From positions 1 through 64,000 of the forward strand of contig BDTT01000131.1 of NCBI GenBank assembly GCA_002897995.1: DNA of 64,000 bases. Direction: 5' to 3'. Shown piece after piece: positions 1-64,000 of the stretch. This stretch comes from a bacterium BMS3Bbin10. GTDB lineage: Bacteria; Pseudomonadota; Alphaproteobacteria; Rhizobiales; Methyloligellaceae. Position numbers and translations under genes: made by a program. The notes beneath the pieces were generated by a model. That model did no database searches. It saw only the letters and a program-made list of their open reading frames with translations, and was not told the origin of the DNA. The first letter of the stretch is position 1. Every line of letters starts with the position of its first letter.

Positions 1-505
1 ACCGAGCGCAGCGAGGCAAGCGCGAATGCGCGCCGCCCGGTCAGGGCGCGCCCGCGCAGGCCCTGCCGTAGGCAGGAATAGCCGTGAGCGAAGACATCTC
101 AACCGAGCGCAGCGAGGCAAGCGCGAATGCGCGCCGCCCGGTCAGGGCGCGCCCGCGCAGGCCCTGCCGTAGGCAGGAATAGCCGTGAGCGAAGACATCT
201 CAACCGAGCGCAGCGAGGCAAGCGCGAACGCGCGCCGCCCGGTCAGGGCGCGCCCGCGCAGGCCCGTCCGCAGGACGGAACAGCCGTGAGCGAAGACATC
301 TCAACCGAGCGCAGCGAGGCAAGCGCGAATGCGCGCCGCCCGGTCAGGGCGCGCCCGCGCAGGCCCTGCCGGAGGCAGGATTAGCCGTGAGCGAAGACAT
401 CTCAACCGAGCGCAGCGAGGCAAGGCCGAACGGCCGCCGCCCGGTCAGGGCGCGCCCGCGCAGGCCCTGCCGGAGGCAGGATTAGCCGTGAGCGAAAGAG
501 TCTTG
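1..505. repeat. Five-copy 101-bp tandem repeat with three hairpins per unit
   Basis: Units start near 1, 102, 203, 304 and 405, head to tail with no spacers; the array may continue left of the window. Each unit holds a GCGC-GAAT-GCGC hairpin (unit bases 20-31), a CGCCC-GGTCA-GGGCG hairpin (34-48) and a CCTGCC-GTA-GGCAGG hairpin (62-76). In unit 3 (264-278) the last stem reads CCGTCC/GGACGG, and in unit 5 (424-435) the first stem reads GGCC/GGCC, so both stems change by paired, compensating substitutions. The period is not a multiple of three, so open frames through it are unlikely to be genes. Its right end abuts the 3' end of the gamma-glutamyltransferase gene. Confidence 0.9.
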
Positions 506-526
506 AGCGAAAAAACCACCCGCATC

Positions 527-2065
527 TCACGCCAATACCACGCAACCTTCCCGTCTCGGATCGCCCGCGCCCTCCAGCCGCCCGTTTCCGTCCCTGCGGG
601 CGCTATGCACGCCGCCGAAGAACAGATTTGCCTCCGGCCAGCCATGAGCCTCGGGGTAGGCCTCCAGCAGCGCGGCGCGCTCATCCTCATTGAAGGCGAT
701 CTCCCAGGGCGCTTCTTCGAAGCTTACCGCGCTGCCGCGCTCCACATGCAGCCGCGCCGCGTTGATCGCATCCTCCAGGCCCATATTCCTGTCGAACAGG
801 TTGACGGCCACTTGCAGGATGGCGGTGCGGATGCGGTTCGACCCGCCTGAACCGAGCGCGGTAAGGGCGCCGTCGCGGCTCAGGGCAATTGTCGGCGCCA
901 TCATGGTGGAAAGCCGCGTGCCTGGCTCCCACAGGTGAAAGCCGCCCGGGTTCAGATCCTCCTCGCCCAGCATGTTGTTGAGCATGAAGCCGCACCCCTT
1001 CACCATATGTCCGTTGCCCTCGCCATTGGTGATTGTGGCCGCCGCCGCATTGCCTTCAGCGTCGATGATGGAAATATGCGTGGTGCCGCGCGTCGCGGGC
1101 GCGTGCCCGGCGAGGGCCTTGAGATGGCTTTCGATGGTCGCATCCTGAACGATTTCGTGCAGGGCCTGCCCGCGGGCCATGCGCACGGTGTTGGTCTCCT
1201 CCATGATGCGCGCCAGCAGCACCGGGTCCGGCGCGCCGCCTTCAGGGAGCAATTTTTCCAGCAGCGCCAGCCCGAAGGCGATCAATGCCCCGCTGGCCGC
1301 GGGCACCGGGTTCAGAAGCAGCTCGTGGCCGCGATAGCGCCATGCGAGGGGGACGCGCCGCTCCACCGTGTAGCCTTTCAGATCTTCCAGGTTCAGATGG
1401 CCGCCAAGCTCACGCGACTGCGCCGTTATGGCCTGCGCCACCTCGCCCTCGGTAAACAGCCTCGGCCCCTCGCGGGCCAGGGTGTCGAGCGTGTCGGAAA
1501 CTTCCGCGTTCCGGTATGTGTCGCCCGCGCGGAGCAGCTTCTCATCCGGCGCGAAATAGCGCCGCGCGGAAGGGGTGGCCGTCAGGATCGGCGCGACGAC
1601 GGTGTAAAGATAGGCGTGCAGAGCGGTGATGGTGACGCCGTCCCGCGCGGCCATGACGGCGGGTTCCAGCAGCCGCGTCATGGGCAGGCGCCCGAGATCG
1701 TCATGGATGGCGTACAGCCCGGGAACGAACCCCGGAACGGCAGCCGAGCCGGCGCCGATATGAAATTCCTGGGTGGCCGGGCCGAAGTCCGCATTGATGC
1801 CGTAGAATTCGATCTCGTCCGGGTTGCGTTTGGCGGCAGGCGTCTGGGCGAAGAAATCGTAGCAGATCGAGGTCCTTGAGCCCGCCGGGCGGGCCATCAC
1901 GAACCCGCCCCCGCCAAGGGAGGAGAAGACGAATTCCGGCACGGTCGCCGCCGCCATTGCGGCAATGGCCGCATCGAAAGCGTTGCCGCCCTCGCGCAAC
2001 ACTTCCGCCGCCGCCTCCGCCGTCACCTTGTGGCCGGCGGCCACGACTCCTTTTGGGTCTTTCAT
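527..2065 (-). CDS. Gamma-glutamyltransferase (GGT) family protein, no signal peptide
   Basis: A 512-residue Ntn-hydrolase of the gamma-glutamyltranspeptidase family, which cleaves or transfers gamma-glutamyl groups from glutathione-like compounds. The family's autocatalytic cleavage and nucleophile motif is present as GTTHIS, with the likely nucleophile at Thr328, and GGGGF near residue 51 and the LSTMMAPTI stretch also fit. The N-terminus (MKDPKGVVAAGHKVTAEAA) begins directly in the catalytic fold, so unlike the periplasmic E. coli enzyme this one should be cytoplasmic. The start at 2065 is the only sensible one because the conserved N-terminal segment begins there. It is divergent from the sugar dehydrogenase gene and ends beside the 101-base repeat array. 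Confidence 0.88.
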   Translation of the reverse strand: MKDPKGVVAAGHKVTAEAAAEVLREGGNAFDAAIAAMAAATVPEFVFSSLGGGGFVMARPAGSRTSICYDFFAQTPAAKRNPDEIEFYGINADFGPATQEFHIGAGSAAVPGFVPGLYAIHDDLGRLPMTRLLEPAVMAARDGVTITALHAYLYTVVAPILTATPSARRYFAPDEKLLRAGDTYRNAEVSDTLDTLAREGPRLFTEGEVAQAITAQSRELGGHLNLEDLKGYTVERRVPLAWRYRGHELLLNPVPAASGALIAFGLALLEKLLPEGGAPDPVLLARIMEETNTVRMARGQALHEIVQDATIESHLKALAGHAPATRGTTHISIIDAEGNAAAATITNGEGNGHMVKGCGFMLNNMLGEEDLNPGGFHLWEPGTRLSTMMAPTIALSRDGALTALGSGGSNRIRTAILQVAVNLFDRNMGLEDAINAARLHVERGSAVSFEEAPWEIAFNEDERAALLEAYPEAHGWPEANLFFGGVHSARRDGNGRLEGAGDPRREGCVVLA

Positions 2066-2194
2066 GGCCCCTAACTAGCGGTGCGGTGCGGGGGCTGCAA
2101 TAGGCGCGATCCGCGCCGTCCTTACGGCCGCATTTGTGCCCTGTGTATGATGGAGACTATTCTTGCAACTCAATGGGTCAGGAGGACTCCCGCC

Positions 2195-3298
2195 ATGCGT
2201 TTGATCCTGTTCATGACGGCCTTCATGGCGGCGGGCCTCGGCCCGGCCTTCGCCGCGGATTCCGCGCCAAGCGCCTACCGCACGGTGACCGTCGCCAAAG
2301 GTCTTGAGCATCCCTGGGGCATGGCGTTTTTGCCCGACGGGCGCATTCTGGTGACCGAGCGCCCGGGGCGCCTGCGGATTGTCTCGCTCAAGGGAGACAT
2401 CTCACCCCCGCTGCGCGGCCTGCCGAAGATCACCGCCCTCGGGCAGGGGGGGCTGCTCGACGTGGCGCTCCACCCGGATTTCAAATCCAACAGGCTGGTT
2501 TATTTCTCCTTCTCCGAACCTGGCGCCGGCGGACTGGGCACGGCGGTCGCGCGCGGCCGGCTGGAGGGAAATGCGCTTCTGGAGGTGCAGACGATCTTTC
2601 GCCAGAAGCCGAAACTCGAAGGCGGGTTTCATTTCGGCTCGCGGCTGGTGTTTGCGCCCGACGGCACGCTGTATATCTCGATGGGGGACCGCGGCCGGAT
2701 GGAGCGGGCACAGGACACCGGCAATCATCAGGGCACCATCGCGCGGGTGAATGACGACGGTTCGATCCCGAAGGACAATCCTTTCGTCGGCCGCGCCGAT
2801 GCGCTCCCGGAAATCTACACTTATGGGAACCGCAATGTGCAGGGCATGGCGCTCAACCCGCGCACCGGCATTGTCTGGGCGCAGGAGCATGGGCCAAAGG
2901 GCGGCGATGAGGTGAATATCCTCAAAAGTGGCGCCAACTATGGCTGGTCGGCAATCACCTACGGGACCGATTATGACGGCACCGCCATCTCGGACCTCAC
3001 CGCAAAGCAGGGCATGGAACAGCCGGTGCTGCACTGGACGCCTTCCATCGCGCCTTCGGGCATGGCCTTCTATGAGGGAGATAAGTTTCCGCACTGGAAG
3101 GGAGACCTGTTCGTCGGGGCGCTCAAGGACCGCCATCTGCGCCGGATTGATCTCGACGGCGACAAGGTGGTGAGGCAGGAAATTCTGCTTAAAGAACTGC
3201 GCGCGCGCATCCGCGACGTGCGCTCGGGGCCCGACGGTTTTCTCTGGGTGCTGACCGATGCGCCGGATGGAAAGCTGATCCGGATCGAGCCGAAATAG
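2195..3298 (+). CDS. PQQ-dependent soluble aldose sugar dehydrogenase (YliI/Asd-like)
   Basis: A 367-residue secreted six-bladed beta-propeller of the glucose/sorbosone dehydrogenase family, which oxidises aldoses in the periplasm with PQQ as cofactor. The chosen ATG follows GGAGG at 2181-2185 and opens a signal peptide ending near AFAADS (residue 20). Family segments are present: EHPWGMAFLPDGR, QGGLLDVALHP, YTYGNRNVQGMA, AQEHGPKGGDEVN and ANYGWSAITYG. An open frame reaches back to 2081 but lacks a ribosome site and would bury the signal peptide. No PQQ biosynthesis genes lie nearby, so cofactor supply is unknown. Confidence 0.88.
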   Translation: MRLILFMTAFMAAGLGPAFAADSAPSAYRTVTVAKGLEHPWGMAFLPDGRILVTERPGRLRIVSLKGDISPPLRGLPKITALGQGGLLDVALHPDFKSNRLVYFSFSEPGAGGLGTAVARGRLEGNALLEVQTIFRQKPKLEGGFHFGSRLVFAPDGTLYISMGDRGRMERAQDTGNHQGTIARVNDDGSIPKDNPFVGRADALPEIYTYGNRNVQGMALNPRTGIVWAQEHGPKGGDEVNILKSGANYGWSAITYGTDYDGTAISDLTAKQGMEQPVLHWTPSIAPSGMAFYEGDKFPHWKGDLFVGALKDRHLRRIDLDGDKVVRQEILLKELRARIRDVRSGPDGFLWVLTDAPDGKLIRIEPK

Positions 3299-3545
3299 CG
3301 GATGTTTCTTCAATATGCCGGGAATGCGTGGCTTTGGCCCGGTGCCGCAATCAGGGCGTCAGTTCAATTCTTGTTGAAGTGGCGCAAAGGCGTTAACGGC
3401 TGTGCCCCAGGATGGCTAAGTTATTAAAATGGGCCGGTGCGGTTATGGCGTGCGGGTTCGATCGCGCAGGTTTCCCTTTTTCGCTGGGATTCGCTGGCTT
3501 TGAGTTTCTGTGGCCGGGTGACGGCCGAGAAGGGAGACCATCACT

Positions 3546-4433
3546 ATGATGAAAGTGACGAGAAGGGGGCTCTTGGCGTGGACGGGCGCTGTGGGAGGAG
3601 CTTACGGATTGGGACTGGCGACGCCGCGGCTGGTTTCATTCGTCAGGGAAGCCCCGTTTCGCCGCGCGGCGGAGGCGGTCGCGCCGTCGAAACCGATCCT
3701 GACAAGCCTTGATATCGGCGGCCCGGTGGCGAAGCTGGTCGAATCCGGCGTCATAGATGTCGAGAAATTCACCAAAGCCCACAAACGCTACGGTCCCATC
3801 CCCGAATGGGTATCGCGCGCGCTCGAGGGAAAACAGCAAGAGCTGACCTTCTCGGCCCAGACCGCGACTTACAATCTCAACCTGCTGTGGCCCCTTGGAC
3901 TTGCGACAAAGGCGACGTTCAACGATGACAGTCCGATAAAGGGCGACGACCTTCCCAATTACGCCAGTACGGGCGGGTGGTTTCTCGGGCGGGAGAATAA
4001 CGGTGCCGCCTACTTCAATGCGGTGGATACCCTTCCCCTGACACCGGAGCAGTCGAAACGGGTTCACCGTCTCGCCGAAGGCGTGTTTCGCCCCTGCTGC
4101 GGCAACTCCAGCTTCTTTCAGGACTGCAACCACGGTTCCGCGATGCTGGGCCTGCTGGAGCTTACCGCGGCCAACGGATGGAGCGAGGCCGAGATGCTGG
4201 GCCTGGCCAAGGCCGCCAATGGCTTCTGGTACCCGCAGGAATATGCGGAACTTGCCCTGTATTTCGACGTCATAGAGGGTCTGTCCTGGAGCGAGGTTCC
4301 TGCGAAGCGGGTCTTGTCCACGGAGTTTTCGTCAGTCCAGGGATGGCAGGAAAATGTGTATGCCGCCCTCGTCAAGCGCGGAACTCTTGTAAAGGACCTG
4401 CCGAGCGGAGGCGGTGGAGGCTGCGCCGTCTGA
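3546..4433 (+). CDS. Tat-exported Cys-rich protein of unknown function
   Basis: A 295-residue protein I cannot assign. It starts with a twin-arginine signal (TRRGLLAW, residues 5-12) and a hydrophobic stretch, so it is probably exported folded, often a sign of a cofactor. The central region has RPCCGNSSFFQDCNHGSAML, three cysteines and one histidine in a compact motif, somewhat reminiscent of the PCYCGC-type Cys motif of exported metal-associated proteins; that comparison is only suggestive. The C-terminus ends in a glycine run with one Cys (GGGGGCAV). A purine-rich GGGAGA lies a few bases upstream of the tandem ATGATG. It stands alone, convergent with the next gene. Confidence 0.75.
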   Translation: MMKVTRRGLLAWTGAVGGAYGLGLATPRLVSFVREAPFRRAAEAVAPSKPILTSLDIGGPVAKLVESGVIDVEKFTKAHKRYGPIPEWVSRALEGKQQELTFSAQTATYNLNLLWPLGLATKATFNDDSPIKGDDLPNYASTGGWFLGRENNGAAYFNAVDTLPLTPEQSKRVHRLAEGVFRPCCGNSSFFQDCNHGSAMLGLLELTAANGWSEAEMLGLAKAANGFWYPQEYAELALYFDVIEGLSWSEVPAKRVLSTEFSSVQGWQENVYAALVKRGTLVKDLPSGGGGGCAV

Positions 4434-4453
4434 AATGGCGGGCCGCCTCAAGT

Positions 4454-5020
4454 TCAGCCTTTGCAAAGCGTCTCCATCGGGAAGGACAGCTTGGCGCCGT
4501 TGATGGCTTCGAGATAAATCGTGTCGGTGTCCACCGCGCGATACCGGATGTCCGCATTCTTGCTCTGGCTCGGGCGGCCCGTATCGAGGTCCACCATTTG
4601 TGATGCGCTGACGCGGATTTCCCGGTATTTGCGCTTGCCCTGGCCGTCCTGCACACGGCCGAAGAGCGTCACGTCACGCAATATCATCAGCGGCGAACCC
4701 CGCAAATCGCCGCGCCCGCTCCAGGTGAAAAGGAACTTGCCGCGGGTGTTCTTGTTGGTGTGCACGATGGCCACGCCGAACCCCCTGCGGTTGGGGCTCA
4801 GCAGCAGGACGCCCTTCTGCTTCGAATTATAGTCGTTGCGCGAAATCTTGCCCTGAACGGTGCGCACATAGGCGTCCGGCCGCATCAGGAAGCTCTTGTT
4901 CATGAAGCTGTCGAACTCGTCATAGACGACGGAGCAATCGAACGGGCCGGCATGCGCGGGCGCGCCGAAACCCGCGAAAAGCGCCAGGGCGGCCAGCGCG
5001 GCGGTCAGATGTTTTTTCAT
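4454..5020 (-). CDS. Secreted protein of unknown function, downstream of pckA
   Basis: A 188-residue protein with a clear Sec signal peptide (MKKHLTAALAALALFAGFGAPAHA, residues 1-24) and a soluble, probably beta-rich mature part. No family is recognised. The open frame extends upstream into pckA, but the ATG at 5020 is chosen because it begins the signal peptide. It lies only 10 bases after the pckA stop on the same strand and so is probably cotranscribed with it. Two cysteines (near residues 29 and 186) could form a periplasmic disulfide. Confidence 0.8.
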   Translation of the reverse strand: MKKHLTAALAALALFAGFGAPAHAGPFDCSVVYDEFDSFMNKSFLMRPDAYVRTVQGKISRNDYNSKQKGVLLLSPNRRGFGVAIVHTNKNTRGKFLFTWSGRGDLRGSPLMILRDVTLFGRVQDGQGKRKYREIRVSASQMVDLDTGRPSQSKNADIRYRAVDTDTIYLEAINGAKLSFPMETLCKG

Positions 5021-5030
5021 ATCGCCTACC

Positions 5031-6638
<1,608 letters not shown>

Positions 6639-6844
6639 TGTGTCCACTCCCTCAACACAACCATCTCTCGCCGCCCACAGGATGTAACGAGAAAAACCCG
6701 GGCGGCCCTGTAAAATGTCCGTTTCCGAAAAGCGCTGCACGCTATTGCGCCGCATACCCTCGGACAAGGCATTCATTGGTCTATATCTGACCGGTTGAAT
6801 CAACTGATTTTACGTAAATCAGCGCCACACAAAGGGCGTAATGG

Positions 6845-7594
6845 TTAACCCCGGGCCCTCCGGCTCAGCTCGGCGAGGGCGCTGCGCACCGCTTGCGGCG
6901 ACGTGACGCGGCGTGGAAAATCAAGGCGCAGCCCCGTTTCCGCGAGCACCAGATCGCACCCTTCGGGGTCACAGGAGACAAAACGCCAGCCACCGGCCGG
7001 CGCGCCCAGCAGTTTTGTTGCGTAAAGAGCCACCGCGTCGGCGTGGTCCGCGTTCATATGCTCCACGATTTCAGCTTCCGCTCCGATCAGCGATGCGGCG
7101 TCCGATAGGTCGGTTGCCAGGTCTTCCGCGCTCAGATCCGATATGCGGCCAAACCCGCCGACGAAATGGGCGCCCTCGACCTTCAGTTCGTAAACGGCGA
7201 AGTCGCTGAAGCCGGCATATCCGGCCGCCGCGGGGTGGCGGCTCAGGAATCTGGCGCGGGCAAGCGGATCGTCCGTTTTCTCCATCTGTCCGCGAACACT
7301 GACGCGCGCGCCTTCCAGCGGGTCGCCAAGGCCCCCCGTCTCGTCGAACAGCAGCGAGGCCCGCGGGTTCCCGAGAATGTTTTTCGTATGTTCCGCAAGC
7401 GAGGAGATCAGCGTCAGCGGCGCGCCGCCGGGCTGCATGGCAACCGTAACGAGAGAGGCGTAGGGGTCGCCGGTCTCGCGATTGAGCGTCGCCAGGGAGG
7501 CCTTGAGCGCGCGGCGCATGACGGCGCGGGACCATGAATCGGAGGATTTGCCGCCGGTTTGCATGGGGGCTGTCATATTCTCCGCGTTTGCCAT
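6845..7594 (-). CDS. HugZ-like pyridoxamine-oxidase-fold protein with C-terminal DUF2470
   Basis: A 249-residue cytoplasmic protein with a split-barrel FMN/heme-binding domain (about residues 20-150, including YASLVTVAM and GNPRASLLFD) followed by a DUF2470 domain with EHMNADHADA. This layout is that of the HugZ heme-utilisation family and related stress proteins; which cofactor it binds cannot be read here. The start is uncertain: ATG at 7594 opens a plausible frame, while ATG at 7576 has GGAG only three bases upstream, and the frame reaches back to 7669. It is divergent from chvI, so the two share a control region. Confidence 0.82.
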   Translation of the reverse strand: MANAENMTAPMQTGGKSSDSWSRAVMRRALKASLATLNRETGDPYASLVTVAMQPGGAPLTLISSLAEHTKNILGNPRASLLFDETGGLGDPLEGARVSVRGQMEKTDDPLARARFLSRHPAAAGYAGFSDFAVYELKVEGAHFVGGFGRISDLSAEDLATDLSDAASLIGAEAEIVEHMNADHADAVALYATKLLGAPAGGWRFVSCDPEGCDLVLAETGLRLDFPRRVTSPQAVRSALAELSRRARG

Positions 7595-7713
7595 ATTGTT
7601 GCATTGCAGTAACACTCCTGCGCGAAAGCTACTATAAGTCGTGCCACAATTTGTCCTAGTTGCGGCCATAGACCGCCACGTGGGGGACGATGTCTACCGC
7701 GAGGAACAAGTGA

Positions 7714-8412
7714 ATGCCGACGATTGCACTGGTCGATGACGATCGGAATATTCTGACATCCCTGCGTATGGCGCTGGAATCCGAGGGGTACAAGACCCAG
7801 ACCTATAATGACGGGTCTTCCGCGCTTGACGGACTGACGGGCAATCCGCCCGATCTGGCGATTCTCGACATCAAGATGCCGAGGATGGACGGGATGGAGC
7901 TGCTGCGCCGGTTGCGCCAGATGACGGAAATGCCCGTGATATTCCTCACGTCCAAGGATGAAGAGATCGATGAACTTTTCGGTCTCAAGATGGGCGCGGA
8001 CGACTATATCCGCAAACCCTTCTCGCAACGCCTTCTGGTGGAGCGGGTCAAGGCCGTGCTGCGCCGCGCGCAACCGCGCGAGGCCACCGCCACGGCAGCC
8101 GATGCCACAAAGGTCATCGAGCGCGGCAAACTGAAGCTGGACGCGGAACGTCATACCTGCGAGTGGGATGGAAACCAGGTGACGCTGACCGTAACCGAGT
8201 TCCTCATCCTGCAATCGCTGGCCCAGAGGCCCGGCGTCGTCAAGAGCCGTGACGCCTTGATGGATGCGGCCTATGATGATCAGGTCTATGTCGATGACCG
8301 GACAATCGACAGCCATATCAAACGGCTTCGCAAGAAATTCAAGCAAGTCGACGACGGCTTTAATGTGATTGAGACGCTCTATGGTGTTGGCTATCGATTC
8401 AGAGAAAGCTGA
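7714..8412 (+). CDS. chvI: OmpR-family response regulator ChvI
   Basis: A 232-residue regulator closely matching rhizobial ChvI over its whole length ([14 protein letters not shown], then [19 protein letters not shown]). The receiver domain covers residues 1-115 with the phospho-acceptor Asp52, the acidic pocket DDD at 8-10 and Lys at KPFS. The C-terminal winged helix (about 130-232) ends with the usual YGVGYRF. ChvG/ChvI senses acid or envelope stress and controls virulence, exopolysaccharide and central metabolism genes in related bacteria. The partner kinase follows within a few bases. Confidence 0.95.
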
Positions 8413-8415
8413 TGA

Positions 8416-10233
8416 GTGCGCCTGGCGATGGCCGTTGATTTAAATCGGTCGATAACACTTTCGGGAACCAAGCGTCTTTTGCGCGGCCCGCTCGATGTGC
8501 TCCGCCGGATCGCAAGGAAGATCGATTCCGGCTTTCCCTTTGCGTCTCTCACCCAGCGCATCGTCATCCTCAATCTGTTCAGCTTCGCCGTTCTGGTGAC
8601 CGGTATCCTGTTCCTCAATCAGTTCCGCGCGGGGCTGATCGACGCCAAGGTGCAGTCTCTGCTGACGCAAGGCGAAATCATCGCCAGCGCCATCGGCGCC
8701 TCGGCGGCGATCGACACGGCGCGCGTGGCGCTGGAAATCGAACCCGCGTCCCAGGGGCAGGCCGCCGGACAGGGGGCCATCGCCCAGTCCGGCCAGGGTC
8801 TGGAATCGCTTGAATTCTCGATCAATCCGGAGCGCGCCGCGCCGGAATTGCGCGACCTCATAAAGCCGACCAAGACACGGGCGCGCATTTATGATCGCGG
8901 TGGCGCGCTGATCCTCGATTCGGAGTCACTCTATTCACGCGGTCAGATTCTGCGTTACGACCTGCTGCCGCCTGGCGGCCAGAAGCCGGACGTCATTACA
9001 AAATACTGGCGCCGTTTTTCCAAGTGGCTGTGGTCGCCGGACCTGCCGCCCTACAGCGAGACAGCGGCCATTGACGGCAGGGATATCTCGGAGGTCGCCT
9101 CGGCGCTGACGGGCGTTTCGGTTCCCATCGTGCGGGTCAATGAACGCGGCGAGCTGATCGTCTCGGTGGCCGTGCCCATTCAGCCGGTGCGCGCGGTTCT
9201 CGGCGTCCTGCTCCTGTCTACCCGGGGCGGAGACATCGACAGCATCGTCGCCGACGAGCGCTGGCAGATCATGCGCATGGGGCTCTATGCGGCGGTGGTT
9301 ATGATGCTGTTGTCGATATTGATGGCGCGGACCATTGCCGGGCCGATGCGCGAGCTTTCCGATGCGGCCGAACGGGTGCGCCGGCGCATCAAGGCGCGCG
9401 CGGAGATACCCGACTATTCCTACCGGTCGGACGAGATCGGCCATTTGTCCGGCGCCCTGCGCGATATGACGTCGGCGCTCTACCGGCGCATGGACGCCAT
9501 TGAAAGTTTCGCCGCCGATGTGTCTCATGAGTTGAGGAACCCGTTGACCTCGCTGCGCTCGGCCGCGGAAACCCTGCCGCGGGTCAAGAGCAAGGAATCG
9601 CGCCAGCGGCTGATGGATGTCATCGCCGACGACGTGCAGCGGCTCGATCGCCTCATCAGCGATATTTCCGACGCCTCGCGGCTGGACGCGGAACTCACGC
9701 GCGAGGACGCCGAGCCGGTGGACATCAAGGATATGCTGAACACCGTCGTTCCCGCCTTCGCCCAGTCGGTTCGCGCGCCCGCCCCCAAAATCGTCGTCAA
9801 CATCCCCGATCACAGCCCCCGGGGGGCGAACCCCTATATGGTCCTCGGGCATGACAATCGTCTGGGACAGGTCATAGTCAACCTGCTCCAGAATGCGGTG
9901 TCTTTCTCTCCCAAGCGCGGCACGATTACCGTGTCGGCGGGGCGCATCGGCGATGACGTGGAGATCGTGGTTGAGGACGAGGGCCCGGGCATCCCGCCCG
10001 ACAATCTCGAAAGAATTTTCGACCGTTTCTACACCGACCGGCCGGGCGAGGACGCCTTTGGCAAGAATTCCGGTTTGGGGTTGAATATTTCGCAGCAGAT
10101 CGTGACGGCGCATGGCGGCAGGATCTGGGCCGAGAACCGCAAGGGGCCGCCGCGAAGGGGTGGCCGGGCATCGGGCAAGCGCGGAGCGCGTTTCATCATC
10201 AGGCTTCCCGCGGCAAACACCAAGCGGGGGTGA
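8416..10233 (+). CDS. chvG: Sensor histidine kinase ChvG (ExoS)
   Basis: A 605-residue membrane kinase paired with chvI. Transmembrane segments lie at about 49-67 and 289-309, flanking a periplasmic sensor domain of roughly 220 residues, then HAMP, and a HisKA domain with the phospho-accepting His371 in DVSHELRNPLTS. The ATPase domain has N-box NLLQNAVSFS, DEGPGIP and GLGLNISQQI. The frame opens with GTG at 8416, three bases after the chvI stop; ATG at 8428 is an alternative. In Sinorhizobium the periplasmic inhibitor ExoR controls this kinase; no exoR is seen here. Confidence 0.93.
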   Translation: MRLAMAVDLNRSITLSGTKRLLRGPLDVLRRIARKIDSGFPFASLTQRIVILNLFSFAVLVTGILFLNQFRAGLIDAKVQSLLTQGEIIASAIGASAAIDTARVALEIEPASQGQAAGQGAIAQSGQGLESLEFSINPERAAPELRDLIKPTKTRARIYDRGGALILDSESLYSRGQILRYDLLPPGGQKPDVITKYWRRFSKWLWSPDLPPYSETAAIDGRDISEVASALTGVSVPIVRVNERGELIVSVAVPIQPVRAVLGVLLLSTRGGDIDSIVADERWQIMRMGLYAAVVMMLLSILMARTIAGPMRELSDAAERVRRRIKARAEIPDYSYRSDEIGHLSGALRDMTSALYRRMDAIESFAADVSHELRNPLTSLRSAAETLPRVKSKESRQRLMDVIADDVQRLDRLISDISDASRLDAELTREDAEPVDIKDMLNTVVPAFAQSVRAPAPKIVVNIPDHSPRGANPYMVLGHDNRLGQVIVNLLQNAVSFSPKRGTITVSAGRIGDDVEIVVEDEGPGIPPDNLERIFDRFYTDRPGEDAFGKNSGLGLNISQQIVTAHGGRIWAENRKGPPRRGGRASGKRGARFIIRLPAANTKRG

Positions 10234-10236
10234 GAA

Positions 10237-10707
10237 TTGTCCGGAGGCGCCACGAGCGGCGAATTGCTTGTTCATGGCACCTGTATCGCCATGTCCGCCT
10301 CCGGCGCCCTGCTCAGGGGCGCGCCCGGTTCGGGCAAATCCGATCTTGCCCTGCGGTTCATTTCGCTCTTCGGCGTGGCGGACGGGGGAATTCAGGGGGC
10401 CTGTCTGGTGGCCGACGACCAGGTGCTGCTGTCGCGCGAGGGGCGGGGGCTTGTCGCCCGTTCACCCGAGACAATCGCCGGCCGGCTCGAAGTGCGCGGT
10501 GTCGGCATTGTCGAGGTTCCCCATTGCGAGCGGACGCCGCTGACCCTGGTCGTCGATCTTGTCGCGGCCGGGGACGTGCCGCGCATGCCGCCCGATCCCT
10601 TGCCGCGTGAGGATATCCTGGGCGTACAAACGCCGGTAGTGAAGCTGAACCCGTTTGAAATTTCCAGCCCGGTCAAGCTCAAGCTGGTTTTGACGGGCAG
10701 GCCCTGA
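10237..10707 (+). CDS. hprK: HPr kinase/phosphorylase, short alphaproteobacterial form
   Basis: A 156-residue catalytic domain of HPr(Ser) kinase, which phosphorylates a serine of HPr and so links carbon or PTS state to regulation. The P-loop GAPGSGKS is at residues 28-35, and the later RGVGIVEVP segment matches the family's conserved core. The roughly 130-residue N-terminal domain of Gram-positive HprK is absent, as is usual in alphaproteobacteria. The likely start is TTG at 10237, just behind a GGGGGTGAG run and three bases after the chvG stop, so it is probably translationally coupled; the exact start is not certain. Confidence 0.87.
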   Translation: MSGGATSGELLVHGTCIAMSASGALLRGAPGSGKSDLALRFISLFGVADGGIQGACLVADDQVLLSREGRGLVARSPETIAGRLEVRGVGIVEVPHCERTPLTLVVDLVAAGDVPRMPPDPLPREDILGVQTPVVKLNPFEISSPVKLKLVLTGRP

Positions 10708-10843
10708 GAAGGACCGCATTGCACCCTTGGAATAGTTCGAAAACGCGCTAGACTCCCGATGGAGACAAAGTGAGAATTGCCTGTGCCCGGGACGCGAGGC
10801 GGACAGGGCAGATGAACCGGTTGTGCGTTTAGCGGGGTAACAC

Positions 10844-11248
10844 ATGATGATCGGACTGGTGGTTGTCACCCATGGCGGGCTTGCCCAGGAATTTCAGGCG
10901 GCGCTTGAGCATGTGCATGGTCCACAGAAGCAGGTTGCCGCTATTTCCATTGGTCCCGATGACGACATGGAAACCCGCCGTAACGATATCTTGCAGGCGA
11001 TCAAGGACGTGGATTCGGGCAAGGGAACGGTTCTCCTGACCGATATGTTCGGCGGGACCCCGTCCAATCTGGCGATTTCGGTGATGGAGCAGGCCAAGGT
11101 TGAAGTGATCGCCGGCGTCAATCTGCCGATGCTCATCAAGCTGGCGAGCGTGCGCGGCGAATGCGATCTGGAAGACGCCATCTCACAGGCTCAGGAAGCG
11201 GGCCGGAAATATATTTCCGTTGCCTCCAAGATACTGAGCGAGAGATGA
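10844..11248 (+). CDS. PTS EIIA component, mannose/fructose family
   Basis: A 134-residue cytoplasmic EIIA of the mannose family. The phosphorylated histidine is His10 in VVVTHGG, and the segment TDMFGGTPSN around residue 67 is the family hallmark. No EIIB, EIIC or EIID sugar-transport genes accompany it, so it probably belongs to a regulatory PTS that passes phosphate from HPr but moves no sugar. GGGGTAA precedes the ATG. It sits between hprK and ptsH, a set that is conserved in alphaproteobacteria. Confidence 0.92.
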   Translation: MMIGLVVVTHGGLAQEFQAALEHVHGPQKQVAAISIGPDDDMETRRNDILQAIKDVDSGKGTVLLTDMFGGTPSNLAISVMEQAKVEVIAGVNLPMLIKLASVRGECDLEDAISQAQEAGRKYISVASKILSER

Positions 11249-11285
11249 GGCCGGGGCCGGGCGGTGCCGGCGCGGACCGGCGGCA

Positions 11286-11600
11286 ATGAGTGAAGAAGGC
11301 CAGCCGCGGGACGGGCAATCGCCCGTCGGCGTGTTTTCCGGTGAAGTGGTGATCCCGAACCTGAAGGGGCTGCATGCGCGCGCGTCCGCGAAATTCGTGA
11401 AATGCGCGGAAGGGTTTGATGCCGAAGTGCGGGTGACGCGTGAAGGCCAGACCGTGCTTGGCACATCCATCATGGGGCTCATGATGCTGGCCGCTGCCCA
11501 GGGCAATGCGATTGTGATCGAAACCGAAGGCGCCGGCGCGCAACAGGCGCTCGCCGCGCTGGTTGCGCTGGTCGAGGCCGGATTTAACGAAGAGGCCTGA
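11286..11600 (+). CDS. ptsH: PTS phosphocarrier protein HPr
   Basis: A 104-residue HPr with an N-terminal extension of about 15 residues compared with E. coli HPr. The EI-dependent phosphorylation site is His30 (LKGLHARAS) and the HprK target serine is Ser61 (GTSIMGLMML), matching His15 and Ser46 of the classical protein. Both sites being intact supports a working HprK-HPr loop with the upstream hprK. It closes the chvI-to-ptsH run; a dispersed palindromic repeat follows its stop. Confidence 0.94.
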   Translation: MSEEGQPRDGQSPVGVFSGEVVIPNLKGLHARASAKFVKCAEGFDAEVRVTREGQTVLGTSIMGLMMLAAAQGNAIVIETEGAGAQQALAALVALVEAGFNEEA

Positions 11601-11603
11601 TCC

Positions 11604-11701
11604 TGAAACGGTTTTTCATGAAACCGGAAGAGCCCGGCCACCCCAAGGATGCACTCACGGGGTGGTTGGGCAAGGGGGAGCGGGCGGCCGGGAATACCTA
11701 G
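11604..11701. repeat. Dispersed palindromic element, copy 1 (inverted orientation)
   Basis: This stretch after ptsH contains a CGGTTT/AAACCG hairpin followed by a GC-rich palindrome with GGGGTGGTTGGGC and AAGGGGGAGCGGG. Its reverse complement lines up with the elements at 15028, 39401, 53751 and 55765, all of which contain the core CCCGCTCCCCCTTGCC or a decayed form of it. It lies between converging genes. Confidence 0.8.
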
Positions 11702-11780
11702 AGCATTATTCAATATGAATGGATCATGCTCTAACTAAAGAAGACCTAGAGCGTTTCAATAGAGGCGTGAAACGATCTAG
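11702..11780. repeat. CTAG-ended hairpin elements overlapping the tadG-like stop codon
   Basis: Two nested palindromes lie here. AGAGCAT/ATGCTCT arms enclose an ATTCA/TGAAT pair (11701-11733). A second has arms CTAGAGCGTTTC (11746-11757) and GAAACGATCTAG (11769-11780), 12 bases with one mismatch around an 11-base loop. The right arm contains the TAG stop of the minus-strand gene that ends at 11777. A related hairpin lies at 51342-51370. Confidence 0.75.
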
Positions 11781-13339
11781 CCCGTGATCCGCAGCTTGGA
11801 AATCTCTTGCGCGATCGCCTGAAAGGCGTCGTCGAGCTCGTTGGAGTTGTCCAGCGTGAAGAAGCGGCTCGCGCTGCTGGCGCAATTCTCCAGCATATCC
11901 TGGGTCGTCTGGTCGTTGATCTCGAGCGCCAGGGTGTAGATCACGATACCCGCGGCCTTGGCGTTGGTGCAGGACTGGGCGGTCCGCGTGTTTATGGTTG
12001 CGCGCAGCGCGCTCGTCGAACCGGACGAAGATCCGAGCCGGTTCTGGGCATGGTAGCCGTAAGCCGAGTACCAGGACTCATTATGCGTCGACGTTCCCAG
12101 GTGCCAGTTCGCGCCATCGGACATCAGGATCATGATTTTGGTGTTATTGGGCTCGTTATAGGGTTTGCCCTGGCTGAAGGGTTCACCCGGCGACAGCAGC
12201 CGCCAGCCCCACATCAGGGCGGTGTGGATGTTGGTGCCGCCATAGGCCTGCATCGAGTTGATCGCCGTGGTGATGTTGCTGCTGTTGTTGGTAAGCTCCC
12301 GTACCGGATTGGAATCGCACCCCCAGTTGGGGCCCATGCGGGTGCCGAAAGCCAACGACGTATCGGGGGTTTCGTTCTTGTATTTGCAAAGACGCCGCTG
12401 GGCCTGATTGTTATTGTTGGGGTTATTGCTGCAAGTTCCGCCGCTGTCGTCGAGATAGTCGTTCGGGTAGCTGGAACTCGAGTCGGGCTCATCGGGCGCG
12501 AACAGCGGCACGAACATGGAATCGCCGCCGTTGGCCGGCGTGTCGTCAACGTCATGCGGGGCCGGGCGCACCTCCACGCATCCGCGCCAGGACACATTGT
12601 TCATTTTGTTCAAAACCCACCAGCGCGAGCGGTTGGCGTTGCTGAAATGCTCCGAGTGAACTGACGATCCGACATTCTGGTCCATCCAGCTTGCATTGGA
12701 ATACTGGGTGCCCACATTGACCGCCATGGCGAAGGGCACCAGGCCGATCGTGACATTGTCGGAACTCTGCTGGTTCGAAAAAAGAATGTCCACGAGGTCG
12801 CCGGCCGCATCCCTGAGATTGCTGATCTTGGACCCGGCCATCGAGCCGGAATTATCCAGCACCATGACGACCTCGAATGTGCCGCCGGCGATATTCACCG
12901 TACTGGTTGCGCCGACGGGAAATGTATCGATGCCGATCGTGCCAAGTATAAAGGTGTTCACGGTCACATTCGCCGTTGCCGTCACTACAGTGCCGGAGAT
13001 GGAGACATTGACGGTAAGGCCCGCCGGAAAATCCGGCCCGAGATTGGCGTTCATGACTTTCGTGGCGGCTTCCTGGGCGTCGCTTTCGCTGGCGCTGATT
13101 TCCAGGACGCGGCCCGCCGCCAGGGCCGCGGCGTCGAGCGCATTCTGCATTTTTGCGCGCGTACGGTAGGCATAGGCATAGTCAATCGCGCCGCCGACAA
13201 AGCCCATCAGGGGAATGAGGGTCAGTCCGAACAGCAGCACGACGGCGCCGGTCTGGTTGGCGACGAATTTCCGGAGCCCGTCACGCATTAGCCTGCGTGA
13301 GAAATTAACAAGATAATTCAATGATTTGCCGCGAAACAT
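11777..13339 (-). CDS. TadG-like pilus-associated protein with von Willebrand A domain
   Basis: A 520-residue protein with one N-terminal membrane segment (about residues 31-50, GAVVLLFGLTLIPLMGFVGG) of the TadE/TadG type (Flp pilus assembly), followed by a large extracytoplasmic VWA domain. The metal-ion site motif D162-x-S-G-S is present in VLDNSGSMAGS. The middle is rich in Asn, Ser and Asp and has several Cys residues, suggesting disulfides. No other tad genes are near, so it may be an orphan surface or adhesion protein rather than part of a local pilus locus. Its stop codon is inside a repeat element. Confidence 0.85.
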   Translation of the reverse strand: MFRGKSLNYLVNFSRRLMRDGLRKFVANQTGAVVLLFGLTLIPLMGFVGGAIDYAYAYRTRAKMQNALDAAALAAGRVLEISASESDAQEAATKVMNANLGPDFPAGLTVNVSISGTVVTATANVTVNTFILGTIGIDTFPVGATSTVNIAGGTFEVVMVLDNSGSMAGSKISNLRDAAGDLVDILFSNQQSSDNVTIGLVPFAMAVNVGTQYSNASWMDQNVGSSVHSEHFSNANRSRWWVLNKMNNVSWRGCVEVRPAPHDVDDTPANGGDSMFVPLFAPDEPDSSSSYPNDYLDDSGGTCSNNPNNNNQAQRRLCKYKNETPDTSLAFGTRMGPNWGCDSNPVRELTNNSSNITTAINSMQAYGGTNIHTALMWGWRLLSPGEPFSQGKPYNEPNNTKIMILMSDGANWHLGTSTHNESWYSAYGYHAQNRLGSSSGSTSALRATINTRTAQSCTNAKAAGIVIYTLALEINDQTTQDMLENCASSASRFFTLDNSNELDDAFQAIAQEISKLRITG

Positions 13340-13640
13340 GATCTCAGCCCTTACTTACACAATGGGTGTATGACGGTGTCTGACGCCACATCGCCTGGGA
13401 CCAAGGACTAGCGCGCGAGAACATCAAAGCAGGATTCTCTTTCGATTTTGTTACTTGGCGCCTGCCGGCAATGGCTCGGCCGGGGCCACGCGATGGATAT
13501 AACGATTTCTTTATATCTCTCTTGCATCCCGGTTGGGGCTGGGCTAAGAGAAGCGCGCGAAGCTGACGGTTGCCATGACGCTCAGGCAGCACCACGCCCG
13601 CGCGTTCCCCCGGCAATCAGGTCATCAGAGGTCACGAGCC
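13340..13640. other. Intergenic region upstream of ahcY
   Basis: This 301-base divergent region between the VWA gene and ahcY shows no convincing gene. It contains a promoter-like pair, described separately, and GC-rich short inverted repeats. I looked for the pseudoknot pattern of an SAH or SAM-II riboswitch and could not recognise one with confidence. Confidence 0.5.
13522..13550 (+). promoter_or_regulatory. Possible sigma-70-type promoter for ahcY
   Basis: TTGCAT at 13522-13527 and TAAGAG at 13545-13550 are separated by 17 bases, about 90 bases upstream of the ahcY start. The match to the consensus is moderate, so this is a suggestion only. Confidence 0.3.
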
Positions 13641-15026
13641 ATGGACTATAAGGTCAAGGACATTTCGCTTAGCGACTATGGCCGCAAGGAAATCGACATT
13701 GCGGAAACGGAAATGCCGGGGCTCATGGCCCTCCGCGAGGAGTATGGAAACAAAAAGCCGCTGAAGGGCGCGCGGATCGCCGGTTCCCTGCATATGACCA
13801 TACAGACGGCGGTGCTGATCGAGACGCTTGTTGCTCTTGGCGCGGAAGTGCGCTGGGCATCCTGCAATATTTTCTCCACCCAGGATCACGCGGCGGCGGC
13901 CATTGCGCAGACCGGCGTGCCGGTGTTCGCGGTGAAAGGCGAGACGCTGGAAGAATACTGGGACTATGCCGACCGGATATTCCTGTTCGAAGACGGCGCC
14001 AACCTGATCCTCGACGATGGCGGCGATGCAACCATGTATATCCTCAACGGCGCGCGCGCGGAAGCTGGTGAGATGGACCTCATCGAGAACCCGCAATCGG
14101 AAGAAGAGGAATATTTCTTTGCCCAGATCAAGAAACGCATGGCCTCCGATCCGGGCTGGTTTACGGCGCAGCGCGACAAGATCAAGGGCGTGAGCGAGGA
14201 AACGACGACCGGCGTTCACCGCCTCTATCAGCTGGTGGAAAAGGGGCTGCTTCCCTTCTCCGCGATCAATGTGAATGACAGCGTCACCAAGTCCAAATTC
14301 GACAATAAATACGGCTGCAAGGAATCCCTCGTCGACGGCATTCGCCGCGCCACCGACACCATGATGGCGGGCAAGGTCGCGGTGGTGTGCGGTTATGGCG
14401 ACGTGGGCAAGGGGTCGGCCCTCTCGCTCAGGGGCGCGGGCGCGCGGGTCAAGGTTACCGAAGTCGATCCCATATGCGCGTTGCAGGCCTCCATGGACGG
14501 GTTCGAGGTCGTGATGCTGAAAGACGCGGCCCCCGCCGCCGACATCTTCATCACCACCACCGGCAACAAGGATGTCATCACGCTCGACGACATGCGGGCC
14601 ATGAAGGACATGGCGATCGTCGGCAATATCGGTCATTTCGACAATGAAATTCAGGTGGCGCAACTCAAGAATTTCAAATGGACCAACATCAAGCCGCAGG
14701 TGGACATGATCGAGTTTCCCGACGGCAAGCGGATCATCCTGCTGTCGGAAGGGCGGCTGCTCAATCTCGGCAACGCGACCGGGCACCCGAGCTTTGTCAT
14801 GAGCGCCTCCTTCACCAATCAGGTGCTGGCGCAGATCGAGCTGTGGACCAGGGGCGATGACTACGCGAACGAAGTCTATGTGCTGCCAAAGCATCTGGAT
14901 GAAAAGGTCGCGCGCCTCCATCTCGAAAAACTCGGTATCAAACTGACCCAGCTCAGCGCCAAACAGGCCGAGTATATCGGCGTGCCTGTCCAGGGGCCCT
15001 ACAAGCCCGAACATTACCGCTACTAA
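13641..15026 (+). CDS. ahcY: Adenosylhomocysteinase
   Basis: A 461-residue enzyme that hydrolyses S-adenosylhomocysteine to adenosine and homocysteine, relieving inhibition of methyltransferases. NAD-binding GYGDVGKG is at residues 251-258, with LHMTIQTA near the N-terminus, and the C-terminus ends with the family's KPEHYRY. The start at 13641 gives the usual [10 protein letters not shown] beginning; the upstream frame to 13575 is not conserved. The insertion around residues 150-185 matches the long bacterial form. Position after ptsH and before divL is conserved in alphaproteobacteria. Confidence 0.97.
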
Positions 15027-15027
15027 A

Positions 15028-15128
15028 GCGTTTTTGAGGTATTCCCGGCCCCCCGCTCCCCCTTGCACGGGCCGCCCCAAGGGTACACTCACGGCGTGGC
15101 CGGGCTCCGGTTTCATCGAAACCGCCTA
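15028..15128. repeat. Dispersed palindromic element, copy 2
   Basis: Right after the ahcY stop, this element has GTATTCCCGGCC, CCCGCTCCCCCTTGC and then CCGGTTTCATCGAAACCG with a terminal CCTAG. The same modules in the same order recur at 53751. The rest of the gap to 15321 shows nothing recognisable. Confidence 0.8.
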
Positions 15129-15321
15129 GGGCCAGTTCCGGGATACATTTCCGCGGGGAATTTTTTCTCCGGTATTTGCCCTCGTGGATGTGGGCAAGGG
15201 GACTCTTTGTCGGGTAATCTGCAAGTGATTCGCCCGATGAGACCGGTTCATGCGCGCCTTTGTCAGGGTCCGGACCCTAGGGTGTTTGCTGCGCAGCGTA
15301 TGACGCGCAGACCAAACGGGG

Positions 15322-17892
15322 GTGGCTTGGAGCGAGGGAATGCTTGGCGGCAAAGGGCTGAAGGATTCGCTGAAGGTTGCGGGGCCGGGGATACTGCTCG
15401 CCGCGGCGGCGCTCCCGCATATCGCTTCGGCTGCTCCGCTCGACCTGGTGGAGGAATTCGGCTTTGACGCGCGGTCCCTCCTGGTAGCGGGAATATTCTC
15501 CGGAAGCATGGTGTTCGCGGTCTTTGCCGGCGGCATCTTTTTGCGCGCCGCGGGGCGCGCCCGCCGCGCCGCGGCGCGCGCGCGCGAAAGCGCCGAACAA
15601 ACGGATAGTGAACGGGTTTCGTTCCGCTCCCTGATCGCCGCGGAGCCGCAAGTGCTTTTGCAGTGGGATGGCGCCGGTGCGCCGGTGCTGGCGGCGGCGA
15701 CGCTGGATGCAGCCCTTGGGGTTCCCTCGACGGCCAAGGACGTGGCGCGCTTTACCGGCTGGCTTGAGGCCGGGTCCGCGCGTGACCTCGAGGAGCGAAC
15801 CGGCGCCCTGCTCGAGGCGGGTGAGAGCTTTACCATTTGCGTCGAAACCGCCACCGGCGCGCGCCTTGAAGCGGCGGGCCGGGTCTCGGCGGCCGGCGCC
15901 ATAGTGAAAATCCGCGATATTGCAGGCGACCGCAAGGAGATGGCGGCGCTCAGCGATGAACGCCAGCGCCTTGGCCGCGACCTGGAGTTGACCCGGTCGC
16001 TTTTTGACGCTTTGCCCATGCCCGTCTGGTTCCGTGATTCAAAGGGTAAGCTGGAGTGGGTGAACGACGCTTATGCGCAGGCCGTCGACGCGGCGTCCTC
16101 AACGGAGGTTCGCGACCGGCAGATCGAGTTTCTGAGCACGCGCCAGCGTGCAGCCGCCGCGCAGAAATCCGGTCCCGGCAAGCCCGAAAGCCAGCGTATC
16201 CACGCGATTGTTTCAGGGGAGCGCCGCGCATTCGATGTCATTTCACTGCCCGCAAGCCCGGCGAGCGCCGGCATCGCCATCGACGCGGCGGCGCTGGAAA
16301 CGGCGCAAAGCGCGCTCAGCCGCCAGATCGAGGAAAACACCCGCACGCTCGATCGTATCGCCACCGCCGTCGCGATTTTTTCGCCCGACCAGAGGCTGCA
16401 ATATTACAATCAGGCATTTGCCGATCTGTGGAAACTGGACGATGCCTGGCTTGCGGCGGGACCGAGCGACGGAGAAATTCTTGACCTGCTGCGCCAGCGC
16501 CGCTGCCTGCCCGAGCAGGCCGATTACCGCGCCTGGAAGCAGAAGCAGCTTGGACGCTATGAAAGCACCTCCACCCATGAGGACCGCTGGCATTTGCCCG
16601 ACGGGCGCACGATCCAGGTGGTCGCCAATTTTGCCGCCGACGGCAGCGCCACCTATCTCAACGAAAACATCACCGAGCAGCTGGCGCTGAAGAGCCGCTA
16701 TAACGCGCTTATCCATGTGCAGAAGGAAACCCTCGATCATTTGCGCGAAGGGGTGGCCGTGTTCGCCAGCGACGGGCGGCTGAAACTGTATAATCCGGCC
16801 TTTGCAAGCATCTGGAAACTGAATGTGAAAGCCCTGGCCGACGAGCCGCATATCGATGAGGTGATCGGCTGGTGCCGCGTGCTGCTCGACGACGATGCGG
16901 CGTGGGACGAGGTCAAGCGGGCGATCACAAGTATCGACGATGAGCGCGCCCCCCTGGAGGGGCATCTGGGCCGCCCGGACGGCAGCATGCTCGCCTATGC
17001 CGGGTTGCCGCTGCCCGACGGGGCGACGTTGCTGACCTATGTGGACATCACCGATTCAAAACGTGTCGAGAATGCGCTGATCGAGCGCAACGAAGCGCTT
17101 ATGGCGGCCGACCGGTTGAAGAGCGACTTCATCTCCCACGTGTCCTATGAGCTGAGAACGCCGCTCACCAACATCATCGGTTTCGCGGAGTTGCTCACCA
17201 GCCCGTCGACCGGCGATCTGAATGAGCGCCAGCGCGAGTATCTGGGGGACATCCAGTCGTCATCGGATACCCTGCTCACCATCATCAACGACATTCTCGA
17301 TCTGGCGACCATCGATGCGGGCACGCTCGAACTCTCGCTCACCAAAATCCGGGCCAGGGATGTCATTGACGCCGCGGTCGTCGGCGTGCGCGAGCGCCTG
17401 AAGACCGGCAGGCTGGATTTGCGGGTGCGCATTGCCGGGGATGTCCAGGAATTCGTGGCCGATGGCCGCCGCCTGACCCAGGTGCTGTTCAATCTGCTGT
17501 CAAACGCCATCGGCTTTTCCGAACCCGGCGGCATCATCACCATCGAGTGCCGGAGCGAGGGCGACATGGTCTCCATTTCCGTGGAGGACAAGGGGCGCGG
17601 TATCCCGGAGGACTACCAGGAGAGCGCCTTCGACCGCTTCGAGTCGCGCTCGCAGGGCTCGCACCATCGCGGCGCGGGTCTCGGGCTCACCATCGTCAAG
17701 AACCTCGTGGAGCTGCATGGCGGCACCGTGTCGCTGCGCTCCGCGCCCGGCGTGGGAACCACCGTTACGGTGCTGCTGCCAAAAAAAAATATGAAAACGG
17801 CTCCGGCTCCGGCTCCGGCCCCTGACTCCGAGGGAGGCGATGCGGACGGGCAGAGCGCACCTCCGGTTCCGCCGGCCGCGGCGGCCGGATGA
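15322..17892 (+). CDS. divL: DivL-type PAS sensor pseudokinase with Tyr in place of the phospho-His
   Basis: An 856-residue membrane-anchored protein with two N-terminal hydrophobic segments (about 18-37 and 52-75), several PAS-like regions between about 210 and 590, a HisKA-like helix pair and an ATPase domain. The H-box reads HVSYELRTP: at the position where kinases have His there is Tyr609. This is the hallmark of Caulobacter DivL (Tyr550), an essential cell-fate regulator acting with DivK and CckA. The ATPase motifs look intact (NLLSNAIGFS, DKGRGIP, GLGLTIVKNL). The GTG at 15322 is the annotated start; ATG at 15340 is possible. The gene overlaps the next one by ATGA. Confidence 0.85.
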   Translation: MAWSEGMLGGKGLKDSLKVAGPGILLAAAALPHIASAAPLDLVEEFGFDARSLLVAGIFSGSMVFAVFAGGIFLRAAGRARRAAARARESAEQTDSERVSFRSLIAAEPQVLLQWDGAGAPVLAAATLDAALGVPSTAKDVARFTGWLEAGSARDLEERTGALLEAGESFTICVETATGARLEAAGRVSAAGAIVKIRDIAGDRKEMAALSDERQRLGRDLELTRSLFDALPMPVWFRDSKGKLEWVNDAYAQAVDAASSTEVRDRQIEFLSTRQRAAAAQKSGPGKPESQRIHAIVSGERRAFDVISLPASPASAGIAIDAAALETAQSALSRQIEENTRTLDRIATAVAIFSPDQRLQYYNQAFADLWKLDDAWLAAGPSDGEILDLLRQRRCLPEQADYRAWKQKQLGRYESTSTHEDRWHLPDGRTIQVVANFAADGSATYLNENITEQLALKSRYNALIHVQKETLDHLREGVAVFASDGRLKLYNPAFASIWKLNVKALADEPHIDEVIGWCRVLLDDDAAWDEVKRAITSIDDERAPLEGHLGRPDGSMLAYAGLPLPDGATLLTYVDITDSKRVENALIERNEALMAADRLKSDFISHVSYELRTPLTNIIGFAELLTSPSTGDLNERQREYLGDIQSSSDTLLTIINDILDLATIDAGTLELSLTKIRARDVIDAAVVGVRERLKTGRLDLRVRIAGDVQEFVADGRRLTQVLFNLLSNAIGFSEPGGIITIECRSEGDMVSISVEDKGRGIPEDYQESAFDRFESRSQGSHHRGAGLGLTIVKNLVELHGGTVSLRSAPGVGTTVTVLLPKKNMKTAPAPAPAPDSEGGDADGQSAPPVPPAAAAG

Positions 17893-19424
17893 GCGCTCCC
17901 TGGGTGCTCCGGGATGCGGACATTGAGGAGCTTTTCAGGCTCGCGTCTTACGTCGCGCTGGTCCTGAAGCCCGGCGATGTCGTCGCCCTGAAGGGGGAGC
18001 TGGGCGCGGGCAAAACGACATTCGCGCGCGGGCTGATCGGCGCGGTTCTCGATGATCCGGCACTCGAAATCCCGAGCCCGACCTTTGCCCTGATGCACGT
18101 TTATGACGGCGGGCGGCTGCCGCTCGCCCATATCGACTGCTACCGCCTGGAGAGCGCGGAAGAGGCGCGCGAGATCGGCCTGGAAGACGCGCTGCGGAAC
18201 GGCGCGGCGATCATCGAGTGGGCCGAACGGATTAGCGGCGTCCTTCCCGGAGATCGTCTGGAAATCGAAATTCGCGACGGCGCGCGCGATGACCTGCGCG
18301 ACCTGACCCTCACCGGACACGGGGCGTGGCGCGAACGGCTGGCGCGGCTCCGGGACATGGCCGCGTTCTGCGCCGCTTCGCCCTGGGCGCGCGCCCGGCC
18401 GGTCTTTCTGCAGGGCGATGCCTCAACCCGCGCCTATGCGCGCCTTCACTTGGGAAGCGAGAGCGCCATATTGATGGACGCCCCCGCGCTGAGCGACGGC
18501 CCGCCTGTCCGCGATGGCAAATCTTACAGCGCGCTTGTGCATCTGGCCGAGGACGTGAAACCCTTCGTTGCCGTGGCGCAGGCCCTTGGGAGGGCCGGCC
18601 TGAGCGCGCCGCGCATTCTGGCGCATGATTTGGCGGGAGGGTTTCTCATAATCGAGGATCTGGGGAACCGGGTGTTCGCGGCGGAGCCCGGCGACGACCC
18701 GCCGCTGGAAGAGCTTTACCGGGCGGCGGCCGATGTGCTGGTGGCCCTGCGCGCCCACCCGCCGGAAGAGGAGCTTCCCCTGCCCGGCGGCGGCACCCAC
18801 ACTCTGCCCCGTTTCGACGCCCGCGCGCTTCAGATCGAGGCGGACCTTCTTCTCGACTGGTTCTATCCGGCGGTTCACGGACACGCGGCGTCCGCGCCTG
18901 TGCGCGCAGCTTTCCATGCCGCTTTCGGCGCGCTGTTCGAGGCGCTGGAAGGGCAGGACGAGAGCTGGGTGCTGCGCGACTATCATTCGCCCAATCTGTT
19001 ATGGCTGCCGGAGCGTGAAGGCCTGGCGCGCGTCGGCGTCATCGATTTCCAGGACGCCGTCAGGGGCCATGCCGCCTATGACCTTGTGTCGCTGTTGCAG
19101 GATGCCCGCCGCGATATTCCGGCCAGCCTTGAAGGGCGTTTGCTCCTCCACTACTGTGACGCATGCGAGAGGCGCGATTCAGAATTCGGCGGGCAGGCCT
19201 TTTCAGCCGCCTATGCGACGCTGGGGGCTCAGCGCAATACCAAGATACTCGGCATATTCGCACGGCTTGCAAAGCGGGATGGAAAGCATGGCTATCTGGC
19301 CCACATCCCGCGCGTTTCCGCTTATCTGGAGCGCGATCTTGAACACCCGGCGCTTGGGTTCTTGCGCGACTGGTATGACACTCACTTGCCGGCGGCTGTG
19401 CGCGTCAAACCCCTCGATATCTGA
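17889..19424 (+). CDS. TsaE-AmgK fusion: t6A ATPase joined to a cell-wall sugar kinase
   Basis: A 511-residue two-domain protein. Residues 1-150 are TsaE, the ATPase of the t6A tRNA-modification complex, with P-loop GELGAGKT at 36-43, PSPTFALM and EWAER. From about residue 168 it is an aminoglycoside-phosphotransferase-fold kinase of the AmgK type, with RDYHSPNLLW (catalytic Asp364) and IDFQDAVRGH (metal-binding Asp386). AmgK phosphorylates MurNAc or GlcNAc at the anomeric position; with MurU, encoded next, it returns MurNAc to UDP-MurNAc and bypasses MurA. The one open frame spans both domains without a break. It overlaps divL by four bases. Confidence 0.92.
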   Translation: MSAPWVLRDADIEELFRLASYVALVLKPGDVVALKGELGAGKTTFARGLIGAVLDDPALEIPSPTFALMHVYDGGRLPLAHIDCYRLESAEEAREIGLEDALRNGAAIIEWAERISGVLPGDRLEIEIRDGARDDLRDLTLTGHGAWRERLARLRDMAAFCAASPWARARPVFLQGDASTRAYARLHLGSESAILMDAPALSDGPPVRDGKSYSALVHLAEDVKPFVAVAQALGRAGLSAPRILAHDLAGGFLIIEDLGNRVFAAEPGDDPPLEELYRAAADVLVALRAHPPEEELPLPGGGTHTLPRFDARALQIEADLLLDWFYPAVHGHAASAPVRAAFHAAFGALFEALEGQDESWVLRDYHSPNLLWLPEREGLARVGVIDFQDAVRGHAAYDLVSLLQDARRDIPASLEGRLLLHYCDACERRDSEFGGQAFSAAYATLGAQRNTKILGIFARLAKRDGKHGYLAHIPRVSAYLERDLEHPALGFLRDWYDTHLPAAVRVKPLDI

Positions 19425-19439
19425 AAGGGCCTGGGCCCC

Positions 19440-20159
19440 ATGAGCACGGCCCGCACCGCGATGGTTCTCGCCGCCGGGCTCGGGACCCGCATGGCGCCCC
19501 TGACCGACGCTCTGCCCAAGGCGCTGGTGCCGCTCAATGGCAAGCCGCTCATCGATCACGTGCTCGACCGGCTGGCGCTGGCGGGCGTGGAGCGGGCGGT
19601 CGTAAATGTGCACCATATGGCCGGCCAGATCGAAGCCCATCTCGCCAGCCGGACCTCTCCTGCGATCGGCATTTCAGATGAACGCGACTTGCTGCTCGAT
19701 ACGGGCGGCGGCGTCGCCCGCGCCTTGCCCATGCTGGGCGCTGGTCCATTCTTCATTCACAATTCGGATTCGGTCTGGAGCGAAGGCCCGCGCCCCTGTC
19801 TTGAGCAGCTGGCCGGGGCCTGGAGGCCGGAAATCATGGACACGCTCCTTCTGCTCGCGCCCAAATCCGCCACACTCGGCTATGATGGCCGGGGAGATTT
19901 TGGCATGAGCGCCGATGGCGCGGTCGCCAGGCCCGATGGGGGCGAAGAGGCTGCTTTCGCGTTCACCGGGGTTTCGCTCGCGAATTCCCGCCTGTTCGAG
20001 GGCGCTCCGGAGGGGAAATTCTCTCTCAATGTCCTGTGGGACAGGGCCATTGCGAAGGGCCGGGCCTATGGAATGCGCCATGAAGGCGTGTGGATGCATG
20101 TGGGCACGCCGGGCGCGGTGAAACAAGCTGAGGAGCGTATGAGGCGTGAACAGGGGTGA
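19440..20159 (+). CDS. murU: N-acetylmuramate-1-phosphate uridylyltransferase MurU
   Basis: A 239-residue nucleotidyltransferase of the GlmU/RmlA fold. The nucleotide-binding signature MVLAAGLGTRMAPLTDALPK starts at residue 8, and LLDTGGGVA and HNSDSVW follow as in MurU. It uses UTP to convert MurNAc-1-phosphate to UDP-MurNAc. Pairing directly with the AmgK domain upstream strongly favours MurU over a general sugar-nucleotide synthase. It lies 15 bases after the fusion gene and overlaps addB by 14 bases. Confidence 0.9.
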   Translation: MSTARTAMVLAAGLGTRMAPLTDALPKALVPLNGKPLIDHVLDRLALAGVERAVVNVHHMAGQIEAHLASRTSPAIGISDERDLLLDTGGGVARALPMLGAGPFFIHNSDSVWSEGPRPCLEQLAGAWRPEIMDTLLLLAPKSATLGYDGRGDFGMSADGAVARPDGGEEAAFAFTGVSLANSRLFEGAPEGKFSLNVLWDRAIAKGRAYGMRHEGVWMHVGTPGAVKQAEERMRREQG

Positions 20160-23100
20160 GGGAAGAGATGCGGGCAAGACCGCTTCAGGTCCGCGCCCGC
20201 GGCTCTACACCATTGCGCCCACGTCTCCCTTTCTCGACACGCTGGCGCGCGCGGTCCTGAAAGGCGATCTGCCCGTTGCCGGCGGTACGCCGCCGGACAA
20301 ACTCGGCCTCACGCGCTGGACCATCCTGCTGCCCACCCGCCGCGCGGTGCGGGCGCTGGGCGAGGCGTTCTTAAAGGTTTCGGGCGACCCGGCGCTGCTC
20401 CTGCCGCGCATCCGCCCGCTCGGCGATGTGGACGAGGACGCGCTGGTCCTGTCGCCGCCGCCCGAGGCCGGGAACAATGCCGAACTCGCGCTTGATTTGC
20501 CTGCGGCCATCAGCGCCAATGAGCGCCGTCTGGTGCTCACCAAACTCATTCTGAAATGGAGCCGGACCCTCGCGGCGGCGGGCAGCGGCGAGGCCGGCTA
20601 CACCCAGAGCGCCACCCCCGCGCAGGCCTCGAGCCTCGCCGTCCAGCTTGCCGCCCTCATGGACGCATTGGACGCCGAGCAGGTTGATCTGGACGCGATA
20701 GAAAGTCTCGCGCCGGAGCGTTTCGCCGACCACTGGCGGCACACGCTGAAATTTCTGGAGATTGTCACCGGGCATTGGCCCGCATATCTGCGCGAGCAGG
20801 ATGTCATGGCGCCCTATGCCCGCCGCAACGCACTGATGGCGGCCGAAACCGAGCGGCTGGCCGCAAGCCCGCCCAAGGCCCCTGTTATCGCCGCCGGGTC
20901 CACCGCCACCGCCCCCGCCACGGCGGCGCTGCTGGAGGCCGTGGCGCGGTTGCCCGATGGCGCGGTGGTTCTGCCCGGGCTCGACATGGCGCTGGACGAG
21001 GAGAGCTGGCAGGCGATAAACGCCCCGGTTCCTCACCCCGAGCATCCGCAATTCGGCATGCACCGGTTTCTCTCCCGGCTGGGCGCCTCCCGCGATGAAG
21101 TCATGGCGCTGGGCGCGGACGAAGCGCGCGGCGCGCGGGCAAGCGTCGTCTCCCAGGCCCTGCGCCCGGCGGGGACAACGGACAAGTGGCTGGATTTTGC
21201 CGGGGACGCCGACCGGGAGGCCATCGCCGGGGCGCTTGAGGGCGTCGCCAGGATCGATGCTCCGGGCGAACAGGACGAGGCGGAGGTGATCTCCCTGCTG
21301 CTGCGCCAGGCCGCTGAACAACCGGGCCGCACGGCCGCCCTTGTGACCCCTGACCGGACGCTGGCGCGGCGCGTCTCCATCCGGCTGGAAAAATGGCGCG
21401 TGGACGTCGACGACTCCGCCGGCACGCCCCTGGACAAGACGCTGCCCGGCAGTTTCATGGACGCCGTGGTGGATGCGGCCGGGACAGGATTTGCGCCGGT
21501 GCCGCTGCTGGCGCTGCTGAAGCACCCCTTCACCCTTCTTGGCCGCGATGCGGGCGCCATGCGCCGCGCCGCGCGGGCGCTGGAGCTGGTTGCCATGCGC
21601 CAGCCGGCGACCGCGCCGGGCTTTGCCGCCTTGCGCACGACCATGGCGCGCACCCGCCGTGGGGTGAGTGAGGGAACCCAGCGCCAGCAGGCGGTGTTGC
21701 GGCTTGAGGAGAAGGACTGGCGGGGTGTCGAGAAATTGCTCGATGACCTTGAAACGGTCCTGCGTCCGCTGACGGAAATTTTCGAAAAACCGGACAGGAC
21801 CACCCCGCTGAATGAGTTGTTGCGCGCCCATGTGCAAGCCGGCGAAGCGCTGGCGGCGAATGCCGAGGGCTCAGGCGCGGCGCTCTGGCGCGGCGAAGCG
21901 GGTGAGGCGCTGGCCGGTCTGTTCGAATCCCTGCTCACGGCGGAGTCTTCAGACCTTGAAATCGCCCCGGCGGACTATCCCGAACTCTACCGCTCGTTCG
22001 TGGCCGGACTGGCGGTGCGACCGCGAGGCCCCAGGCATCCGCGTATTTTTATCTGGGGGCCGCTCGAAGCGCGCCTGCAACGCCCGGACATGGTGGTGCT
22101 GGGCGGGTTGAACGAAGGGGTGTGGCCGGCAAGCGTGGAAACCGACCCCTGGCTCAGCCGGCCCATGCGCGCCGAAATCGGCCTGTCCGCGCCGGAGCGG
22201 CGCATCGGGCTTGCCGCCCATGACGTGGCGCAATTGCTCGGCGTGGAAAAGGTCTATCTCACGCGGGCGGAAAAGGCCGGCGGTGCGCCGAGCGTACCCT
22301 CGCGCTGGCTGCTGCGGCTCGATGCCGTGCTGGACGCGGTGGAGCTGAAGGGCGCCCTCGAACCGGCGGAACCCTGGCTGGAATGGGCGCGCGCCCGCGA
22401 TAGGGTGGAGGCGGTTGCGCCGGTTCGCGCCCCCGCGCCTCGCCCGCCCGTATCGGCCCGCCCCAGGCGGTTGTCCGTGACGCGCATCGAGGCGTGGATT
22501 GCCAGCCCCTACGCCATCTTCGCGGGAGATATTCTGCGGCTCAAAAAGCTGGACGGGATCGCGGAGGAGCCGGGGCCCGCGCTCAAGGGCATGCTCGTTC
22601 ATGACCTCTTGCAGCGCTTCGCCCAGGCCTATCCGGACAAATTACCGAGCGATATCGAAGCGGCCCTCATGCATCACGCCAATGCGCTGTTCGGCGAATT
22701 TGGCGGCCAGGCCCGCATAGAAGCCTTCTGGCGCGGGCAATTCGCCAATTTCGCCCGCTGGTTCGCGGCCACCGAACCCGCGCGCCGCGAAGGGGTGAGC
22801 GCGGTGAACGCCGAAGTGAAAGGCGCCCTTGAGATAGACGGCAATTTCACGCTGTCCGCGCGCGCCGACCGCATTGACATACGCGCGGATGGCACGCTCG
22901 CGATTTATGACTACAAGACCGGCAGCGTGCCGAGTGAAAAACAAATCGAGGAGACAAAAGCGCCGCAACTGCCCCTGGAGGGCGTGATTGCACAAGCGGG
23001 AGGGTTTGAGGGCCTACCCGCGGCCCCCGTCTCACGCCTCGTCTATATCCGCGCCCGGGGCTATGGCGAGGGCGGCGAGGAGCGTGATGCCGGGAAAAAG

Positions 23101-23295
23101 ATCGCGCCGGACGAACTTGCGGTGCAGGCACTCGAGCATCTGGAAACGCTGGTCGGCGCTTATGCCATCGAGACCCAGCCCTACGAGGCGCTGCGGCGCG
23201 CCGGGTTCCGCAACTCCGCGCAATACCGCTATGACGACTATGCCCATCTGGCGCGGGTGCAGGAGTGGCAGGCCGGCGGCGAGGGTGAGGAATAG
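20146..23295 (+). CDS. addB: Double-strand break repair protein AddB
   Basis: A 1049-residue subunit of the AddAB helicase-nuclease, which processes broken DNA ends for recombination. The N-terminal half is the inactive helicase-like part with PTRRAV near residue 60, and the C-terminal half carries the RecB-type nuclease motif region, with IYDYKTGSVPS at about 920. The frame opens with GTG at 20146 inside the murU end, which implies translational coupling. The next gene is addA, five bases downstream. AddAB replaces RecBCD in most alphaproteobacteria. Confidence 0.93.
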   Translation: MNRGEGRDAGKTASGPRPRLYTIAPTSPFLDTLARAVLKGDLPVAGGTPPDKLGLTRWTILLPTRRAVRALGEAFLKVSGDPALLLPRIRPLGDVDEDALVLSPPPEAGNNAELALDLPAAISANERRLVLTKLILKWSRTLAAAGSGEAGYTQSATPAQASSLAVQLAALMDALDAEQVDLDAIESLAPERFADHWRHTLKFLEIVTGHWPAYLREQDVMAPYARRNALMAAETERLAASPPKAPVIAAGSTATAPATAALLEAVARLPDGAVVLPGLDMALDEESWQAINAPVPHPEHPQFGMHRFLSRLGASRDEVMALGADEARGARASVVSQALRPAGTTDKWLDFAGDADREAIAGALEGVARIDAPGEQDEAEVISLLLRQAAEQPGRTAALVTPDRTLARRVSIRLEKWRVDVDDSAGTPLDKTLPGSFMDAVVDAAGTGFAPVPLLALLKHPFTLLGRDAGAMRRAARALELVAMRQPATAPGFAALRTTMARTRRGVSEGTQRQQAVLRLEEKDWRGVEKLLDDLETVLRPLTEIFEKPDRTTPLNELLRAHVQAGEALAANAEGSGAALWRGEAGEALAGLFESLLTAESSDLEIAPADYPELYRSFVAGLAVRPRGPRHPRIFIWGPLEARLQRPDMVVLGGLNEGVWPASVETDPWLSRPMRAEIGLSAPERRIGLAAHDVAQLLGVEKVYLTRAEKAGGAPSVPSRWLLRLDAVLDAVELKGALEPAEPWLEWARARDRVEAVAPVRAPAPRPPVSARPRRLSVTRIEAWIASPYAIFAGDILRLKKLDGIAEEPGPALKGMLVHDLLQRFAQAYPDKLPSDIEAALMHHANALFGEFGGQARIEAFWRGQFANFARWFAATEPARREGVSAVNAEVKGALEIDGNFTLSARADRIDIRADGTLAIYDYKTGSVPSEKQIEETKAPQLPLEGVIAQAGGFEGLPAAPVSRLVYIRARGYGEGGEERDAGKKIAPDELAVQALEHLETLVGAYAIETQPYEALRRAGFRNSAQYRYDDYAHLARVQEWQAGGEGEE

Positions 23296-23300
23296 CCCCC

Positions 23301-26300
23301 ATGTCCACCGAACAAATCAAACAGATGACCGACGCCAACCAGGCCATTGCGTCGAACCCGCGGGTTTCCGCCTGGGTGTCGGCCAATGCCGGCACCGGCA
23401 AAACCACCGTTCTGGTCAACCGCGTGCTGCGTCTCCTGCTGCACAGGGACGCCGCCGGCGACGCCTATACGCGCCCCGAGAAAATCCTCTGCCTCACCTA
23501 TACCAAGGCGGCGGCGGCGGAGATGGAAAACCGCCTGTTCGCCATTCTTGCCCACTGGGCGGTGGTGAGTGAGCGGGAGCTTGCGGGCGCCTTGAAGGAT
23601 TTGCGAGGGGAGCCCGCCTCGCCGCGGGACATGGCGCGCGCGCGCAGGCTTTTCGCCACCACGCTCGACACCAGGGGCGGGCTGAAGATTCACACCATCC
23701 ACGCGTTCTGCGAGCGCCTGCTGCACCGCTTTCCGCTTGAGGCGGGTATCCAGGCGGATTTCAAGGTGCTGGAGGATCAGGAGCGCCGGACCTTGCGCGA
23801 GGCGGCGATAGATGACGTGCTGGGCCGGGCCACTGCGGAACCCGGAGAGCCCCTGGGACAGGCGCTGACGGAAGTGGTCGCGGTGAGCGCGGAAGAGAGT
23901 TTCCGTAGTCTCATAGAGGTGGCGCTCGGCAGGCAGGAAGAGATACGCGCGCTGCACCGGCTGAATGACGCCTTCGTCACGCTGGGTCAATCCGAGCGAA
24001 ACGGCATCATCGCTGCATTTGGAGAAAGTGCCAACCGCAGCGAAGCGGATGTCCTCAATGACATGGCACAGGCGCTCAGCGATGCGCAGATCGATACCTT
24101 CCTCGCCGGTATTTCCGCCGAGAAGGCGACCGAGAAAAACCTGCTGTCCGCGCTTGCCAGGGCGAAGGCGGCCGGCGCGCCCGAATTGCGGGCGCTGGCG
24201 TTCCGTGAAGCATTTCTGATTCAGGCGGGCACGCCGAGAAAGACCCTTCTGACCAAGTTGGTCGCGGCGGAGCATCCGGAATTCCTTGAAGAACTTCACG
24301 ATGCCCAGGACAAGGTCGCCGCCCTGGCCCGCGAACAGGCCGCCTTGAACATCGCCTCCGCCACCGGTGCGCTGCTCACCCTCGCCGATGAAATCATTGC
24401 CCGCTATGAGCGCCGCAAGGCCGCGCGCGCGGGGCTGGACTATGACGATCTGATCGAGAAGTCGGTCCGCCTGCTGTCCGGCAGCCGCGCCGCCGCCTGG
24501 GTGCTCTACAAGCTCGACTACGGCATCGACCATATCCTCGTCGACGAGGCGCAGGATACGAGCCCGGTGCAATGGCGGGTGATCGACGCGCTGGCCGGTG
24601 AGTTTTTCGCCGGGGAAAGCGCGCAGGAAACCGACCGGACCCTGTTCGCCGTGGGCGATGAAAAGCAGTCCATTTACTCCTTTCAGGGGGCCGACCCAGC
24701 GTCCTTTGCCGAGCATGGCCGAAAATTCAGAACACTTGCGGAAGCTGCCGGTCGGCAGTGGGAGCGCGTGCCGCTGACGGTGTCCTTCCGCTCCACCGAA
24801 CCTGTGCTGAAGGCGGTGGATGAGGTCTTCGATCATGAGGGCGCGCGCGATGGGGTCGTGTGGGAGGGCGCGCAAATCGTCCATCAGGCAGTGCGCGCGG
24901 GGCAGGCCGGGCTGGTGGAACTCTGGCCCGTGGAGGAACCGGTCGACCACACCCCCGCCCACGCCATGCGCCCCCATGAGGAAGAAGCCGCTGAAACCCA
25001 CGCCCGCGACGCGCTGGTGGAGAAGATCGCCGACACCATCAAGCATTGGCTGGGCAGCGGTGAGCGGCTTGACGCGCAAAACCGGGCCATGCGTCCCGGT
25101 GACATACTGCTTCTTGTGCGTAACCGCGATGAATTCGTCGGCAAACTCATCCGGGCGCTGAAGGCCCGGGGCATTCCCGTCGCCGGCGCGGACCGGATGA
25201 AGCTGGGCGAACAGCTTGCCGTCATGGACCTGATGGCTGTCGGCGATTTCGTGCTGCTGCCGGACGATGATCTCACCCTCGCATGCGTACTCAAGAGCCC
25301 GTTGTTCGGCTTCGATGACGACGATCTGTTCGATCTGGCCTTTGAGCGCACCGGCCCACTGTGGAACGCCCTGCGGGACAAGGCGAAAAAGGATGAGCGC
25401 TACGGCGCCGCCGCGGCCCGTTTGTCCCAATGGCTCAAAAGCGCCGACACCGCGCCGCCTTACGAGTTCTTTGCCGGGCTTCTGGAAGAGCGTCAGATGC
25501 GCATGCGCCTTACGCTCATCGCGCGGCTGGGCGCGGATGCGGGCGACGCCATCGACGAGTTTCTCAATCTCGCGCTGGACTATGAGCGCCTGTCCCACCC
25601 CTCGCTGCAGGGCTTTCTCGACTGGATGCGCCGGGCGCAAGCGGAAGTGAAGCGCGACATGGAGCAGGAGCGCGACGAGGTGCGGATCATGACCGTGCAT
25701 GGCGCCAAGGGGCTGGAGGCCAATGTGGTGATCCTGCCCGACACCTGCCGAACGCCATCGGGAGGCGGCAACAGGCCGAAACTGCTGCCCCTGCCGCGCG
25801 CCTCCGCGCCACCGGATGTACAGGATCATCTGGTGTGGGTGCCGCCCGGCACCATGGAGCTTGGCGAGATCGCGGACGCCAAGGAGGAGCGGAAGGAGAA
25901 AGACCGGGAGGAATATAACCGGCTTCTCTATGTCGCCATGACCCGCGCGCGCGACCGGCTCTATGTGTGCGGCTGGAAGGGCGCGAAGAAAATCCCCGAT
26001 ACATGCTGGCACAAACTTGTGAGCGCCGGTCTGGAAGGCCTGGCCCGGCCGGCCAGGGGCGCGCTCGGGCAAGATGTGCTGCGCTACGAATCCAGCCAGG
26101 ACCCGAAGCTGGAGGTCGAGGCAGGCGAGACGCCGCAGAGGCCGGAGCCCGTTCCGCTTCCGCGATGGGCAAAAGAAGATGCCGCGCCGGAGGCTTCGCC
26201 GGCCTTGCCGCTGACGCCATCGGCCATTTCGTCGGCGGGTGAACCGGGAGAAGGGGAGCTGCCCGAACAGGATGTCGTGCCGCCGCTGGAGCGGGCTGAC

Positions 26301-26828
26301 GCTTCCCGTTTCCTGCGCGGAAATCTGGTCCATGCCCTGTTGCAGCATCTGCCGGAAATCGATGCGGACAAGCGGGCGCAAACGGCACGGCGCTATGTTG
26401 CCGCCAAGGGGAAGGAGCTTGCCGGGAAGGACCGCGAGGACATCGTGGCGGAAACTTTGGCGATCCTTGAGGGGGGCGAATTCGCGCCCCTGTTCGGGCC
26501 GCGCAGCCAGGCGGAGGCGCCCGTCGCGGCGCGTATTTCGCGCGCGGGCAAACCGGCGCTGGAATTCAACGGGCAGATCGACCGGATTGTGGAACTCGAA
26601 AATGAGGTCCTCATTGTCGACTACAAGACCAACCGCCCGCCGCCAAAGAGGGCGCAGGATGTCGCCCCGCTCTACCGCCGGCAGCTCGCCGCCTACAGGC
26701 AAGCGCTTCGGCGCATTTATCCCGGCAAGAAGGTGCGCGCCGCGCTGCTGTGGACCGACGGACCGCATATCATGGCGATGCCGGATGAACTGCTGGATGA
26801 GGCGGAAGCCGACATTATGAAGCTATAG
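23301..26828 (+). CDS. addA: Double-strand break repair helicase AddA
   Basis: A 1175-residue UvrD-family helicase-nuclease and partner of AddB. Walker A is ANAGTGKTT at residues 29-37, motif II is DEAQDTSPVQWR, motif III includes GDEKQSIYSFQGAD, and motif VI is NRLLYVAMTRARDRLYV. The C-terminal nuclease domain has the VDYKTNRPP motif. A very long open frame on the opposite strand is a base-composition artefact. The start ATG at 23301 lies five bases after the addB stop. Confidence 0.96.
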   Translation: MSTEQIKQMTDANQAIASNPRVSAWVSANAGTGKTTVLVNRVLRLLLHRDAAGDAYTRPEKILCLTYTKAAAAEMENRLFAILAHWAVVSERELAGALKDLRGEPASPRDMARARRLFATTLDTRGGLKIHTIHAFCERLLHRFPLEAGIQADFKVLEDQERRTLREAAIDDVLGRATAEPGEPLGQALTEVVAVSAEESFRSLIEVALGRQEEIRALHRLNDAFVTLGQSERNGIIAAFGESANRSEADVLNDMAQALSDAQIDTFLAGISAEKATEKNLLSALARAKAAGAPELRALAFREAFLIQAGTPRKTLLTKLVAAEHPEFLEELHDAQDKVAALAREQAALNIASATGALLTLADEIIARYERRKAARAGLDYDDLIEKSVRLLSGSRAAAWVLYKLDYGIDHILVDEAQDTSPVQWRVIDALAGEFFAGESAQETDRTLFAVGDEKQSIYSFQGADPASFAEHGRKFRTLAEAAGRQWERVPLTVSFRSTEPVLKAVDEVFDHEGARDGVVWEGAQIVHQAVRAGQAGLVELWPVEEPVDHTPAHAMRPHEEEAAETHARDALVEKIADTIKHWLGSGERLDAQNRAMRPGDILLLVRNRDEFVGKLIRALKARGIPVAGADRMKLGEQLAVMDLMAVGDFVLLPDDDLTLACVLKSPLFGFDDDDLFDLAFERTGPLWNALRDKAKKDERYGAAAARLSQWLKSADTAPPYEFFAGLLEERQMRMRLTLIARLGADAGDAIDEFLNLALDYERLSHPSLQGFLDWMRRAQAEVKRDMEQERDEVRIMTVHGAKGLEANVVILPDTCRTPSGGGNRPKLLPLPRASAPPDVQDHLVWVPPGTMELGEIADAKEERKEKDREEYNRLLYVAMTRARDRLYVCGWKGAKKIPDTCWHKLVSAGLEGLARPARGALGQDVLRYESSQDPKLEVEAGETPQRPEPVPLPRWAKEDAAPEASPALPLTPSAISSAGEPGEGELPEQDVVPPLERADASRFLRGNLVHALLQHLPEIDADKRAQTARRYVAAKGKELAGKDREDIVAETLAILEGGEFAPLFGPRSQAEAPVAARISRAGKPALEFNGQIDRIVELENEVLIVDYKTNRPPPKRAQDVAPLYRRQLAAYRQALRRIYPGKKVRAALLWTDGPHIMAMPDELLDEAEADIMKL

Positions 26829-26838
26829 TGAGGGCCTC

Positions 26839-26867
26839 TTGACGCTTGGAAGCCGGGCACCTACGTT
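26839..26867 (+). promoter_or_regulatory. Probable sigma-70-type promoter for trxA
   Basis: TTGACG at 26839-26844 and TACGTT at 26862-26867 are 17 bases apart, about 60 bases upstream of the trxA start. The -35 is close to consensus. A CCCCT/AGGGG inverted repeat lies between it and the gene. Confidence 0.45.
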
Positions 26868-26927
26868 CCCCTCGACTTTCAGGGGTCCAAAATGATTCCC
26901 CTGCCCGGAATATGAGGAGTTCACGGC

Positions 26928-27251
26928 ATGACAAGCACAGCGGTTTCCGACGATACCTTCGAGGACGAGGTCCTGAAATCCTCGACCCCCGTGGTGGTCG
27001 ATTTCTGGGCGGAATGGTGCGGACCGTGCAAACAAATCTCCCCCGCGCTCGACGAGATCGCGCAGGAGATGGACGGCAAGGTGAAGATCGCCAAGATCAA
27101 TATCGACGAGAATCCGAATACGCCCGGAAAATATGGTATTCGCGCAATCCCGACCCTGATCCTGTTCAAGGACGGCGAAGTCGCCTCGACCCAGACCGGC
27201 GCTCAGCCCAAGGGCAAGCTGGTGGACTGGATCAACAGCTCCATTTCCTGA
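26928..27251 (+). CDS. trxA: Thioredoxin
   Basis: A 107-residue thioredoxin with the redox-active WCGPC motif at about residues 30-34 and the cis-proline region AIPTLILF. It reduces disulfides in cytoplasmic proteins using electrons from thioredoxin reductase. TGAGGAG lies upstream of the ATG. Its own promoter-like sequence and a terminator after the stop suggest a single-gene unit, although it follows addA directly as in other alphaproteobacteria. Confidence 0.97.
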
Positions 27252-27278
27252 GCCGGCAAAGTCAGATTTGAGTTTCAG

Positions 27279-27307
27279 AAGACCCCGGTCACGCGCCGGG
27301 GTTTTCT
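27279..27307. terminator. Hairpin terminator shared by trxA and folC
   Basis: CCCCGG and CCGGGG arms around a seven-base loop are followed on the plus strand by TTTTCTTCTT. The hairpin spans the end of folC, so it can serve trxA on one strand and possibly folC on the other. Confidence 0.7.
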
Positions 27308-28665
27308 TCTTCCAGCATTGCCAGAACCTGTCCGGCGAGATAGAGCGAGCCGCATATGAGGATGCGCACCGGCCCGTCGGCGCGCATGCGGCTTGCCTCG
27401 AGGGCCTGGACGAGGCTGCCGGCGGCATGCGCATCGAGCCCGGCGCCGCGGGCAATGACTGCCAGTTCATCCGCGCCATAGGCCTTGTCCCTGCCTTCCA
27501 CCGCAACGGTCGCGGCCCATTGGGCGAGGCCGTCGAAGTGCCGGAAGAAGCCGTCCGCATCCTTGCCTGTCATCATCCCGCAAATCAGGTGCAGGGGCTG
27601 CGGCGCTCGTTCCTCCATTTCGGCCATGGCGTGCGCAAGCGCTTCGGCGGCGGATATATTGTGACCGCCGTCGAGCCATATCTGCGAGTCCTTCGCCACG
27701 TGAGCCTGCAGGGCGCTGCCGGTGAGGTTCTGGAGCCGGGCCGGCCATTGCGCCGACTTCAGGCCGGCCGAAAGGGCCGCGCTTGCAGCCGGCTCTCCGG
27801 CCAGCGCGCGCATGGCGGCGAGAGCCGTCCCCGCATTGTCGATCTGGTGGCGGCCAACCAGGCGGGGCAGGGGCAGATCGAGCAGCTCCGTACCGGTTTG
27901 AAAAATCAGCCGGCCATGTTGTTCGAACGCATCCCAGGCCTGACCGTGGACAAGCAGGGGCGCGTCCAGTTCGCCCGCGCGCGCCTCGATAACGTCGAGA
28001 GCTTGAGTTTCCTGACGCGCGACAACGCAAGGGACGCCTGCCTTTAGAATTCCCGCTTTCTCCCCGGCGATCCCGCCGATACCGGAGCCCAGATACCGGT
28101 CATGGTCGCGGGAAATCGGCGTGATGACCGTGAGGGCGGGTTTCGCAACCACATTGGTGGCGTCGAGCCGGCCGCCAAGGCCCGTTTCCAGCAGCACATG
28201 GTCCGCCGGGATTTCAGAGAAGGCGAGAAACGCCGCCGCCGTGGTGATCTCGAAAAATGTGATGGGCTGGGAGCCGTTGGCCGCCTCGACGCGCAGCAGA
28301 TAGTCGCGCAAGGCCGCTTCGCCGATTTGCTCCGCGCCACCTGGTCCCGCCAGCGAGATGCGTTCATGGAACCGCACAAGATGCGGCGAGGTAAAGACAT
28401 GAACCCGTTTTCCGGCCGCTTCCAGCATCGCTTTGAGGAAGGCGATGACGGAGCCCTTGCCGTTGGTGCCCGCCACATGGATCACGCCGGGCAGCTTGTC
28501 CTGCGGACGCCCCAGCGCCTCGAGCAGCCGCTCCACCCGGTCCAGCGCCAGATCGATGACGTCGGGATAGAGGCGCTCCATCCGGGCGAGGATGTCCGCG
28601 CTGGACTCAAGATTTGGCACCGGAAGGCTTTCCGGGCGTCCGGATGAAGGTGTGAGGGATGTCAT
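27289..28665 (-). CDS. folC: Bifunctional folylpolyglutamate synthase/dihydrofolate synthase
   Basis: A 458-residue Mur-ligase-family enzyme that adds glutamate to dihydropteroate and to folates. The ATP-binding VAGTNGKGS is at about residues 61-69, followed by TSPHLVRFHERI. The ATG at 28665 is chosen because it leaves a 25-base gap to accD; the frame extends to 28722 but would overlap accD. It is the last gene of the trpFBA-accD-folC run on this strand. Confidence 0.94.
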   Translation of the reverse strand: MTSLTPSSGRPESLPVPNLESSADILARMERLYPDVIDLALDRVERLLEALGRPQDKLPGVIHVAGTNGKGSVIAFLKAMLEAAGKRVHVFTSPHLVRFHERISLAGPGGAEQIGEAALRDYLLRVEAANGSQPITFFEITTAAAFLAFSEIPADHVLLETGLGGRLDATNVVAKPALTVITPISRDHDRYLGSGIGGIAGEKAGILKAGVPCVVARQETQALDVIEARAGELDAPLLVHGQAWDAFEQHGRLIFQTGTELLDLPLPRLVGRHQIDNAGTALAAMRALAGEPAASAALSAGLKSAQWPARLQNLTGSALQAHVAKDSQIWLDGGHNISAAEALAHAMAEMEERAPQPLHLICGMMTGKDADGFFRHFDGLAQWAATVAVEGRDKAYGADELAVIARGAGLDAHAAGSLVQALEASRMRADGPVRILICGSLYLAGQVLAMLEEENPGA

Positions 28666-28690
28666 CGCGGGTTCGCTTGATATTGCGGCG

Positions 28691-29701
28691 TCAGTCCGCA
28701 GCCGGACGGTGCTGTTCTTCATCGCCCGGTTCGCCGGCAGGCGTATCGCCCGCCTCCGGCGAGGCCTCGATACCTTCCTCGGCCGCGTCCAGAACCTCTA
28801 TGGCCGGCGGCGCATGGCCGGCCAGATCCGGTCCGGCCGTCAATTCCTCGCGCCGCGCCTCCATCAGCATACGGCAGATGCGCGAGAGCGTTTCGCGCAA
28901 CTGGTGGCGGTGGGTCACCATGTCGATCATGCCGTGATCCAGCAGATATTCAGAGCGCTGGAATCCTTCGGGCAGTTTTTCGCGGATCGTTTGCTCGATG
29001 ACGCGCGGGCCGGCAAAACAGATAAGCGCGCCGGGCTCGGCAATGTGAATGTCGCCCAGCATGGCGTAGGAGGCGGTCACGCCGCCGGTGGTGGGATGGG
29101 TCAGCACGACGATATAGGGGAGACCGGCTTCTTTAAGTTCCTGAACCGCGACGGTCGTGCGCGGCATCTGCATGAGGGACAAAATGCCTTCCTGCATGCG
29201 CGCGCCGCCCGACGCGGCGAAAAGAACAAACGGCGCGGCGTGCGAGACCGCGGTGCGCAGCCCGGTGATAATGGCTTCGCCCGCGGCGCGCCCGAGCGAG
29301 CCGCCCATAAAGGCAAAATCCTGCGCGGCCGAAACGACGGGCGTGCCGTCCAGCGTGCCGGTGCCAACGAGAACGGCGTCCTCCTGACCGGTTTTCGCGC
29401 GGGCATCCTTGAGGCGGTCCGTATAGCGGCGCTCATCGCGGAATTTGAGCGGGTCGGGCGAAACCTCCGGTGTCGGAACAGTCTCATATTCGCCATTGTC
29501 GAACAGGGCCGCGAGGCGTGCCTTGCCGGTCATGCGCATATGATAGTCGCTGCCCGGAACGACGAACTGGTTGGCTTCGAGATCCTTGTAATGGATCATC
29601 TGCCCGCTTTCGGGGCATTTCAGCCAGACATTATCCGGCACGTCCCGTTTTGCCAGGATGCGCTGGATTTTGGGGCGGACGACTTTGTTGATCCAGTTCA
29701 C
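28691..29701 (-). CDS. accD: Acetyl-CoA carboxylase carboxyltransferase subunit beta, zinc-finger residues lost
   Basis: A 336-residue beta subunit of the carboxyltransferase that makes malonyl-CoA for fatty acid synthesis. The crotonase-type core is intact ([36 protein letters not shown]). The N-terminal four-Cys zinc ribbon of E. coli AccD is not kept: the matching segment reads KCPESGQ then VPGSDYH, with a single Cys. Loss of these ligands is known in some alphaproteobacterial AccD proteins. The C-terminus has an acidic Glu/Pro/Ala-rich tail of about 40 residues. Confidence 0.95.
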
Positions 29702-29757
29702 GGGATTAATTCCTCGGGTCTTGGTCGGCTGCGGTTCAGCCTAAGAATCGCATGCGG

Positions 29758-30597
29758 CTATTTCACGGTGGCAGTTTGGCTGCTCGCAAGCCCTTCGGCA
29801 AGGCCCCGCACGAGATCGGTGACGCTGCTCACGGTTGCCGCGCCCGGCCGGTCATTCTCGTCCAGCGACGCTTTCAGCGCATTGACAAGGGCCGAGCCCA
29901 CGACAACGCCGTCGGCGCCGGCGGCAATGGCGCGGGCCTGTTCGGGCGTTTTGACGCCGAAACCAACGGCGACGGGCAGCTCGGTTTGCATCTTGATGCG
30001 CGCCACGGCGCCATGCACTTCGCCGGTGTCCGGCGCGGCGGTGCCGGTGATCCCGGCAATCGACACGTAATAAACGAACCCGGAAGTGTTTTCGAGCACG
30101 GCCGGCAGGCGTTTAGCGTCCGTGGTCGGCGTTGCCAGGCGAATGAAATTGAGACCCGCTTCGAGTGCCGGGATGCACAATTCATCGTCCTGCTCGGGCG
30201 GCACGTCGACCACGATCAGCCCGTCCACGCCGGCCTCGATGCAATCGCCGATAAAGCCCTCCACCGGATAGACATAGATCGGGTTGTAATACCCCATCAG
30301 CACCAGCGGCGTGTCCTGATCGCCTTCACGGAATTCGCGGATCATCCGAAGCGTTTTCTTCATGGTCTGACCCGCTTTGAGCGCGCGCTGGGACGAGGCC
30401 TGAATGGCCGGCCCGTCGGCCATCGGGTCGGAAAAGGGCATGCCCATCTCGATGATGTCCGCGCCCGCGCCGGGCAACGCCTTCAGCAGCGCCAGCGAGG
30501 TTTCATAGTCCGGATCGCCGGCGGTGGTGAAGGTCACCAGCGCGGCGCGGCCCTTTTCGCGCAATGCGGCGAAGCGTTTGTCGATGCGGGTGGTCAT
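29758..30597 (-). CDS. trpA: Tryptophan synthase alpha chain
   Basis: A 279-residue TIM barrel that cleaves indole-3-glycerol phosphate to indole and glyceraldehyde 3-phosphate. The catalytic Glu in [17 protein letters not shown] (about residue 50) and Asp in VVDVPPEQ are present, as is GFGVKTPEQ of the phosphate site. The ATG at 30597 lies two bases after the trpB stop, which fixes the start and implies coupling. Confidence 0.97.
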
Positions 30598-30599
30598 GA

Positions 30600-31832
30600 T
30601 CACATCTCCACGCCGAGATGTTTGGCCACCGCGAACACGTCTTTGTCGCCGCGCCCGCACAGATTCATCACCAGCAGATTGTCGGCAGGCAGCGTTGGCG
30701 CGAGTTTCTGGACGTGGGCCAGCGCGTGGGAGGGCTCCAGCGCCGGGATGATGCCTTCGATGCGGGTGCAGAGCTGGAAGGCTTCGAGCGCTTCGGCGTC
30801 CGTCACCGCTACATAATTGACCCGGCCCGTATCGCGCAGCCAGGAATGTTCGGGGCCGACGCCGGGATAGTCGAGCCCGGCGGAGATGGAATGGCCCTCG
30901 ATGATCTGCCCGTCGTCATTTTGCAGCAGATAGGTCCGGTTGCCATGCAGCACGCCGGGCTTGCCGCCATTCATGGAGGCGCAATGCTCTTCGGGGTTGC
31001 CCAGGCCAAGGCCGCCCGCTTCCACGCCATAGATGGCGATGTCCTTGTCGTCGAGGAAGGGGTGGAACAGGCCGATGGCGTTGGAGCCCCCGCCGATGCA
31101 GGCGACCAGCGTGTCGGGCAGGCGCCCTTCGGCCTCCATCATCTGCACGCGGACCTCCTCGCCGATGACGCTCTGGAAGTCGCGCACCATTTCGGGGTAG
31201 GGATGCGGCCCGGCCGCCGTGCCGATGATGTAATAAGTGTCATGAACATTGGTGACCCAGTCGCGCAGGGCCTCGTTCATGGCGTCTTTCAGGGTGCCGG
31301 CTCCGGCGGTGACCTGATGTACCTCGGCGCCCAGCAGCTTCATGCGGAACACATTGGGCGCCTGGCGTTCGATATCGACGCAGCCCATGTAAATGACGCA
31401 GGGCAGTCCGTAGCGCGCGGCGACAGTGGCGACCGCGACGCCGTGCTGCCCGGCGCCCGTTTCGGCGATAATGCGCGTCTTTTTCATCCGCCGCGCAAGC
31501 AGGATTTGCCCCAGGCAGTTATTGATCTTGTGTGAACCGGTGTGGTTCAGCTCATCGCGCTTGAAATAAATCTTCGCGCCGCCCAACTCCTGTGTCAGCC
31601 GCTCGGCGAAATAGAGCGGGCTGGGCCGGCCGCCATAATGGACGAGCATGTGCTTCAGCTCGGCGTGAAACTCCGGGTCCGCCTTGGCTCTCTCATAGGC
31701 CTCCTCCAGCTCGAGGATCAGCGGCATCAGCGTCTCGGCCACAAAGCGGCCGCCATAAATGCCAAAATGGCCGCGCTCGTCGGGACCGGAGCGGTAGGTG
31801 TTCGGCGTATCGGGGGGGGCGGTGTTCGACAT
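30600..31832 (-). CDS. trpB: Tryptophan synthase beta chain
   Basis: A 410-residue PLP enzyme that joins indole and serine to form tryptophan. The PLP lysine lies in HTGSHKINN (about residue 101), with AETGAGQHG and the phosphate-binding [10 protein letters not shown] loop. Length and both ends match the family. It lies between trpF (six bases upstream) and trpA (two bases downstream), the usual alphaproteobacterial order. Confidence 0.98.
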
Positions 31833-31838
31833 CGAGAC

Positions 31839-32501
31839 TCAGGTCCTGTGGTTGCCTGCGGACTTCGCCGCGGTGATGAACCGGCGGATCAGTTCCGCAT
31901 CCTTTTCTCCCGGTGCGCTTTCAACGCCCGAAGACACATCGACGGCGCATGCACCCGTCGCCGCGATCGCATCCGCAACGTTATCGCAGGTCAGGCCGCC
32001 TGACAGCATAAAGCTTCCCCGTCCCTTAACGCCCATCAGCGCCTGCCAGTCAAAGGGCACGCCGTTGCCGCCGGGCAGGGCGTCGCCTGCGCCATCGGGC
32101 TCCTTGGCGTCATAGAGAATGAAACCGGCGGCGCCTTCATAGTCGCGCGCGGTGTCTGCGTCGGCCGCGTTTTCCACTTTGATCGCCTTGATGACTTCGC
32201 GGCCCGCCAGGTCTCTCACCTCGCGCACCCGCTCGGGCGTCTCGGCGCCATGCAGCTGAATGAGATCGGGCGCGACTTCCTCGGCGATGCGTTTCACCGC
32301 CGCATCGTCAGGGTTGACCAGCAGGGCGACCGATTTGGCGTGGCCCCGGCCCTGTGCGGCGAGCTCACCAGCGCGCGCGTGATCCACGTTGCGCGGGCTG
32401 GGGCCGTAAAACACCAGGCCGAAATAGTCCGCGCCCGCATCCAGGGCGGCGTCCAGCGACTCGGGCGTCCGGAGTCCGCAGATTTTCACCTTTATGTTCA
32501 T
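31839..32501 (-). CDS. trpF: Phosphoribosylanthranilate isomerase
   Basis: A 220-residue TIM barrel catalysing the Amadori rearrangement of phosphoribosylanthranilate in tryptophan synthesis. It starts with the family's VKICGLRTPES (catalytic Cys8), and has FGLVFYGPSPRNV, LIQLHGAET and the late FMLSGGLT. It heads the trpF-trpB-trpA-accD-folC run; the gap to the next gene upstream is about 125 bases. Confidence 0.96.
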   Translation of the reverse strand: MNIKVKICGLRTPESLDAALDAGADYFGLVFYGPSPRNVDHARAGELAAQGRGHAKSVALLVNPDDAAVKRIAEEVAPDLIQLHGAETPERVREVRDLAGREVIKAIKVENAADADTARDYEGAAGFILYDAKEPDGAGDALPGGNGVPFDWQALMGVKGRGSFMLSGGLTCDNVADAIAATGACAVDVSSGVESAPGEKDAELIRRFITAAKSAGNHRT

Positions 32502-32626
32502 GTCTTCAGCGGTTGGTTGGGCTGCGCCACGGGGCTGCGCCGACTTTCGGGGCCAAATTTAGGAGATCGCGCCAGTGCTGTCCATCCTGTGCTGCCCAGG
32601 CGGCATCGGGGACGGCAATGGGGCGG

Positions 32627-32974
32627 CTATTCCGCCGCCTCGCGGTTCCCCAGACGGGGCCGGTTGGCCGCCAGCAGTTGCTCATTGAGCCGTTCGTTCT
32701 GGTTGCGCAATGCCGCTGCTTCCCGGGCATTGCGCCGGGCGCTCTTGCGCCACTTGCCCTGTCCCAGCCACGTTGCCAGTCCGCCGAGCAGCACACCGGC
32801 CGCCAGCGTGGCGATCAGGAGCAGGAACAGCGGGGCATCGATCGCGAGAAAAGGATCTTCCGGTGTGAAGGGGTCGAGGTTCAGCCGCACAGAGTGCCGG
32901 TTGGCGACGGCGAAGGTCACGACCACCACGCCCGCGGGCAAAATCACAAACAGCCAGATAAATTTTCTAAACAC
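32627..32974 (-). CDS. LapA-domain (DUF1049) inner-membrane protein
   Basis: A 115-residue protein with two membrane helices (about 6-25 and 48-68) flanking a short polar segment with VANRHSVRLNLDPF, the pattern of the lipopolysaccharide assembly protein A domain. After the second helix there is a basic, probably coiled-coil tail (about 75-105). LapA-type proteins influence LPS levels in E. coli; the role here is inferred from fold only. It is downstream of ihfB, as is common in proteobacteria. Confidence 0.85.
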   Translation of the reverse strand: MFRKFIWLFVILPAGVVVVTFAVANRHSVRLNLDPFTPEDPFLAIDAPLFLLLIATLAAGVLLGGLATWLGQGKWRKSARRNAREAAALRNQNERLNEQLLAANRPRLGNREAAE

Positions 32975-33009
32975 TCCTCCACCCCGCTTCGCCGCATTGC
33001 TTCAGGAGG

Positions 33010-33324
33010 CTACTTGACCTCACTGTCAGACGACCCGCCGCGATAACCGCGGTTCAGCCGCTCGCGCAATTCCTTGCCTGTTTTGAAGAAGGGGACGTAT
33101 TTTTCCTCAACGAAGACCGTCTCGCCGGTGCGCGGATTACGCCCCTGCCGTGCCGTGCGGTGTTTCACAGTGAATGCGCCAAATCCGCGCAGCTCAACCC
33201 GGTCGCCCCGGGCCAGCGCGGAAATGATCTCATCGAGAACAGTGTTGACGATCCGCTCAACATCACGCTGGTAGAGGTGCGGATTCGCAGCGCCGATCTT
33301 TTGAATTAGTTCAGACTTAATCAT
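33010..33324 (-). CDS. ihfB: Integration host factor subunit beta
   Basis: A 104-residue DNA-bending protein of the HU/IHF family. The conserved arm [10 protein letters not shown] with its intercalating Pro is at about residues 62-71, and [14 protein letters not shown] precedes it. The N-terminal [10 protein letters not shown] is typical of IhfB rather than HU. It lies between sppA and the LapA-like gene, a common arrangement near rpsA. Confidence 0.94.
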
Positions 33325-33390
33325 GACGCGACCTCGAACTTCCTCACCTTTCGCCTATCTATTTGCTCTTATTAGTTTTTACAGGCCCCT

Positions 33391-34392
33391 CTAATTTGTC
33401 TGAGCGTGCCAAACGGAGACCAAACCGTCAAGCTGAACACGCTCCAGCGCATTTCCCGGCGCGAACAATTTGTCAAGCGCCGTGGCAGGCAAACCGGTCC
33501 AAATAGCCACGGATTTTGCCGTAATGCGCAGCCAGTCAGTGCTTTGAGACTCTTTGGCCTTCCAGTCGATCACCTTCAGATCTTTTTCGATTTTACGCTT
33601 TTCCTCAAGCCAGGCGATGGCGTCGTCTTCGCCGCCGAGCTGATCGATGAGTTTCAGTTTAAGCGCCTGCCGGCCGGAGTAAATGCGCCCTTCGGTCAAA
33701 CCGGGTATGGCGCCGGGGTCGATGGACCTGCTTTTGGCGACCAGATCGACAAACCATTTCTGGGATTCCGAAACCATCTCCTGCGTCAGGGCGCGGCCGG
33801 CTTCGTCCAGCGGCTGAAATGGCGAGGGAATGGCCTTGAGCGCTCCGCTCTTCACTTCTTCCATCTTGATGCCGAGCTTGCCCAGCAACTCGGTCACTTC
33901 CGCCCATTGCAGGATGACGCCCACCGATCCTGTAATGGAACTGCCGCGGGCAATGACATGATCGCTGGCGATGCCCGCCATATAGGCGGCCGACGTGGCG
34001 ACGGTGGAGAAGACGGCGACCACGGGCTTCTTCTTGCGCAGATTCTGTATTGCCCGATGCAGGGACTCCCCGCCCACGGTCGTGCCGCCGGGGCTGTTGA
34101 CGCGCAGGATCACGGCCTTCACATGCTTTGACTTGGCGATGTCCTTCAACATCTCCTCGCGGTCCGTGTCCTCGCGGATCAATCCGGAAATATTCACGCG
34201 CGCGATGTGCGGCTTGTAGCCGATCGCCGTCGCAAAGTCGTCGCTCTGAAACGCCAGGCCGGCGACCAGGGCGACCGCCGCGGCTATCGCCAGCAGGCGC
34301 CACAGGGCCAGGCTGCGCTTGAGGCGCCTCCGGTCAACAAGAAAATCCGCCCGCAGTGTCATCTGGTCCATGATCCGGTCAAATGGTTCCAC
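33391..34392 (-). CDS. sppA: Signal peptide peptidase SppA (short, 36K type)
   Basis: A 333-residue membrane-anchored serine protease that digests cleaved signal peptides. One membrane segment lies at about 29-48. The catalytic region has VNSPGG (about residue 98), VATSAAYMAG with the probable nucleophile Ser near 133, and the general-base Lys in EEVKSGALKAIPSPF. The length fits the single-domain form. The start may be ATG at 34392 or at 34371 (MDQMTLRAD). It sits between rpsA and ihfB. Confidence 0.93.
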   Translation of the reverse strand: MEPFDRIMDQMTLRADFLVDRRRLKRSLALWRLLAIAAAVALVAGLAFQSDDFATAIGYKPHIARVNISGLIREDTDREEMLKDIAKSKHVKAVILRVNSPGGTTVGGESLHRAIQNLRKKKPVVAVFSTVATSAAYMAGIASDHVIARGSSITGSVGVILQWAEVTELLGKLGIKMEEVKSGALKAIPSPFQPLDEAGRALTQEMVSESQKWFVDLVAKSRSIDPGAIPGLTEGRIYSGRQALKLKLIDQLGGEDDAIAWLEEKRKIEKDLKVIDWKAKESQSTDWLRITAKSVAIWTGLPATALDKLFAPGNALERVQLDGLVSVWHAQTN

Positions 34393-34476
34393 ACCTGTGG
34401 ATCATGCTCCAGCCTCATTCGCCAAGCAAGCGCCACGGCATCCGGGCCGGTTAGCGAACAACAAACCCCGCGAGGC

Positions 34477-36462
34477 TCAGGCCTCGCCGCCTTCGCCGTC
34501 ATCCCCGGCTTCTTCTCCACCGTCGTCCTTGGCCTTGGCGGTCTTTTTCGCTTTGGCCTTGGGCTTGGCGCCGGCATCCGCGTCGTCTTTGGTTTTGGCG
34601 GGTTTTTTCGCTTTTGCTTTGGGCCTGGCTTCGGCTTCGGCTTCAGCTTCAGCTTCAGCTTCAGCTTCAGCTTCTTCTCCACCGTCGTCTTTGGCCTTGG
34701 CGGCCTTCTTCGCTTTCGCCTTGGGCTTGGCTTTGGCCTCTTCGGCCGCGTCCCCGGTTCCATCCTTGGCTTCATCAAGGGCCGCGCCGAGAATATCGCC
34801 CAGCGATGCACCGCTCACGGTCGAACCATACTGCTTGATCGCCTCTTTCTCCTCGACGGCTTCAAGCGCCTTGATGGAGACGGAGACTTTGCGCGTGGCG
34901 GTATCGACCTGGGTGATGACGGCATCCACTTTCTCACCGGCGGCAAACCGCTCGGGCTTCTGCTCGGAGCGTTCACGGGAAAGATCAGACCGGCGAATGA
35001 ATGTTTTGATGTCGGAGTCCGACAGTTTGACTTCAAGCCCCCTGTCCATGACCGCAAGAATCTCGCACGTAACCCGCGCGCCCTTCTTCAGGCCACCATC
35101 GGATTTGAGGGGGTCGCCGCCCAACTGCTTGATGCCCAGTGAAATGCGCTCTTTTTCCGCATCCGCTTCCAGCACGACGGCTTTGACAACATCGCCCTTT
35201 TTATAGCCCTGGATGGCCTCCTCGCCCGAGCGGCTCCAGTCCAGATCGGACAGATGGACCATACCGTCCACGCCACTGTCCAGCCCGATAAAAAGGCCGA
35301 ACTCGGTAATATTACGGATGGCGCCTTCAACCTTGGTCCCGGCTGCGTGGGATTCGGCGAATGCAATCCAGGGGTTTTCCTGGATCTGTTTCAGGCCGAG
35401 GGAAATCCGCCGCTTCTGCGGGTCGACCTCAAGCACCTGGACCTCGACTTCCTGGCTGGTCGAAACGATCTTGCCGGGATGAACGTTCTTTTTGGTCCAG
35501 CTCATCTCGGAGATGTGGATCAGGCCTTCAACGCCGGATTCAAGCTCAACGAAGGCGCCATAGTCGGTAATGTTCGTCACCGTGCCCTTGATCCGGGTAT
35601 CGATCGGGTATTTGGCCTCCACGCCTTCCCATGGATCGGCCTCAAGCTGCTTGATGCCGAGGGAAATGCGCTGGGTCTCGGGATTGATGCGAATGATCTG
35701 GACCTTGACGCTGTCGCCAACATTGACGATCTCGCTGGGGTGACTGACGCGCCGCCAGGCCATGTCGGTGACATGCAGCAGGCCGTCGATGCCGCCGAGG
35801 TCGATGAATGCGCCATAATCGGTGATGTTCTTGACCACGCCTTCGATGACCTGCTTTTCGGCCAGCTGGGCGACGATCTCGTTGCGCTGCTCGGCCCGCG
35901 TCTCTTCGAGAACCGAGCGCCGCGAGACGACGATATTGCCCCGGCGCCGGTCCATCTTGAGGATCTGGAATGGCTGGGGTGTATTCATCAGCGGTCCGAT
36001 GTCGCGAACGGGTCTGATATCCACCTGGCTGCCTGGCAGAAACGCCACGGCGCCGTCGAGATCGACCGTAAAGCCGCCCTTGACGCGATTGAAGATCACG
36101 CCTTCGCAGCGTTCGCCATTCTTGAATTTTTCTTCCAGCCGGACCCAGCTTTCCTCGCGCCGCGCCTTTTCGCGCGACAGAACCGCTTCACCCAGCGCGT
36201 TCTCCACCCGCTCGAGATAAACCTCGACCTCGTCGCCGACCGAAAGCGTCGCTTCCTGGCCCGGGAGCGTGAACTCTTTGACCGGAACCCGCCCCTCGGT
36301 CTTCAGCCCGACATCGACAACCGCCATATCCTTTTCGATGGCGACGATTGTTCCTTTGACCACGGAGCCTTCCTCAAGGGAGGATGCCTCGAGAGATTCT
36401 TCTAAAAGTGCGGCGAAGTCTTCCCGTGTCGGGTTGAGTTCACTAGCCTGCGGTTCGTTCAT
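34477..36462 (-). CDS. rpsA: 30S ribosomal protein S1 with long low-complexity C-terminal tail
   Basis: A 661-residue S1 protein with six S1 (OB-fold) domains, recognisable from EEGSVVKGTIVAIE to VDAVITQVDTATRKVSVSIK. S1 binds mRNA and helps load it on the 30S subunit. The start at 36462 follows GGGAGA. After the sixth domain there are about 100 residues made of Lys/Ala blocks (KPKAKAKKAAKAKDD) and an alternating Glu/Ala run encoded by a six-base tandem repeat at 34629-34675. The tail is far longer than the short end of E. coli S1. The gene order cmk-rpsA-sppA-ihfB is typical of the group. Confidence 0.96.
   Translation of the reverse strand: MNEPQASELNPTREDFAALLEESLEASSLEEGSVVKGTIVAIEKDMAVVDVGLKTEGRVPVKEFTLPGQEATLSVGDEVEVYLERVENALGEAVLSREKARREESWVRLEEKFKNGERCEGVIFNRVKGGFTVDLDGAVAFLPGSQVDIRPVRDIGPLMNTPQPFQILKMDRRRGNIVVSRRSVLEETRAEQRNEIVAQLAEKQVIEGVVKNITDYGAFIDLGGIDGLLHVTDMAWRRVSHPSEIVNVGDSVKVQIIRINPETQRISLGIKQLEADPWEGVEAKYPIDTRIKGTVTNITDYGAFVELESGVEGLIHISEMSWTKKNVHPGKIVSTSQEVEVQVLEVDPQKRRISLGLKQIQENPWIAFAESHAAGTKVEGAIRNITEFGLFIGLDSGVDGMVHLSDLDWSRSGEEAIQGYKKGDVVKAVVLEADAEKERISLGIKQLGGDPLKSDGGLKKGARVTCEILAVMDRGLEVKLSDSDIKTFIRRSDLSRERSEQKPERFAAGEKVDAVITQVDTATRKVSVSIKALEAVEEKEAIKQYGSTVSGASLGDILGAALDEAKDGTGDAAEEAKAKPKAKAKKAAKAKDDGGEEAEAEAEAEAEAEAEARPKAKAKKPAKTKDDADAGAKPKAKAKKTAKAKDDGGEEAGDDGEGGEA
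34629..34675. repeat. Hexanucleotide microsatellite inside rpsA
   Basis: About eight consecutive six-base units (GCTTCA or GCTTCG on the plus strand) encode an alternating Glu-Ala run in the S1 tail. Gain or loss of a unit keeps the reading frame, so length variation is expected. Confidence 0.85.
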
Positions 36463-36671
36463 CAAGTCTCCCGTTGCCCGTTCGGTTTGTGACACGAAGA
36501 CCAATTTCTTCGCAGGGCAAATAAATACCGGTTGCGCTCAAGCCGGCCCGGTGTTTCCGGTCCGGCGCTCAGATTTCCTTAGGTCATGACCTAATAATTT
36601 CGTTTTCCGCCGAAATGGCGTGCCGGGTCACGGATGGACGCGATCGGGACACGCCAATTGGCCCGTCCAAC

Positions 36672-37295
36672 TTACCGTATCACAGAGTCGATAAGTTTGA
36701 CGGCGGCCTTCAACGCCGCCTCTATACCCAAATCCGATGTGTCGAGCAAGTGCGCGTCTTGCGCCGGCACAAGCGGGGAAACCGCCCGCGAGCGGTCGAG
36801 GGCGTCGCGGGCGGCGATCTGGGCGTGGATTTCCTCATAGGCAATGTCCTGCCCGGCTTCGATCAGCTCCTTGTGACGGCGTTTGGCGCGCACCTGGGCC
36901 GAGGCCTCCACAAAGATTTTCACATCCGCGTCGGGGCATACAACCGTGCCGATGTCGCGGCCCTCGATTACCGCGCCGCCGGGTCTCCTGGCGAAGGCGC
37001 GCTGATACTCGACCAGGGCCTCGCGAACCTGCGGCAGCTTGGCCACCAGGGACGCCGCTTCACCCATCGCGGCCGTGCGCAAGCCGGGGTCTTCCAGGGT
37101 TTCGGGGTCGATATTGCGCGCCGTTTGCGCGGCCGCCACCTCATCGTCCAGGTCCCTGCCGCCGGCAAGCATGTCCCGGGCGACCGCCCGGTAGAGCGCG
37201 CCGGTATCCAGATGACCGAGGCCGTAATGGCTTGCGAGCTGCTTGGCGAGGGTGCCCTTGCCCGAGGCCGCGGGTCCGTCCATTGCGATAATCAT
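36672..37295 (-). CDS. cmk: Cytidylate kinase
   Basis: A 207-residue kinase that phosphorylates CMP and dCMP. The P-loop is DGPAASGKGT at residues 6-15, and HLDTGALYRAV, VIEGRDIGTVV and the RAKRRHKEL lid are all present. The start ATG lies five bases after the aroA stop and it precedes rpsA, the widespread aroA-cmk-rpsA order. Confidence 0.96.
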   Translation of the reverse strand: MIIAMDGPAASGKGTLAKQLASHYGLGHLDTGALYRAVARDMLAGGRDLDDEVAAAQTARNIDPETLEDPGLRTAAMGEAASLVAKLPQVREALVEYQRAFARRPGGAVIEGRDIGTVVCPDADVKIFVEASAQVRAKRRHKELIEAGQDIAYEEIHAQIAARDALDRSRAVSPLVPAQDAHLLDTSDLGIEAALKAAVKLIDSVIR

Positions 37296-37300
37296 GGCGT

Positions 37301-38623
37301 TTACACTTTGCTGGTTTCTATCGGTGCGCCAAGACCGCGCATCAATTCGGAGAATTCAGGGAAACTGGTGGCAATAATGCCGGCATTGTCGATTGTCACC
37401 GGAGCGCGCGCCCCCAGACCCATGATCAGAAAGGCCATGGCGATGCGGTGATCCATATGGGTCTCGATTTGCGCGCCGCCCGCTATGGGCCCGCCTCCGC
37501 GGACGCTGAGCCAGTCGTCGCCCGCTTGCGCATCCACCCCGCAGGCGGCGAGGCCGGCAAGCGTGGAGGCCAGCCGGTCGCTTTCCTTGACCCGGAGCTC
37601 GCCCAGCCCCTCCATGCGCGTCTCGCCCCGCGCAAAGGCCGCGACCACGGCCAGAACCGGATATTCATCGATCATCGAGGGTGCGCGGCTGGCGGGAACC
37701 ACAACACCGTGAAGCGGGCCGGATGTGACGGCGATATCCGCCACGGGCTCACCGCCTTCCTCGCGCAAATTGGTAAAGTCGAGTTTCGCGCCCATCTCCT
37801 TCAGCGTGTCGTAGAAACCGGTCCGCGTCGGGTTCACCAGCACGCCCTCGATGGTGATCCGCGAGCCCTGCGTCACCAGCGCGGCGGCCGCCAGAAACGC
37901 CGCTGAACTCGGGTCGCCCGGCACGGTGACGTCCTGGCCGGCGAGTTCCGCGTCGCCCGTCACCGTGATGGCGTTGCGCGATCCGTCCTGGCGGACCGCG
38001 ATTTGCGCGCCGAAATGGCGCAGCATGCGCTCGGTATGGTCCCGGGTCGCCTCGCGCTCGAATATGGTGGTTTTGCCGGGCGCATGCAGCCCGGCCAGAA
38101 GCACGGCGGATTTCACCTGGGCGGAGGGCACGGGGAGTTCATATTCGATGGGCAGCAGGTCGGGCGTTCCCGTGAGCGTGAGCGGCAGCGTGTCATCGGC
38201 GCCTTCGACCCCCAGCCCCATGCGTTGGAGCGGCAGCAGAACGCGCCCCATGGGGCGGCGCGAAAGCGACTCGTCGCCGGTGAAGGTTACGCGGGCATCC
38301 TGTCCGGCGATAACCCCCATCATCAATCTCGCGCCGGTGCCGGAATTGCCGAAATCGAGCTTGCCGGGAGCGCCGGTCAATCCTCCGATGCCGCGTCCGG
38401 TGACGCACCAGCCGTCGGGGTCTCGCTCCACGCCCGCGCCGAGCGAGGCGAGGGCCTTGCCCGTGGCCAGGACGTCTTCCGCCTCCAGAAGGCCCTTTAT
38501 GCGGGTTTTGCCTGTCGCAAGCGCGCCGAAAATCAGTGCCCGGTGCGAGATGGACTTGTCGCCGGGAACGCGAGAGATTCCCCGCAGGGAACCCGATTTC
38601 GAAGATGAGAGTTTCTGAAGCAT
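37301..38623 (-). CDS. aroA: 3-phosphoshikimate 1-carboxyvinyltransferase (EPSP synthase)
   Basis: A 440-residue enzyme of the shikimate pathway that transfers enolpyruvyl from PEP to shikimate 3-phosphate. PGDKSISHRALIFG near residue 20, GNSGTGARLMMG, VPSAQVKSAVLLAGL and RVKESDR are present. The PEP-site loop has Gly in GNSGTG, as in ordinary enzymes, not the Ala of the tolerant CP4 form. The start at 38623 is chosen from the family N-terminus; the frame reaches back to 38683. Confidence 0.96.
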   Translation of the reverse strand: MLQKLSSSKSGSLRGISRVPGDKSISHRALIFGALATGKTRIKGLLEAEDVLATGKALASLGAGVERDPDGWCVTGRGIGGLTGAPGKLDFGNSGTGARLMMGVIAGQDARVTFTGDESLSRRPMGRVLLPLQRMGLGVEGADDTLPLTLTGTPDLLPIEYELPVPSAQVKSAVLLAGLHAPGKTTIFEREATRDHTERMLRHFGAQIAVRQDGSRNAITVTGDAELAGQDVTVPGDPSSAAFLAAAALVTQGSRITIEGVLVNPTRTGFYDTLKEMGAKLDFTNLREEGGEPVADIAVTSGPLHGVVVPASRAPSMIDEYPVLAVVAAFARGETRMEGLGELRVKESDRLASTLAGLAACGVDAQAGDDWLSVRGGGPIAGGAQIETHMDHRIAMAFLIMGLGARAPVTIDNAGIIATSFPEFSELMRGLGAPIETSKV

Positions 38624-38823
38624 TTGCCCGCAGAGATGATGAAAACAAGGGCCGTTACCGGGCCGCCGGTTCGAAGCGCGCAATTGAGCCGTTAGGCCCC
38701 GTACGTGTCAATGTCGAAGATATTGCCGCCGATTGCATGTATTTTTGCTTTTGACACTGGCGTCCGGTCATGGCAAGGAACCGGCGCCTCACATGATTTG
38801 GGACTGCTTTTTGGGATTGCTTC

Positions 38824-39396
38824 ATGATCAAGGATAAGCGCGGGACAAAAAGACTTTGTGAAAGTTGCGGCAAGAAGTTTTACGACCTGGGCCGCGACCC
38901 CACCGTCTGTCCCATATGCGATGCGCCCTTCATCATCGAAAAGCCGAAACCCAAGCCGAAACCGAAGGCGGCGCCCGCGCCGGCGGATAAAGTGGCGGAT
39001 AAAGTGGCGGAACCAATCGCCGATGCCGCGCTTGCGCCTGAAGACGCCGCACTTGCGCCTGAAGACGCCGCACTTGCGCCTGAAGACGCCGCACTTGCGC
39101 CTGAAGACGCCGCACTTGCGCCTGAAGACGCCGCACTTGCGCCTGAAGACGCCGCGCCTGCGCCTGAAGATGCCGCGCCTGCGCCAGCGCCGGAACCTGA
39201 ATTCGTCAGCCTCGAAGATGCGGCCGAGGAGGAGGAGGGCGACGATGAAGCCAAGCTTGCCGATCTCGGCGACGATGAGGCGGATATTCCGCCCGATGAC
39301 AATCAGGATGTCTTCCTTGAAGACGATGAGGAGGATGGCGAATCCAAACTGACCGAGATCATAGGCGCGCCCATCGAAACCAAGGACGAAACCTGA
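38824..39396 (+). CDS. TIGR02300 (FYDLN acid) family protein with seven-residue repeats
   Basis: A 190-residue acidic protein of a family found in alphaproteobacteria and of unknown function. The N-terminus has a likely zinc ribbon with Cys pairs in CESCGKKFYDLG and CPIC (residues 12-33). After a Lys/Pro linker there are eight tandem copies of (E)DAA(L/P)AP at about residues 67-122, encoded by a near-perfect 21-base DNA repeat (39020-39185). The C-terminal third is strongly acidic. The gene is divergent from aroA, with a 200-base gap between them. The repeat number probably varies between strains. Confidence 0.85.
   Translation: MIKDKRGTKRLCESCGKKFYDLGRDPTVCPICDAPFIIEKPKPKPKPKAAPAPADKVADKVAEPIADAALAPEDAALAPEDAALAPEDAALAPEDAALAPEDAALAPEDAAPAPEDAAPAPAPEPEFVSLEDAAEEEEGDDEAKLADLGDDEADIPPDDNQDVFLEDDEEDGESKLTEIIGAPIETKDET
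39020..39185. repeat. 21-bp tandem repeat, about eight copies, within the TIGR02300 gene
   Basis: The unit GAAGACGCCGCACTTGCGCC plus one base recurs almost without change, then drifts to Pro-coding versions in the last two copies. Because 21 is a multiple of three, all three plus-strand frames stay open through it. Confidence 0.9.
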
Positions 39397-39400
39397 GCGC

Positions 39401-39478
39401 TTTTTTGGGTATTCCCGGCCACCCGCCCGCCCTTGCCGGCAGGTTTCTCTTGATTGCGTTTCCGGCGCGGCCTAACTA
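39401..39478. repeat. Dispersed palindromic element, copy 3 (degenerate)
   Basis: Starting just after the TIGR02300 stop, TTTTTTGGGTATTCCCGGCC and CCCGCCC match the left half of the other copies; the right half has decayed. It ends with CTAACTAAAGAA, which also occurs at 11732 next to copy 1. Confidence 0.65.
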
Positions 39479-39526
39479 AAGAAATAAGCGCTTTGCCCGG
39501 GCGACGCGGGGCGAAGCGGCAAGTGT

Positions 39527-39602
39527 GGGGCCATAGCTCAGTTGGGAGAGCGCGTGAATGGCATTCACGAGGTCGTCGGTTCGATCCCGTCTGGCTCCAC
39601 CA
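39527..39602 (+). tRNA. tRNA-Ala (GGC anticodon)
   Basis: A 76-base cloverleaf can be drawn: acceptor GGGGCCA with TGGCTCC, D arm GCTC/GAGC, anticodon stem CGTGA/TCACG with loop ATGGCAT (anticodon GGC), T arm with TTCGATC, discriminator A and encoded CCA. It is followed by a terminator and an IS3-family remnant. Confidence 0.95.
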
Positions 39603-39610
39603 TTTATTTC

Positions 39611-39645
39611 AATGGGTTAGCCAATCAATGGCTAGCCCATTTTTG
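39611..39645 (+). terminator. Rho-independent terminator of tRNA-Ala
   Basis: A 12-base stem (ATGGGTTAGCCA with TGGCTAGCCCAT, one G-T pair) around a four-base loop is followed by TTTTT, nine bases after the tRNA. Confidence 0.85.
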
Positions 39646-39681
39646 TTTCAGTAAGCACATAGTAAGCGCGACAGCGGGGTT

Positions 39682-39918
39682 TCAGACTGACCTGCCCCCC
39701 TTCATTCCCCCACCGATAAGATAGAGTCCGTTCTGGTTATGGTCGGCTCTGGACCGAGTTGCAAACTCGTTTGGCGTGAGCCCGTCAAGGCTCGTGTGTG
39801 GCCTCTTGGTATTGTAGTCGATGCGGTTGGCAACGCCCTCAATTCCACTCGTCCAACTGGTAATCTTCTCAGTCAACTCAGCGGCGTTGGCATGCCGTGA
39901 TTTAGGACAAAACCGCAC
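39682..39918 (-). pseudogene. Remnant of an IS3-family transposase (C-terminal end)
   Basis: The last part of this frame reads DYNTKRPHTSLDGLTPNEFA, the typical C-terminal end of IS3-family orfB transposases (DDE integrase). Only about 60 residues remain and the catalytic Asp and Glu lie in the missing part. The plus-strand sequence from 39688 (TGACCTGCCCCCC) resembles an IS3-type outer end, but I cannot confirm that. No other half of the element is seen, so it is a decayed insertion next to the tRNA. Confidence 0.75.
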
Positions 39919-39965
39919 TCATGCGTGACTAAACCCTGTTGAAGTTCAATATATTCCACGCAAAA

Positions 39966-39979
39966 TGGAAACGTTTACA
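39966..39979. promoter_or_regulatory. LacI-family operator
   Basis: TGGAAACGTTTACA has the central CG and the AAACGTTT palindrome typical of LacI/PurR-type operators. It lies about 65 bases upstream of the regulator gene, which suggests autoregulation of the whole operon. Confidence 0.6.
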
Positions 39980-40045
39980 TTCGTACCTGGATGTGCTTTC
40001 AATTAATGTAATGACCGCAAAGCGGCGAACTTTGGGAGGTATCTG

Positions 40046-41104
40046 CTGGCGCCAACGATCAAAATCGTGGCGGAGCGGGCGGGGGTTTCAATCGCCACCG
40101 TTTCGCGCGTCATAAACGATCAGGGGTCGTTTCGGCCAGCCACCGCCGAACGTGTCCAGAAAGCAATCGCGGAATTGAATTTCCGCCCCAATGTCATCGG
40201 CCGCAGTTTAAGAACAGCACGGACCCGGTCCTTGGGAGTTATGCTTCCAAGCCTTGCAAACCCGGTGTTCGCCGACGCCATGGCCGGAATTCAGGATGTC
40301 GCGAAAGAAGCCGGTTACACAACCATCATCACCAATACGGATTACAGCGCGGGAGAAGAGCTGACAGCCGTACACACCATGCTTTCAAACCGGGTCGACG
40401 GATTGATTCTCACGGTCACGCAGGCCACTGACAATGTGCTGCTCGAACGGCTCGACGCCGAACAAATCCCTTATATTCTCCTTTACAACCAGACGGACAA
40501 GCCGGGCCGGTGCGCGGTCAGCGTTGATAACGTCGCGGCTGCTCGCGAGGTCGCCGAACGGTTTATCGCGCTCGGGCACCGGCGCGCAGGCATGGTCACC
40601 GGAATGGCTGCCGCCTCGGACCGCGCCGACGCCCGCCGGCGCGGATTTCTGGAAGGTTTGCGCGGTGCCGGGATCGACCACTCGCCAGTGATCGAGGTTG
40701 ATTTCGTGCATATGGACGTGACCGAAAAACTACGAAATCTGTTCGCCGCCCCTTCGGCTCCTTCGGCCCTGTTCTGCTCAAACGATGCGCTTGCGATCGC
40801 CGTTATCGGCGCATTGCGTACACTTGGCATTCGGGTTCCCGAAGATGTTTCCATCATCGGATTTGACGGAATTTCCATCGGTGAACTGATCGAACCCTGC
40901 CTGACGACGGTCGAACAACCGTCGCGGGAAATGGGCAGGACGGCGGTCCGGCATCTACTGGACATCCTGTCCGGCGAGGCGACACGGGACATGATTACCC
41001 TGCCGCATCGCTTAAGACCCGGAGCAACGACGGGACCGGTAGCCGCCGGCCCCGCCATTCTCCAGAACCCTCAACATCACTCGCAAAAGGAACGCAAGCC
41101 ATGA
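40046..41104 (+). CDS. LacI-family transcriptional regulator, probable CTG start
   Basis: About 352 residues: N-terminal helix-turn-helix with VAERAGVSIATVSRVIND, then a periplasmic-binding-protein-like sensor domain (LGVMLPSLANPVFADAM through IGFDGISIGEL). No ATG or TTG gives the full HTH. The GTG at 40067 would cut off the first helix; a CTG at 40046, six bases after GGGAGG (40034-40039), gives APTIKIVAERAG, the normal family N-terminus, so CTG is the likely start. Its stop overlaps the next gene's ATG, so it belongs to the transporter operon it presumably controls. Confidence 0.88.
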   Translation: MAPTIKIVAERAGVSIATVSRVINDQGSFRPATAERVQKAIAELNFRPNVIGRSLRTARTRSLGVMLPSLANPVFADAMAGIQDVAKEAGYTTIITNTDYSAGEELTAVHTMLSNRVDGLILTVTQATDNVLLERLDAEQIPYILLYNQTDKPGRCAVSVDNVAAAREVAERFIALGHRRAGMVTGMAAASDRADARRRGFLEGLRGAGIDHSPVIEVDFVHMDVTEKLRNLFAAPSAPSALFCSNDALAIAVIGALRTLGIRVPEDVSIIGFDGISIGELIEPCLTTVEQPSREMGRTAVRHLLDILSGEATRDMITLPHRLRPGATTGPVAAGPAILQNPQHHSQKERKP

Positions 41105-42117
41105 TGGTAAGGACTCTGAAACTGCTGATGGCCACGGCGTTTGTCGCCCTGGCCATCAAACCATCGGTGACACTCGCCGCCGGCAATGCCATTTGTTACA
41201 ACTGCCCGCCACAATGGGCGGACTGGGCATCGCAATTGAAGGCAATCAAAAAGAACTTGGGCATTAATTTGCCCCATGACAACAAAAACTCGGGCCAGAC
41301 CCTGTCTCAGTTGCTCGCCGAAAAGGACAATCCTGTCGCCGATGTCGCCTACTATGGCGTTTCATTTGGCATTCAGGCTAAGGAAAAGGGCGTCGCGGCG
41401 GCCTACAAGCCGAAGCATTGGGATGAGATCCCGGCCGGTCTCAAGGACCCGGATGGCAAATGGTTCACCATTCACTCAGGCACCCTCGGCCTGTTCGTCA
41501 ACAAGGCGGCCCTCGGCGGCGCGCCGGTGCCCACCTCCTGGAAGGATTTGCTGAAGCCCGAATACAAGGGCATGGTCGGATATCTTGACCCGAGCAGCGC
41601 CTTTGTCGGTTACGCTGGCGCGGTTGCCATCAACCGGGCTCTGGGCGGCAGCCTCGACGACTTTACGCCGGTCATCAACTACTTCAAGGCGCTGGCCAAG
41701 AACAAACCGATCATCCCCAAGCAGACCTCCTACGCACGGGTTCTTTCCGGTGAGATTCCGATCCTCTTTGATTATGATTTCAACGCCTACCGGGCCATTT
41801 ACAAGGACAAGGCCGATGTCGCTTTCGTGATCCCGGCGGAAGGAACGGTGGTCGTTCCTTATGTGATGAGTTTGGTCAAGAACGGGCCGCATCCGGAACT
41901 CGGCAAGAAAGTCCTCGACTTCATCATGTCGGACAAGGGTCAAGCTGTATGGGCAAATGCCTTCCTGCGTCCGGTGAGAGCCAGCGCAATGTCTAAGGAA
42001 GCGGCATCAAAGTTCCTGCCTGCCAGTGAATATGCCCGCGCCAAACCCCTTGATTACAGCAAGATGGCGGCGGTTCAGAACGGTTTCAAGGAAAGGTATC
42101 TGAACGAAGTGCGCTGA
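41101..42117 (+). CDS. ABC transporter periplasmic substrate-binding protein
   Basis: A 338-residue extracellular solute-binding protein of the family that includes iron, thiamine, polyamine and aminoethylphosphonate binders. A signal peptide covers about residues 1-27 (ending VTLAAG), and the mature protein starts with a CYNC motif at 32-35. The fold segments SGTLGLFVNKAAL and PTSWKDLLKPEYKG are typical. The ligand cannot be read from sequence; a phosphorylated compound is suggested by the phosphodiesterase at the operon end. AAAGGA lies upstream of the tandem ATGATG. Confidence 0.88.
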   Translation: MMVRTLKLLMATAFVALAIKPSVTLAAGNAICYNCPPQWADWASQLKAIKKNLGINLPHDNKNSGQTLSQLLAEKDNPVADVAYYGVSFGIQAKEKGVAAAYKPKHWDEIPAGLKDPDGKWFTIHSGTLGLFVNKAALGGAPVPTSWKDLLKPEYKGMVGYLDPSSAFVGYAGAVAINRALGGSLDDFTPVINYFKALAKNKPIIPKQTSYARVLSGEIPILFDYDFNAYRAIYKDKADVAFVIPAEGTVVVPYVMSLVKNGPHPELGKKVLDFIMSDKGQAVWANAFLRPVRASAMSKEAASKFLPASEYARAKPLDYSKMAAVQNGFKERYLNEVR

Positions 42118-42190
42118 TCTTTCTCCCTGCGGGTGGCGAGTCCGGCATTGGGCCGCCACCCGATTATTTTGCTTGCAAGAGTACTGTTTG

Positions 42191-43012
42191 ATGGATCGCC
42201 ACGAATATCGCAATTTGGTCATTCTCGTACTGCCCACGGGAATCTTCTGCGTGGCGTTTTTCCTGTTGCCAATGGCTCGTCTGGTGTTGATAGGCGCCAG
42301 CGGCGAACGCGGTATCGCAGCCTATTTGGACATTGTCACCACCCCGCGCCATTTCGAGAGCCTCATCGCAACACTTGTATTGTCGATTACGGTGACGGCA
42401 ACGGCTTTGGTAGTGGCGACAATCTCGGGGCTTTTTCTCGAACGCAACCGCTTTAAGGGCCGGGGGGTTTTGATTTCTATGCTGACTTTTCCGCTCGCTT
42501 TCCCCGGCGTTGTTATCGGTTTCATGGTCATCATGCTGGCCGGACGACAGGGATTGATTGGCATCGTCAGCAAAGCGCTGACCGGTGATAAGATCGTATT
42601 CGCCTATTCAATGGCGGGCCTGTTTGTCGGCTATATGTATTTCTCCATTCCCCGCGTGATTTTGACGATCATGGCGGCGGCGGAGAAAATGAACCCGGCG
42701 CTTGAGGAGGCCGCCCGCTCCCTCGGCGCGCCGCAATGGCGGATAATCCTCGATGTTATCCTGCCGGCGTTGAAACCGGGCCTCATCGCCTCCGGCGCGA
42801 TTTGTTTCGCAACCTCGATGGGCGCATTCGGCACCGCCTTTACGCTGGCCACGAACATTGACGTATTGCCGATGACGATCTACACGGAGTTCACCCTGAA
42901 CGCCAATATCGCCGGGGCCGCAACACTGAGCATCGTGCTCGGACTGATTACCTGGGCGGCGCTGTACATTGCCCGGAATCTGTCCGGATCGAACGTTGCA
43001 GCGGCGGGTTAA
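42191..43012 (+). CDS. ABC transporter permease, first subunit
   Basis: A 273-residue BPD-type inner-membrane permease with about six helices, the first at about residues 9-29. The cytoplasmic EAA loop that contacts the ATPase is ALEEAARSLGAPQWRIILDVILP. The ATG at 42191 is preferred over the upstream TTG at 42173. It is followed after nine bases by the second permease, so the importer is probably heterodimeric in the membrane. Confidence 0.88.
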   Translation: MDRHEYRNLVILVLPTGIFCVAFFLLPMARLVLIGASGERGIAAYLDIVTTPRHFESLIATLVLSITVTATALVVATISGLFLERNRFKGRGVLISMLTFPLAFPGVVIGFMVIMLAGRQGLIGIVSKALTGDKIVFAYSMAGLFVGYMYFSIPRVILTIMAAAEKMNPALEEAARSLGAPQWRIILDVILPALKPGLIASGAICFATSMGAFGTAFTLATNIDVLPMTIYTEFTLNANIAGAATLSIVLGLITWAALYIARNLSGSNVAAAG

Positions 43013-43021
43013 GGGGCGATA

Positions 43022-43864
43022 ATGCGAAGGCCCTGGCTGTTTTACTCTCAATTCGCATTCACCATCGGCGTCTGCACCTTTCTGATCGTGCCGGTGATCA
43101 TGTCGATGATGGCCGGGATAACCGAGAACTTTTTCCTCGGCATAAAAAGCGGCGTCACGCTACGCTGGGTTTACGAGGTCTTAGATCTATATCTCGATAC
43201 GATATATCTGTCGCTTCTAATTGCCGTCATTTGTCTGATAGTGACTCTGATTCTAGGTATTCCGACGGCCTATGTGCTGGCCAAGAAATCCGGGCGATGG
43301 GCGCGTATGTTCGAAGAATTCCTTGTTCTGCCGGTGGCAATTCCGGGGTTGGCAATCGCCCTCGCATTGATCGTCACCTATGGCGGTTTCCGGGACTTCA
43401 GGACAAGTTGGGGCTTCATCCTAGTCGGCCATGTCCTCTATACTCTCCCCTTCATGGTCCGCTCGGTGCTGGCGGTTCTCTCCAGCACCGATTTCCAGAC
43501 CTTGGAAGAAAGCGCCGCCAGTCTCGGCGCAAGTTTCTGGCAACGCTTCTTTGGCATCATCATTCCGAATTGCCGCTCCGGCATTCTTGCCGGATCGCTG
43601 ATGGTAGTGACCCTTTCGGTCGGCGAATTCAACCTGACCTGGATGCTGCATACCCCGCTGACCAAGACGTTGCCGGTCGGCCTCGCCGACAGTTACGCCT
43701 CCATGCGTCTTGAAATCGGCAGCGCCTATACCCTTGTATTCCTGATCATGATTTTGCCGCTCTTGATTGGCTTGCAAATGTTCGGCACATCAAAGGAGCG
43801 CAAGCCCGCGGTGCCTGATGAAGACCCGAGCGAGCAGGCGAACCAACAGGAAATAGCCAGATGA
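43022..43864 (+). CDS. ABC transporter permease, second subunit
   Basis: A 280-residue permease with about six helices; the EAA loop reads TLEESAASLGASFWQRFFGIIIP. The C-terminal 25 residues are charged and cytoplasmic. The coding sequence is locally more AT-rich than the surrounding chromosome (for example around 43180-43260). Its stop overlaps the ATPase start (ATGA). Confidence 0.88.
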   Translation: MRRPWLFYSQFAFTIGVCTFLIVPVIMSMMAGITENFFLGIKSGVTLRWVYEVLDLYLDTIYLSLLIAVICLIVTLILGIPTAYVLAKKSGRWARMFEEFLVLPVAIPGLAIALALIVTYGGFRDFRTSWGFILVGHVLYTLPFMVRSVLAVLSSTDFQTLEESAASLGASFWQRFFGIIIPNCRSGILAGSLMVVTLSVGEFNLTWMLHTPLTKTLPVGLADSYASMRLEIGSAYTLVFLIMILPLLIGLQMFGTSKERKPAVPDEDPSEQANQQEIAR

Positions 43865-44916
43865 GCGACCTCAAAGACCAGGGAACCGCAATCAATCTGC
43901 TTTCCTGCGCCAAGACATTCGCCGGTGGCGTCCAGGCCCTGGAGCCGCTCGATCTGGAAATTGCCGGCGGCGAGACAGTGGTGCTGCTCGGACCTTCTGG
44001 TTGCGGCAAGACGACGACATTGCGGATCATCGCCGGCCTCGAGGAACCCGACCCCGGCGGCCGGGTGATGTTCGGCGACGACGATGTAACCCGGCTGCCG
44101 ATCGAGAAACGCAAGATCGGCATGGTTTTTCAATCCTACGCCCTGTTTCCCAACATGACAGTCCGCGAAAACATTGCTTACGGGCTCATGGTTCGAAGAA
44201 TGCCGAAACCGGATATTGATCGGCGGGTTGGCGAAATGTTGGAGATGATGCATATCGGCGATCTTGAATTCCGCCGCATCGACCAGCTCTCGGGCGGCCA
44301 GTGCCAGCGTGTCGCTCTGGCCCGGGCGATTGCCGTACAGCCGCGCGTTCTGCTCCTCGATGAACCGCTAACCGCCCTCGACGCTATTCTCCGCACGCGC
44401 CTGAGAGTCGAAATCGATCAGTTGCTGCGGCGTCTGGGGATCACCGCGGTCTATGTGACGCATGATCAGGGCGAGGCGATGTCGCTGGGCGACCGCATCG
44501 TCGTAATGAGCCGGGGCCGGGTCGAACAGATCGGCACGCCGCGCGACATCTACTACAAGCCGAACAATGATTTCGTCGCCGAGTTCATTGGCACCATAAA
44601 CCGGCTCCGTGGCATCGCCCGCGGCGATCATGTCGAAGTGGCGGGAGCGTCTCTGCCCTGGAGTGCAAACCGTTCCGGCGGCGAGGTTGAAATCCTGTTT
44701 CGCCCCGAAAACGTAACCATCAGCAATCTAAAGTCAGCCCACCTCAAGGGTAATGTCGTGACTTCGTTTTTCCAGGGAGATCGCACAAAACTCATTCTCG
44801 ACGGCCTCGGTGAGCGGCAGGTCATAATCGAGACCACGGACCGCGTCGAATTCATCGCCGGGCAGGAAATCGGTTTCCGGATCGATCCAGACTCGATGAT
44901 AATTTTGAATACGTAA
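43861..44916 (+). CDS. ABC transporter ATP-binding protein
   Basis: A 351-residue ATPase of the spermidine/iron/sugar importer type. Walker A GPSGCGKT is at residues 44-51, the signature is LSGGQCQRVALARA, Walker B ends LLLDEPLTALD, and the switch His is in VTHDQGEA. A TOBE-like domain follows from about 240 to the end. It couples ATP hydrolysis to the two permeases encoded just upstream. Confidence 0.93.
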   Translation: MSDLKDQGTAINLLSCAKTFAGGVQALEPLDLEIAGGETVVLLGPSGCGKTTTLRIIAGLEEPDPGGRVMFGDDDVTRLPIEKRKIGMVFQSYALFPNMTVRENIAYGLMVRRMPKPDIDRRVGEMLEMMHIGDLEFRRIDQLSGGQCQRVALARAIAVQPRVLLLDEPLTALDAILRTRLRVEIDQLLRRLGITAVYVTHDQGEAMSLGDRIVVMSRGRVEQIGTPRDIYYKPNNDFVAEFIGTINRLRGIARGDHVEVAGASLPWSANRSGGEVEILFRPENVTISNLKSAHLKGNVVTSFFQGDRTKLILDGLGERQVIIETTDRVEFIAGQEIGFRIDPDSMIILNT

Positions 44917-44924
44917 GCCGTCCC

Positions 44925-45746
44925 ATGCTTATCGCACAGATTACTGATACGCACCTGAAATCCGGCGGCAAGCTGGCTTACGGGAAGGTCGATACGGCCA
45001 CCGCACTCAGCAACAGCGTTACTCATCTCAATGCGCTGACACCCAGACCTGATGCCGTCATCATCACCGGCGACATTGCCGATATGGGGCGGCCGGAGGC
45101 GTATGCGCTGTTCCGTGAAATCGTCAGCGGCCTGGCCATGCCCTATTACGTAATCCCCGGAAACCACGATGAAACCCTCGCTTTTTGCGACGCCTTTCGA
45201 GATCATGCCTATCTCCCCAGCGATGGGCGGTTCCTGCACTATGCGATCGAGGAATATCCTGTTCGTCTCGTCGGCCTCGACACCACCGTTCGCGGCAAAC
45301 CACACGGCCTTCTGTGCGCAGAGAGGCTGGACTGGCTGGATCAGACGCTGACCGAATTCCCGGAGCAGACCACCTTGATCTTCATGCACCACCCCCCCTT
45401 CCTCACCGGAATCGCCCATATGGACCGCCAGAACTGCCGCAATGCGGAAGGCCTCGCTGAAATCGTCCGACGCCACAGGCAGGTGGTGCGGATCACCTGC
45501 GGACATGTTCATCGGCCGATGCAAACCCTTTGGGCCGGAGTCGCGGCGGGCATCGCACCCGGCTCGTCGCATTCCGTCGCCCTCGACTTCAATCCGGATG
45601 GACTGCCGGCCTTTGTCCTCGAAACACCGGCCTGCCAATTATTTTATCAAACCGAGGACGGAAACTTGGCTAGCCATCTCAGTTTCATCGGTGATTTCGA
45701 GGGGCCTCATCCGTTCTTCGACAAATTCGGCGCGCTGATAGACTAG
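44925..45746 (+). CDS. GpdQ-type cyclic/glycerophosphodiester phosphodiesterase
   Basis: A 273-residue binuclear metallophosphoesterase lacking a signal peptide. All metal ligands of Enterobacter GpdQ are in place: Asp8 and His10 (ITDTH), Asp50 (TGD), Asn80 (PGNH), His156 (MHHPP), His194 and His196 (CGHVH). GpdQ hydrolyses glycerophosphodiesters and other phosphodiesters in the cytoplasm. Eight bases after the ATPase gene, it looks like the catabolic end of the importer operon, cleaving what is brought in. The precise substrate is inferred, not seen. Confidence 0.88.
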   Translation: MLIAQITDTHLKSGGKLAYGKVDTATALSNSVTHLNALTPRPDAVIITGDIADMGRPEAYALFREIVSGLAMPYYVIPGNHDETLAFCDAFRDHAYLPSDGRFLHYAIEEYPVRLVGLDTTVRGKPHGLLCAERLDWLDQTLTEFPEQTTLIFMHHPPFLTGIAHMDRQNCRNAEGLAEIVRRHRQVVRITCGHVHRPMQTLWAGVAAGIAPGSSHSVALDFNPDGLPAFVLETPACQLFYQTEDGNLASHLSFIGDFEGPHPFFDKFGALID

Positions 45747-45767
45747 TGCGTATCACCGACAAGCATG

Positions 45768-45785
45768 TCCCCGCGAAGGCGGGGA
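45768..45785. repeat. Short GC hairpin after the phosphodiesterase gene
   Basis: TCCCCGC and GCGGGGA arms surround GAAG, about 20 bases after the stop. There is no T-run, so termination is possible but not shown. The rest of the gap to 46035 shows no convincing gene; the 70-codon frame at 45765-45977 has no support. Confidence 0.5.
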
Positions 45786-46035
45786 TGGGAACCGGTTATC
45801 GGAAAAATGATACGCAAATACAAAGCCAAGATCGCGGTTTTGATTCCATCAAAACATGAAGCGATCCAGCGGCTATTCGCCAAGACAACTATGCTTCAGG
45901 CGATGCACCAAAAAAAATGGGGCCAGCACGACGCTGTCCGCTTGCTCACGCCAGGATTTTCATCAATGGTTTTGTAGGTTTTCAGTTCTATTCTGTCTGG
46001 GATTGAGTCTGTTTTTCTCCCAGGTGGAGGCGTTC

Positions 46036-46485
46036 ATGAAGTTGCGTAACCTTGCCGTCATATTTGCGATTGTCTTTGCCGCGCTGTTTTTCAGGTCGAA
46101 TGACGTGCAGGCAGGCGGGGATATGTCCGCTGGCGAGCCTGAGGGCAATGCTGGAGTTGAGCGCGCCCCTTATCCACCCGAACAATACGGCCCCCCTTAT
46201 CCACGCGAACAATACGGCCGTCCTTATCCGCGCGAACAATACCGCCCCCCTTATCCGCGCGAACAATACCGCCCCCCTTACGGGTACGGATACGGATATG
46301 GGTACGGATATGGGTACAGGCGTGGGTACGATTATGAACGCACCTATGTTTTCGGGAGCTACTATCGGCCCTACCGAACGCATTATTATTCATACTCCTA
46401 CCCAAGTCCCAGGCCTTACCGCAGAGATACTCTCCGCTCCTTGCAGGGGCTACTTCTGCCGTTGCTGATATTTGGCGGGCTGTAA
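46036..46485 (+). CDS. Secreted YPREQY-repeat, Tyr/Gly/Pro-rich protein
   Basis: A 149-residue protein with a signal peptide (residues 1-26, ending DVQAGG). The ATG follows GGTGGAGG. The mature part has four tandem nine-residue units of the form PYPREQYRP, encoded by a 27-base DNA repeat (about 46168-46276), then a GYGYGYGYGYGY run and more Tyr/Arg-rich sequence, ending in a hydrophobic LLLPLLIFGGL. No known family is recognised. Such composition suggests a surface, matrix or mineral-binding protein; that is inference. Confidence 0.7.
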   Translation: MKLRNLAVIFAIVFAALFFRSNDVQAGGDMSAGEPEGNAGVERAPYPPEQYGPPYPREQYGRPYPREQYRPPYPREQYRPPYGYGYGYGYGYGYRRGYDYERTYVFGSYYRPYRTHYYSYSYPSPRPYRRDTLRSLQGLLLPLLIFGGL

Positions 46486-46544
46486 AGCGGCCGGCGGAAT
46501 ACCGGCCCCATCCACAAGCGTCGCTGCAATATTCAGCAGTCTAT

Positions 46545-46697
46545 TCACTTGGGTGATGTCAGGTCTTCCGATTCCCCGTGGCGCACCAGGCGCGTGCGTA
46601 TCGGAGGGCCAATCACATTCCACAGGAGTGCCAGAAATACGAGGCCGTAGGGTATGATTATGATGACGAGCGCCGCTGCGAAGAATTTCTCCATCAT
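46545..46697 (-). CDS. Small single-pass membrane protein (50 residues)
   Basis: This short frame begins with tandem ATGs after AGGG and encodes MMEKFFAAALVIIIIPYGLV, a strong membrane helix (about residues 5-27), then a Trp, a Pro-Pro turn and a charged, mostly basic-then-acidic tail of 20 residues. No family is recognised. Composition and ribosome-site spacing make it a more likely gene than the overlapping longer frame at 46450-46764. Confidence 0.5.
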   Translation of the reverse strand: MMEKFFAAALVIIIIPYGLVFLALLWNVIGPPIRTRLVRHGESEDLTSPK

Positions 46698-46805
46698 TCG
46701 TTGCCCTGTGACCCTGGCTATCCGTTATCCCGGCGCAAAAACTGCCTTCAGACAATGCGCCCAAACAAGAATGGGGTCGCCGCAGCGCCGGCCCCCCGCG
46801 GGGGC

Positions 46806-47009
46806 CTAACGCGAGCGCGCGGCTCCGCGCTTCATCCCGGCCGCGGACTTGATGTTCGCGCCGCCGCCGATATTCCGCATGGCGTTGGATTTGGCGTCAA
46901 AATGCCCGGCGCGCAGTTGGACTTCAGGCTTTGCGCCTTTGGCTTCGGGCTTTGCCGCCTTGGCCTTGGCTCTCGCTTTTGCCCGGGCCCGGGCTTTGGC
47001 TTTTGTCAT
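46806..47009 (-). CDS. Lys/Ala/Arg-rich small basic protein (67 residues)
   Basis: The first 25 residues are almost pure Ala/Lys/Arg (MTKAKARARAKARAKAKAA), resembling histone H1-like tails; the remainder includes AGHFDAKSNAMRNIGGG. GGTGA lies upstream of the ATG at 47009; an upstream in-frame ATG at 47054 is less likely. A nucleic-acid-binding role is suggested by composition only. The gap from here to 47272 has nothing I recognise. Confidence 0.5.
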   Translation of the reverse strand: MTKAKARARAKARAKAKAAKPEAKGAKPEVQLRAGHFDAKSNAMRNIGGGANIKSAAGMKRGAARSR

Positions 47010-47272
47010 CACAGATTCACCTTTTCGCGCTTTTTCATCTTCGCGCTTTGTCATTTAGATACCACACCATGATTCACTTTATAACACGAGCGGGAAAAGA
47101 GGCCGGCGGACTACTGACTTCCCGCACAGCCGCTTGCATCGCGCCTGGGGAAACCCCATATACAGCCCATGATACCCGGCGCCATGTTGGGCCGGGCCGG
47201 CCTCTTTGACGCCTATTTGGGTCAGGGCAGGTCAAATACGACATACCGGTCGCTGGTGTTAGGGCTAAAGAC

Positions 47273-47704
47273 ATGTCGCGTAATTCACTTCTCAATTCTC
47301 CTCTATTGCTGGGATTCGGCGAGATCGAGCGCATACTCGATCGCGTCGCCAAAGGATCGGGCGATGGCTATCCGCCCTACAATATCGAACGGCTGGAGAA
47401 CGGCGACGGCGGCGAGCTTCTTCGCATTACGCTGGCTGTCGCGGGTTTTACCAGGGACCAGCTCGATATATCGGTGGAAGACAGCCAGTTGACGATCCGT
47501 GGCGGGCAGGCCGATGATGACGATGAAGCGCGTGTGTATCTGCATCGCGGAATAGCCGCCAGGCAGTTTTCACGCGTCTTTGTTCTGGCTGACGGCATTG
47601 AGGTCCGTACAGCCGATTTGAGCAATGGCCTGCTGTCAATCGATCTGGAACGCCCCGAGCCTGAACGGCTGGCCAGAAAAGTCGAAATTAACCAGGCGGA
47701 CTAA
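47273..47704 (+). CDS. Small heat shock protein (Hsp20/alpha-crystallin)
   Basis: A 143-residue holdase chaperone that protects unfolding proteins. The alpha-crystallin domain covers about residues 35-130, with YNIERL at its start, and ends SNGLLSIDLERPEPE, a variant of the family's GxLxIxL signature. It resembles IbpA of alphaproteobacteria. The DUF1150 gene follows closely, an association common in this class. Confidence 0.92.
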   Translation: MSRNSLLNSPLLLGFGEIERILDRVAKGSGDGYPPYNIERLENGDGGELLRITLAVAGFTRDQLDISVEDSQLTIRGGQADDDDEARVYLHRGIAARQFSRVFVLADGIEVRTADLSNGLLSIDLERPEPERLARKVEINQAD

Positions 47705-47768
47705 ACCCCCGGCGCATCTGCGCCGCCGCCGCAAGCGAATACCAGCCTGCCAGTACAAGGAGGCAAAT

Positions 47769-48044
47769 ATGGTGGAGAACGGACACAGCGAGAAACTGAA
47801 GGCGGCGGCCGTGATGAGCGCGCTCGATTTCGCGCGTCTTGGCGACGGTCAGGTCGCCTATGTCAAACAGGTCGACAGCGACCAGGTGCGCGATCTCTTC
47901 CCGACTCTGACCGGACTGCCGGAGGGCATCAATTTCTACGCCCTGCTCGGCGCCGACGGGACGCCGCTCGGGCTCACCGACAGCCGCAGCTCGGCCATCG
48001 CCAGCGCAATCGAGAACGAACTGGAGCCGGTCAGCGTGCATTAG
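47769..48044 (+). CDS. DUF1150 family protein
   Basis: A 91-residue protein of a small alphaproteobacterial family with unknown role. The core AYVKQVDSDQVRDLFP and YALLGADGTPLGLTDSR are family features. A strong AAGGAGG precedes the ATG at 47769; the frame extends into hsp20 but that part is not conserved. Adjacency to hsp20 suggests shared regulation, perhaps under heat or stress. Confidence 0.87.
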   Translation: MVENGHSEKLKAAAVMSALDFARLGDGQVAYVKQVDSDQVRDLFPTLTGLPEGINFYALLGADGTPLGLTDSRSSAIASAIENELEPVSVH

Positions 48045-48091
48045 CAGGGCCCGAGGGCGCGCCTCTCTCACCACCACCGCAATGCCAAGTT

Positions 48092-48206
48092 GCACATGCT
48101 TCGAGACGCACCCTCGCGGGCGCTCCTCAGCATGAGGGATATATTTGTTGCACGTCTTGAATCCTCATCCTGAGGAGGCGCGTCAGCGCCGTCTCGAAGG
48201 ATGTGC
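48092..48206. repeat. Inverted repeat with CCTCATCCTGAGGAG-type arms
   Basis: The left half (GCACATGCTTCGAGACG with CCTCAGCATGAGG) and the right half (CCTCATCCTGAGGAGGCGCG with GTCTCGAAGGATGTGC) are imperfect inverted copies. Sequences of this CCTGAGGAG...CTCGAAGGATG kind are common intergenic repeats in alphaproteobacteria. It lies between converging DUF1150 and ptsN. Confidence 0.7.
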
Positions 48207-48241
48207 GGTGGCGATGAGCGGAACAGCAGAAAAACCCCCGC

Positions 48242-48706
48242 TTACGCCGCGTGTTCTTTTTCCGCCTCGGTGAAAACCGTCTGGATTTGCTCGGGGGTGC
48301 CGGCGGCCCGCAGGTTTTCGACCGCGGAGGGCATGCGCAGAAACCTCGAAATCCGCGCCAGCGCCTTGAGATGATCGGCGCCCGCGCTTTCCGGCGCAAG
48401 AAGAAGGAAAACCAGATCCACCTTTTCCCCGTCGACCGCTTCAAAATCGATCGGCTTTTCCAGACGCGCGAACAGGCCGATGATGCCGTCCAGTCCGGCA
48501 AGCTTGCCGTGCGGAATGGCGATCCCCTGTCCGACGCCGGTCGAGCCGAGGCGTTCACGCTGCAACAGCGTATCGAAGATGTCGCGTTCGGGCAGGCCGG
48601 TGAGCGGCGCAGCCCGTGCCGAAAGCTCCTGCAAGGCGTGCTTTTTGCTCTTCGCCTTCAGGGAGGAGAATATACCCTCGGAACTTATAAGATCGCTTAG
48701 ATCCAT
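48242..48706 (-). CDS. ptsN: Nitrogen-regulatory PTS EIIA (PtsN)
   Basis: A 154-residue EIIA of the Ntr branch, which regulates potassium uptake, stress and nitrogen responses through its phosphorylation state. The phosphorylated His66 lies in GQGIAIPHGKLAG. Family segments RERLGSTGVG and LKALARISRFLR are present. It follows hpf and rpoN as in most proteobacteria. The ATG at 48706 is chosen from the family N-terminus. Confidence 0.95.
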   Translation of the reverse strand: MDLSDLISSEGIFSSLKAKSKKHALQELSARAAPLTGLPERDIFDTLLQRERLGSTGVGQGIAIPHGKLAGLDGIIGLFARLEKPIDFEAVDGEKVDLVFLLLAPESAGADHLKALARISRFLRMPSAVENLRAAGTPEQIQTVFTEAEKEHAA

Positions 48707-48768
48707 GAGACTTGATCTCAACCTCTGATTTTGACGTCCGCCGGGTCTTTTCAGCCAGGCTGGGCAAA

Positions 48769-49353
48769 CTAATTTTCCTGCGGCACGGGGCCGCCCGGAT
48801 CGATCCATCCGATATTTCCGTCATCGCGCCGATAAACGACGTTAATCCGGCCATGGCCTGCGTTCTGAAAAACAAGAAGAGGATGCTCCGCCATATCCAG
48901 CTGCATCACCGCATCGCTGACGGATAACTCGCGGATCACGGTCTGGGTTTCGGCGACAACAACAGGATTGTCGCCTTCGGGCTCCGCCTCTTCCTCCTCC
49001 ACGGATTGAATAACATAGTAGGGCGCTTCGGTCGCTTGCAGCTTTCCCTCCGCCGTACCGCGGTGTTTTTTAAGGCGGCGTGTGTAGCGGCGCAAACGTT
49101 TTTCCAGACGCTCGAGTGACTGGTCGAAGCTGGCATAGGCGTCCCCCGCCTCGCCGCGCGCTTCAAGGCTCAGCCCCGAGCGCAGCTGTATGGTGCAGCC
49201 GGTGAGGAACGCCCCATGCGCTTTTTCGATACGGACATGCCCCGACGGAGTCTGGCCGGTAAATTTATCCACGATGGCTTCGATACGGTCTGACACGTAG
49301 GTTCGCAATGCCTCGCCAACATCCAGATTCTTACCGGTGACTTGTATTGCCAT
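48769..49353 (-). CDS. hpf: Ribosome hibernation promoting factor, long form
   Basis: A 194-residue long HPF (YfiA/RaiA family) that dimerises 70S ribosomes in stationary phase. The N-terminal ribosome-binding domain covers about 1-100 with an Arg/Lys-rich helix (EKRLRRYTRRLKKH), and the C-terminal dimerisation domain covers about 135-190 (MQLDMAEHPLLVFQNAG). GACGAGG lies before the ATG at 49353. It sits between rpoN and ptsN. Confidence 0.94.
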   Translation of the reverse strand: MAIQVTGKNLDVGEALRTYVSDRIEAIVDKFTGQTPSGHVRIEKAHGAFLTGCTIQLRSGLSLEARGEAGDAYASFDQSLERLEKRLRRYTRRLKKHRGTAEGKLQATEAPYYVIQSVEEEEAEPEGDNPVVVAETQTVIRELSVSDAVMQLDMAEHPLLVFQNAGHGRINVVYRRDDGNIGWIDPGGPVPQEN

Positions 49354-49738
49354 CGCCTCGTCCCAATTTGCGACGGCGCCGCCACATTTTACAGCGGGCC
49401 GGGGCCTAAAAATCGGCCCCATGCTTCTGGATGGGTCCAATGCTCAACAGCTTCGCGGCTGGGCCTCATCCTGACGCCTGTTGCCGCAGGCTGCGGAAAT
49501 TAGACCACGCGATAGAGAAGAGTCAAACCGAATTCGGGCCCGGCGGAAAATGGTTGCACAGTTTGTTAACAGCGGGATTTTTTACCGGATTTATGCGCTT
49601 TTCGGAAACCTGGACGTAAGAATATCGTGCGGACACAGGTACTTATGACGACGCGCCAGATCGAACCGCATTCAAATGGGATCATTTGAATGCAGGCAAT
49701 TCGATCTATTTATGAAGGTTAGGGCAAGTTATCGGCGT
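49354..49738. other. Intergenic region between rpoN and hpf
   Basis: This 385-base stretch holds a perfect 11-base hairpin (GCATTCAAATG, loop GGAT, CATTTGAATGC) at 49668-49693, some 45 bases past the rpoN stop. I see no convincing gene; a 62-codon plus-strand frame at 49431 has no ribosome site or family features. The hpf promoter presumably lies here. Confidence 0.6.
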
Positions 49739-51304
49739 TCATTTGAGCGCTGGTTGCTCCAGCGCCATTTTCTTTTCCCGCCGGCGCTGCACGGATGACG
49801 GAATCCGCATGGACTCCCGGTACTTAGCGACCGTGCGGCGGGCAATATCGATCCCGTCGAGTTTCAACAGTTCGACGATCTTGTCATCGGACAGAATTTT
49901 GGTCACGGGTTCATTGTCGATGAGCTGCCTGATCCGGTGGCGCACCGCTTCGGATGAATGGGCTTCGCCGGGGCCCGAAGAGGGGATGGCCGAGGTGAAG
50001 AAATATTTCAATTCGAAAGTGCCGCGGGTCGTCGCCATATATTTGTTGCTGGTGACACGGCTGACGGTGGACTCGTGCATTTCGATCGCGTCCGCGACCG
50101 TCTTGAGGTTCAGGGGCCGCAGAAACTGTACGCCGCTGGTCAGGAATGCGTCCTGCTGCTTCACGATTTCCCGGGCCACCTTGAGGATCGTGCGGGCGCG
50201 CTGATCCAGGCTTTTCACCAGCCAGTTGGCGGTCTGAAGGCAGCCATGCAGGTAGCTCTTGTCTTTCTTCTCCCTGGCGGTCTTGCTGACGGTTGCGTAA
50301 TAGGCCTGATTCACCAGCACCTTGGGCAGGGTGTCACTGTTGAGTTCCACCAGCCAGCTGCCATCGGGACGCTTGCGCACAAACACATCCGGCACCACGG
50401 GCTGGAGAGATGATTTGCCGAATTTCAGTCCGGGCTTCGGCTCCAGCGATTTGATGTCGGCAATCATGTCGGCGAGATCCTCGTCGCCGGCATTGCAGGC
50501 GCGCTTGAGCCCGGCGATGTCGCGCGCGGCGAGGAGGTGGAGATTGGCGAGCAGGGCCTCGATCGCCGGATCGAAGCGGTTGCGTTCTTTCAGCTGCAGG
50601 GTCAGGCACTCCGCCAGGTCGCGCGCGAATACACCCGCCGGCTCGAAAGTCTGCAAGGTGGCCAGCGTATCCTCGATCAATTTCAATGGCGCTCCGAGAC
50701 GCTCCGCAAGGCCGGTGAGGTCGCCGCGCACATATCCATCCTCATCGATCATGTCGATCAGGTGATTGCCGACAAGACGTTTCACCGGGTCGGAAACGGC
50801 CAGTGGCAACTGCGCGGCCAGATGGTCCCGCAAGGAGACCTCGGCCGCAACGACGGCTTCGAGATTGACATCCGTACCGACGGTGCCGGAGGTATTGCCG
50901 GAGCCAGTCGAGGACCAATTCTCGAGGCTCGGCGTCGGTGCGGGATCGCCGGCTTCCGGAAATACGTTTTCCGCGTCTGTATCGAAGACGTTCTCCGCGT
51001 CGCGCTGGACCGCGCTGGAGGCCAGATCCAGACCCTCTTCGCTCTGCGAGGCATCGCCGCCGTCCCCGCCGGTCTCTTCTCCACGTTGCTTTTCGCCGGA
51101 GTCGGGCGTCTCGCCGGTGCGCCGTTCGCCCGGCTCATCGCCGGTTTCGCGATGCTCCAGCAGCGGGTTGCGTTCCAGTTCGGCCTCGACAAATTCCATG
51201 AGTTCGAGATTGGACATCTGCAGCATCTTGATCGCCTGCTGCAATTGCGGCGTCATCAACAGGCTCTGGCCCTGCCTGAGCTCGAGTTTGGATGAAAGCG
51301 ACAT
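49739..51304 (-). CDS. rpoN: RNA polymerase sigma-54 factor
   Basis: A 521-residue sigma factor for nitrogen and other enhancer-dependent promoters. The Gln/Leu-rich activator-interacting region I (LELRQGQSLLMTPQLQQAIK) is at 7-26, followed by an acidic linker (about 55-125), the core-binding region, the HTH, and the C-terminal RpoN box with ARRTVAKYRESM, which reads the -24 element. The adjoining lptB and hpf genes are the standard neighbours. Confidence 0.97.
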   Translation of the reverse strand: MSLSSKLELRQGQSLLMTPQLQQAIKMLQMSNLELMEFVEAELERNPLLEHRETGDEPGERRTGETPDSGEKQRGEETGGDGGDASQSEEGLDLASSAVQRDAENVFDTDAENVFPEAGDPAPTPSLENWSSTGSGNTSGTVGTDVNLEAVVAAEVSLRDHLAAQLPLAVSDPVKRLVGNHLIDMIDEDGYVRGDLTGLAERLGAPLKLIEDTLATLQTFEPAGVFARDLAECLTLQLKERNRFDPAIEALLANLHLLAARDIAGLKRACNAGDEDLADMIADIKSLEPKPGLKFGKSSLQPVVPDVFVRKRPDGSWLVELNSDTLPKVLVNQAYYATVSKTAREKKDKSYLHGCLQTANWLVKSLDQRARTILKVAREIVKQQDAFLTSGVQFLRPLNLKTVADAIEMHESTVSRVTSNKYMATTRGTFELKYFFTSAIPSSGPGEAHSSEAVRHRIRQLIDNEPVTKILSDDKIVELLKLDGIDIARRTVAKYRESMRIPSSVQRRREKKMALEQPALK

Positions 51305-51341
51305 CGGATATGTCCTGCGGGTATGTCCTGTCAGTCGGATA

Positions 51342-51370
51342 CTAGAGCGGATTCGATGAAACCGTTCTAG
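51342..51370. repeat. CTAG-ended hairpin at the lptB stop
   Basis: Arms CTAGAGCGG (51342-51350) and CCGTTCTAG (51362-51370) pair over nine bases with one G-T wobble. The TAG stop of lptB on the minus strand is inside the right arm. The design matches the hairpin at 11746-11780. Confidence 0.75.
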
Positions 51371-52215
51371 AGGCTGAATTCATCGCCGAGATAAACCCGC
51401 CTTACGTCTTCATTGGCAATAATTTCTTCCGGTGTGCCTTCGGTAAGCAACTGACCGTCATGGATGATGTAGGCCCGGTTCACGAGATCGAGTGTCTCGC
51501 GGACATTGTGGTCGGTGATAAGGACGCCAATTCCGCGTTCGGTCAGCTGGCGGACCAGCGCGCGGATGTCGCCGATGGCAATCGGGTCGATGCCGGCAAA
51601 AGGCTCATCGAGCAGCATGAAGGATGGCTTGCTCGCCAGCGCGCGGGCAATCTCGACGCGGCGCCGCTCGCCGCCCGACAGGGCGATGGCCGGCGATTTG
51701 CGGACGCGCGCGATCTTGAATTCCTCCAGCAGCGCTTCCAGATGCGCTTCTCTTGTTTGCTTGTCGGGCTCGACCAGTTCGAGCACCGCGCGAATATTCT
51801 GCTCTACCGTGAGGCCCCTGAAGATCGAAGCCTCCTGCGGCAAATAACCGATACCCAGGCGCGCGCGCCGGTACATCGGCAGCCTTGTGATGTCCTGTCC
51901 GTCAATTTCGATGTGTCCTTCATCGGCCGAAATGAGGCCGGTTATCATGTAGAACACCGTCGTCTTGCCGGCGCCGTTGGGTCCAAGCAGGCCCACGGCC
52001 TCGCCGCGCTGGATGGTAAGCGAAACGCCGCGCACGACAGGACGCTTCTTGAAACTCTTTGCGACCGAGCTGACCGTCAAGCGGCCATGCGACACTTCCG
52101 CGAAGCCCGCCGGATCCGGTTCAAACCCATGCTCGTCAAGCGCATCGCCCAAGGGGTCTTGAGCGGAGGTGCGCCGTCCTGGAAATGACAACAGCCTACC
52201 CACTGAGCCTTTCAC
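51367..52215 (-). CDS. lptB: LPS export ABC transporter ATP-binding protein LptB
   Basis: A 282-residue ATPase that powers lipopolysaccharide extraction from the inner membrane by LptFG. Walker A is GPNGAGKTT, the signature [16 protein letters not shown], Walker [12 protein letters not shown] and the switch LITDHNVRE. Compared with E. coli LptB it has an N-terminal extension of about 43 residues before the ABC domain (starting [10 protein letters not shown]). The gene sits downstream of lptA and upstream of rpoN. Its stop codon lies in a palindromic element. Confidence 0.95.
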
Positions 52216-52279
52216 TCCTAGTTGAGTCCTTGCCGGTTAACATTCGGTGAAATCGTCAGGCTTTGCCGCGAAACCCGGG

Positions 52280-52942
52280 TCATTGCGCGCCGGTTTTCTT
52301 CACGCCCGTCTCCGCGCCGGATTTCTTGGGCATGAACAGCCCGCGAACCCGCTGGCGTTTCGATCCGTCACCCAGGTTCACAATCCGGCTCCGGTTGGTC
52401 TTCAGATCGATGATTAACTTGTCACCCCTTAACACATTCCCGCCCTGGCTTAACACGACATCGCCGCCCAGCGTGACGGTCTGCTTGATCACGTCGAAGA
52501 CGGCCCAGTCGCTGGTCGCGGTCTGATCGTCGCCCGATTCGATCAAAACCTTCCCCTCAGCCCGGATGGATGTGATCTGCGAGCCGCCGGATTTCTTCTT
52601 GCCATCCGTGCTCACTTTCCTGGCGTCAGGGTTCGCCGCGCCGGCCTGTTCACCGGAATATTTTACCTTCAGCAGCTTGGAACGCATGGTCATCTTGCCC
52701 TGCGCGGCTTTCACATTGCCGCTGAAAATGGCGATCTTTTTTCCGTCCAGCACCTCCAGCTCGTCGGCCTCGATGTCGATCGGTTCATTGGAGCTGCCCG
52801 AGAAGCCGCCAAAACTTGAACCCACATTTTGCGCGAGCGCCGCCGCCGGCATCATTTGCGGGACCAGCACAGCCAGGGCCAGTGCAAACCCGGCCGCAAT
52901 CATGCCCCTCGGTCCTCTGCCCGCCATATGCACATGCCTCAT
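52280..52942 (-). CDS. lptA: LPS transport periplasmic protein LptA
   Basis: A 220-residue periplasmic bridge protein that carries LPS from LptC to LptD. The signal peptide ends near ALAQNV (residue 38), and the OstA fold begins PIDIEADELEVLDGKKIAIFSG. The ATG at 52942 overlaps the lptC stop by four bases. Two Lys-rich stretches (about residues 108-118 and the C-terminus) are variable in the family. Confidence 0.92.
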   Translation of the reverse strand: MRHVHMAGRGPRGMIAAGFALALAVLVPQMMPAAALAQNVGSSFGGFSGSSNEPIDIEADELEVLDGKKIAIFSGNVKAAQGKMTMRSKLLKVKYSGEQAGAANPDARKVSTDGKKKSGGSQITSIRAEGKVLIESGDDQTATSDWAVFDVIKQTVTLGGDVVLSQGGNVLRGDKLIIDLKTNRSRIVNLGDGSKRQRVRGLFMPKKSGAETGVKKTGAQ

Positions 52943-53637
52943 TGGTTTGCCACTGCTTTCTTCTCGGGTCGCTTGCGAATATGTACGCGCACATTATTGC
53001 GAAATATCACGCGCTTCTCGCCGGTATGGATGGTCATGGCGTCAGAGCGCACCGTGCCATTCAGAAAGTCCACGTCCACCGGTTCATTCGATACAATGAG
53101 TTGCTTCTTCATGTCGATGGACGCGCGGCTCAGCCGGGCCGTCATGCCGCCGCTCTGGACCGTACGGATATCGCCGGCCAGTTCCAGTTTCTCGGTCTTG
53201 GTCTCGAAAACACCCTTTGGCGCGGACAGGCGGGACCAGCCTTTCTGGTTGTTGTTCATCTCCGCCCTGATTTCGGTCAGATAAATGATGTCCGGATTTG
53301 CGACCACCTGCTCGGCATAATCGGCCGTCACCACATATGCGCCCTGCTCGTCATTGACCCCCTCCAGTTTGGGGTTGACCATTCGCAGACGGCCCTTTTC
53401 GATCACCACGCCGGCGACGCTGGCATTCAGGTCGCCAAAGGTCATCTGGATCTTGGGTGAAACGAAATAGAGGCCGGCGACCGCCACCGCAAGCACGGGC
53501 AGCGCGATGCGCAGACGGGCGACAAGCCGGCTGTGCGCGCGCGCGCGCGCCATCAGTTTCGTCCATTCCCCGGCTCCGGGGGCGGCGGGAAATTCCCGCC
53601 CCTGCCTGGTGAACGGATGTTGCGCTTCGGTGGTCAT
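52939..53637 (-). CDS. lptC: LPS export protein LptC
   Basis: A 232-residue single-pass inner-membrane protein (helix about residues 43-60, LRIALPVLAVAVAGLYFV) with a periplasmic beta-jellyroll that receives LPS from the LptBFG complex. The N-terminal cytoplasmic stretch of about 40 residues is longer than in E. coli. It heads the lptC-lptA-lptB-rpoN-hpf-ptsN cluster. The ORF ends in a basic KRPEKKAVANQ tail. Confidence 0.9.
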   Translation of the reverse strand: MTTEAQHPFTRQGREFPAAPGAGEWTKLMARARAHSRLVARLRIALPVLAVAVAGLYFVSPKIQMTFGDLNASVAGVVIEKGRLRMVNPKLEGVNDEQGAYVVTADYAEQVVANPDIIYLTEIRAEMNNNQKGWSRLSAPKGVFETKTEKLELAGDIRTVQSGGMTARLSRASIDMKKQLIVSNEPVDVDFLNGTVRSDAMTIHTGEKRVIFRNNVRVHIRKRPEKKAVANQ

Positions 53638-53750
53638 AACCGCCGATCCTAAACCCTTTTCCCCGCATGACCTAAATCTGCGACAGGTCTTTATCGACTA
53701 TTTGGGCAAACTTTGCTCACATTGGGGCCGGATGGGTCCCGGGCCCTGAG

Positions 53751-53857
53751 TGTTTTGCAAAATTTCCCAGGCCGCCCGCTCTCCCTGGCCCAATCACCCC
53801 AAGGATACCATTATGAGGTGGTTGGGCTCTCTTCCGGTTTCATCGAAACCGTCCTAG
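53751..53857. repeat. Dispersed palindromic element, copy 4, overlapping the exonuclease stop
   Basis: TTTCCCAGGCC, CCCGCTCTCCCTGGCCC, a GGTGGTTGGGC arm and CCGGTTTCATCGAAACCG followed by CCTAG match copy 2. The final CTAG provides the TAG stop of the minus-strand gene at 53854. Confidence 0.8.
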
Positions 53858-54465
53858 TGAGAGAATATATCCTCATCCGGCCAGCCGCGCAGGTCGAGCC
53901 GCGCGCGCGCGGGAAGAAACTCAAAACAGGCCCCGGCCAGATCTTCACGGTTCTCGCGCGCCAGCATTGAATCGAGCTTGTCCTTCAGCCTGTGCAGATA
54001 GAGCACATCCGAGGCGGCATAGTTGAGCTGTTCGGGGTTCAGCGTTTGCGCGCCCCAGTCGGATGATTGCTGCTGTTTGGACAGATCGACATTGAGCAGC
54101 TCCCTGCACAAATCCTTCAATCCATGCCGGTCGGTGAAAGTGCGCACCAGCTTCGAGGCAATCTTGGTGCAGTAAAGCGGAGCCGGCATTACGCCGAAGG
54201 TGTGAAACAGAACGGCAATATCGAAACGGGCGAAGTGGAACAGCTTTTGTACCTTCGCGTCCGCCAGAAGCGCCTTGAGATTGGGCGCATCCCCCGGCGT
54301 GCGTGCGATCTGCACCAGATGGGCGTTGCCGTCACCGCCCGAAAGCTGCACCAGACACAGCCGGTCGCGCAGCGGATTTAACCCAAGCGTCTCTGTATCG
54401 ATGGCGACGGCGCTCCCGAATTCGAGACCGGCGGGAAGATCGCCCTGATAGAGTTCAACGGTCAT
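53854..54465 (-). CDS. Ribonuclease D-like 3'-5' exonuclease (short form)
   Basis: A 203-residue DEDD exonuclease. ExoI motif is AIDTETLGL (residues 21-29), ExoII is FHFARFDIAVL, and ExoIII is YAASDVLYLHRL, the DEDDy type with Tyr. It lacks the HRDC domains of full-length RNase D, so it resembles the short alphaproteobacterial form acting on tRNA or other structured RNA ends. It is next to a tRNA-Leu gene on the same strand, which may be coincidental. Confidence 0.9.
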   Translation of the reverse strand: MTVELYQGDLPAGLEFGSAVAIDTETLGLNPLRDRLCLVQLSGGDGNAHLVQIARTPGDAPNLKALLADAKVQKLFHFARFDIAVLFHTFGVMPAPLYCTKIASKLVRTFTDRHGLKDLCRELLNVDLSKQQQSSDWGAQTLNPEQLNYAASDVLYLHRLKDKLDSMLARENREDLAGACFEFLPARARLDLRGWPDEDIFSH

Positions 54466-54531
54466 GGGGAAGGCCTCACAGGAGTGATATCCGGCTCGTT
54501 AAGCCACGCGTAGCGCGTAAGCGCGAAGCGG

Positions 54532-54618
<87 letters not shown>

Positions 54619-54791
54619 GTTTCCTCCCCCAGTTAAGGCGGCATGCGCTGCTTGTCAATTGGCGCGCCCATACACTTCACGCATACGCCTACTTCACACG
54701 GGGGCCCGCGCGGTGTAATCGTGATGTACACCATGTCCCGGCGCGCAGGGGCGCATATTCCGCGGGCATCGGCATCAAGAGGGCAAACCAC

Positions 54792-55766
54792 ATGGCCATC
54801 GCGCTGGACAGCTCAAATCTGGTCACGATTTACGGCGGCTCGGGCTTCCTGGGGCGTCACGTGACCCAGGCGCTGGCCCGCACGGGATGCCGGATACGCA
54901 TCGCCGTGCGCCGCCCCGATCTGGCGGGCCATCTGCAGCCGCTCGGCGGTGTCGGGCAGATCCATGCGGTGCAGGCGAACTTGCGGTATCCCGGCTCTGT
55001 CCTGCAAGCCGCCGAGGGCGCGGACGCGGTCATAAATCTCGTCGGCATTCTGTTCGAGGCCGGCAAGCAGAAATTTTCGTCCGTCCATGCCGAGGGCGCG
55101 GGCAATGTCGCGCGCGCGGCGAAGGCCGCCGGGGCCAGGGCGCTGGTGCATGTTTCGGCGATCGGCGCGGATGCGCGTGCGCCTTCCCTCTACGCCCAAT
55201 CCAAGGCCGCCGGCGAAGCTTATGTCCGCAAGGCCTTTCCCGAAGCGGTTATCCTGCGCCCCTCGATCGTGTTCGGTCCCGAGGATGACTTTTTCAACCG
55301 CTTCGCCGCGATGGCCCGCATGTCTCGCATGCTTCCGCTGATTGGCGGCGGCAAAACACGCTTTCAGCCCGTTTACGCCGGCGATGTGGCCAGGGCCGTC
55401 GTGGCGGTGCTTGGCGACCGCGCGGCGCAGGGCAAGGTTTTTGAACTTGGCGGGCCGGAAATTCTCACCTTCAAGCAGCTGCTCGAGCGTGTGCTGCTCC
55501 ATAGCGGGCGCCGCGCGCTGCTTCTTCCGGTACCGTTCGGGGCGGCGCGGTTCATGGCGAGGTTCATGCAACTGCTCCCCTCGCCGATGCTGACGGTGGA
55601 TCAGGTGCGTCTGCTTGAGCGCGACAATGTGGTCTCGATGAGCGCCAATGCGAAAAAACTGAACCTGAAGGGCCTGGGCATCGATCCGGTGCCGATCGAT
55701 GCGGTGGTGCCGGAATATCTGGTGCGCTTCCGCGCCCATGGCGAATTCGCGGAATTCCGCCGCTAG
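54792..55766 (+). CDS. Complex I NDUFA9-family NAD(P)-binding protein
   Basis: A 324-residue atypical short-chain dehydrogenase. The nucleotide-binding YGGSGFLGRHV is at residues 14-24, and later LVHVSAIGADA and YAQSKAAGE hold the Ser and Tyr/Lys positions. It belongs to the family of the complex I accessory subunit NDUFA9, common in alphaproteobacteria. AGAGGG lies nine bases upstream of the ATG; the longer frame from 54303 runs across the tRNA gene and is not used. A large palindrome follows its stop. Confidence 0.88.
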   Translation: MAIALDSSNLVTIYGGSGFLGRHVTQALARTGCRIRIAVRRPDLAGHLQPLGGVGQIHAVQANLRYPGSVLQAAEGADAVINLVGILFEAGKQKFSSVHAEGAGNVARAAKAAGARALVHVSAIGADARAPSLYAQSKAAGEAYVRKAFPEAVILRPSIVFGPEDDFFNRFAAMARMSRMLPLIGGGKTRFQPVYAGDVARAVVAVLGDRAAQGKVFELGGPEILTFKQLLERVLLHSGRRALLLPVPFGAARFMARFMQLLPSPMLTVDQVRLLERDNVVSMSANAKKLNLKGLGIDPVPIDAVVPEYLVRFRAHGEFAEFRR

Positions 55767-55887
55767 TTTTTTGGAAATACCAGGCCACCCGCTCCCCCTT
55801 GCCCAACCACCCATAATGGTACCCTTGGGGTGGTTGGGCAAGGGGGAGCGGGTGGCCTGGTCTTGCGGTTTGCTCAAAACCGCACCG
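55765..55887. terminator. Dispersed palindromic element, copy 5: 33-bp perfect inverted repeat
   Basis: Arms at 55780-55812 and 55828-55860 are perfect inverted repeats of 33 bases around a 15-base loop, with the core CCCGCTCCCCCTTGCCCAAC. A smaller hairpin GCGGTTT/AAACCGC follows. It lies between the convergent stops of the NDUFA9-like gene and uppP and could terminate both. This is the most complete copy of the family seen in the window. Confidence 0.85.
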
Positions 55888-55898
55888 GATAAAGCGCC

Positions 55899-56696
55899 CT
55901 AATAATAAGCCAGCACCAGCAGGAAACCGGCCAGAAATATCCGGTACAATACGAACGGCGTGAAGCTCATCCGCTTCACCAGCGCCATCAGGAAAGCGAT
56001 TGCGGCGAGCGCGGAGAAAAACGTGAAAACGGCCGCCGTGACGGCCCCCGGCGGCAGGGCGTTTCCGGACGATCTGATTTCCAGATATTCCAGCACTCCC
56101 GCACCGGCAATGGCCGGAATTCCGAGCAGAAACGAGAACCGCGCCGCTTCGCCGCGCTCGAAGCCGAGGAACCTGGCCGCCGACATCGTGATGCCGGACC
56201 GGCTCGTGCCGGGAACAAGGGCCAGCGCCTGGGCCAGGCCGATGATCATGGCGGGATGGAAGGTCATGTCCTCCATTTTTTTTACCCGCGGCCCCACTTT
56301 GTCGGCGATCAGAAGAACGACGCCGAAAATGAGCGCATTCCAGCCGACAACCTCGATGCCCCTCAATTTGTCGATCAGGCCGAACCATTTGAGCGCCAGG
56401 CCCATCAGCACCGCCGGGATCGTCGCGGCGATGATATAAAAGGCGAGCCGCGCCCGGGCGCTCCAGCGCGCGCGAACCAGATCGGCCACGCCGCCGGCGA
56501 TTGAAATCACATCGCGCCAGAAATAGACGAGGACCGCAAACAGCGAGCCGACATGCACCATGACGTCGGTGACCATTCCCTGGTCAGGCCAGCCGGTGAG
56601 AACGGGTATCAGGATCAGATGTCCCGACGACGAAATCGGCAGGAATTCGGTGATGCCCTGCACGATCGCAAGCACAACAATTTGCTCTAGCGGCAA
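55899..56696 (-). CDS. uppP: Undecaprenyl-diphosphatase
   Basis: A 265-residue polytopic membrane phosphatase that recycles undecaprenyl pyrophosphate for cell-wall synthesis and gives bacitracin resistance when abundant. Catalytic motifs are QGITEFLPISSSGHL (about 13-27) and PGTSRSG (about 165). Around eight membrane segments are evident. It is convergent with the gene before it. Confidence 0.96.
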   Translation of the reverse strand: MPLEQIVVLAIVQGITEFLPISSSGHLILIPVLTGWPDQGMVTDVMVHVGSLFAVLVYFWRDVISIAGGVADLVRARWSARARLAFYIIAATIPAVLMGLALKWFGLIDKLRGIEVVGWNALIFGVVLLIADKVGPRVKKMEDMTFHPAMIIGLAQALALVPGTSRSGITMSAARFLGFERGEAARFSFLLGIPAIAGAGVLEYLEIRSSGNALPPGAVTAAVFTFFSALAAIAFLMALVKRMSFTPFVLYRIFLAGFLLVLAYY

Positions 56697-56854
56697 GAGT
56701 GCCTCCCGGTTCGCGCGTGTCTTCGCGCCTTGTCTGAATCACCGTGTGGTTCTATACCGGACGAACGCCGTAACGCGAAGGCTCGAATTCCGGCCCCTCA
56801 AATAGCATAGCGGCAGGGGAGCAAAAAAAGCCCTCTGCGCGGAGCCCGCAAACA

Positions 56855-57550
56855 ATGCCCACGCTTGTTCATTACCCTCTGTGCCCCTCGTCCCGCTCAA
56901 TCCGGCTTGCCGCGGCCGAATGCGAACTCGATCTTGTGCTGGAGGAGGAGCAGCCCTGGGCATGGCGGGCGGATTTCCTCGAAATCAATCCGGCGGGAAC
57001 CCTCCCCCTTTACCGCGACGAAGACGGCGTGCTGCTGTGCGGCGTCTATCCGATCTGCGAATATCTGGCCGAAACGGGGGTCGACGAGACCGGCGATGCG
57101 CGGGCGTTCGCCTTCTTTCCCGGCGACGAGGCGGAGCGCGGGGAAGTGCGCCGGCTGATCGACTGGTTCCACCGCAAATTCGAATCCGAAGTCACCTCAT
57201 ACCTGATCGGCGAGAAGGTCTTCCGCCGGTTCGATTCAGAAGCGGGCGGTGCGCCGGATATGGAACTGGTGCGGGCGGGCCAGGCCAATCTGCGCTACCA
57301 TCTGGGATATATCGGGCATCTGGCCGATGAACGCACCTGGCTCGCGGGCGAGCATCTGAGCTTTGCCGACCTGGCGGCGGCGGCCCATCTGTCCTGCATC
57401 GATTATCTGGGCGATGTGCCCTGGGGCGAGTCGGAAGCGGCCAAGGACTGGTATGCGCGCATAAAATCGCGCCCCTCCTTCCGCGTCCTGCTGGGCGACC
57501 GCGTGCCGGGCCTCAAGCCGCCGGACGCCTATGCCGATCCTGATTTCTAG
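56855..57550 (+). CDS. fzlA: Glutathione S-transferase family protein, FzlA-like
   Basis: A 231-residue GST-fold protein: thioredoxin-like domain 1-80, helical domain from about 95. Its C-terminal part (SFADLAAAAHLSCIDYLGDV, then KDWYARIKSRPSFR and a DPDF ending) closely recalls Caulobacter FzlA, an FtsZ-binding GST homologue essential for division. The assignment rests on recalled similarity, so a plain GST remains possible. It lies next to queG, as in other alphaproteobacteria. Confidence 0.78.
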   Translation: MPTLVHYPLCPSSRSIRLAAAECELDLVLEEEQPWAWRADFLEINPAGTLPLYRDEDGVLLCGVYPICEYLAETGVDETGDARAFAFFPGDEAERGEVRRLIDWFHRKFESEVTSYLIGEKVFRRFDSEAGGAPDMELVRAGQANLRYHLGYIGHLADERTWLAGEHLSFADLAAAAHLSCIDYLGDVPWGESEAAKDWYARIKSRPSFRVLLGDRVPGLKPPDAYADPDF

Positions 57551-57559
57551 AGCGAGGCC

Positions 57560-58678
57560 GTGCCTGAGTTGAAAGACCAAATCCGCGCCCAGGCCTCCGA
57601 GGCCGGGTTCGATGTCATTCGTTTCACGACGCCGGGCGCGATTCCCGACGCCGGTGCGCATCTGATGGCGTTTCTCGGCCAGGGCCGTCATGGCGACATG
57701 CACTGGATGGAGGAAACGGCGCAGCGCCGCGCCAGCCCGTTATCGCTATGGGGCGATGCGCGCTCGGTCATTGTGCTGGGCCTGAATTACGGGCCCGAGA
57801 GCGATCCTCTGGAGGCCCTGAAGCAAACCTCGAACGGCATCATTTCGGTCTATGCCCGCGGCAAGGACTATCACGGGCTCATCAAGAAGAAGCTCAAACG
57901 GGTGGCCGGGTGGCTGCACCGGGAACGCGGCTGCGAGGTCAAGGTGTTTGTCGACACCGCGCCGGTGATGGAAAAGCCCCTGGCGCAGAGTTCGGGCGCC
58001 GGGTGGCAGGGCAAACACACCAATCTGGTGTCGCGCGGCTTCGGCTCATGGCTGTTTCTGGGGTCGATCTTCACGACCGAAACGATTGCCCCCGATGAAG
58101 GCGAAAGCGATCATTGCGGCGCCTGCCGCGCCTGTCTGGACATCTGTCCCACGGACGCCTTTCCCGCGCCTTACGAACTCGATGCCCGGCGCTGTATTTC
58201 CTATCTCACCATCGAACATCAGGGGGCCATTGCCCTTGAATTCCGCGCCGCCATTGGCAATCGTATTTTCGGCTGCGACGACTGTCTCGCGGTCTGCCCG
58301 TGGAACAAGTTTGCGCGCGCCTCGGCCGAGGCGCGGCTTGGCGCGCGGGCGGAAACCGACAACCCGCCGCTTGGGGATATGCTGATGCTCGACGACGCCG
58401 CTTTCAGAAGCCGCTTTGCCGGAACCCCGGTCAAGCGCACGGGCCGCGACCGGTTCATTCGCAATGTGCTGATCGCCGCCGGCAATTCGGGGAACAAGAA
58501 ACTGCTGCCCCGCGTCGAGCCCCTGCTGGGCGACGCTTCGGCGCTGGTGCGCGCCATGGCCGTGTGGGCGGGTGCGCGGCTGATGGACAAGGAGCGGTTC
58601 GCCGCGGCGCGTGAGAGTCTGGAGGGCCGGGAGCGCGATGCCCATGTGAAGGCTGAATGGCGGAGTGCGGGGCCATGA
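57560..58678 (+). CDS. queG: Epoxyqueuosine reductase QueG
   Basis: A 372-residue cobalamin- and iron-sulfur-dependent enzyme that makes queuosine in tRNA from epoxyqueuosine. Two [4Fe-4S] motifs are seen: CGACRACLDICP and CDDCLAVCPW. A HEAT-like repeat region follows to the end. The frame opens with GTG at 57560. The stop overlaps the next gene by ATGA. Confidence 0.95.
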   Translation: MPELKDQIRAQASEAGFDVIRFTTPGAIPDAGAHLMAFLGQGRHGDMHWMEETAQRRASPLSLWGDARSVIVLGLNYGPESDPLEALKQTSNGIISVYARGKDYHGLIKKKLKRVAGWLHRERGCEVKVFVDTAPVMEKPLAQSSGAGWQGKHTNLVSRGFGSWLFLGSIFTTETIAPDEGESDHCGACRACLDICPTDAFPAPYELDARRCISYLTIEHQGAIALEFRAAIGNRIFGCDDCLAVCPWNKFARASAEARLGARAETDNPPLGDMLMLDDAAFRSRFAGTPVKRTGRDRFIRNVLIAAGNSGNKKLLPRVEPLLGDASALVRAMAVWAGARLMDKERFAAARESLEGRERDAHVKAEWRSAGP

Positions 58679-59562
58679 GCAGCCTTGTGTGTTTCGGTCT
58701 TGGATATACCGCGCAAGTCTTTGCAGGGCGCATGGCGGCGCGGGGTTGGCGCGTGCATGGCACCGCCCGCAGCGCGGAGCAGGTTGGGGTTCTGCGCGCG
58801 CAGGGCTTCGAGATGAGCGTGTTTACCGGCGAGACGCCGTCGAGTGAGGCGCGCGAGGCGCTTCGCCAGGCCACCCATGTGCTGGTGTCCGCCGCCCCGG
58901 GGAAAACCGGTGACCCGGTGCTTGCATGCCATGCGGGCGACCTGGACGGCGCGCAAAATCTGCAATGGATTGGCTATCTCTCAACCGTTGGCGTCTATGG
59001 CGATCATGGCGGGGCCCGGGTGGATGAGGGCACGCCCCTTAACCCCAAGAGCGAGCGTTCCGTGCTGCGGGTGGCGGCCGAGGAGGCGTGGGCGGAGTTT
59101 GGCGCGAATACGGGCAAAACGGTCCAGATATTCCGTCTGGCGGGCATCTACGGGCCGGGCCGGGGGCCGCTGGAGAAAGTGCGGCGGGGCAAGGCCAGGC
59201 GCATCGTCAAACCGGGCCAGGTCTTCAACCGGGTTCATGTGGAAGATATCGCAGGCGTGCTCGAAGCCTCACTTCTCAGGCCGAATGCCGGGGCCATTTA
59301 CAATGTCACCGACAATGAACCCGCCCCGCCGCAGGATGTGATGGCCTATGCGGCGCAGGCGCTGGGTGTCGAAGCGCCGCCTGAAGTGGCGTTCGAGGAC
59401 GCGGGCCTCAGCCCCATGGGCCGCAGTTTCTATGGCGAGAACAAGCAAGTCTCCAATGCGCGGATCAGGGACGAGCTTGGGGTGAAACTGGCCTATCCCA
59501 CCTACCGCGAAGGGATTGCGGCCGAGGCGGCGGCGCTCGCGAAACGCTCAACTTCCAGCTAG
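58675..59562 (+). CDS. SDR-family NAD(P)-dependent epimerase/dehydratase-like protein (YeeZ type)
   Basis: A 295-residue extended-SDR-like protein with N-terminal VCFGLGYTAQVFA as the dinucleotide-binding loop, WIGYLSTVGVYGDHGG and FRLAGIYGPGR. The Tyr-x-x-x-Lys pair is not clear, so catalytic activity is uncertain. The ATG at 58675 overlaps the queG stop. Its 3' end overlaps the convergent hydrolase gene by 15 bases. Confidence 0.85.
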   Translation: MSSLVCFGLGYTAQVFAGRMAARGWRVHGTARSAEQVGVLRAQGFEMSVFTGETPSSEAREALRQATHVLVSAAPGKTGDPVLACHAGDLDGAQNLQWIGYLSTVGVYGDHGGARVDEGTPLNPKSERSVLRVAAEEAWAEFGANTGKTVQIFRLAGIYGPGRGPLEKVRRGKARRIVKPGQVFNRVHVEDIAGVLEASLLRPNAGAIYNVTDNEPAPPQDVMAYAAQALGVEAPPEVAFEDAGLSPMGRSFYGENKQVSNARIRDELGVKLAYPTYREGIAAEAAALAKRSTSS

Positions 59563-60363
59563 CTCCTTGTAAAGCCCATCGATGATGTCCAGCATCTTTT
59601 CGATGTCCCGCAGGCGCGAGAGCCGGTGATCGCCATCGCGGATCAGCTCCAGGGTGACGTTTTCGCCTTTGAGGATTCGGGTCAGTTTTTGCACATGCCG
59701 CCAGGGCACGTCCTGGTCCTTCATGCCCTGGATGATGCGCACCGGGCAGGGCGGCGTGAAGGTCTCGCCGCCCAGCAGATGCGCGCGTCCATCCTCGATA
59801 AGGGTTCGGGAAATCCGGTAGGGTCCATCGCCATAGCGGGAGGGCCGGTCACGGAAGCCGCGCGTTTCGATCTCCTTGCGTTGCTCGGGAGTGAATTGTT
59901 TCCACATCAGCTCTTCGGTCATGTCCCATGCCGGCGCGATGAGTACGGCGCCCGCAACCGGACAGATAGATCTGGTCAGTTCATCGCCGCGCGCCAGGGC
60001 GCGCAGGAGCAGCAGAACCAGCCACCCGCCCATGCTGGAGCCCACAAGAATCTGCGGGCCGCGCGCCGCTTCGCCAAGCACGGCGAGACTTTCCCCGAGC
60101 CATTGGCTTATGGTGCCGCCGGCGAATGCGCCGTCCGATTGCCCGTGGCCGGAATAATCGAACCGGAGCATGGACCGGCCCGATCGCGCGGCCCAATCGG
60201 CAATCGCGTTGACCTTGGTGGAGTTCATGTTCGATCTGAGCCCCGGGAACCAGACGAGACCGGGCTCTTCGGTGTCGCGGGCGGGCGTATTGTGATAGGC
60301 GATTTGAAGTGTTTCGCCGCGCCTGTCCTCGACAGCGATAAAGCTTGTATTTTTGTGGTTCAT
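59548..60363 (-). CDS. Alpha/beta hydrolase
   Basis: A 271-residue serine hydrolase. The nucleophile elbow is VGSSMGGW (about residue 109), the oxyanion region is VWFPGLRSN, an acid is likely in GMKDQDVPW and the His in RDGDHRLSRL. It resembles palmitoyl-thioesterase-like ABHD10 proteins; the substrate is unknown. The start ATG at 60363 is only 24 bases from the divergent glycosyltransferase start, so promoters must overlap the opposite coding region. Confidence 0.85.
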   Translation of the reverse strand: MNHKNTSFIAVEDRRGETLQIAYHNTPARDTEEPGLVWFPGLRSNMNSTKVNAIADWAARSGRSMLRFDYSGHGQSDGAFAGGTISQWLGESLAVLGEAARGPQILVGSSMGGWLVLLLLRALARGDELTRSICPVAGAVLIAPAWDMTEELMWKQFTPEQRKEIETRGFRDRPSRYGDGPYRISRTLIEDGRAHLLGGETFTPPCPVRIIQGMKDQDVPWRHVQKLTRILKGENVTLELIRDGDHRLSRLRDIEKMLDIIDGLYKELAGS

Positions 60364-60387
60364 GACAAAAGACTCCAGCACCAGCAA

Positions 60388-61629
60388 ATGAATAGCATCA
60401 TTCATGCCGCGAGCGTTCTCCAGATCATCCCGCGTCTCGATACGGGCGGGGCGGAACTGGCCACGGTCGAGATCACCGAGGCGCTGACGCGCGCGGGCGC
60501 GCGGGCTTTTGTCATGAGCGAAGGCGGGCGCATGGCCGATGATGTGACGCGCGCCGGCGGCGTGATTGTGCCGTTTGCCGCGGCGACCAAGAACCCGGCC
60601 CGGATGATCGCCAACGCGGTGCGCCTGGCGCGCTTTGTGCGCGATACCGGCGTCGACATCATTCATGCGCGCAGCCGCGCGCCGGCCTGGAGCGCATTGA
60701 TGGCGGCGCGGGCGACGGGCACGGCGTTCGTCACCACCTATCATGGCGCCTATGGCAATCGCGGGTTTCTCAAGCCGCTCTATAATTCGGTCATGGCGCG
60801 CGGCGATCTGGTGATCGCCAACTCCAATTTCACCGGCGCCCTCGTTGCGGAGCGCCATGCAACGCCGCAGGCGCGCATCCGGGTGATTCAACGCGGCGTC
60901 GATCTTACGCGCTTCGACCCCGCCGCCATCGATGCCGGCCGGATTGCATCGCTGCGCAAGAAGTGGGGGGTCAATGACGGCGCCAGGATTGTGCTGCACC
61001 CCGCGCGGCTTACGGGCTGGAAAGGCCAGAGCGATGTCATCGACGCCGCCGCGCGGATTTTCCGCGCCGGAAGTACGGGCGAGGGCGCGGTGTTCATTCT
61101 CGCCGGCGACGCCCAGGGCCGCGCCGCCTATGTGAGCATGCTTGAGCGGCAGATCGCGAGCGATGGGCTGGAGGGCCGGGTCAGGCTTGTGGGCCATTGC
61201 GACGACATGGCGGCGGCCTATGCGGCGGCTCACGTCACGCTCATCGCGTCAACCGAGCCCGAAGCCTTCGGCCGCACCAGCGCCGAGGCGCAGGCCATGG
61301 GCTGCCCGGTCATCGTCACCCGGCAGGGGGCATCGCCAGAAACCCTGCTCACGGCCGCGCGCGATGGGGCCGAGGCGGCTACGGGCTGGATTGTTCCGGT
61401 GGCGGCCCCGGCGGCGCTGGCCAACGCCATCGCGGAGGCGCTGTCCCTGTCTCACCGCGATCGCGCGGCGATGGCGGCGCGTGCGCGTGCGCTTGTGTCG
61501 GAAAGGTTTTCCTCCGAAGAGATGAAGCGGCAAACCCTCGCCGTTTACGACGAATGCCTCCGCTCGGCGCTTGTCACCGCCTTCGATGATGCGGGCGATG
61601 ACGCGGGTGCTCCCGCGAGCCGAAGATAA
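60388..61629 (+). CDS. GT4-family glycosyltransferase
   Basis: A 413-residue GT-B glycosyltransferase, probably acting on a cell-surface polysaccharide or lipid. Donor-site features are VLHPARLTGWKGQSDVIDA and STEPEAFGRTSAEAQAMG with the E-x7-E type motif, and the N-terminal VLQIIPRLDTGGAE is typical. The acceptor is not evident. No strong ribosome site precedes the ATG. It lies between the hydrolase and infC. Confidence 0.88.
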   Translation: MNSIIHAASVLQIIPRLDTGGAELATVEITEALTRAGARAFVMSEGGRMADDVTRAGGVIVPFAAATKNPARMIANAVRLARFVRDTGVDIIHARSRAPAWSALMAARATGTAFVTTYHGAYGNRGFLKPLYNSVMARGDLVIANSNFTGALVAERHATPQARIRVIQRGVDLTRFDPAAIDAGRIASLRKKWGVNDGARIVLHPARLTGWKGQSDVIDAAARIFRAGSTGEGAVFILAGDAQGRAAYVSMLERQIASDGLEGRVRLVGHCDDMAAAYAAAHVTLIASTEPEAFGRTSAEAQAMGCPVIVTRQGASPETLLTAARDGAEAATGWIVPVAAPAALANAIAEALSLSHRDRAAMAARARALVSERFSSEEMKRQTLAVYDECLRSALVTAFDDAGDDAGAPASRR

Positions 61630-61754
61630 ATCATGCGACTTCAGCTTGACTTCGCCGGGCTTCTTTTCGATTCTATACGCGGTGCGCCGAACCGCGGTCT
61701 GAAAAATCCGGTGACGCGCCTCATTGGTATTGACAAATAGAAGGAGAAAGTCAC

Positions 61755-62297
61755 ATCGCACGCCGACCGATCAGGGCAAGACCAACACCCACACGCAAGG
61801 GGCCTCGCGCAAACGCTGATATCGACGCCCCTGAAGTTCAACTCATAGACGCAGAAGGCGACAATCACGGCACCGTCGCGATAGAGGCGGCCTTGGAGAT
61901 GGCTGACGAATCCGGGCTCGACCTCGTCGAGATCGCGCCGAATTCCGCGCCGCCCGTCTGCAAGATTCTCGATCTTGGAAAATACAAATACGAGGCCCAG
62001 AAGAAGGCCAATGAGGCGCGCAAGAAGCAGAAGACCGTCGATGTCAAGGAAATCAAGATGCGCCCCAACATCGATACTCACGATTATGACGTGAAGATGC
62101 GCAATATGCGCCGCTTTTTCGATCAGGGCGACAAGGTCAAGGTGACGCTTCGTTTCAGGGGCCGGGAGATGGCCCATCAGGACCTCGGCGTTAAACTGCT
62201 CCAGCGCGTCAAATCCGAGATCGATGAAATCGCCAAGGTGGAATCGGAACCCAAGCTGGAAGGCCGGCAGATGGTTATGGTGCTCGCACCCAGATAG
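61755..62297 (+). CDS. infC: Translation initiation factor IF-3, AUC start codon
   Basis: A 180-residue IF-3 that keeps the ribosomal subunits apart and checks start codons. The full family sequence extends upstream of any ATG or [22 protein letters not shown] directly follows an ATC at 61755, which has AAGGAG (61741-61746) eight bases before it. An AUC start fits, as infC uses a rare codon (AUU in E. coli) to let IF-3 repress its own translation. The body ([16 protein letters not shown]-type stretch, [22 protein letters not shown]) is intact. infC normally precedes rpmI; here two other genes lie between. Confidence 0.95.
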
Positions 62298-62510
62298 GCC
62301 GGACGGGCCGGGGGCCCGAACAGAAATGTCTCAGCGGCTTTCGCACATTCGAAGGCCCGCATCCGCCGAAGGCCCGCGTCCGCATCGCCGGGGTCCGCGG
62401 CGCAAGACTGGAAATCATCAATTCCGCAATGCCGTCCGCGGGAGGGCGGCCGGTTAGCGCTGGTCGGCGGGACCGGGAAAATACGGATTAGAACCGGGGG
62501 GAGCAAGCAC

Positions 62511-63233
62511 ATGGTCGATAGTGGCGACACGGCGTGAATTCTGACATCGACCGCGCTGGTTCTGTTCATGACGCTTCCCGGTCTTGCCTTGTTTTATGGC
62601 GGGCTGGTCCAGTCGAAAAACATCCTGTCCGTATTGATGCAATGCGCCGCCATCGCGTGCCTTGCCCCGGTCCTGTGGATCGTGGCCGGCTACTCTCTGG
62701 CCTTCTCCCAGGGCAACGCCCTGATTGGCGGGCTCTCAAAGGCGTTTCTTATCGGCGTAACGCGGGGCAGCGTCGCCGGCGGCACGAAGATCCCCGAAAC
62801 GCTGTTCATCATGTTCCAGATGACATTCGCCATCATCACCCCGGCGCTGATTGTCGGCGCCTATGTGGAACGCATCAAATTCTCCGCGGTCATGCTGTTT
62901 TCCGGCGCCGTCGCATCGCTGGTATGGATGGTGATCGAATGGATCAAATTCGGCAAGCCGAGCCTTGTGGGTCTCGTCACGGGCACCATAGCCGGGCTGG
63001 CGACGATTACGCCCGCATCGGGTTTCGTTGGGCCGGCGGGGGGTATCTTCCTCGGGCTTGCCGGGGGTTTTCTGTGCTACTACGCCGTCGATCTGGTCAA
63101 GAGCCGCTTCAGACTGGACGATTCGCTGGACGTCCTGGCGGTGCAGGGCGTGTGCGGCCTTCGGGTCAGCGAGGACGAGACGACCGAGGGTCTCGATTTC
63201 ACTTCCCATGGCGGGAAGGGCTATCATTTCTAG
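62511..63233 (+). pseudogene. Decayed ammonium transporter gene (amtB)
   Basis: The frame starts at ATG 62511 after GGGGGAGC, but codon 9, where AmtB has Trp, is TGA (62535-62537). Beyond it the Amt/MEP sequence continues (FMTLPGLALFYGGLVQSKN). Two pieces are missing but the frame is kept: about 100 residues after LFSGAV, including the first pore His region, and about 65 residues after VQGVCG. The second pore His reads Gln (LAVQGV). The C-terminal GlnK-contacting tail (RVSEDE to GKGYHF) survives. This cannot form an ammonium channel. Confidence 0.88.
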
Positions 63234-63263
63234 GATCGTTATTTCAAAAAGGGCCGCAAGGAC

Positions 63264-63602
63264 ATGAAGTGGATTGTAGCAATCATCCAGCCGCACCGTC
63301 TCGATGCGGTCCGTGACGCGCTGAACGATGTCGGTATTCATGGACTGACGGTGTCCGAGGTTCGCGGCTATGGCCGCCAGAAGGGGCAGACCGAAATCTA
63401 TCGCGGCGCGGAGTATGAAATCTCCTATCTGCCCAAGCTGAAACTGGAACTCGCCGTCGCCAGCGCGGACGCCGCCAAGACCATTGACGCGATCCAGGGC
63501 GCGGCGAAAACCGGCAAAATCGGCGATGGCAAGGTTTTCGTCCTCGATCTGAAATCGGCGATGCGCATCCGCACCGGCGAAACGGGGTCGGACGCGCTCT
63601 GA
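63264..63602 (+). CDS. glnK: PII nitrogen-regulatory protein (GlnK type)
   Basis: A 112-residue PII signal protein that binds ATP, ADP and 2-oxoglutarate. The uridylylation site Tyr51 lies in YRGAEYE on the T-loop, GRQKGQTE is the usual approach and GDGKVFV the B-loop region. It ends RIRTGETGSDAL, the C-loop. It lies 30 bases after the amtB remains, the reverse of the usual glnK-amtB order. The intact ligand residues suggest it still works although its transporter partner here is broken. Confidence 0.93.
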   Translation: MKWIVAIIQPHRLDAVRDALNDVGIHGLTVSEVRGYGRQKGQTEIYRGAEYEISYLPKLKLELAVASADAAKTIDAIQGAAKTGKIGDGKVFVLDLKSAMRIRTGETGSDAL

Positions 63603-63762
63603 TATATTTCGCGCTGATTGGCTTTGCGCCGCCTTGTCACGCCGCGCGTTCCACCCTATAACCCGCCCACACGAATGGTCCGGCCAAGGCATGCCGAGGC
63701 GATTCGAAATGCTTGAGGCGCGCTCTTGATGCGCCTTCTTATATTTTCAGGAGACAAGCAAA

Positions 63763-63960
63763 ATGCCCAAGCTCAAGACCAAGAGCGGTGCGAAAAAGCG
63801 CTTCAAACTGACCGGAACCGGCAAGGTTCGCGGTCAGCAGGCCGGCAAGCAGCACGGCATGATCAAGCGCTCCAACAAATTCATCCGCAATGCGCGCGGC
63901 ACCACCATCCTCTCGTCCCAGGACCAGAAGATCGTGAAGCAGTTTCTGCCCTACGGCTAA
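63763..63960 (+). CDS. rpmI: 50S ribosomal protein L35
   Basis: A 65-residue ribosomal protein with the typical [20 protein letters not shown] start and NARGTTILS near the end. AGGAGA lies upstream of the ATG. rplT would be expected just past the window end. Confidence 0.97.
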
Positions 63961-64000
63961 CGCCCGCCGGCAGACCCGCGAACCTGAGTTTTCCGGATTA

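Follow-up and report, generated by a model that had tools for sequence, protein, structure and literature searches.

REP sequences are defined by a tetranucleotide tag, GTAG or CGTC, at the foot of their hairpin (PMC3733652); their doublets are intergenic, occur in tandem clusters and are inverted around a short spacer, with compensatory changes in the spacer hairpin (PMC3116915). The BOX elements of pneumococcus are modular as well: their hairpin modules are repeated in tandem a variable number of times, and some of the elements are expressed; the text of that report makes no mention of compensatory change (PMC3049150). Among the alphaproteobacteria, Br-REP1 is made up of three palindromes and lies in the overlapping 3′ UTRs of convergent genes (PMC5082802), and the intervening sequences of 23S helix 9 contain palindromes and repeated motifs, with ends described as typical of mobile elements (PMC2743711).

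The repeat described below was found at the very beginning of the window, that is, the whole stretch of 64,000 nucleotides that was analysed, from an alphaproteobacterium of the family Methyloligellaceae. Positions 1-505 consist of five head-to-tail units of 101 bp (Table 1). The initial annotation had described the segment in these terms, and both Tandem Repeats Finder (1-496, period 101, 4.9 copies, 94% matches) and the comparison of the units confirm it. The two paired changes that it had singled out, CCTGCC/GGCAGG to CCGTCC/GGACGG in unit 3 and GCGC/GCGC to GGCC/GGCC in unit 5, are present and preserve Watson-Crick pairing. More generally, unit 3 differs from unit 1 at 7 positions (4 in stems), unit 4 at 2 (none in stems) and unit 5 at 13 (4 in stems), and each of the 8 stem changes is accompanied by a changed partner with which it still forms a Watson-Crick pair. 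The statement that the copies are nearly identical except in their stems was slightly overstated, in that 14 of the 22 differences (3, 2 and 9 in units 3, 4 and 5, respectively) fall at unpaired positions. The genome, of 3.18 Mb, is distributed over 137 contigs, and the array starts at base 1 because contig C131 starts there; the number of its units may be mis-assembled. The reading frame that follows the array resembles, we presume, a gamma-glutamyltransferase. Elsewhere in the window there are a 21-bp tandem repeat of 7.7 copies (39025-39185) and a 27-bp one of 4.4 copies (46162-46280). An intrinsic terminator, meaning a hairpin followed by a T run, was considered for the array and rejected, as no such site was found on either strand of window positions 1-700, where shuffled sequences lead one to expect 0.6.

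Table 1. Coordinates of the array, its hairpins, the adjacent reading frame and the inserted repeats; positions refer to the window unless a locus is named
Feature	Coordinates	Strand	Description
Unit 1	1..101	+	H2 GCGC, H3 GCCC, H4 CCTGCC-GTA-GGCAGG; innermost, adjoins contig end
Unit 2	102..202	+	Same sequence as unit 1
Unit 3	203..303	+	H4 CCGTCC-GCA-GGACGG
Unit 4	304..404	+	H4 CCTGCC-GGA-GGCAGG
Unit 5	405..505	+	Outermost; H2 GGCC-GAAC-GGCC; tail diverged
Unit 1 hairpin H1	2..16	+	CC-GA-GC-GCA-GC-GA-GG; tandem G.A/A.G mismatches
Unit 1 hairpin H2	20..31	+	GCGC-GAAT-GCGC
Unit 1 hairpin H3	35..47	+	GCCC-GGTCA-GGGC
Unit 1 helix H5	53..90	+	CGC-GCA-GGC (53-61) with GCC-GTGA-GCG (81-90); H4 inside
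Unit 1 hairpin H4	62..76	+	CCTGCC-GTA-GGCAGG
512-aa reading frame	527..2065	-	Stop faces the array, 21 bp between
CTCAAGYAGCGNAGCGGTAGG-type inserted repeats	L024 835-970; L143 208-341; L144 1626-1753; L193 1230-1353		

Alignment of 32 units of this genome (A1) resolves the unit into four short hairpins in a row (H1 to H4), with a further helix, H5, enclosing H4. These units were taken from 46 listed reference units, leaving out 10 of a second type (B, see below), 1 duplicate and 3 further A units (in L012, L014 and L023), of which two contain a G.T cell; the reference list itself omitted 9 of the genome's 55 tails, those with no parsable H1. In these units, H1 has the form CC-GA-stem-loop-stem-GA-GG, in which the two GA face each other as mismatches, and its loop is frequently GNA; the H2 stem, GCGC or GGCC, mostly surrounds GAAY; H3 takes forms that include GCCC, GCGC and GGCC; and H4 is often CCNNCC around GNA or a similar loop. 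In 134 copies from relatives (alignment A2), the facing GA/GA of H1 is found 80 times, a paired GA/TC 16 times and a gap 10 times, and the internal loop of H5, GNA/GNGA, is conserved in 132. Some unpaired positions are nearly invariant, such as the CA.. between H1 and H2 and, in the H5 loop, the G and the GA. The stems exist in many perfectly paired alleles: 10 for H2 (121 of 131 copies), 11 for H3 (121 of 132) and 17 for H4 (55 of 93 gap-free copies at the model columns, where H4 stems of other length are out of register).

The B form is an element of about 150 bp in which the common H2-H5 part lies between two other hairpins. It occurs on contigs C14, C22, C35, C43, C50, C66, C86, C89, C108 and C117 (L027-L036); the terminal hairpins are present and several of these elements have CTAG at their ends. 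In L031 and L033 the end of the B element is adjoined by the same sequence, GGGTCTGTGGACATT, perhaps the end of an insertion sequence, and one A array (L015, on C122) terminates in a hairpin similar to the terminal ones of B. The H5 of B copies reads GAC/GTC in 9 of 10 cases, as opposed to GGC/GCC in A, which is again a paired change; the tenth reads GAC/GCC.

The pairing is maintained well beyond the array. In A1, 96.5% of the cells pair and 10 of the 27 pairs show two-sided changes, against at most 36.8% and 2 pairs for slid pairings. In A4, which comprises 57 matches of the same genome taken without the unit selection of A1, the figures are 97.8% and 19 of 25 pairs, with a score of 0.402 versus at most 0.048. 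The copies from relatives in A2, a sample given by the fetched part of the matching loci, have 93.5% of cells paired and 22 of 25 pairs changed on both sides, and their covariation score is 0.458 versus 0.108 in shuffles and at most 0.047 in slid pairings; of its 3222 cells 208 are unpaired, 98 of which belong to two pairs in the internal loop of H5. A set of 21 further copies, 20 of them unused for either model (L210 shares its coordinates with L162 of A2), gives 93.3%, 19 of 25 pairs and 0.620 versus at most 0.065. Finally, 12 distinct sequences from rRNA-operon loci, a set that also takes in L271, L272 and L277, score 0.418 versus 0.044. In A4, A2 and these last two sets, pairing and covariation exceed those of shuffled alignments as well as those of slid pairings. 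The alignments A2-A5 were fitted to a structure model, which favours pairing; the slid pairings and the spread of stem alleles argue that this fitting is not the main cause of the result. The copies are related, so that shuffle counts overstate their independence. The fold predicted by RNAalifold for A1 was dropped; only 7 of its 14 consensus pairs belong to the proposed structure, which counts against the latter. An apparent avoidance of equal H2 and H3 within a unit (8 of 161, versus 24.3 in within-genome shuffles) was also dropped, since distinct haplotypes give 5 of 55 versus 6.2.

The element is dispersed. BLAST with the array yields 38 matches in its own genome and a covariance model (R1) 67, B form included, so that the existence of copies elsewhere in the genome, on which the initial annotation had made its proposal depend, is established. 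R1 matches occur in at least 36 of 101 genomes, this one included; genome counts are lower bounds, as 42, 11 or 10 candidates were scored per genome in the samples of relatives, class and phylum, respectively. Within the genus, 3 of 7 other genomes have matches (at least 31 in the sister genome G006, at least 7 in G003 and at least 2 in G007); under stricter filters, with 42 candidates scored in each, R1 found no match in the other 4, three of which have one partial match each by BLAST. Outside the genus, matches reach at least 41 per genome, and G087 has at least 40. In the class samples at least 12 of 385 genomes match, and with a wider model (R2) at least 19 of 398 genomes of the phylum sample do, all in the class to which the window belongs. 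Named genomes match in 9 of 40 cases with R1 and in 9 of 20 with R2; they include two Nitratireductor, two Mesorhizobium, Rhizobium leguminosarum and metagenome-assembled genomes titled Neorhizobium and Marinicaulis. With respect to the RIME and Bru-RS elements, R2 has a single match in R. leguminosarum (G112) and none in either A. tumefaciens B6 or Brucella tritici.

The family could not be matched to any named one. A blastn search of one unit against plasmids and phages gave no match, and Rfam 15 has none over the array at gathering score, the best sub-threshold scores being those of Proteo-phage-1 (16.2 of 42 bits) and sX6 (12.1 of 40); neither was any Rfam match found over an element at 6 loci of this genome and 12 of relatives. 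No recognisable description of the four-hairpin element was found in the literature outside subscription papers. As for other sequences near the copies, an Rfam match to ffh sRNA (L166 1552-1604; 38.2 bits, gathering 35) adjoins a six-unit array; another short palindromic repeat (about CTCAAGYAGCGNAGCGGTAGG, with variants) seems, in three genomes, to have been inserted into units at or near H3 or H4 (Table 1); and three A elements (L017, L018 and L022) adjoin another dispersed sequence, about GGAGCAAGTTTG.

The layout of the copies is that of two arms. Among 90 pairs of neighbours within 400 bp, 33 are divergent (-+), 29 are ++, 28 are -- and none is convergent (+-); in other words, reversed units, a short core and forward units follow one another, and the arms point outward from the core. 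Facing units are alike in H2 in 3 of 30 pairs (11.7 in shuffles) and in H1 in 1 of 30 (6.9), rarer than shuffled; for H3 (6 of 30 versus 8.7) and H4 (7 of 30 versus 6.1) there is no significant departure from the shuffles. The 30 pairs, of the 33, are those of genomes with at least 3. Tandem neighbours, for their part, are alike in H1 in 29 of 48 cases (versus 18.9) and in H4 in 23 of 48 (versus 13.4). The unlikeness of facing units could go back to a founding doublet whose two units already differed, or it could be kept to stop the arms from forming one long palindrome.

Being intergenic, in tandem clusters and arranged as an inverted doublet with a short spacer, the element resembles REP, REPIN and BIME. 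It differs from REP/REPIN in that its unit has four hairpins and about 95-101 bp, REP being one palindrome of 20-40 bp, in that the facing arms carry different H1 and H2, and in that the conserved columns of the unit contain no GTAG or CGTC tag. With BOX it shares a modular build of tandem hairpin modules variable in number; BOX, however, has the order A-B-C and another host, and here there are two inverted arms. The published consensus of Br-REP1 and Br-REP2 is different, and R2 has 0 matches in three Bradyrhizobium genomes (L087, L089 and L091).

Comparison with G006 places the window array in this scheme. The ortholog in G006 is bordered by the window flank at one end and by that of contig C72 at the other, which makes the array one arm of a dispersed element with inverted arms. 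G006 holds the element at five loci of the window's genome (C131+C72, C87+C47, C129, C24 and C121), and at all five the element is kept and unit number and stems differ. Specifically, C131+C72 has 5+3 units, versus 2+3 in G006, and the outermost H4 of C87/C47, which is CCTGCC/GGCAGG on the left and CCTGCC/GGCGGG (one G.T) on the right, is CCCGCC/GGCGGG on both sides in G006. No clean empty site was seen at the two sites compared, where relatives hold other DNA: at C87/C47 the element is absent from G005 and G007, which carry a 156-aa reading frame there, and at C26 other DNA of about 900-1300 bp occupies the site in relatives. The initial annotation had proposed that either the folded form is selected or stems are exchanged as modules; the family-wide pairing and the turnover at orthologous loci support both, and the homologues do not show the random stem changes, regardless of pairing, that would have spoken against it.

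With regard to genomic position, 26 of 36 flanking genes called by a GC3 heuristic end towards the element and 10 away from it (16 versus 8 in this genome and 10 versus 2 in G006, at loci that are partly orthologous). One copy in this genome lies in the 23S-5S rRNA spacer, sense to the rRNA, and among 26 further loci tested eight have a copy in such a spacer with both rRNA markers, all of them antisense. Judging from 23S landmarks, we take another copy (L272) to lie just before the 23S 5′ end, and that on an R. leguminosarum contig (L271) to lie in the helix-9 region of the 23S. Helix-9 intervening sequences have palindromes and repeated motifs as well, and this one family match, which is weak (48.8 bits) and tentatively placed, would lie in their region; most copies in the window's genome, however, are outside rRNA. 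Direct pairs 7-9 kb apart in four genomes were considered as the ends of a mobile element and rejected, as they flank rRNA operon sequence instead.

Single-sequence folding of unit 1 is ordinary (z -0.90 as RNA; z -1.12 as DNA, minus strand), and so the case for the fold rests on comparison and not on energy. Mean pair probabilities of the proposed helices in the units of this genome, computed as RNA, are modest (H1 0.18, H2 0.50, H3 0.47, H5 0.42, H4 0.77). Folding energy was of no help in choosing the strand: with RNA parameters it is the minus strand that folds slightly better (the + strand is lower in 57 of 165 cases; Wilcoxon p 0.0015), and with DNA parameters there is no difference (+ lower in 83 of 165). 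Sheared G.A pairs of H1 and H5, however, would form on the + strand only, and for this reason we infer that the + strand of the unit is the folded one. The folded molecule may be RNA or single-stranded DNA; a cruciform of both strands seems less likely, given that the conserved G.A features are confined to one of them.

On balance, the data lead us to prefer, with some reserve, a non-autonomous mobile repeat with a REPIN-like layout, whose fold is maintained and whose stems are replaced as modules. On each side of a short core, units follow one another head to tail and point outward; the + strand fold of the unit would be maintained; and whole stems would be exchanged through copying from unit to unit and from arm to arm, so that both sides would change together. 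The element would spread into intergenic sites, more often at gene 3′ ends, and into rRNA-operon spacers, and the fold would be needed either for its mobilisation or for its tolerance in transcripts. No mobilising machinery was found. A REP/REPIN of the ordinary kind, mobilised by a Y1 tyrosine transposase (RAYT), would fit the inverted doublets, and Y1_Tnp is enriched in element-positive genomes (12 of 36, versus 6 of 65 element-negative ones; Fisher p 0.005). Nevertheless, this is highly improbable, given that Y1_Tnp gives no match in 24 of the 36 positive genomes, including G006 and G087 (both listed as 97% complete), a further departure from REP/REPIN, and that the single Y1 gene of the window's genome (L056 962-1630) is flanked by different repeats, of GGGGACAGTTTACTTAATT type, with no four-hairpin element seen beside it.

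Two other explanations were considered. The element might be a structured RNA module useful to the host, transcribed at 3′ ends or in pre-rRNA (for example as a substrate of RNase III or as an exonuclease stop) and copied for its usefulness. The excess of genes ending towards it and the covarying copies in the rRNA operons of this genome and its relatives point in this direction, as does the predominance of G.T over A.C mismatches outside the two pairs of the H5 internal loop (32 versus 14, binomial p 0.011). This predominance is lost when those pairs are included (32 versus 27, p 0.60), however, and G.T occupies 1.1% of the family's cells (32 of 2956) versus 7.9% (27 of 343, with A.C 0) in 15 tRNAs of the fetched loci, unlike ordinary RNA. 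As the distribution within the genus is also patchy, and the eight 23S-5S copies of other genomes are antisense where that of this genome is sense, we regard such a module as rather unlikely. Alternatively, nothing may be selected: template switching during replication of short inverted repeats, a process proposed for RNA hairpins (PMC8794818), would perfect and rewrite the stems of neutral repeats. Stems do seem to change in whole steps, with multi-base jumps and 597 two-sided versus 27 one-sided changes among the standard cells of the 134 copies, and at two loci, C87/C47 and C24, the interior of the element aligns with G006 better in the reverse orientation and its flanks align in the direct one, as expected of arm switching or recombination. 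Yet the same process would turn the G.A mismatches of H1 and the H5 loop into Watson-Crick pairs, and both are conserved in most copies; the nearly invariant unpaired positions are left unexplained as well, which makes this explanation an unlikely one. More speculative, and quite unlikely in our estimate, is a bacterial counterpart of SINEs, that is, a structured RNA module common to processed rRNA-operon spacers (23S-5S, 16S-23S and helix 9) and to the dispersed copies, spreading through an RNA or single-stranded intermediate, with the arms kept unlike so that units fold singly.

The array at the start of the window belongs to a dispersed, probably mobile repeat family with a real and maintained fold. 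The element offers a large natural set of stems that have been rewritten many times within and between genomes, and it can therefore be used to test selection against template switching as the source of compensatory change. Moreover, it may provide an origin for some of the rRNA intervening sequences, whose ends have been described as resembling those of mobile elements (PMC2743711).
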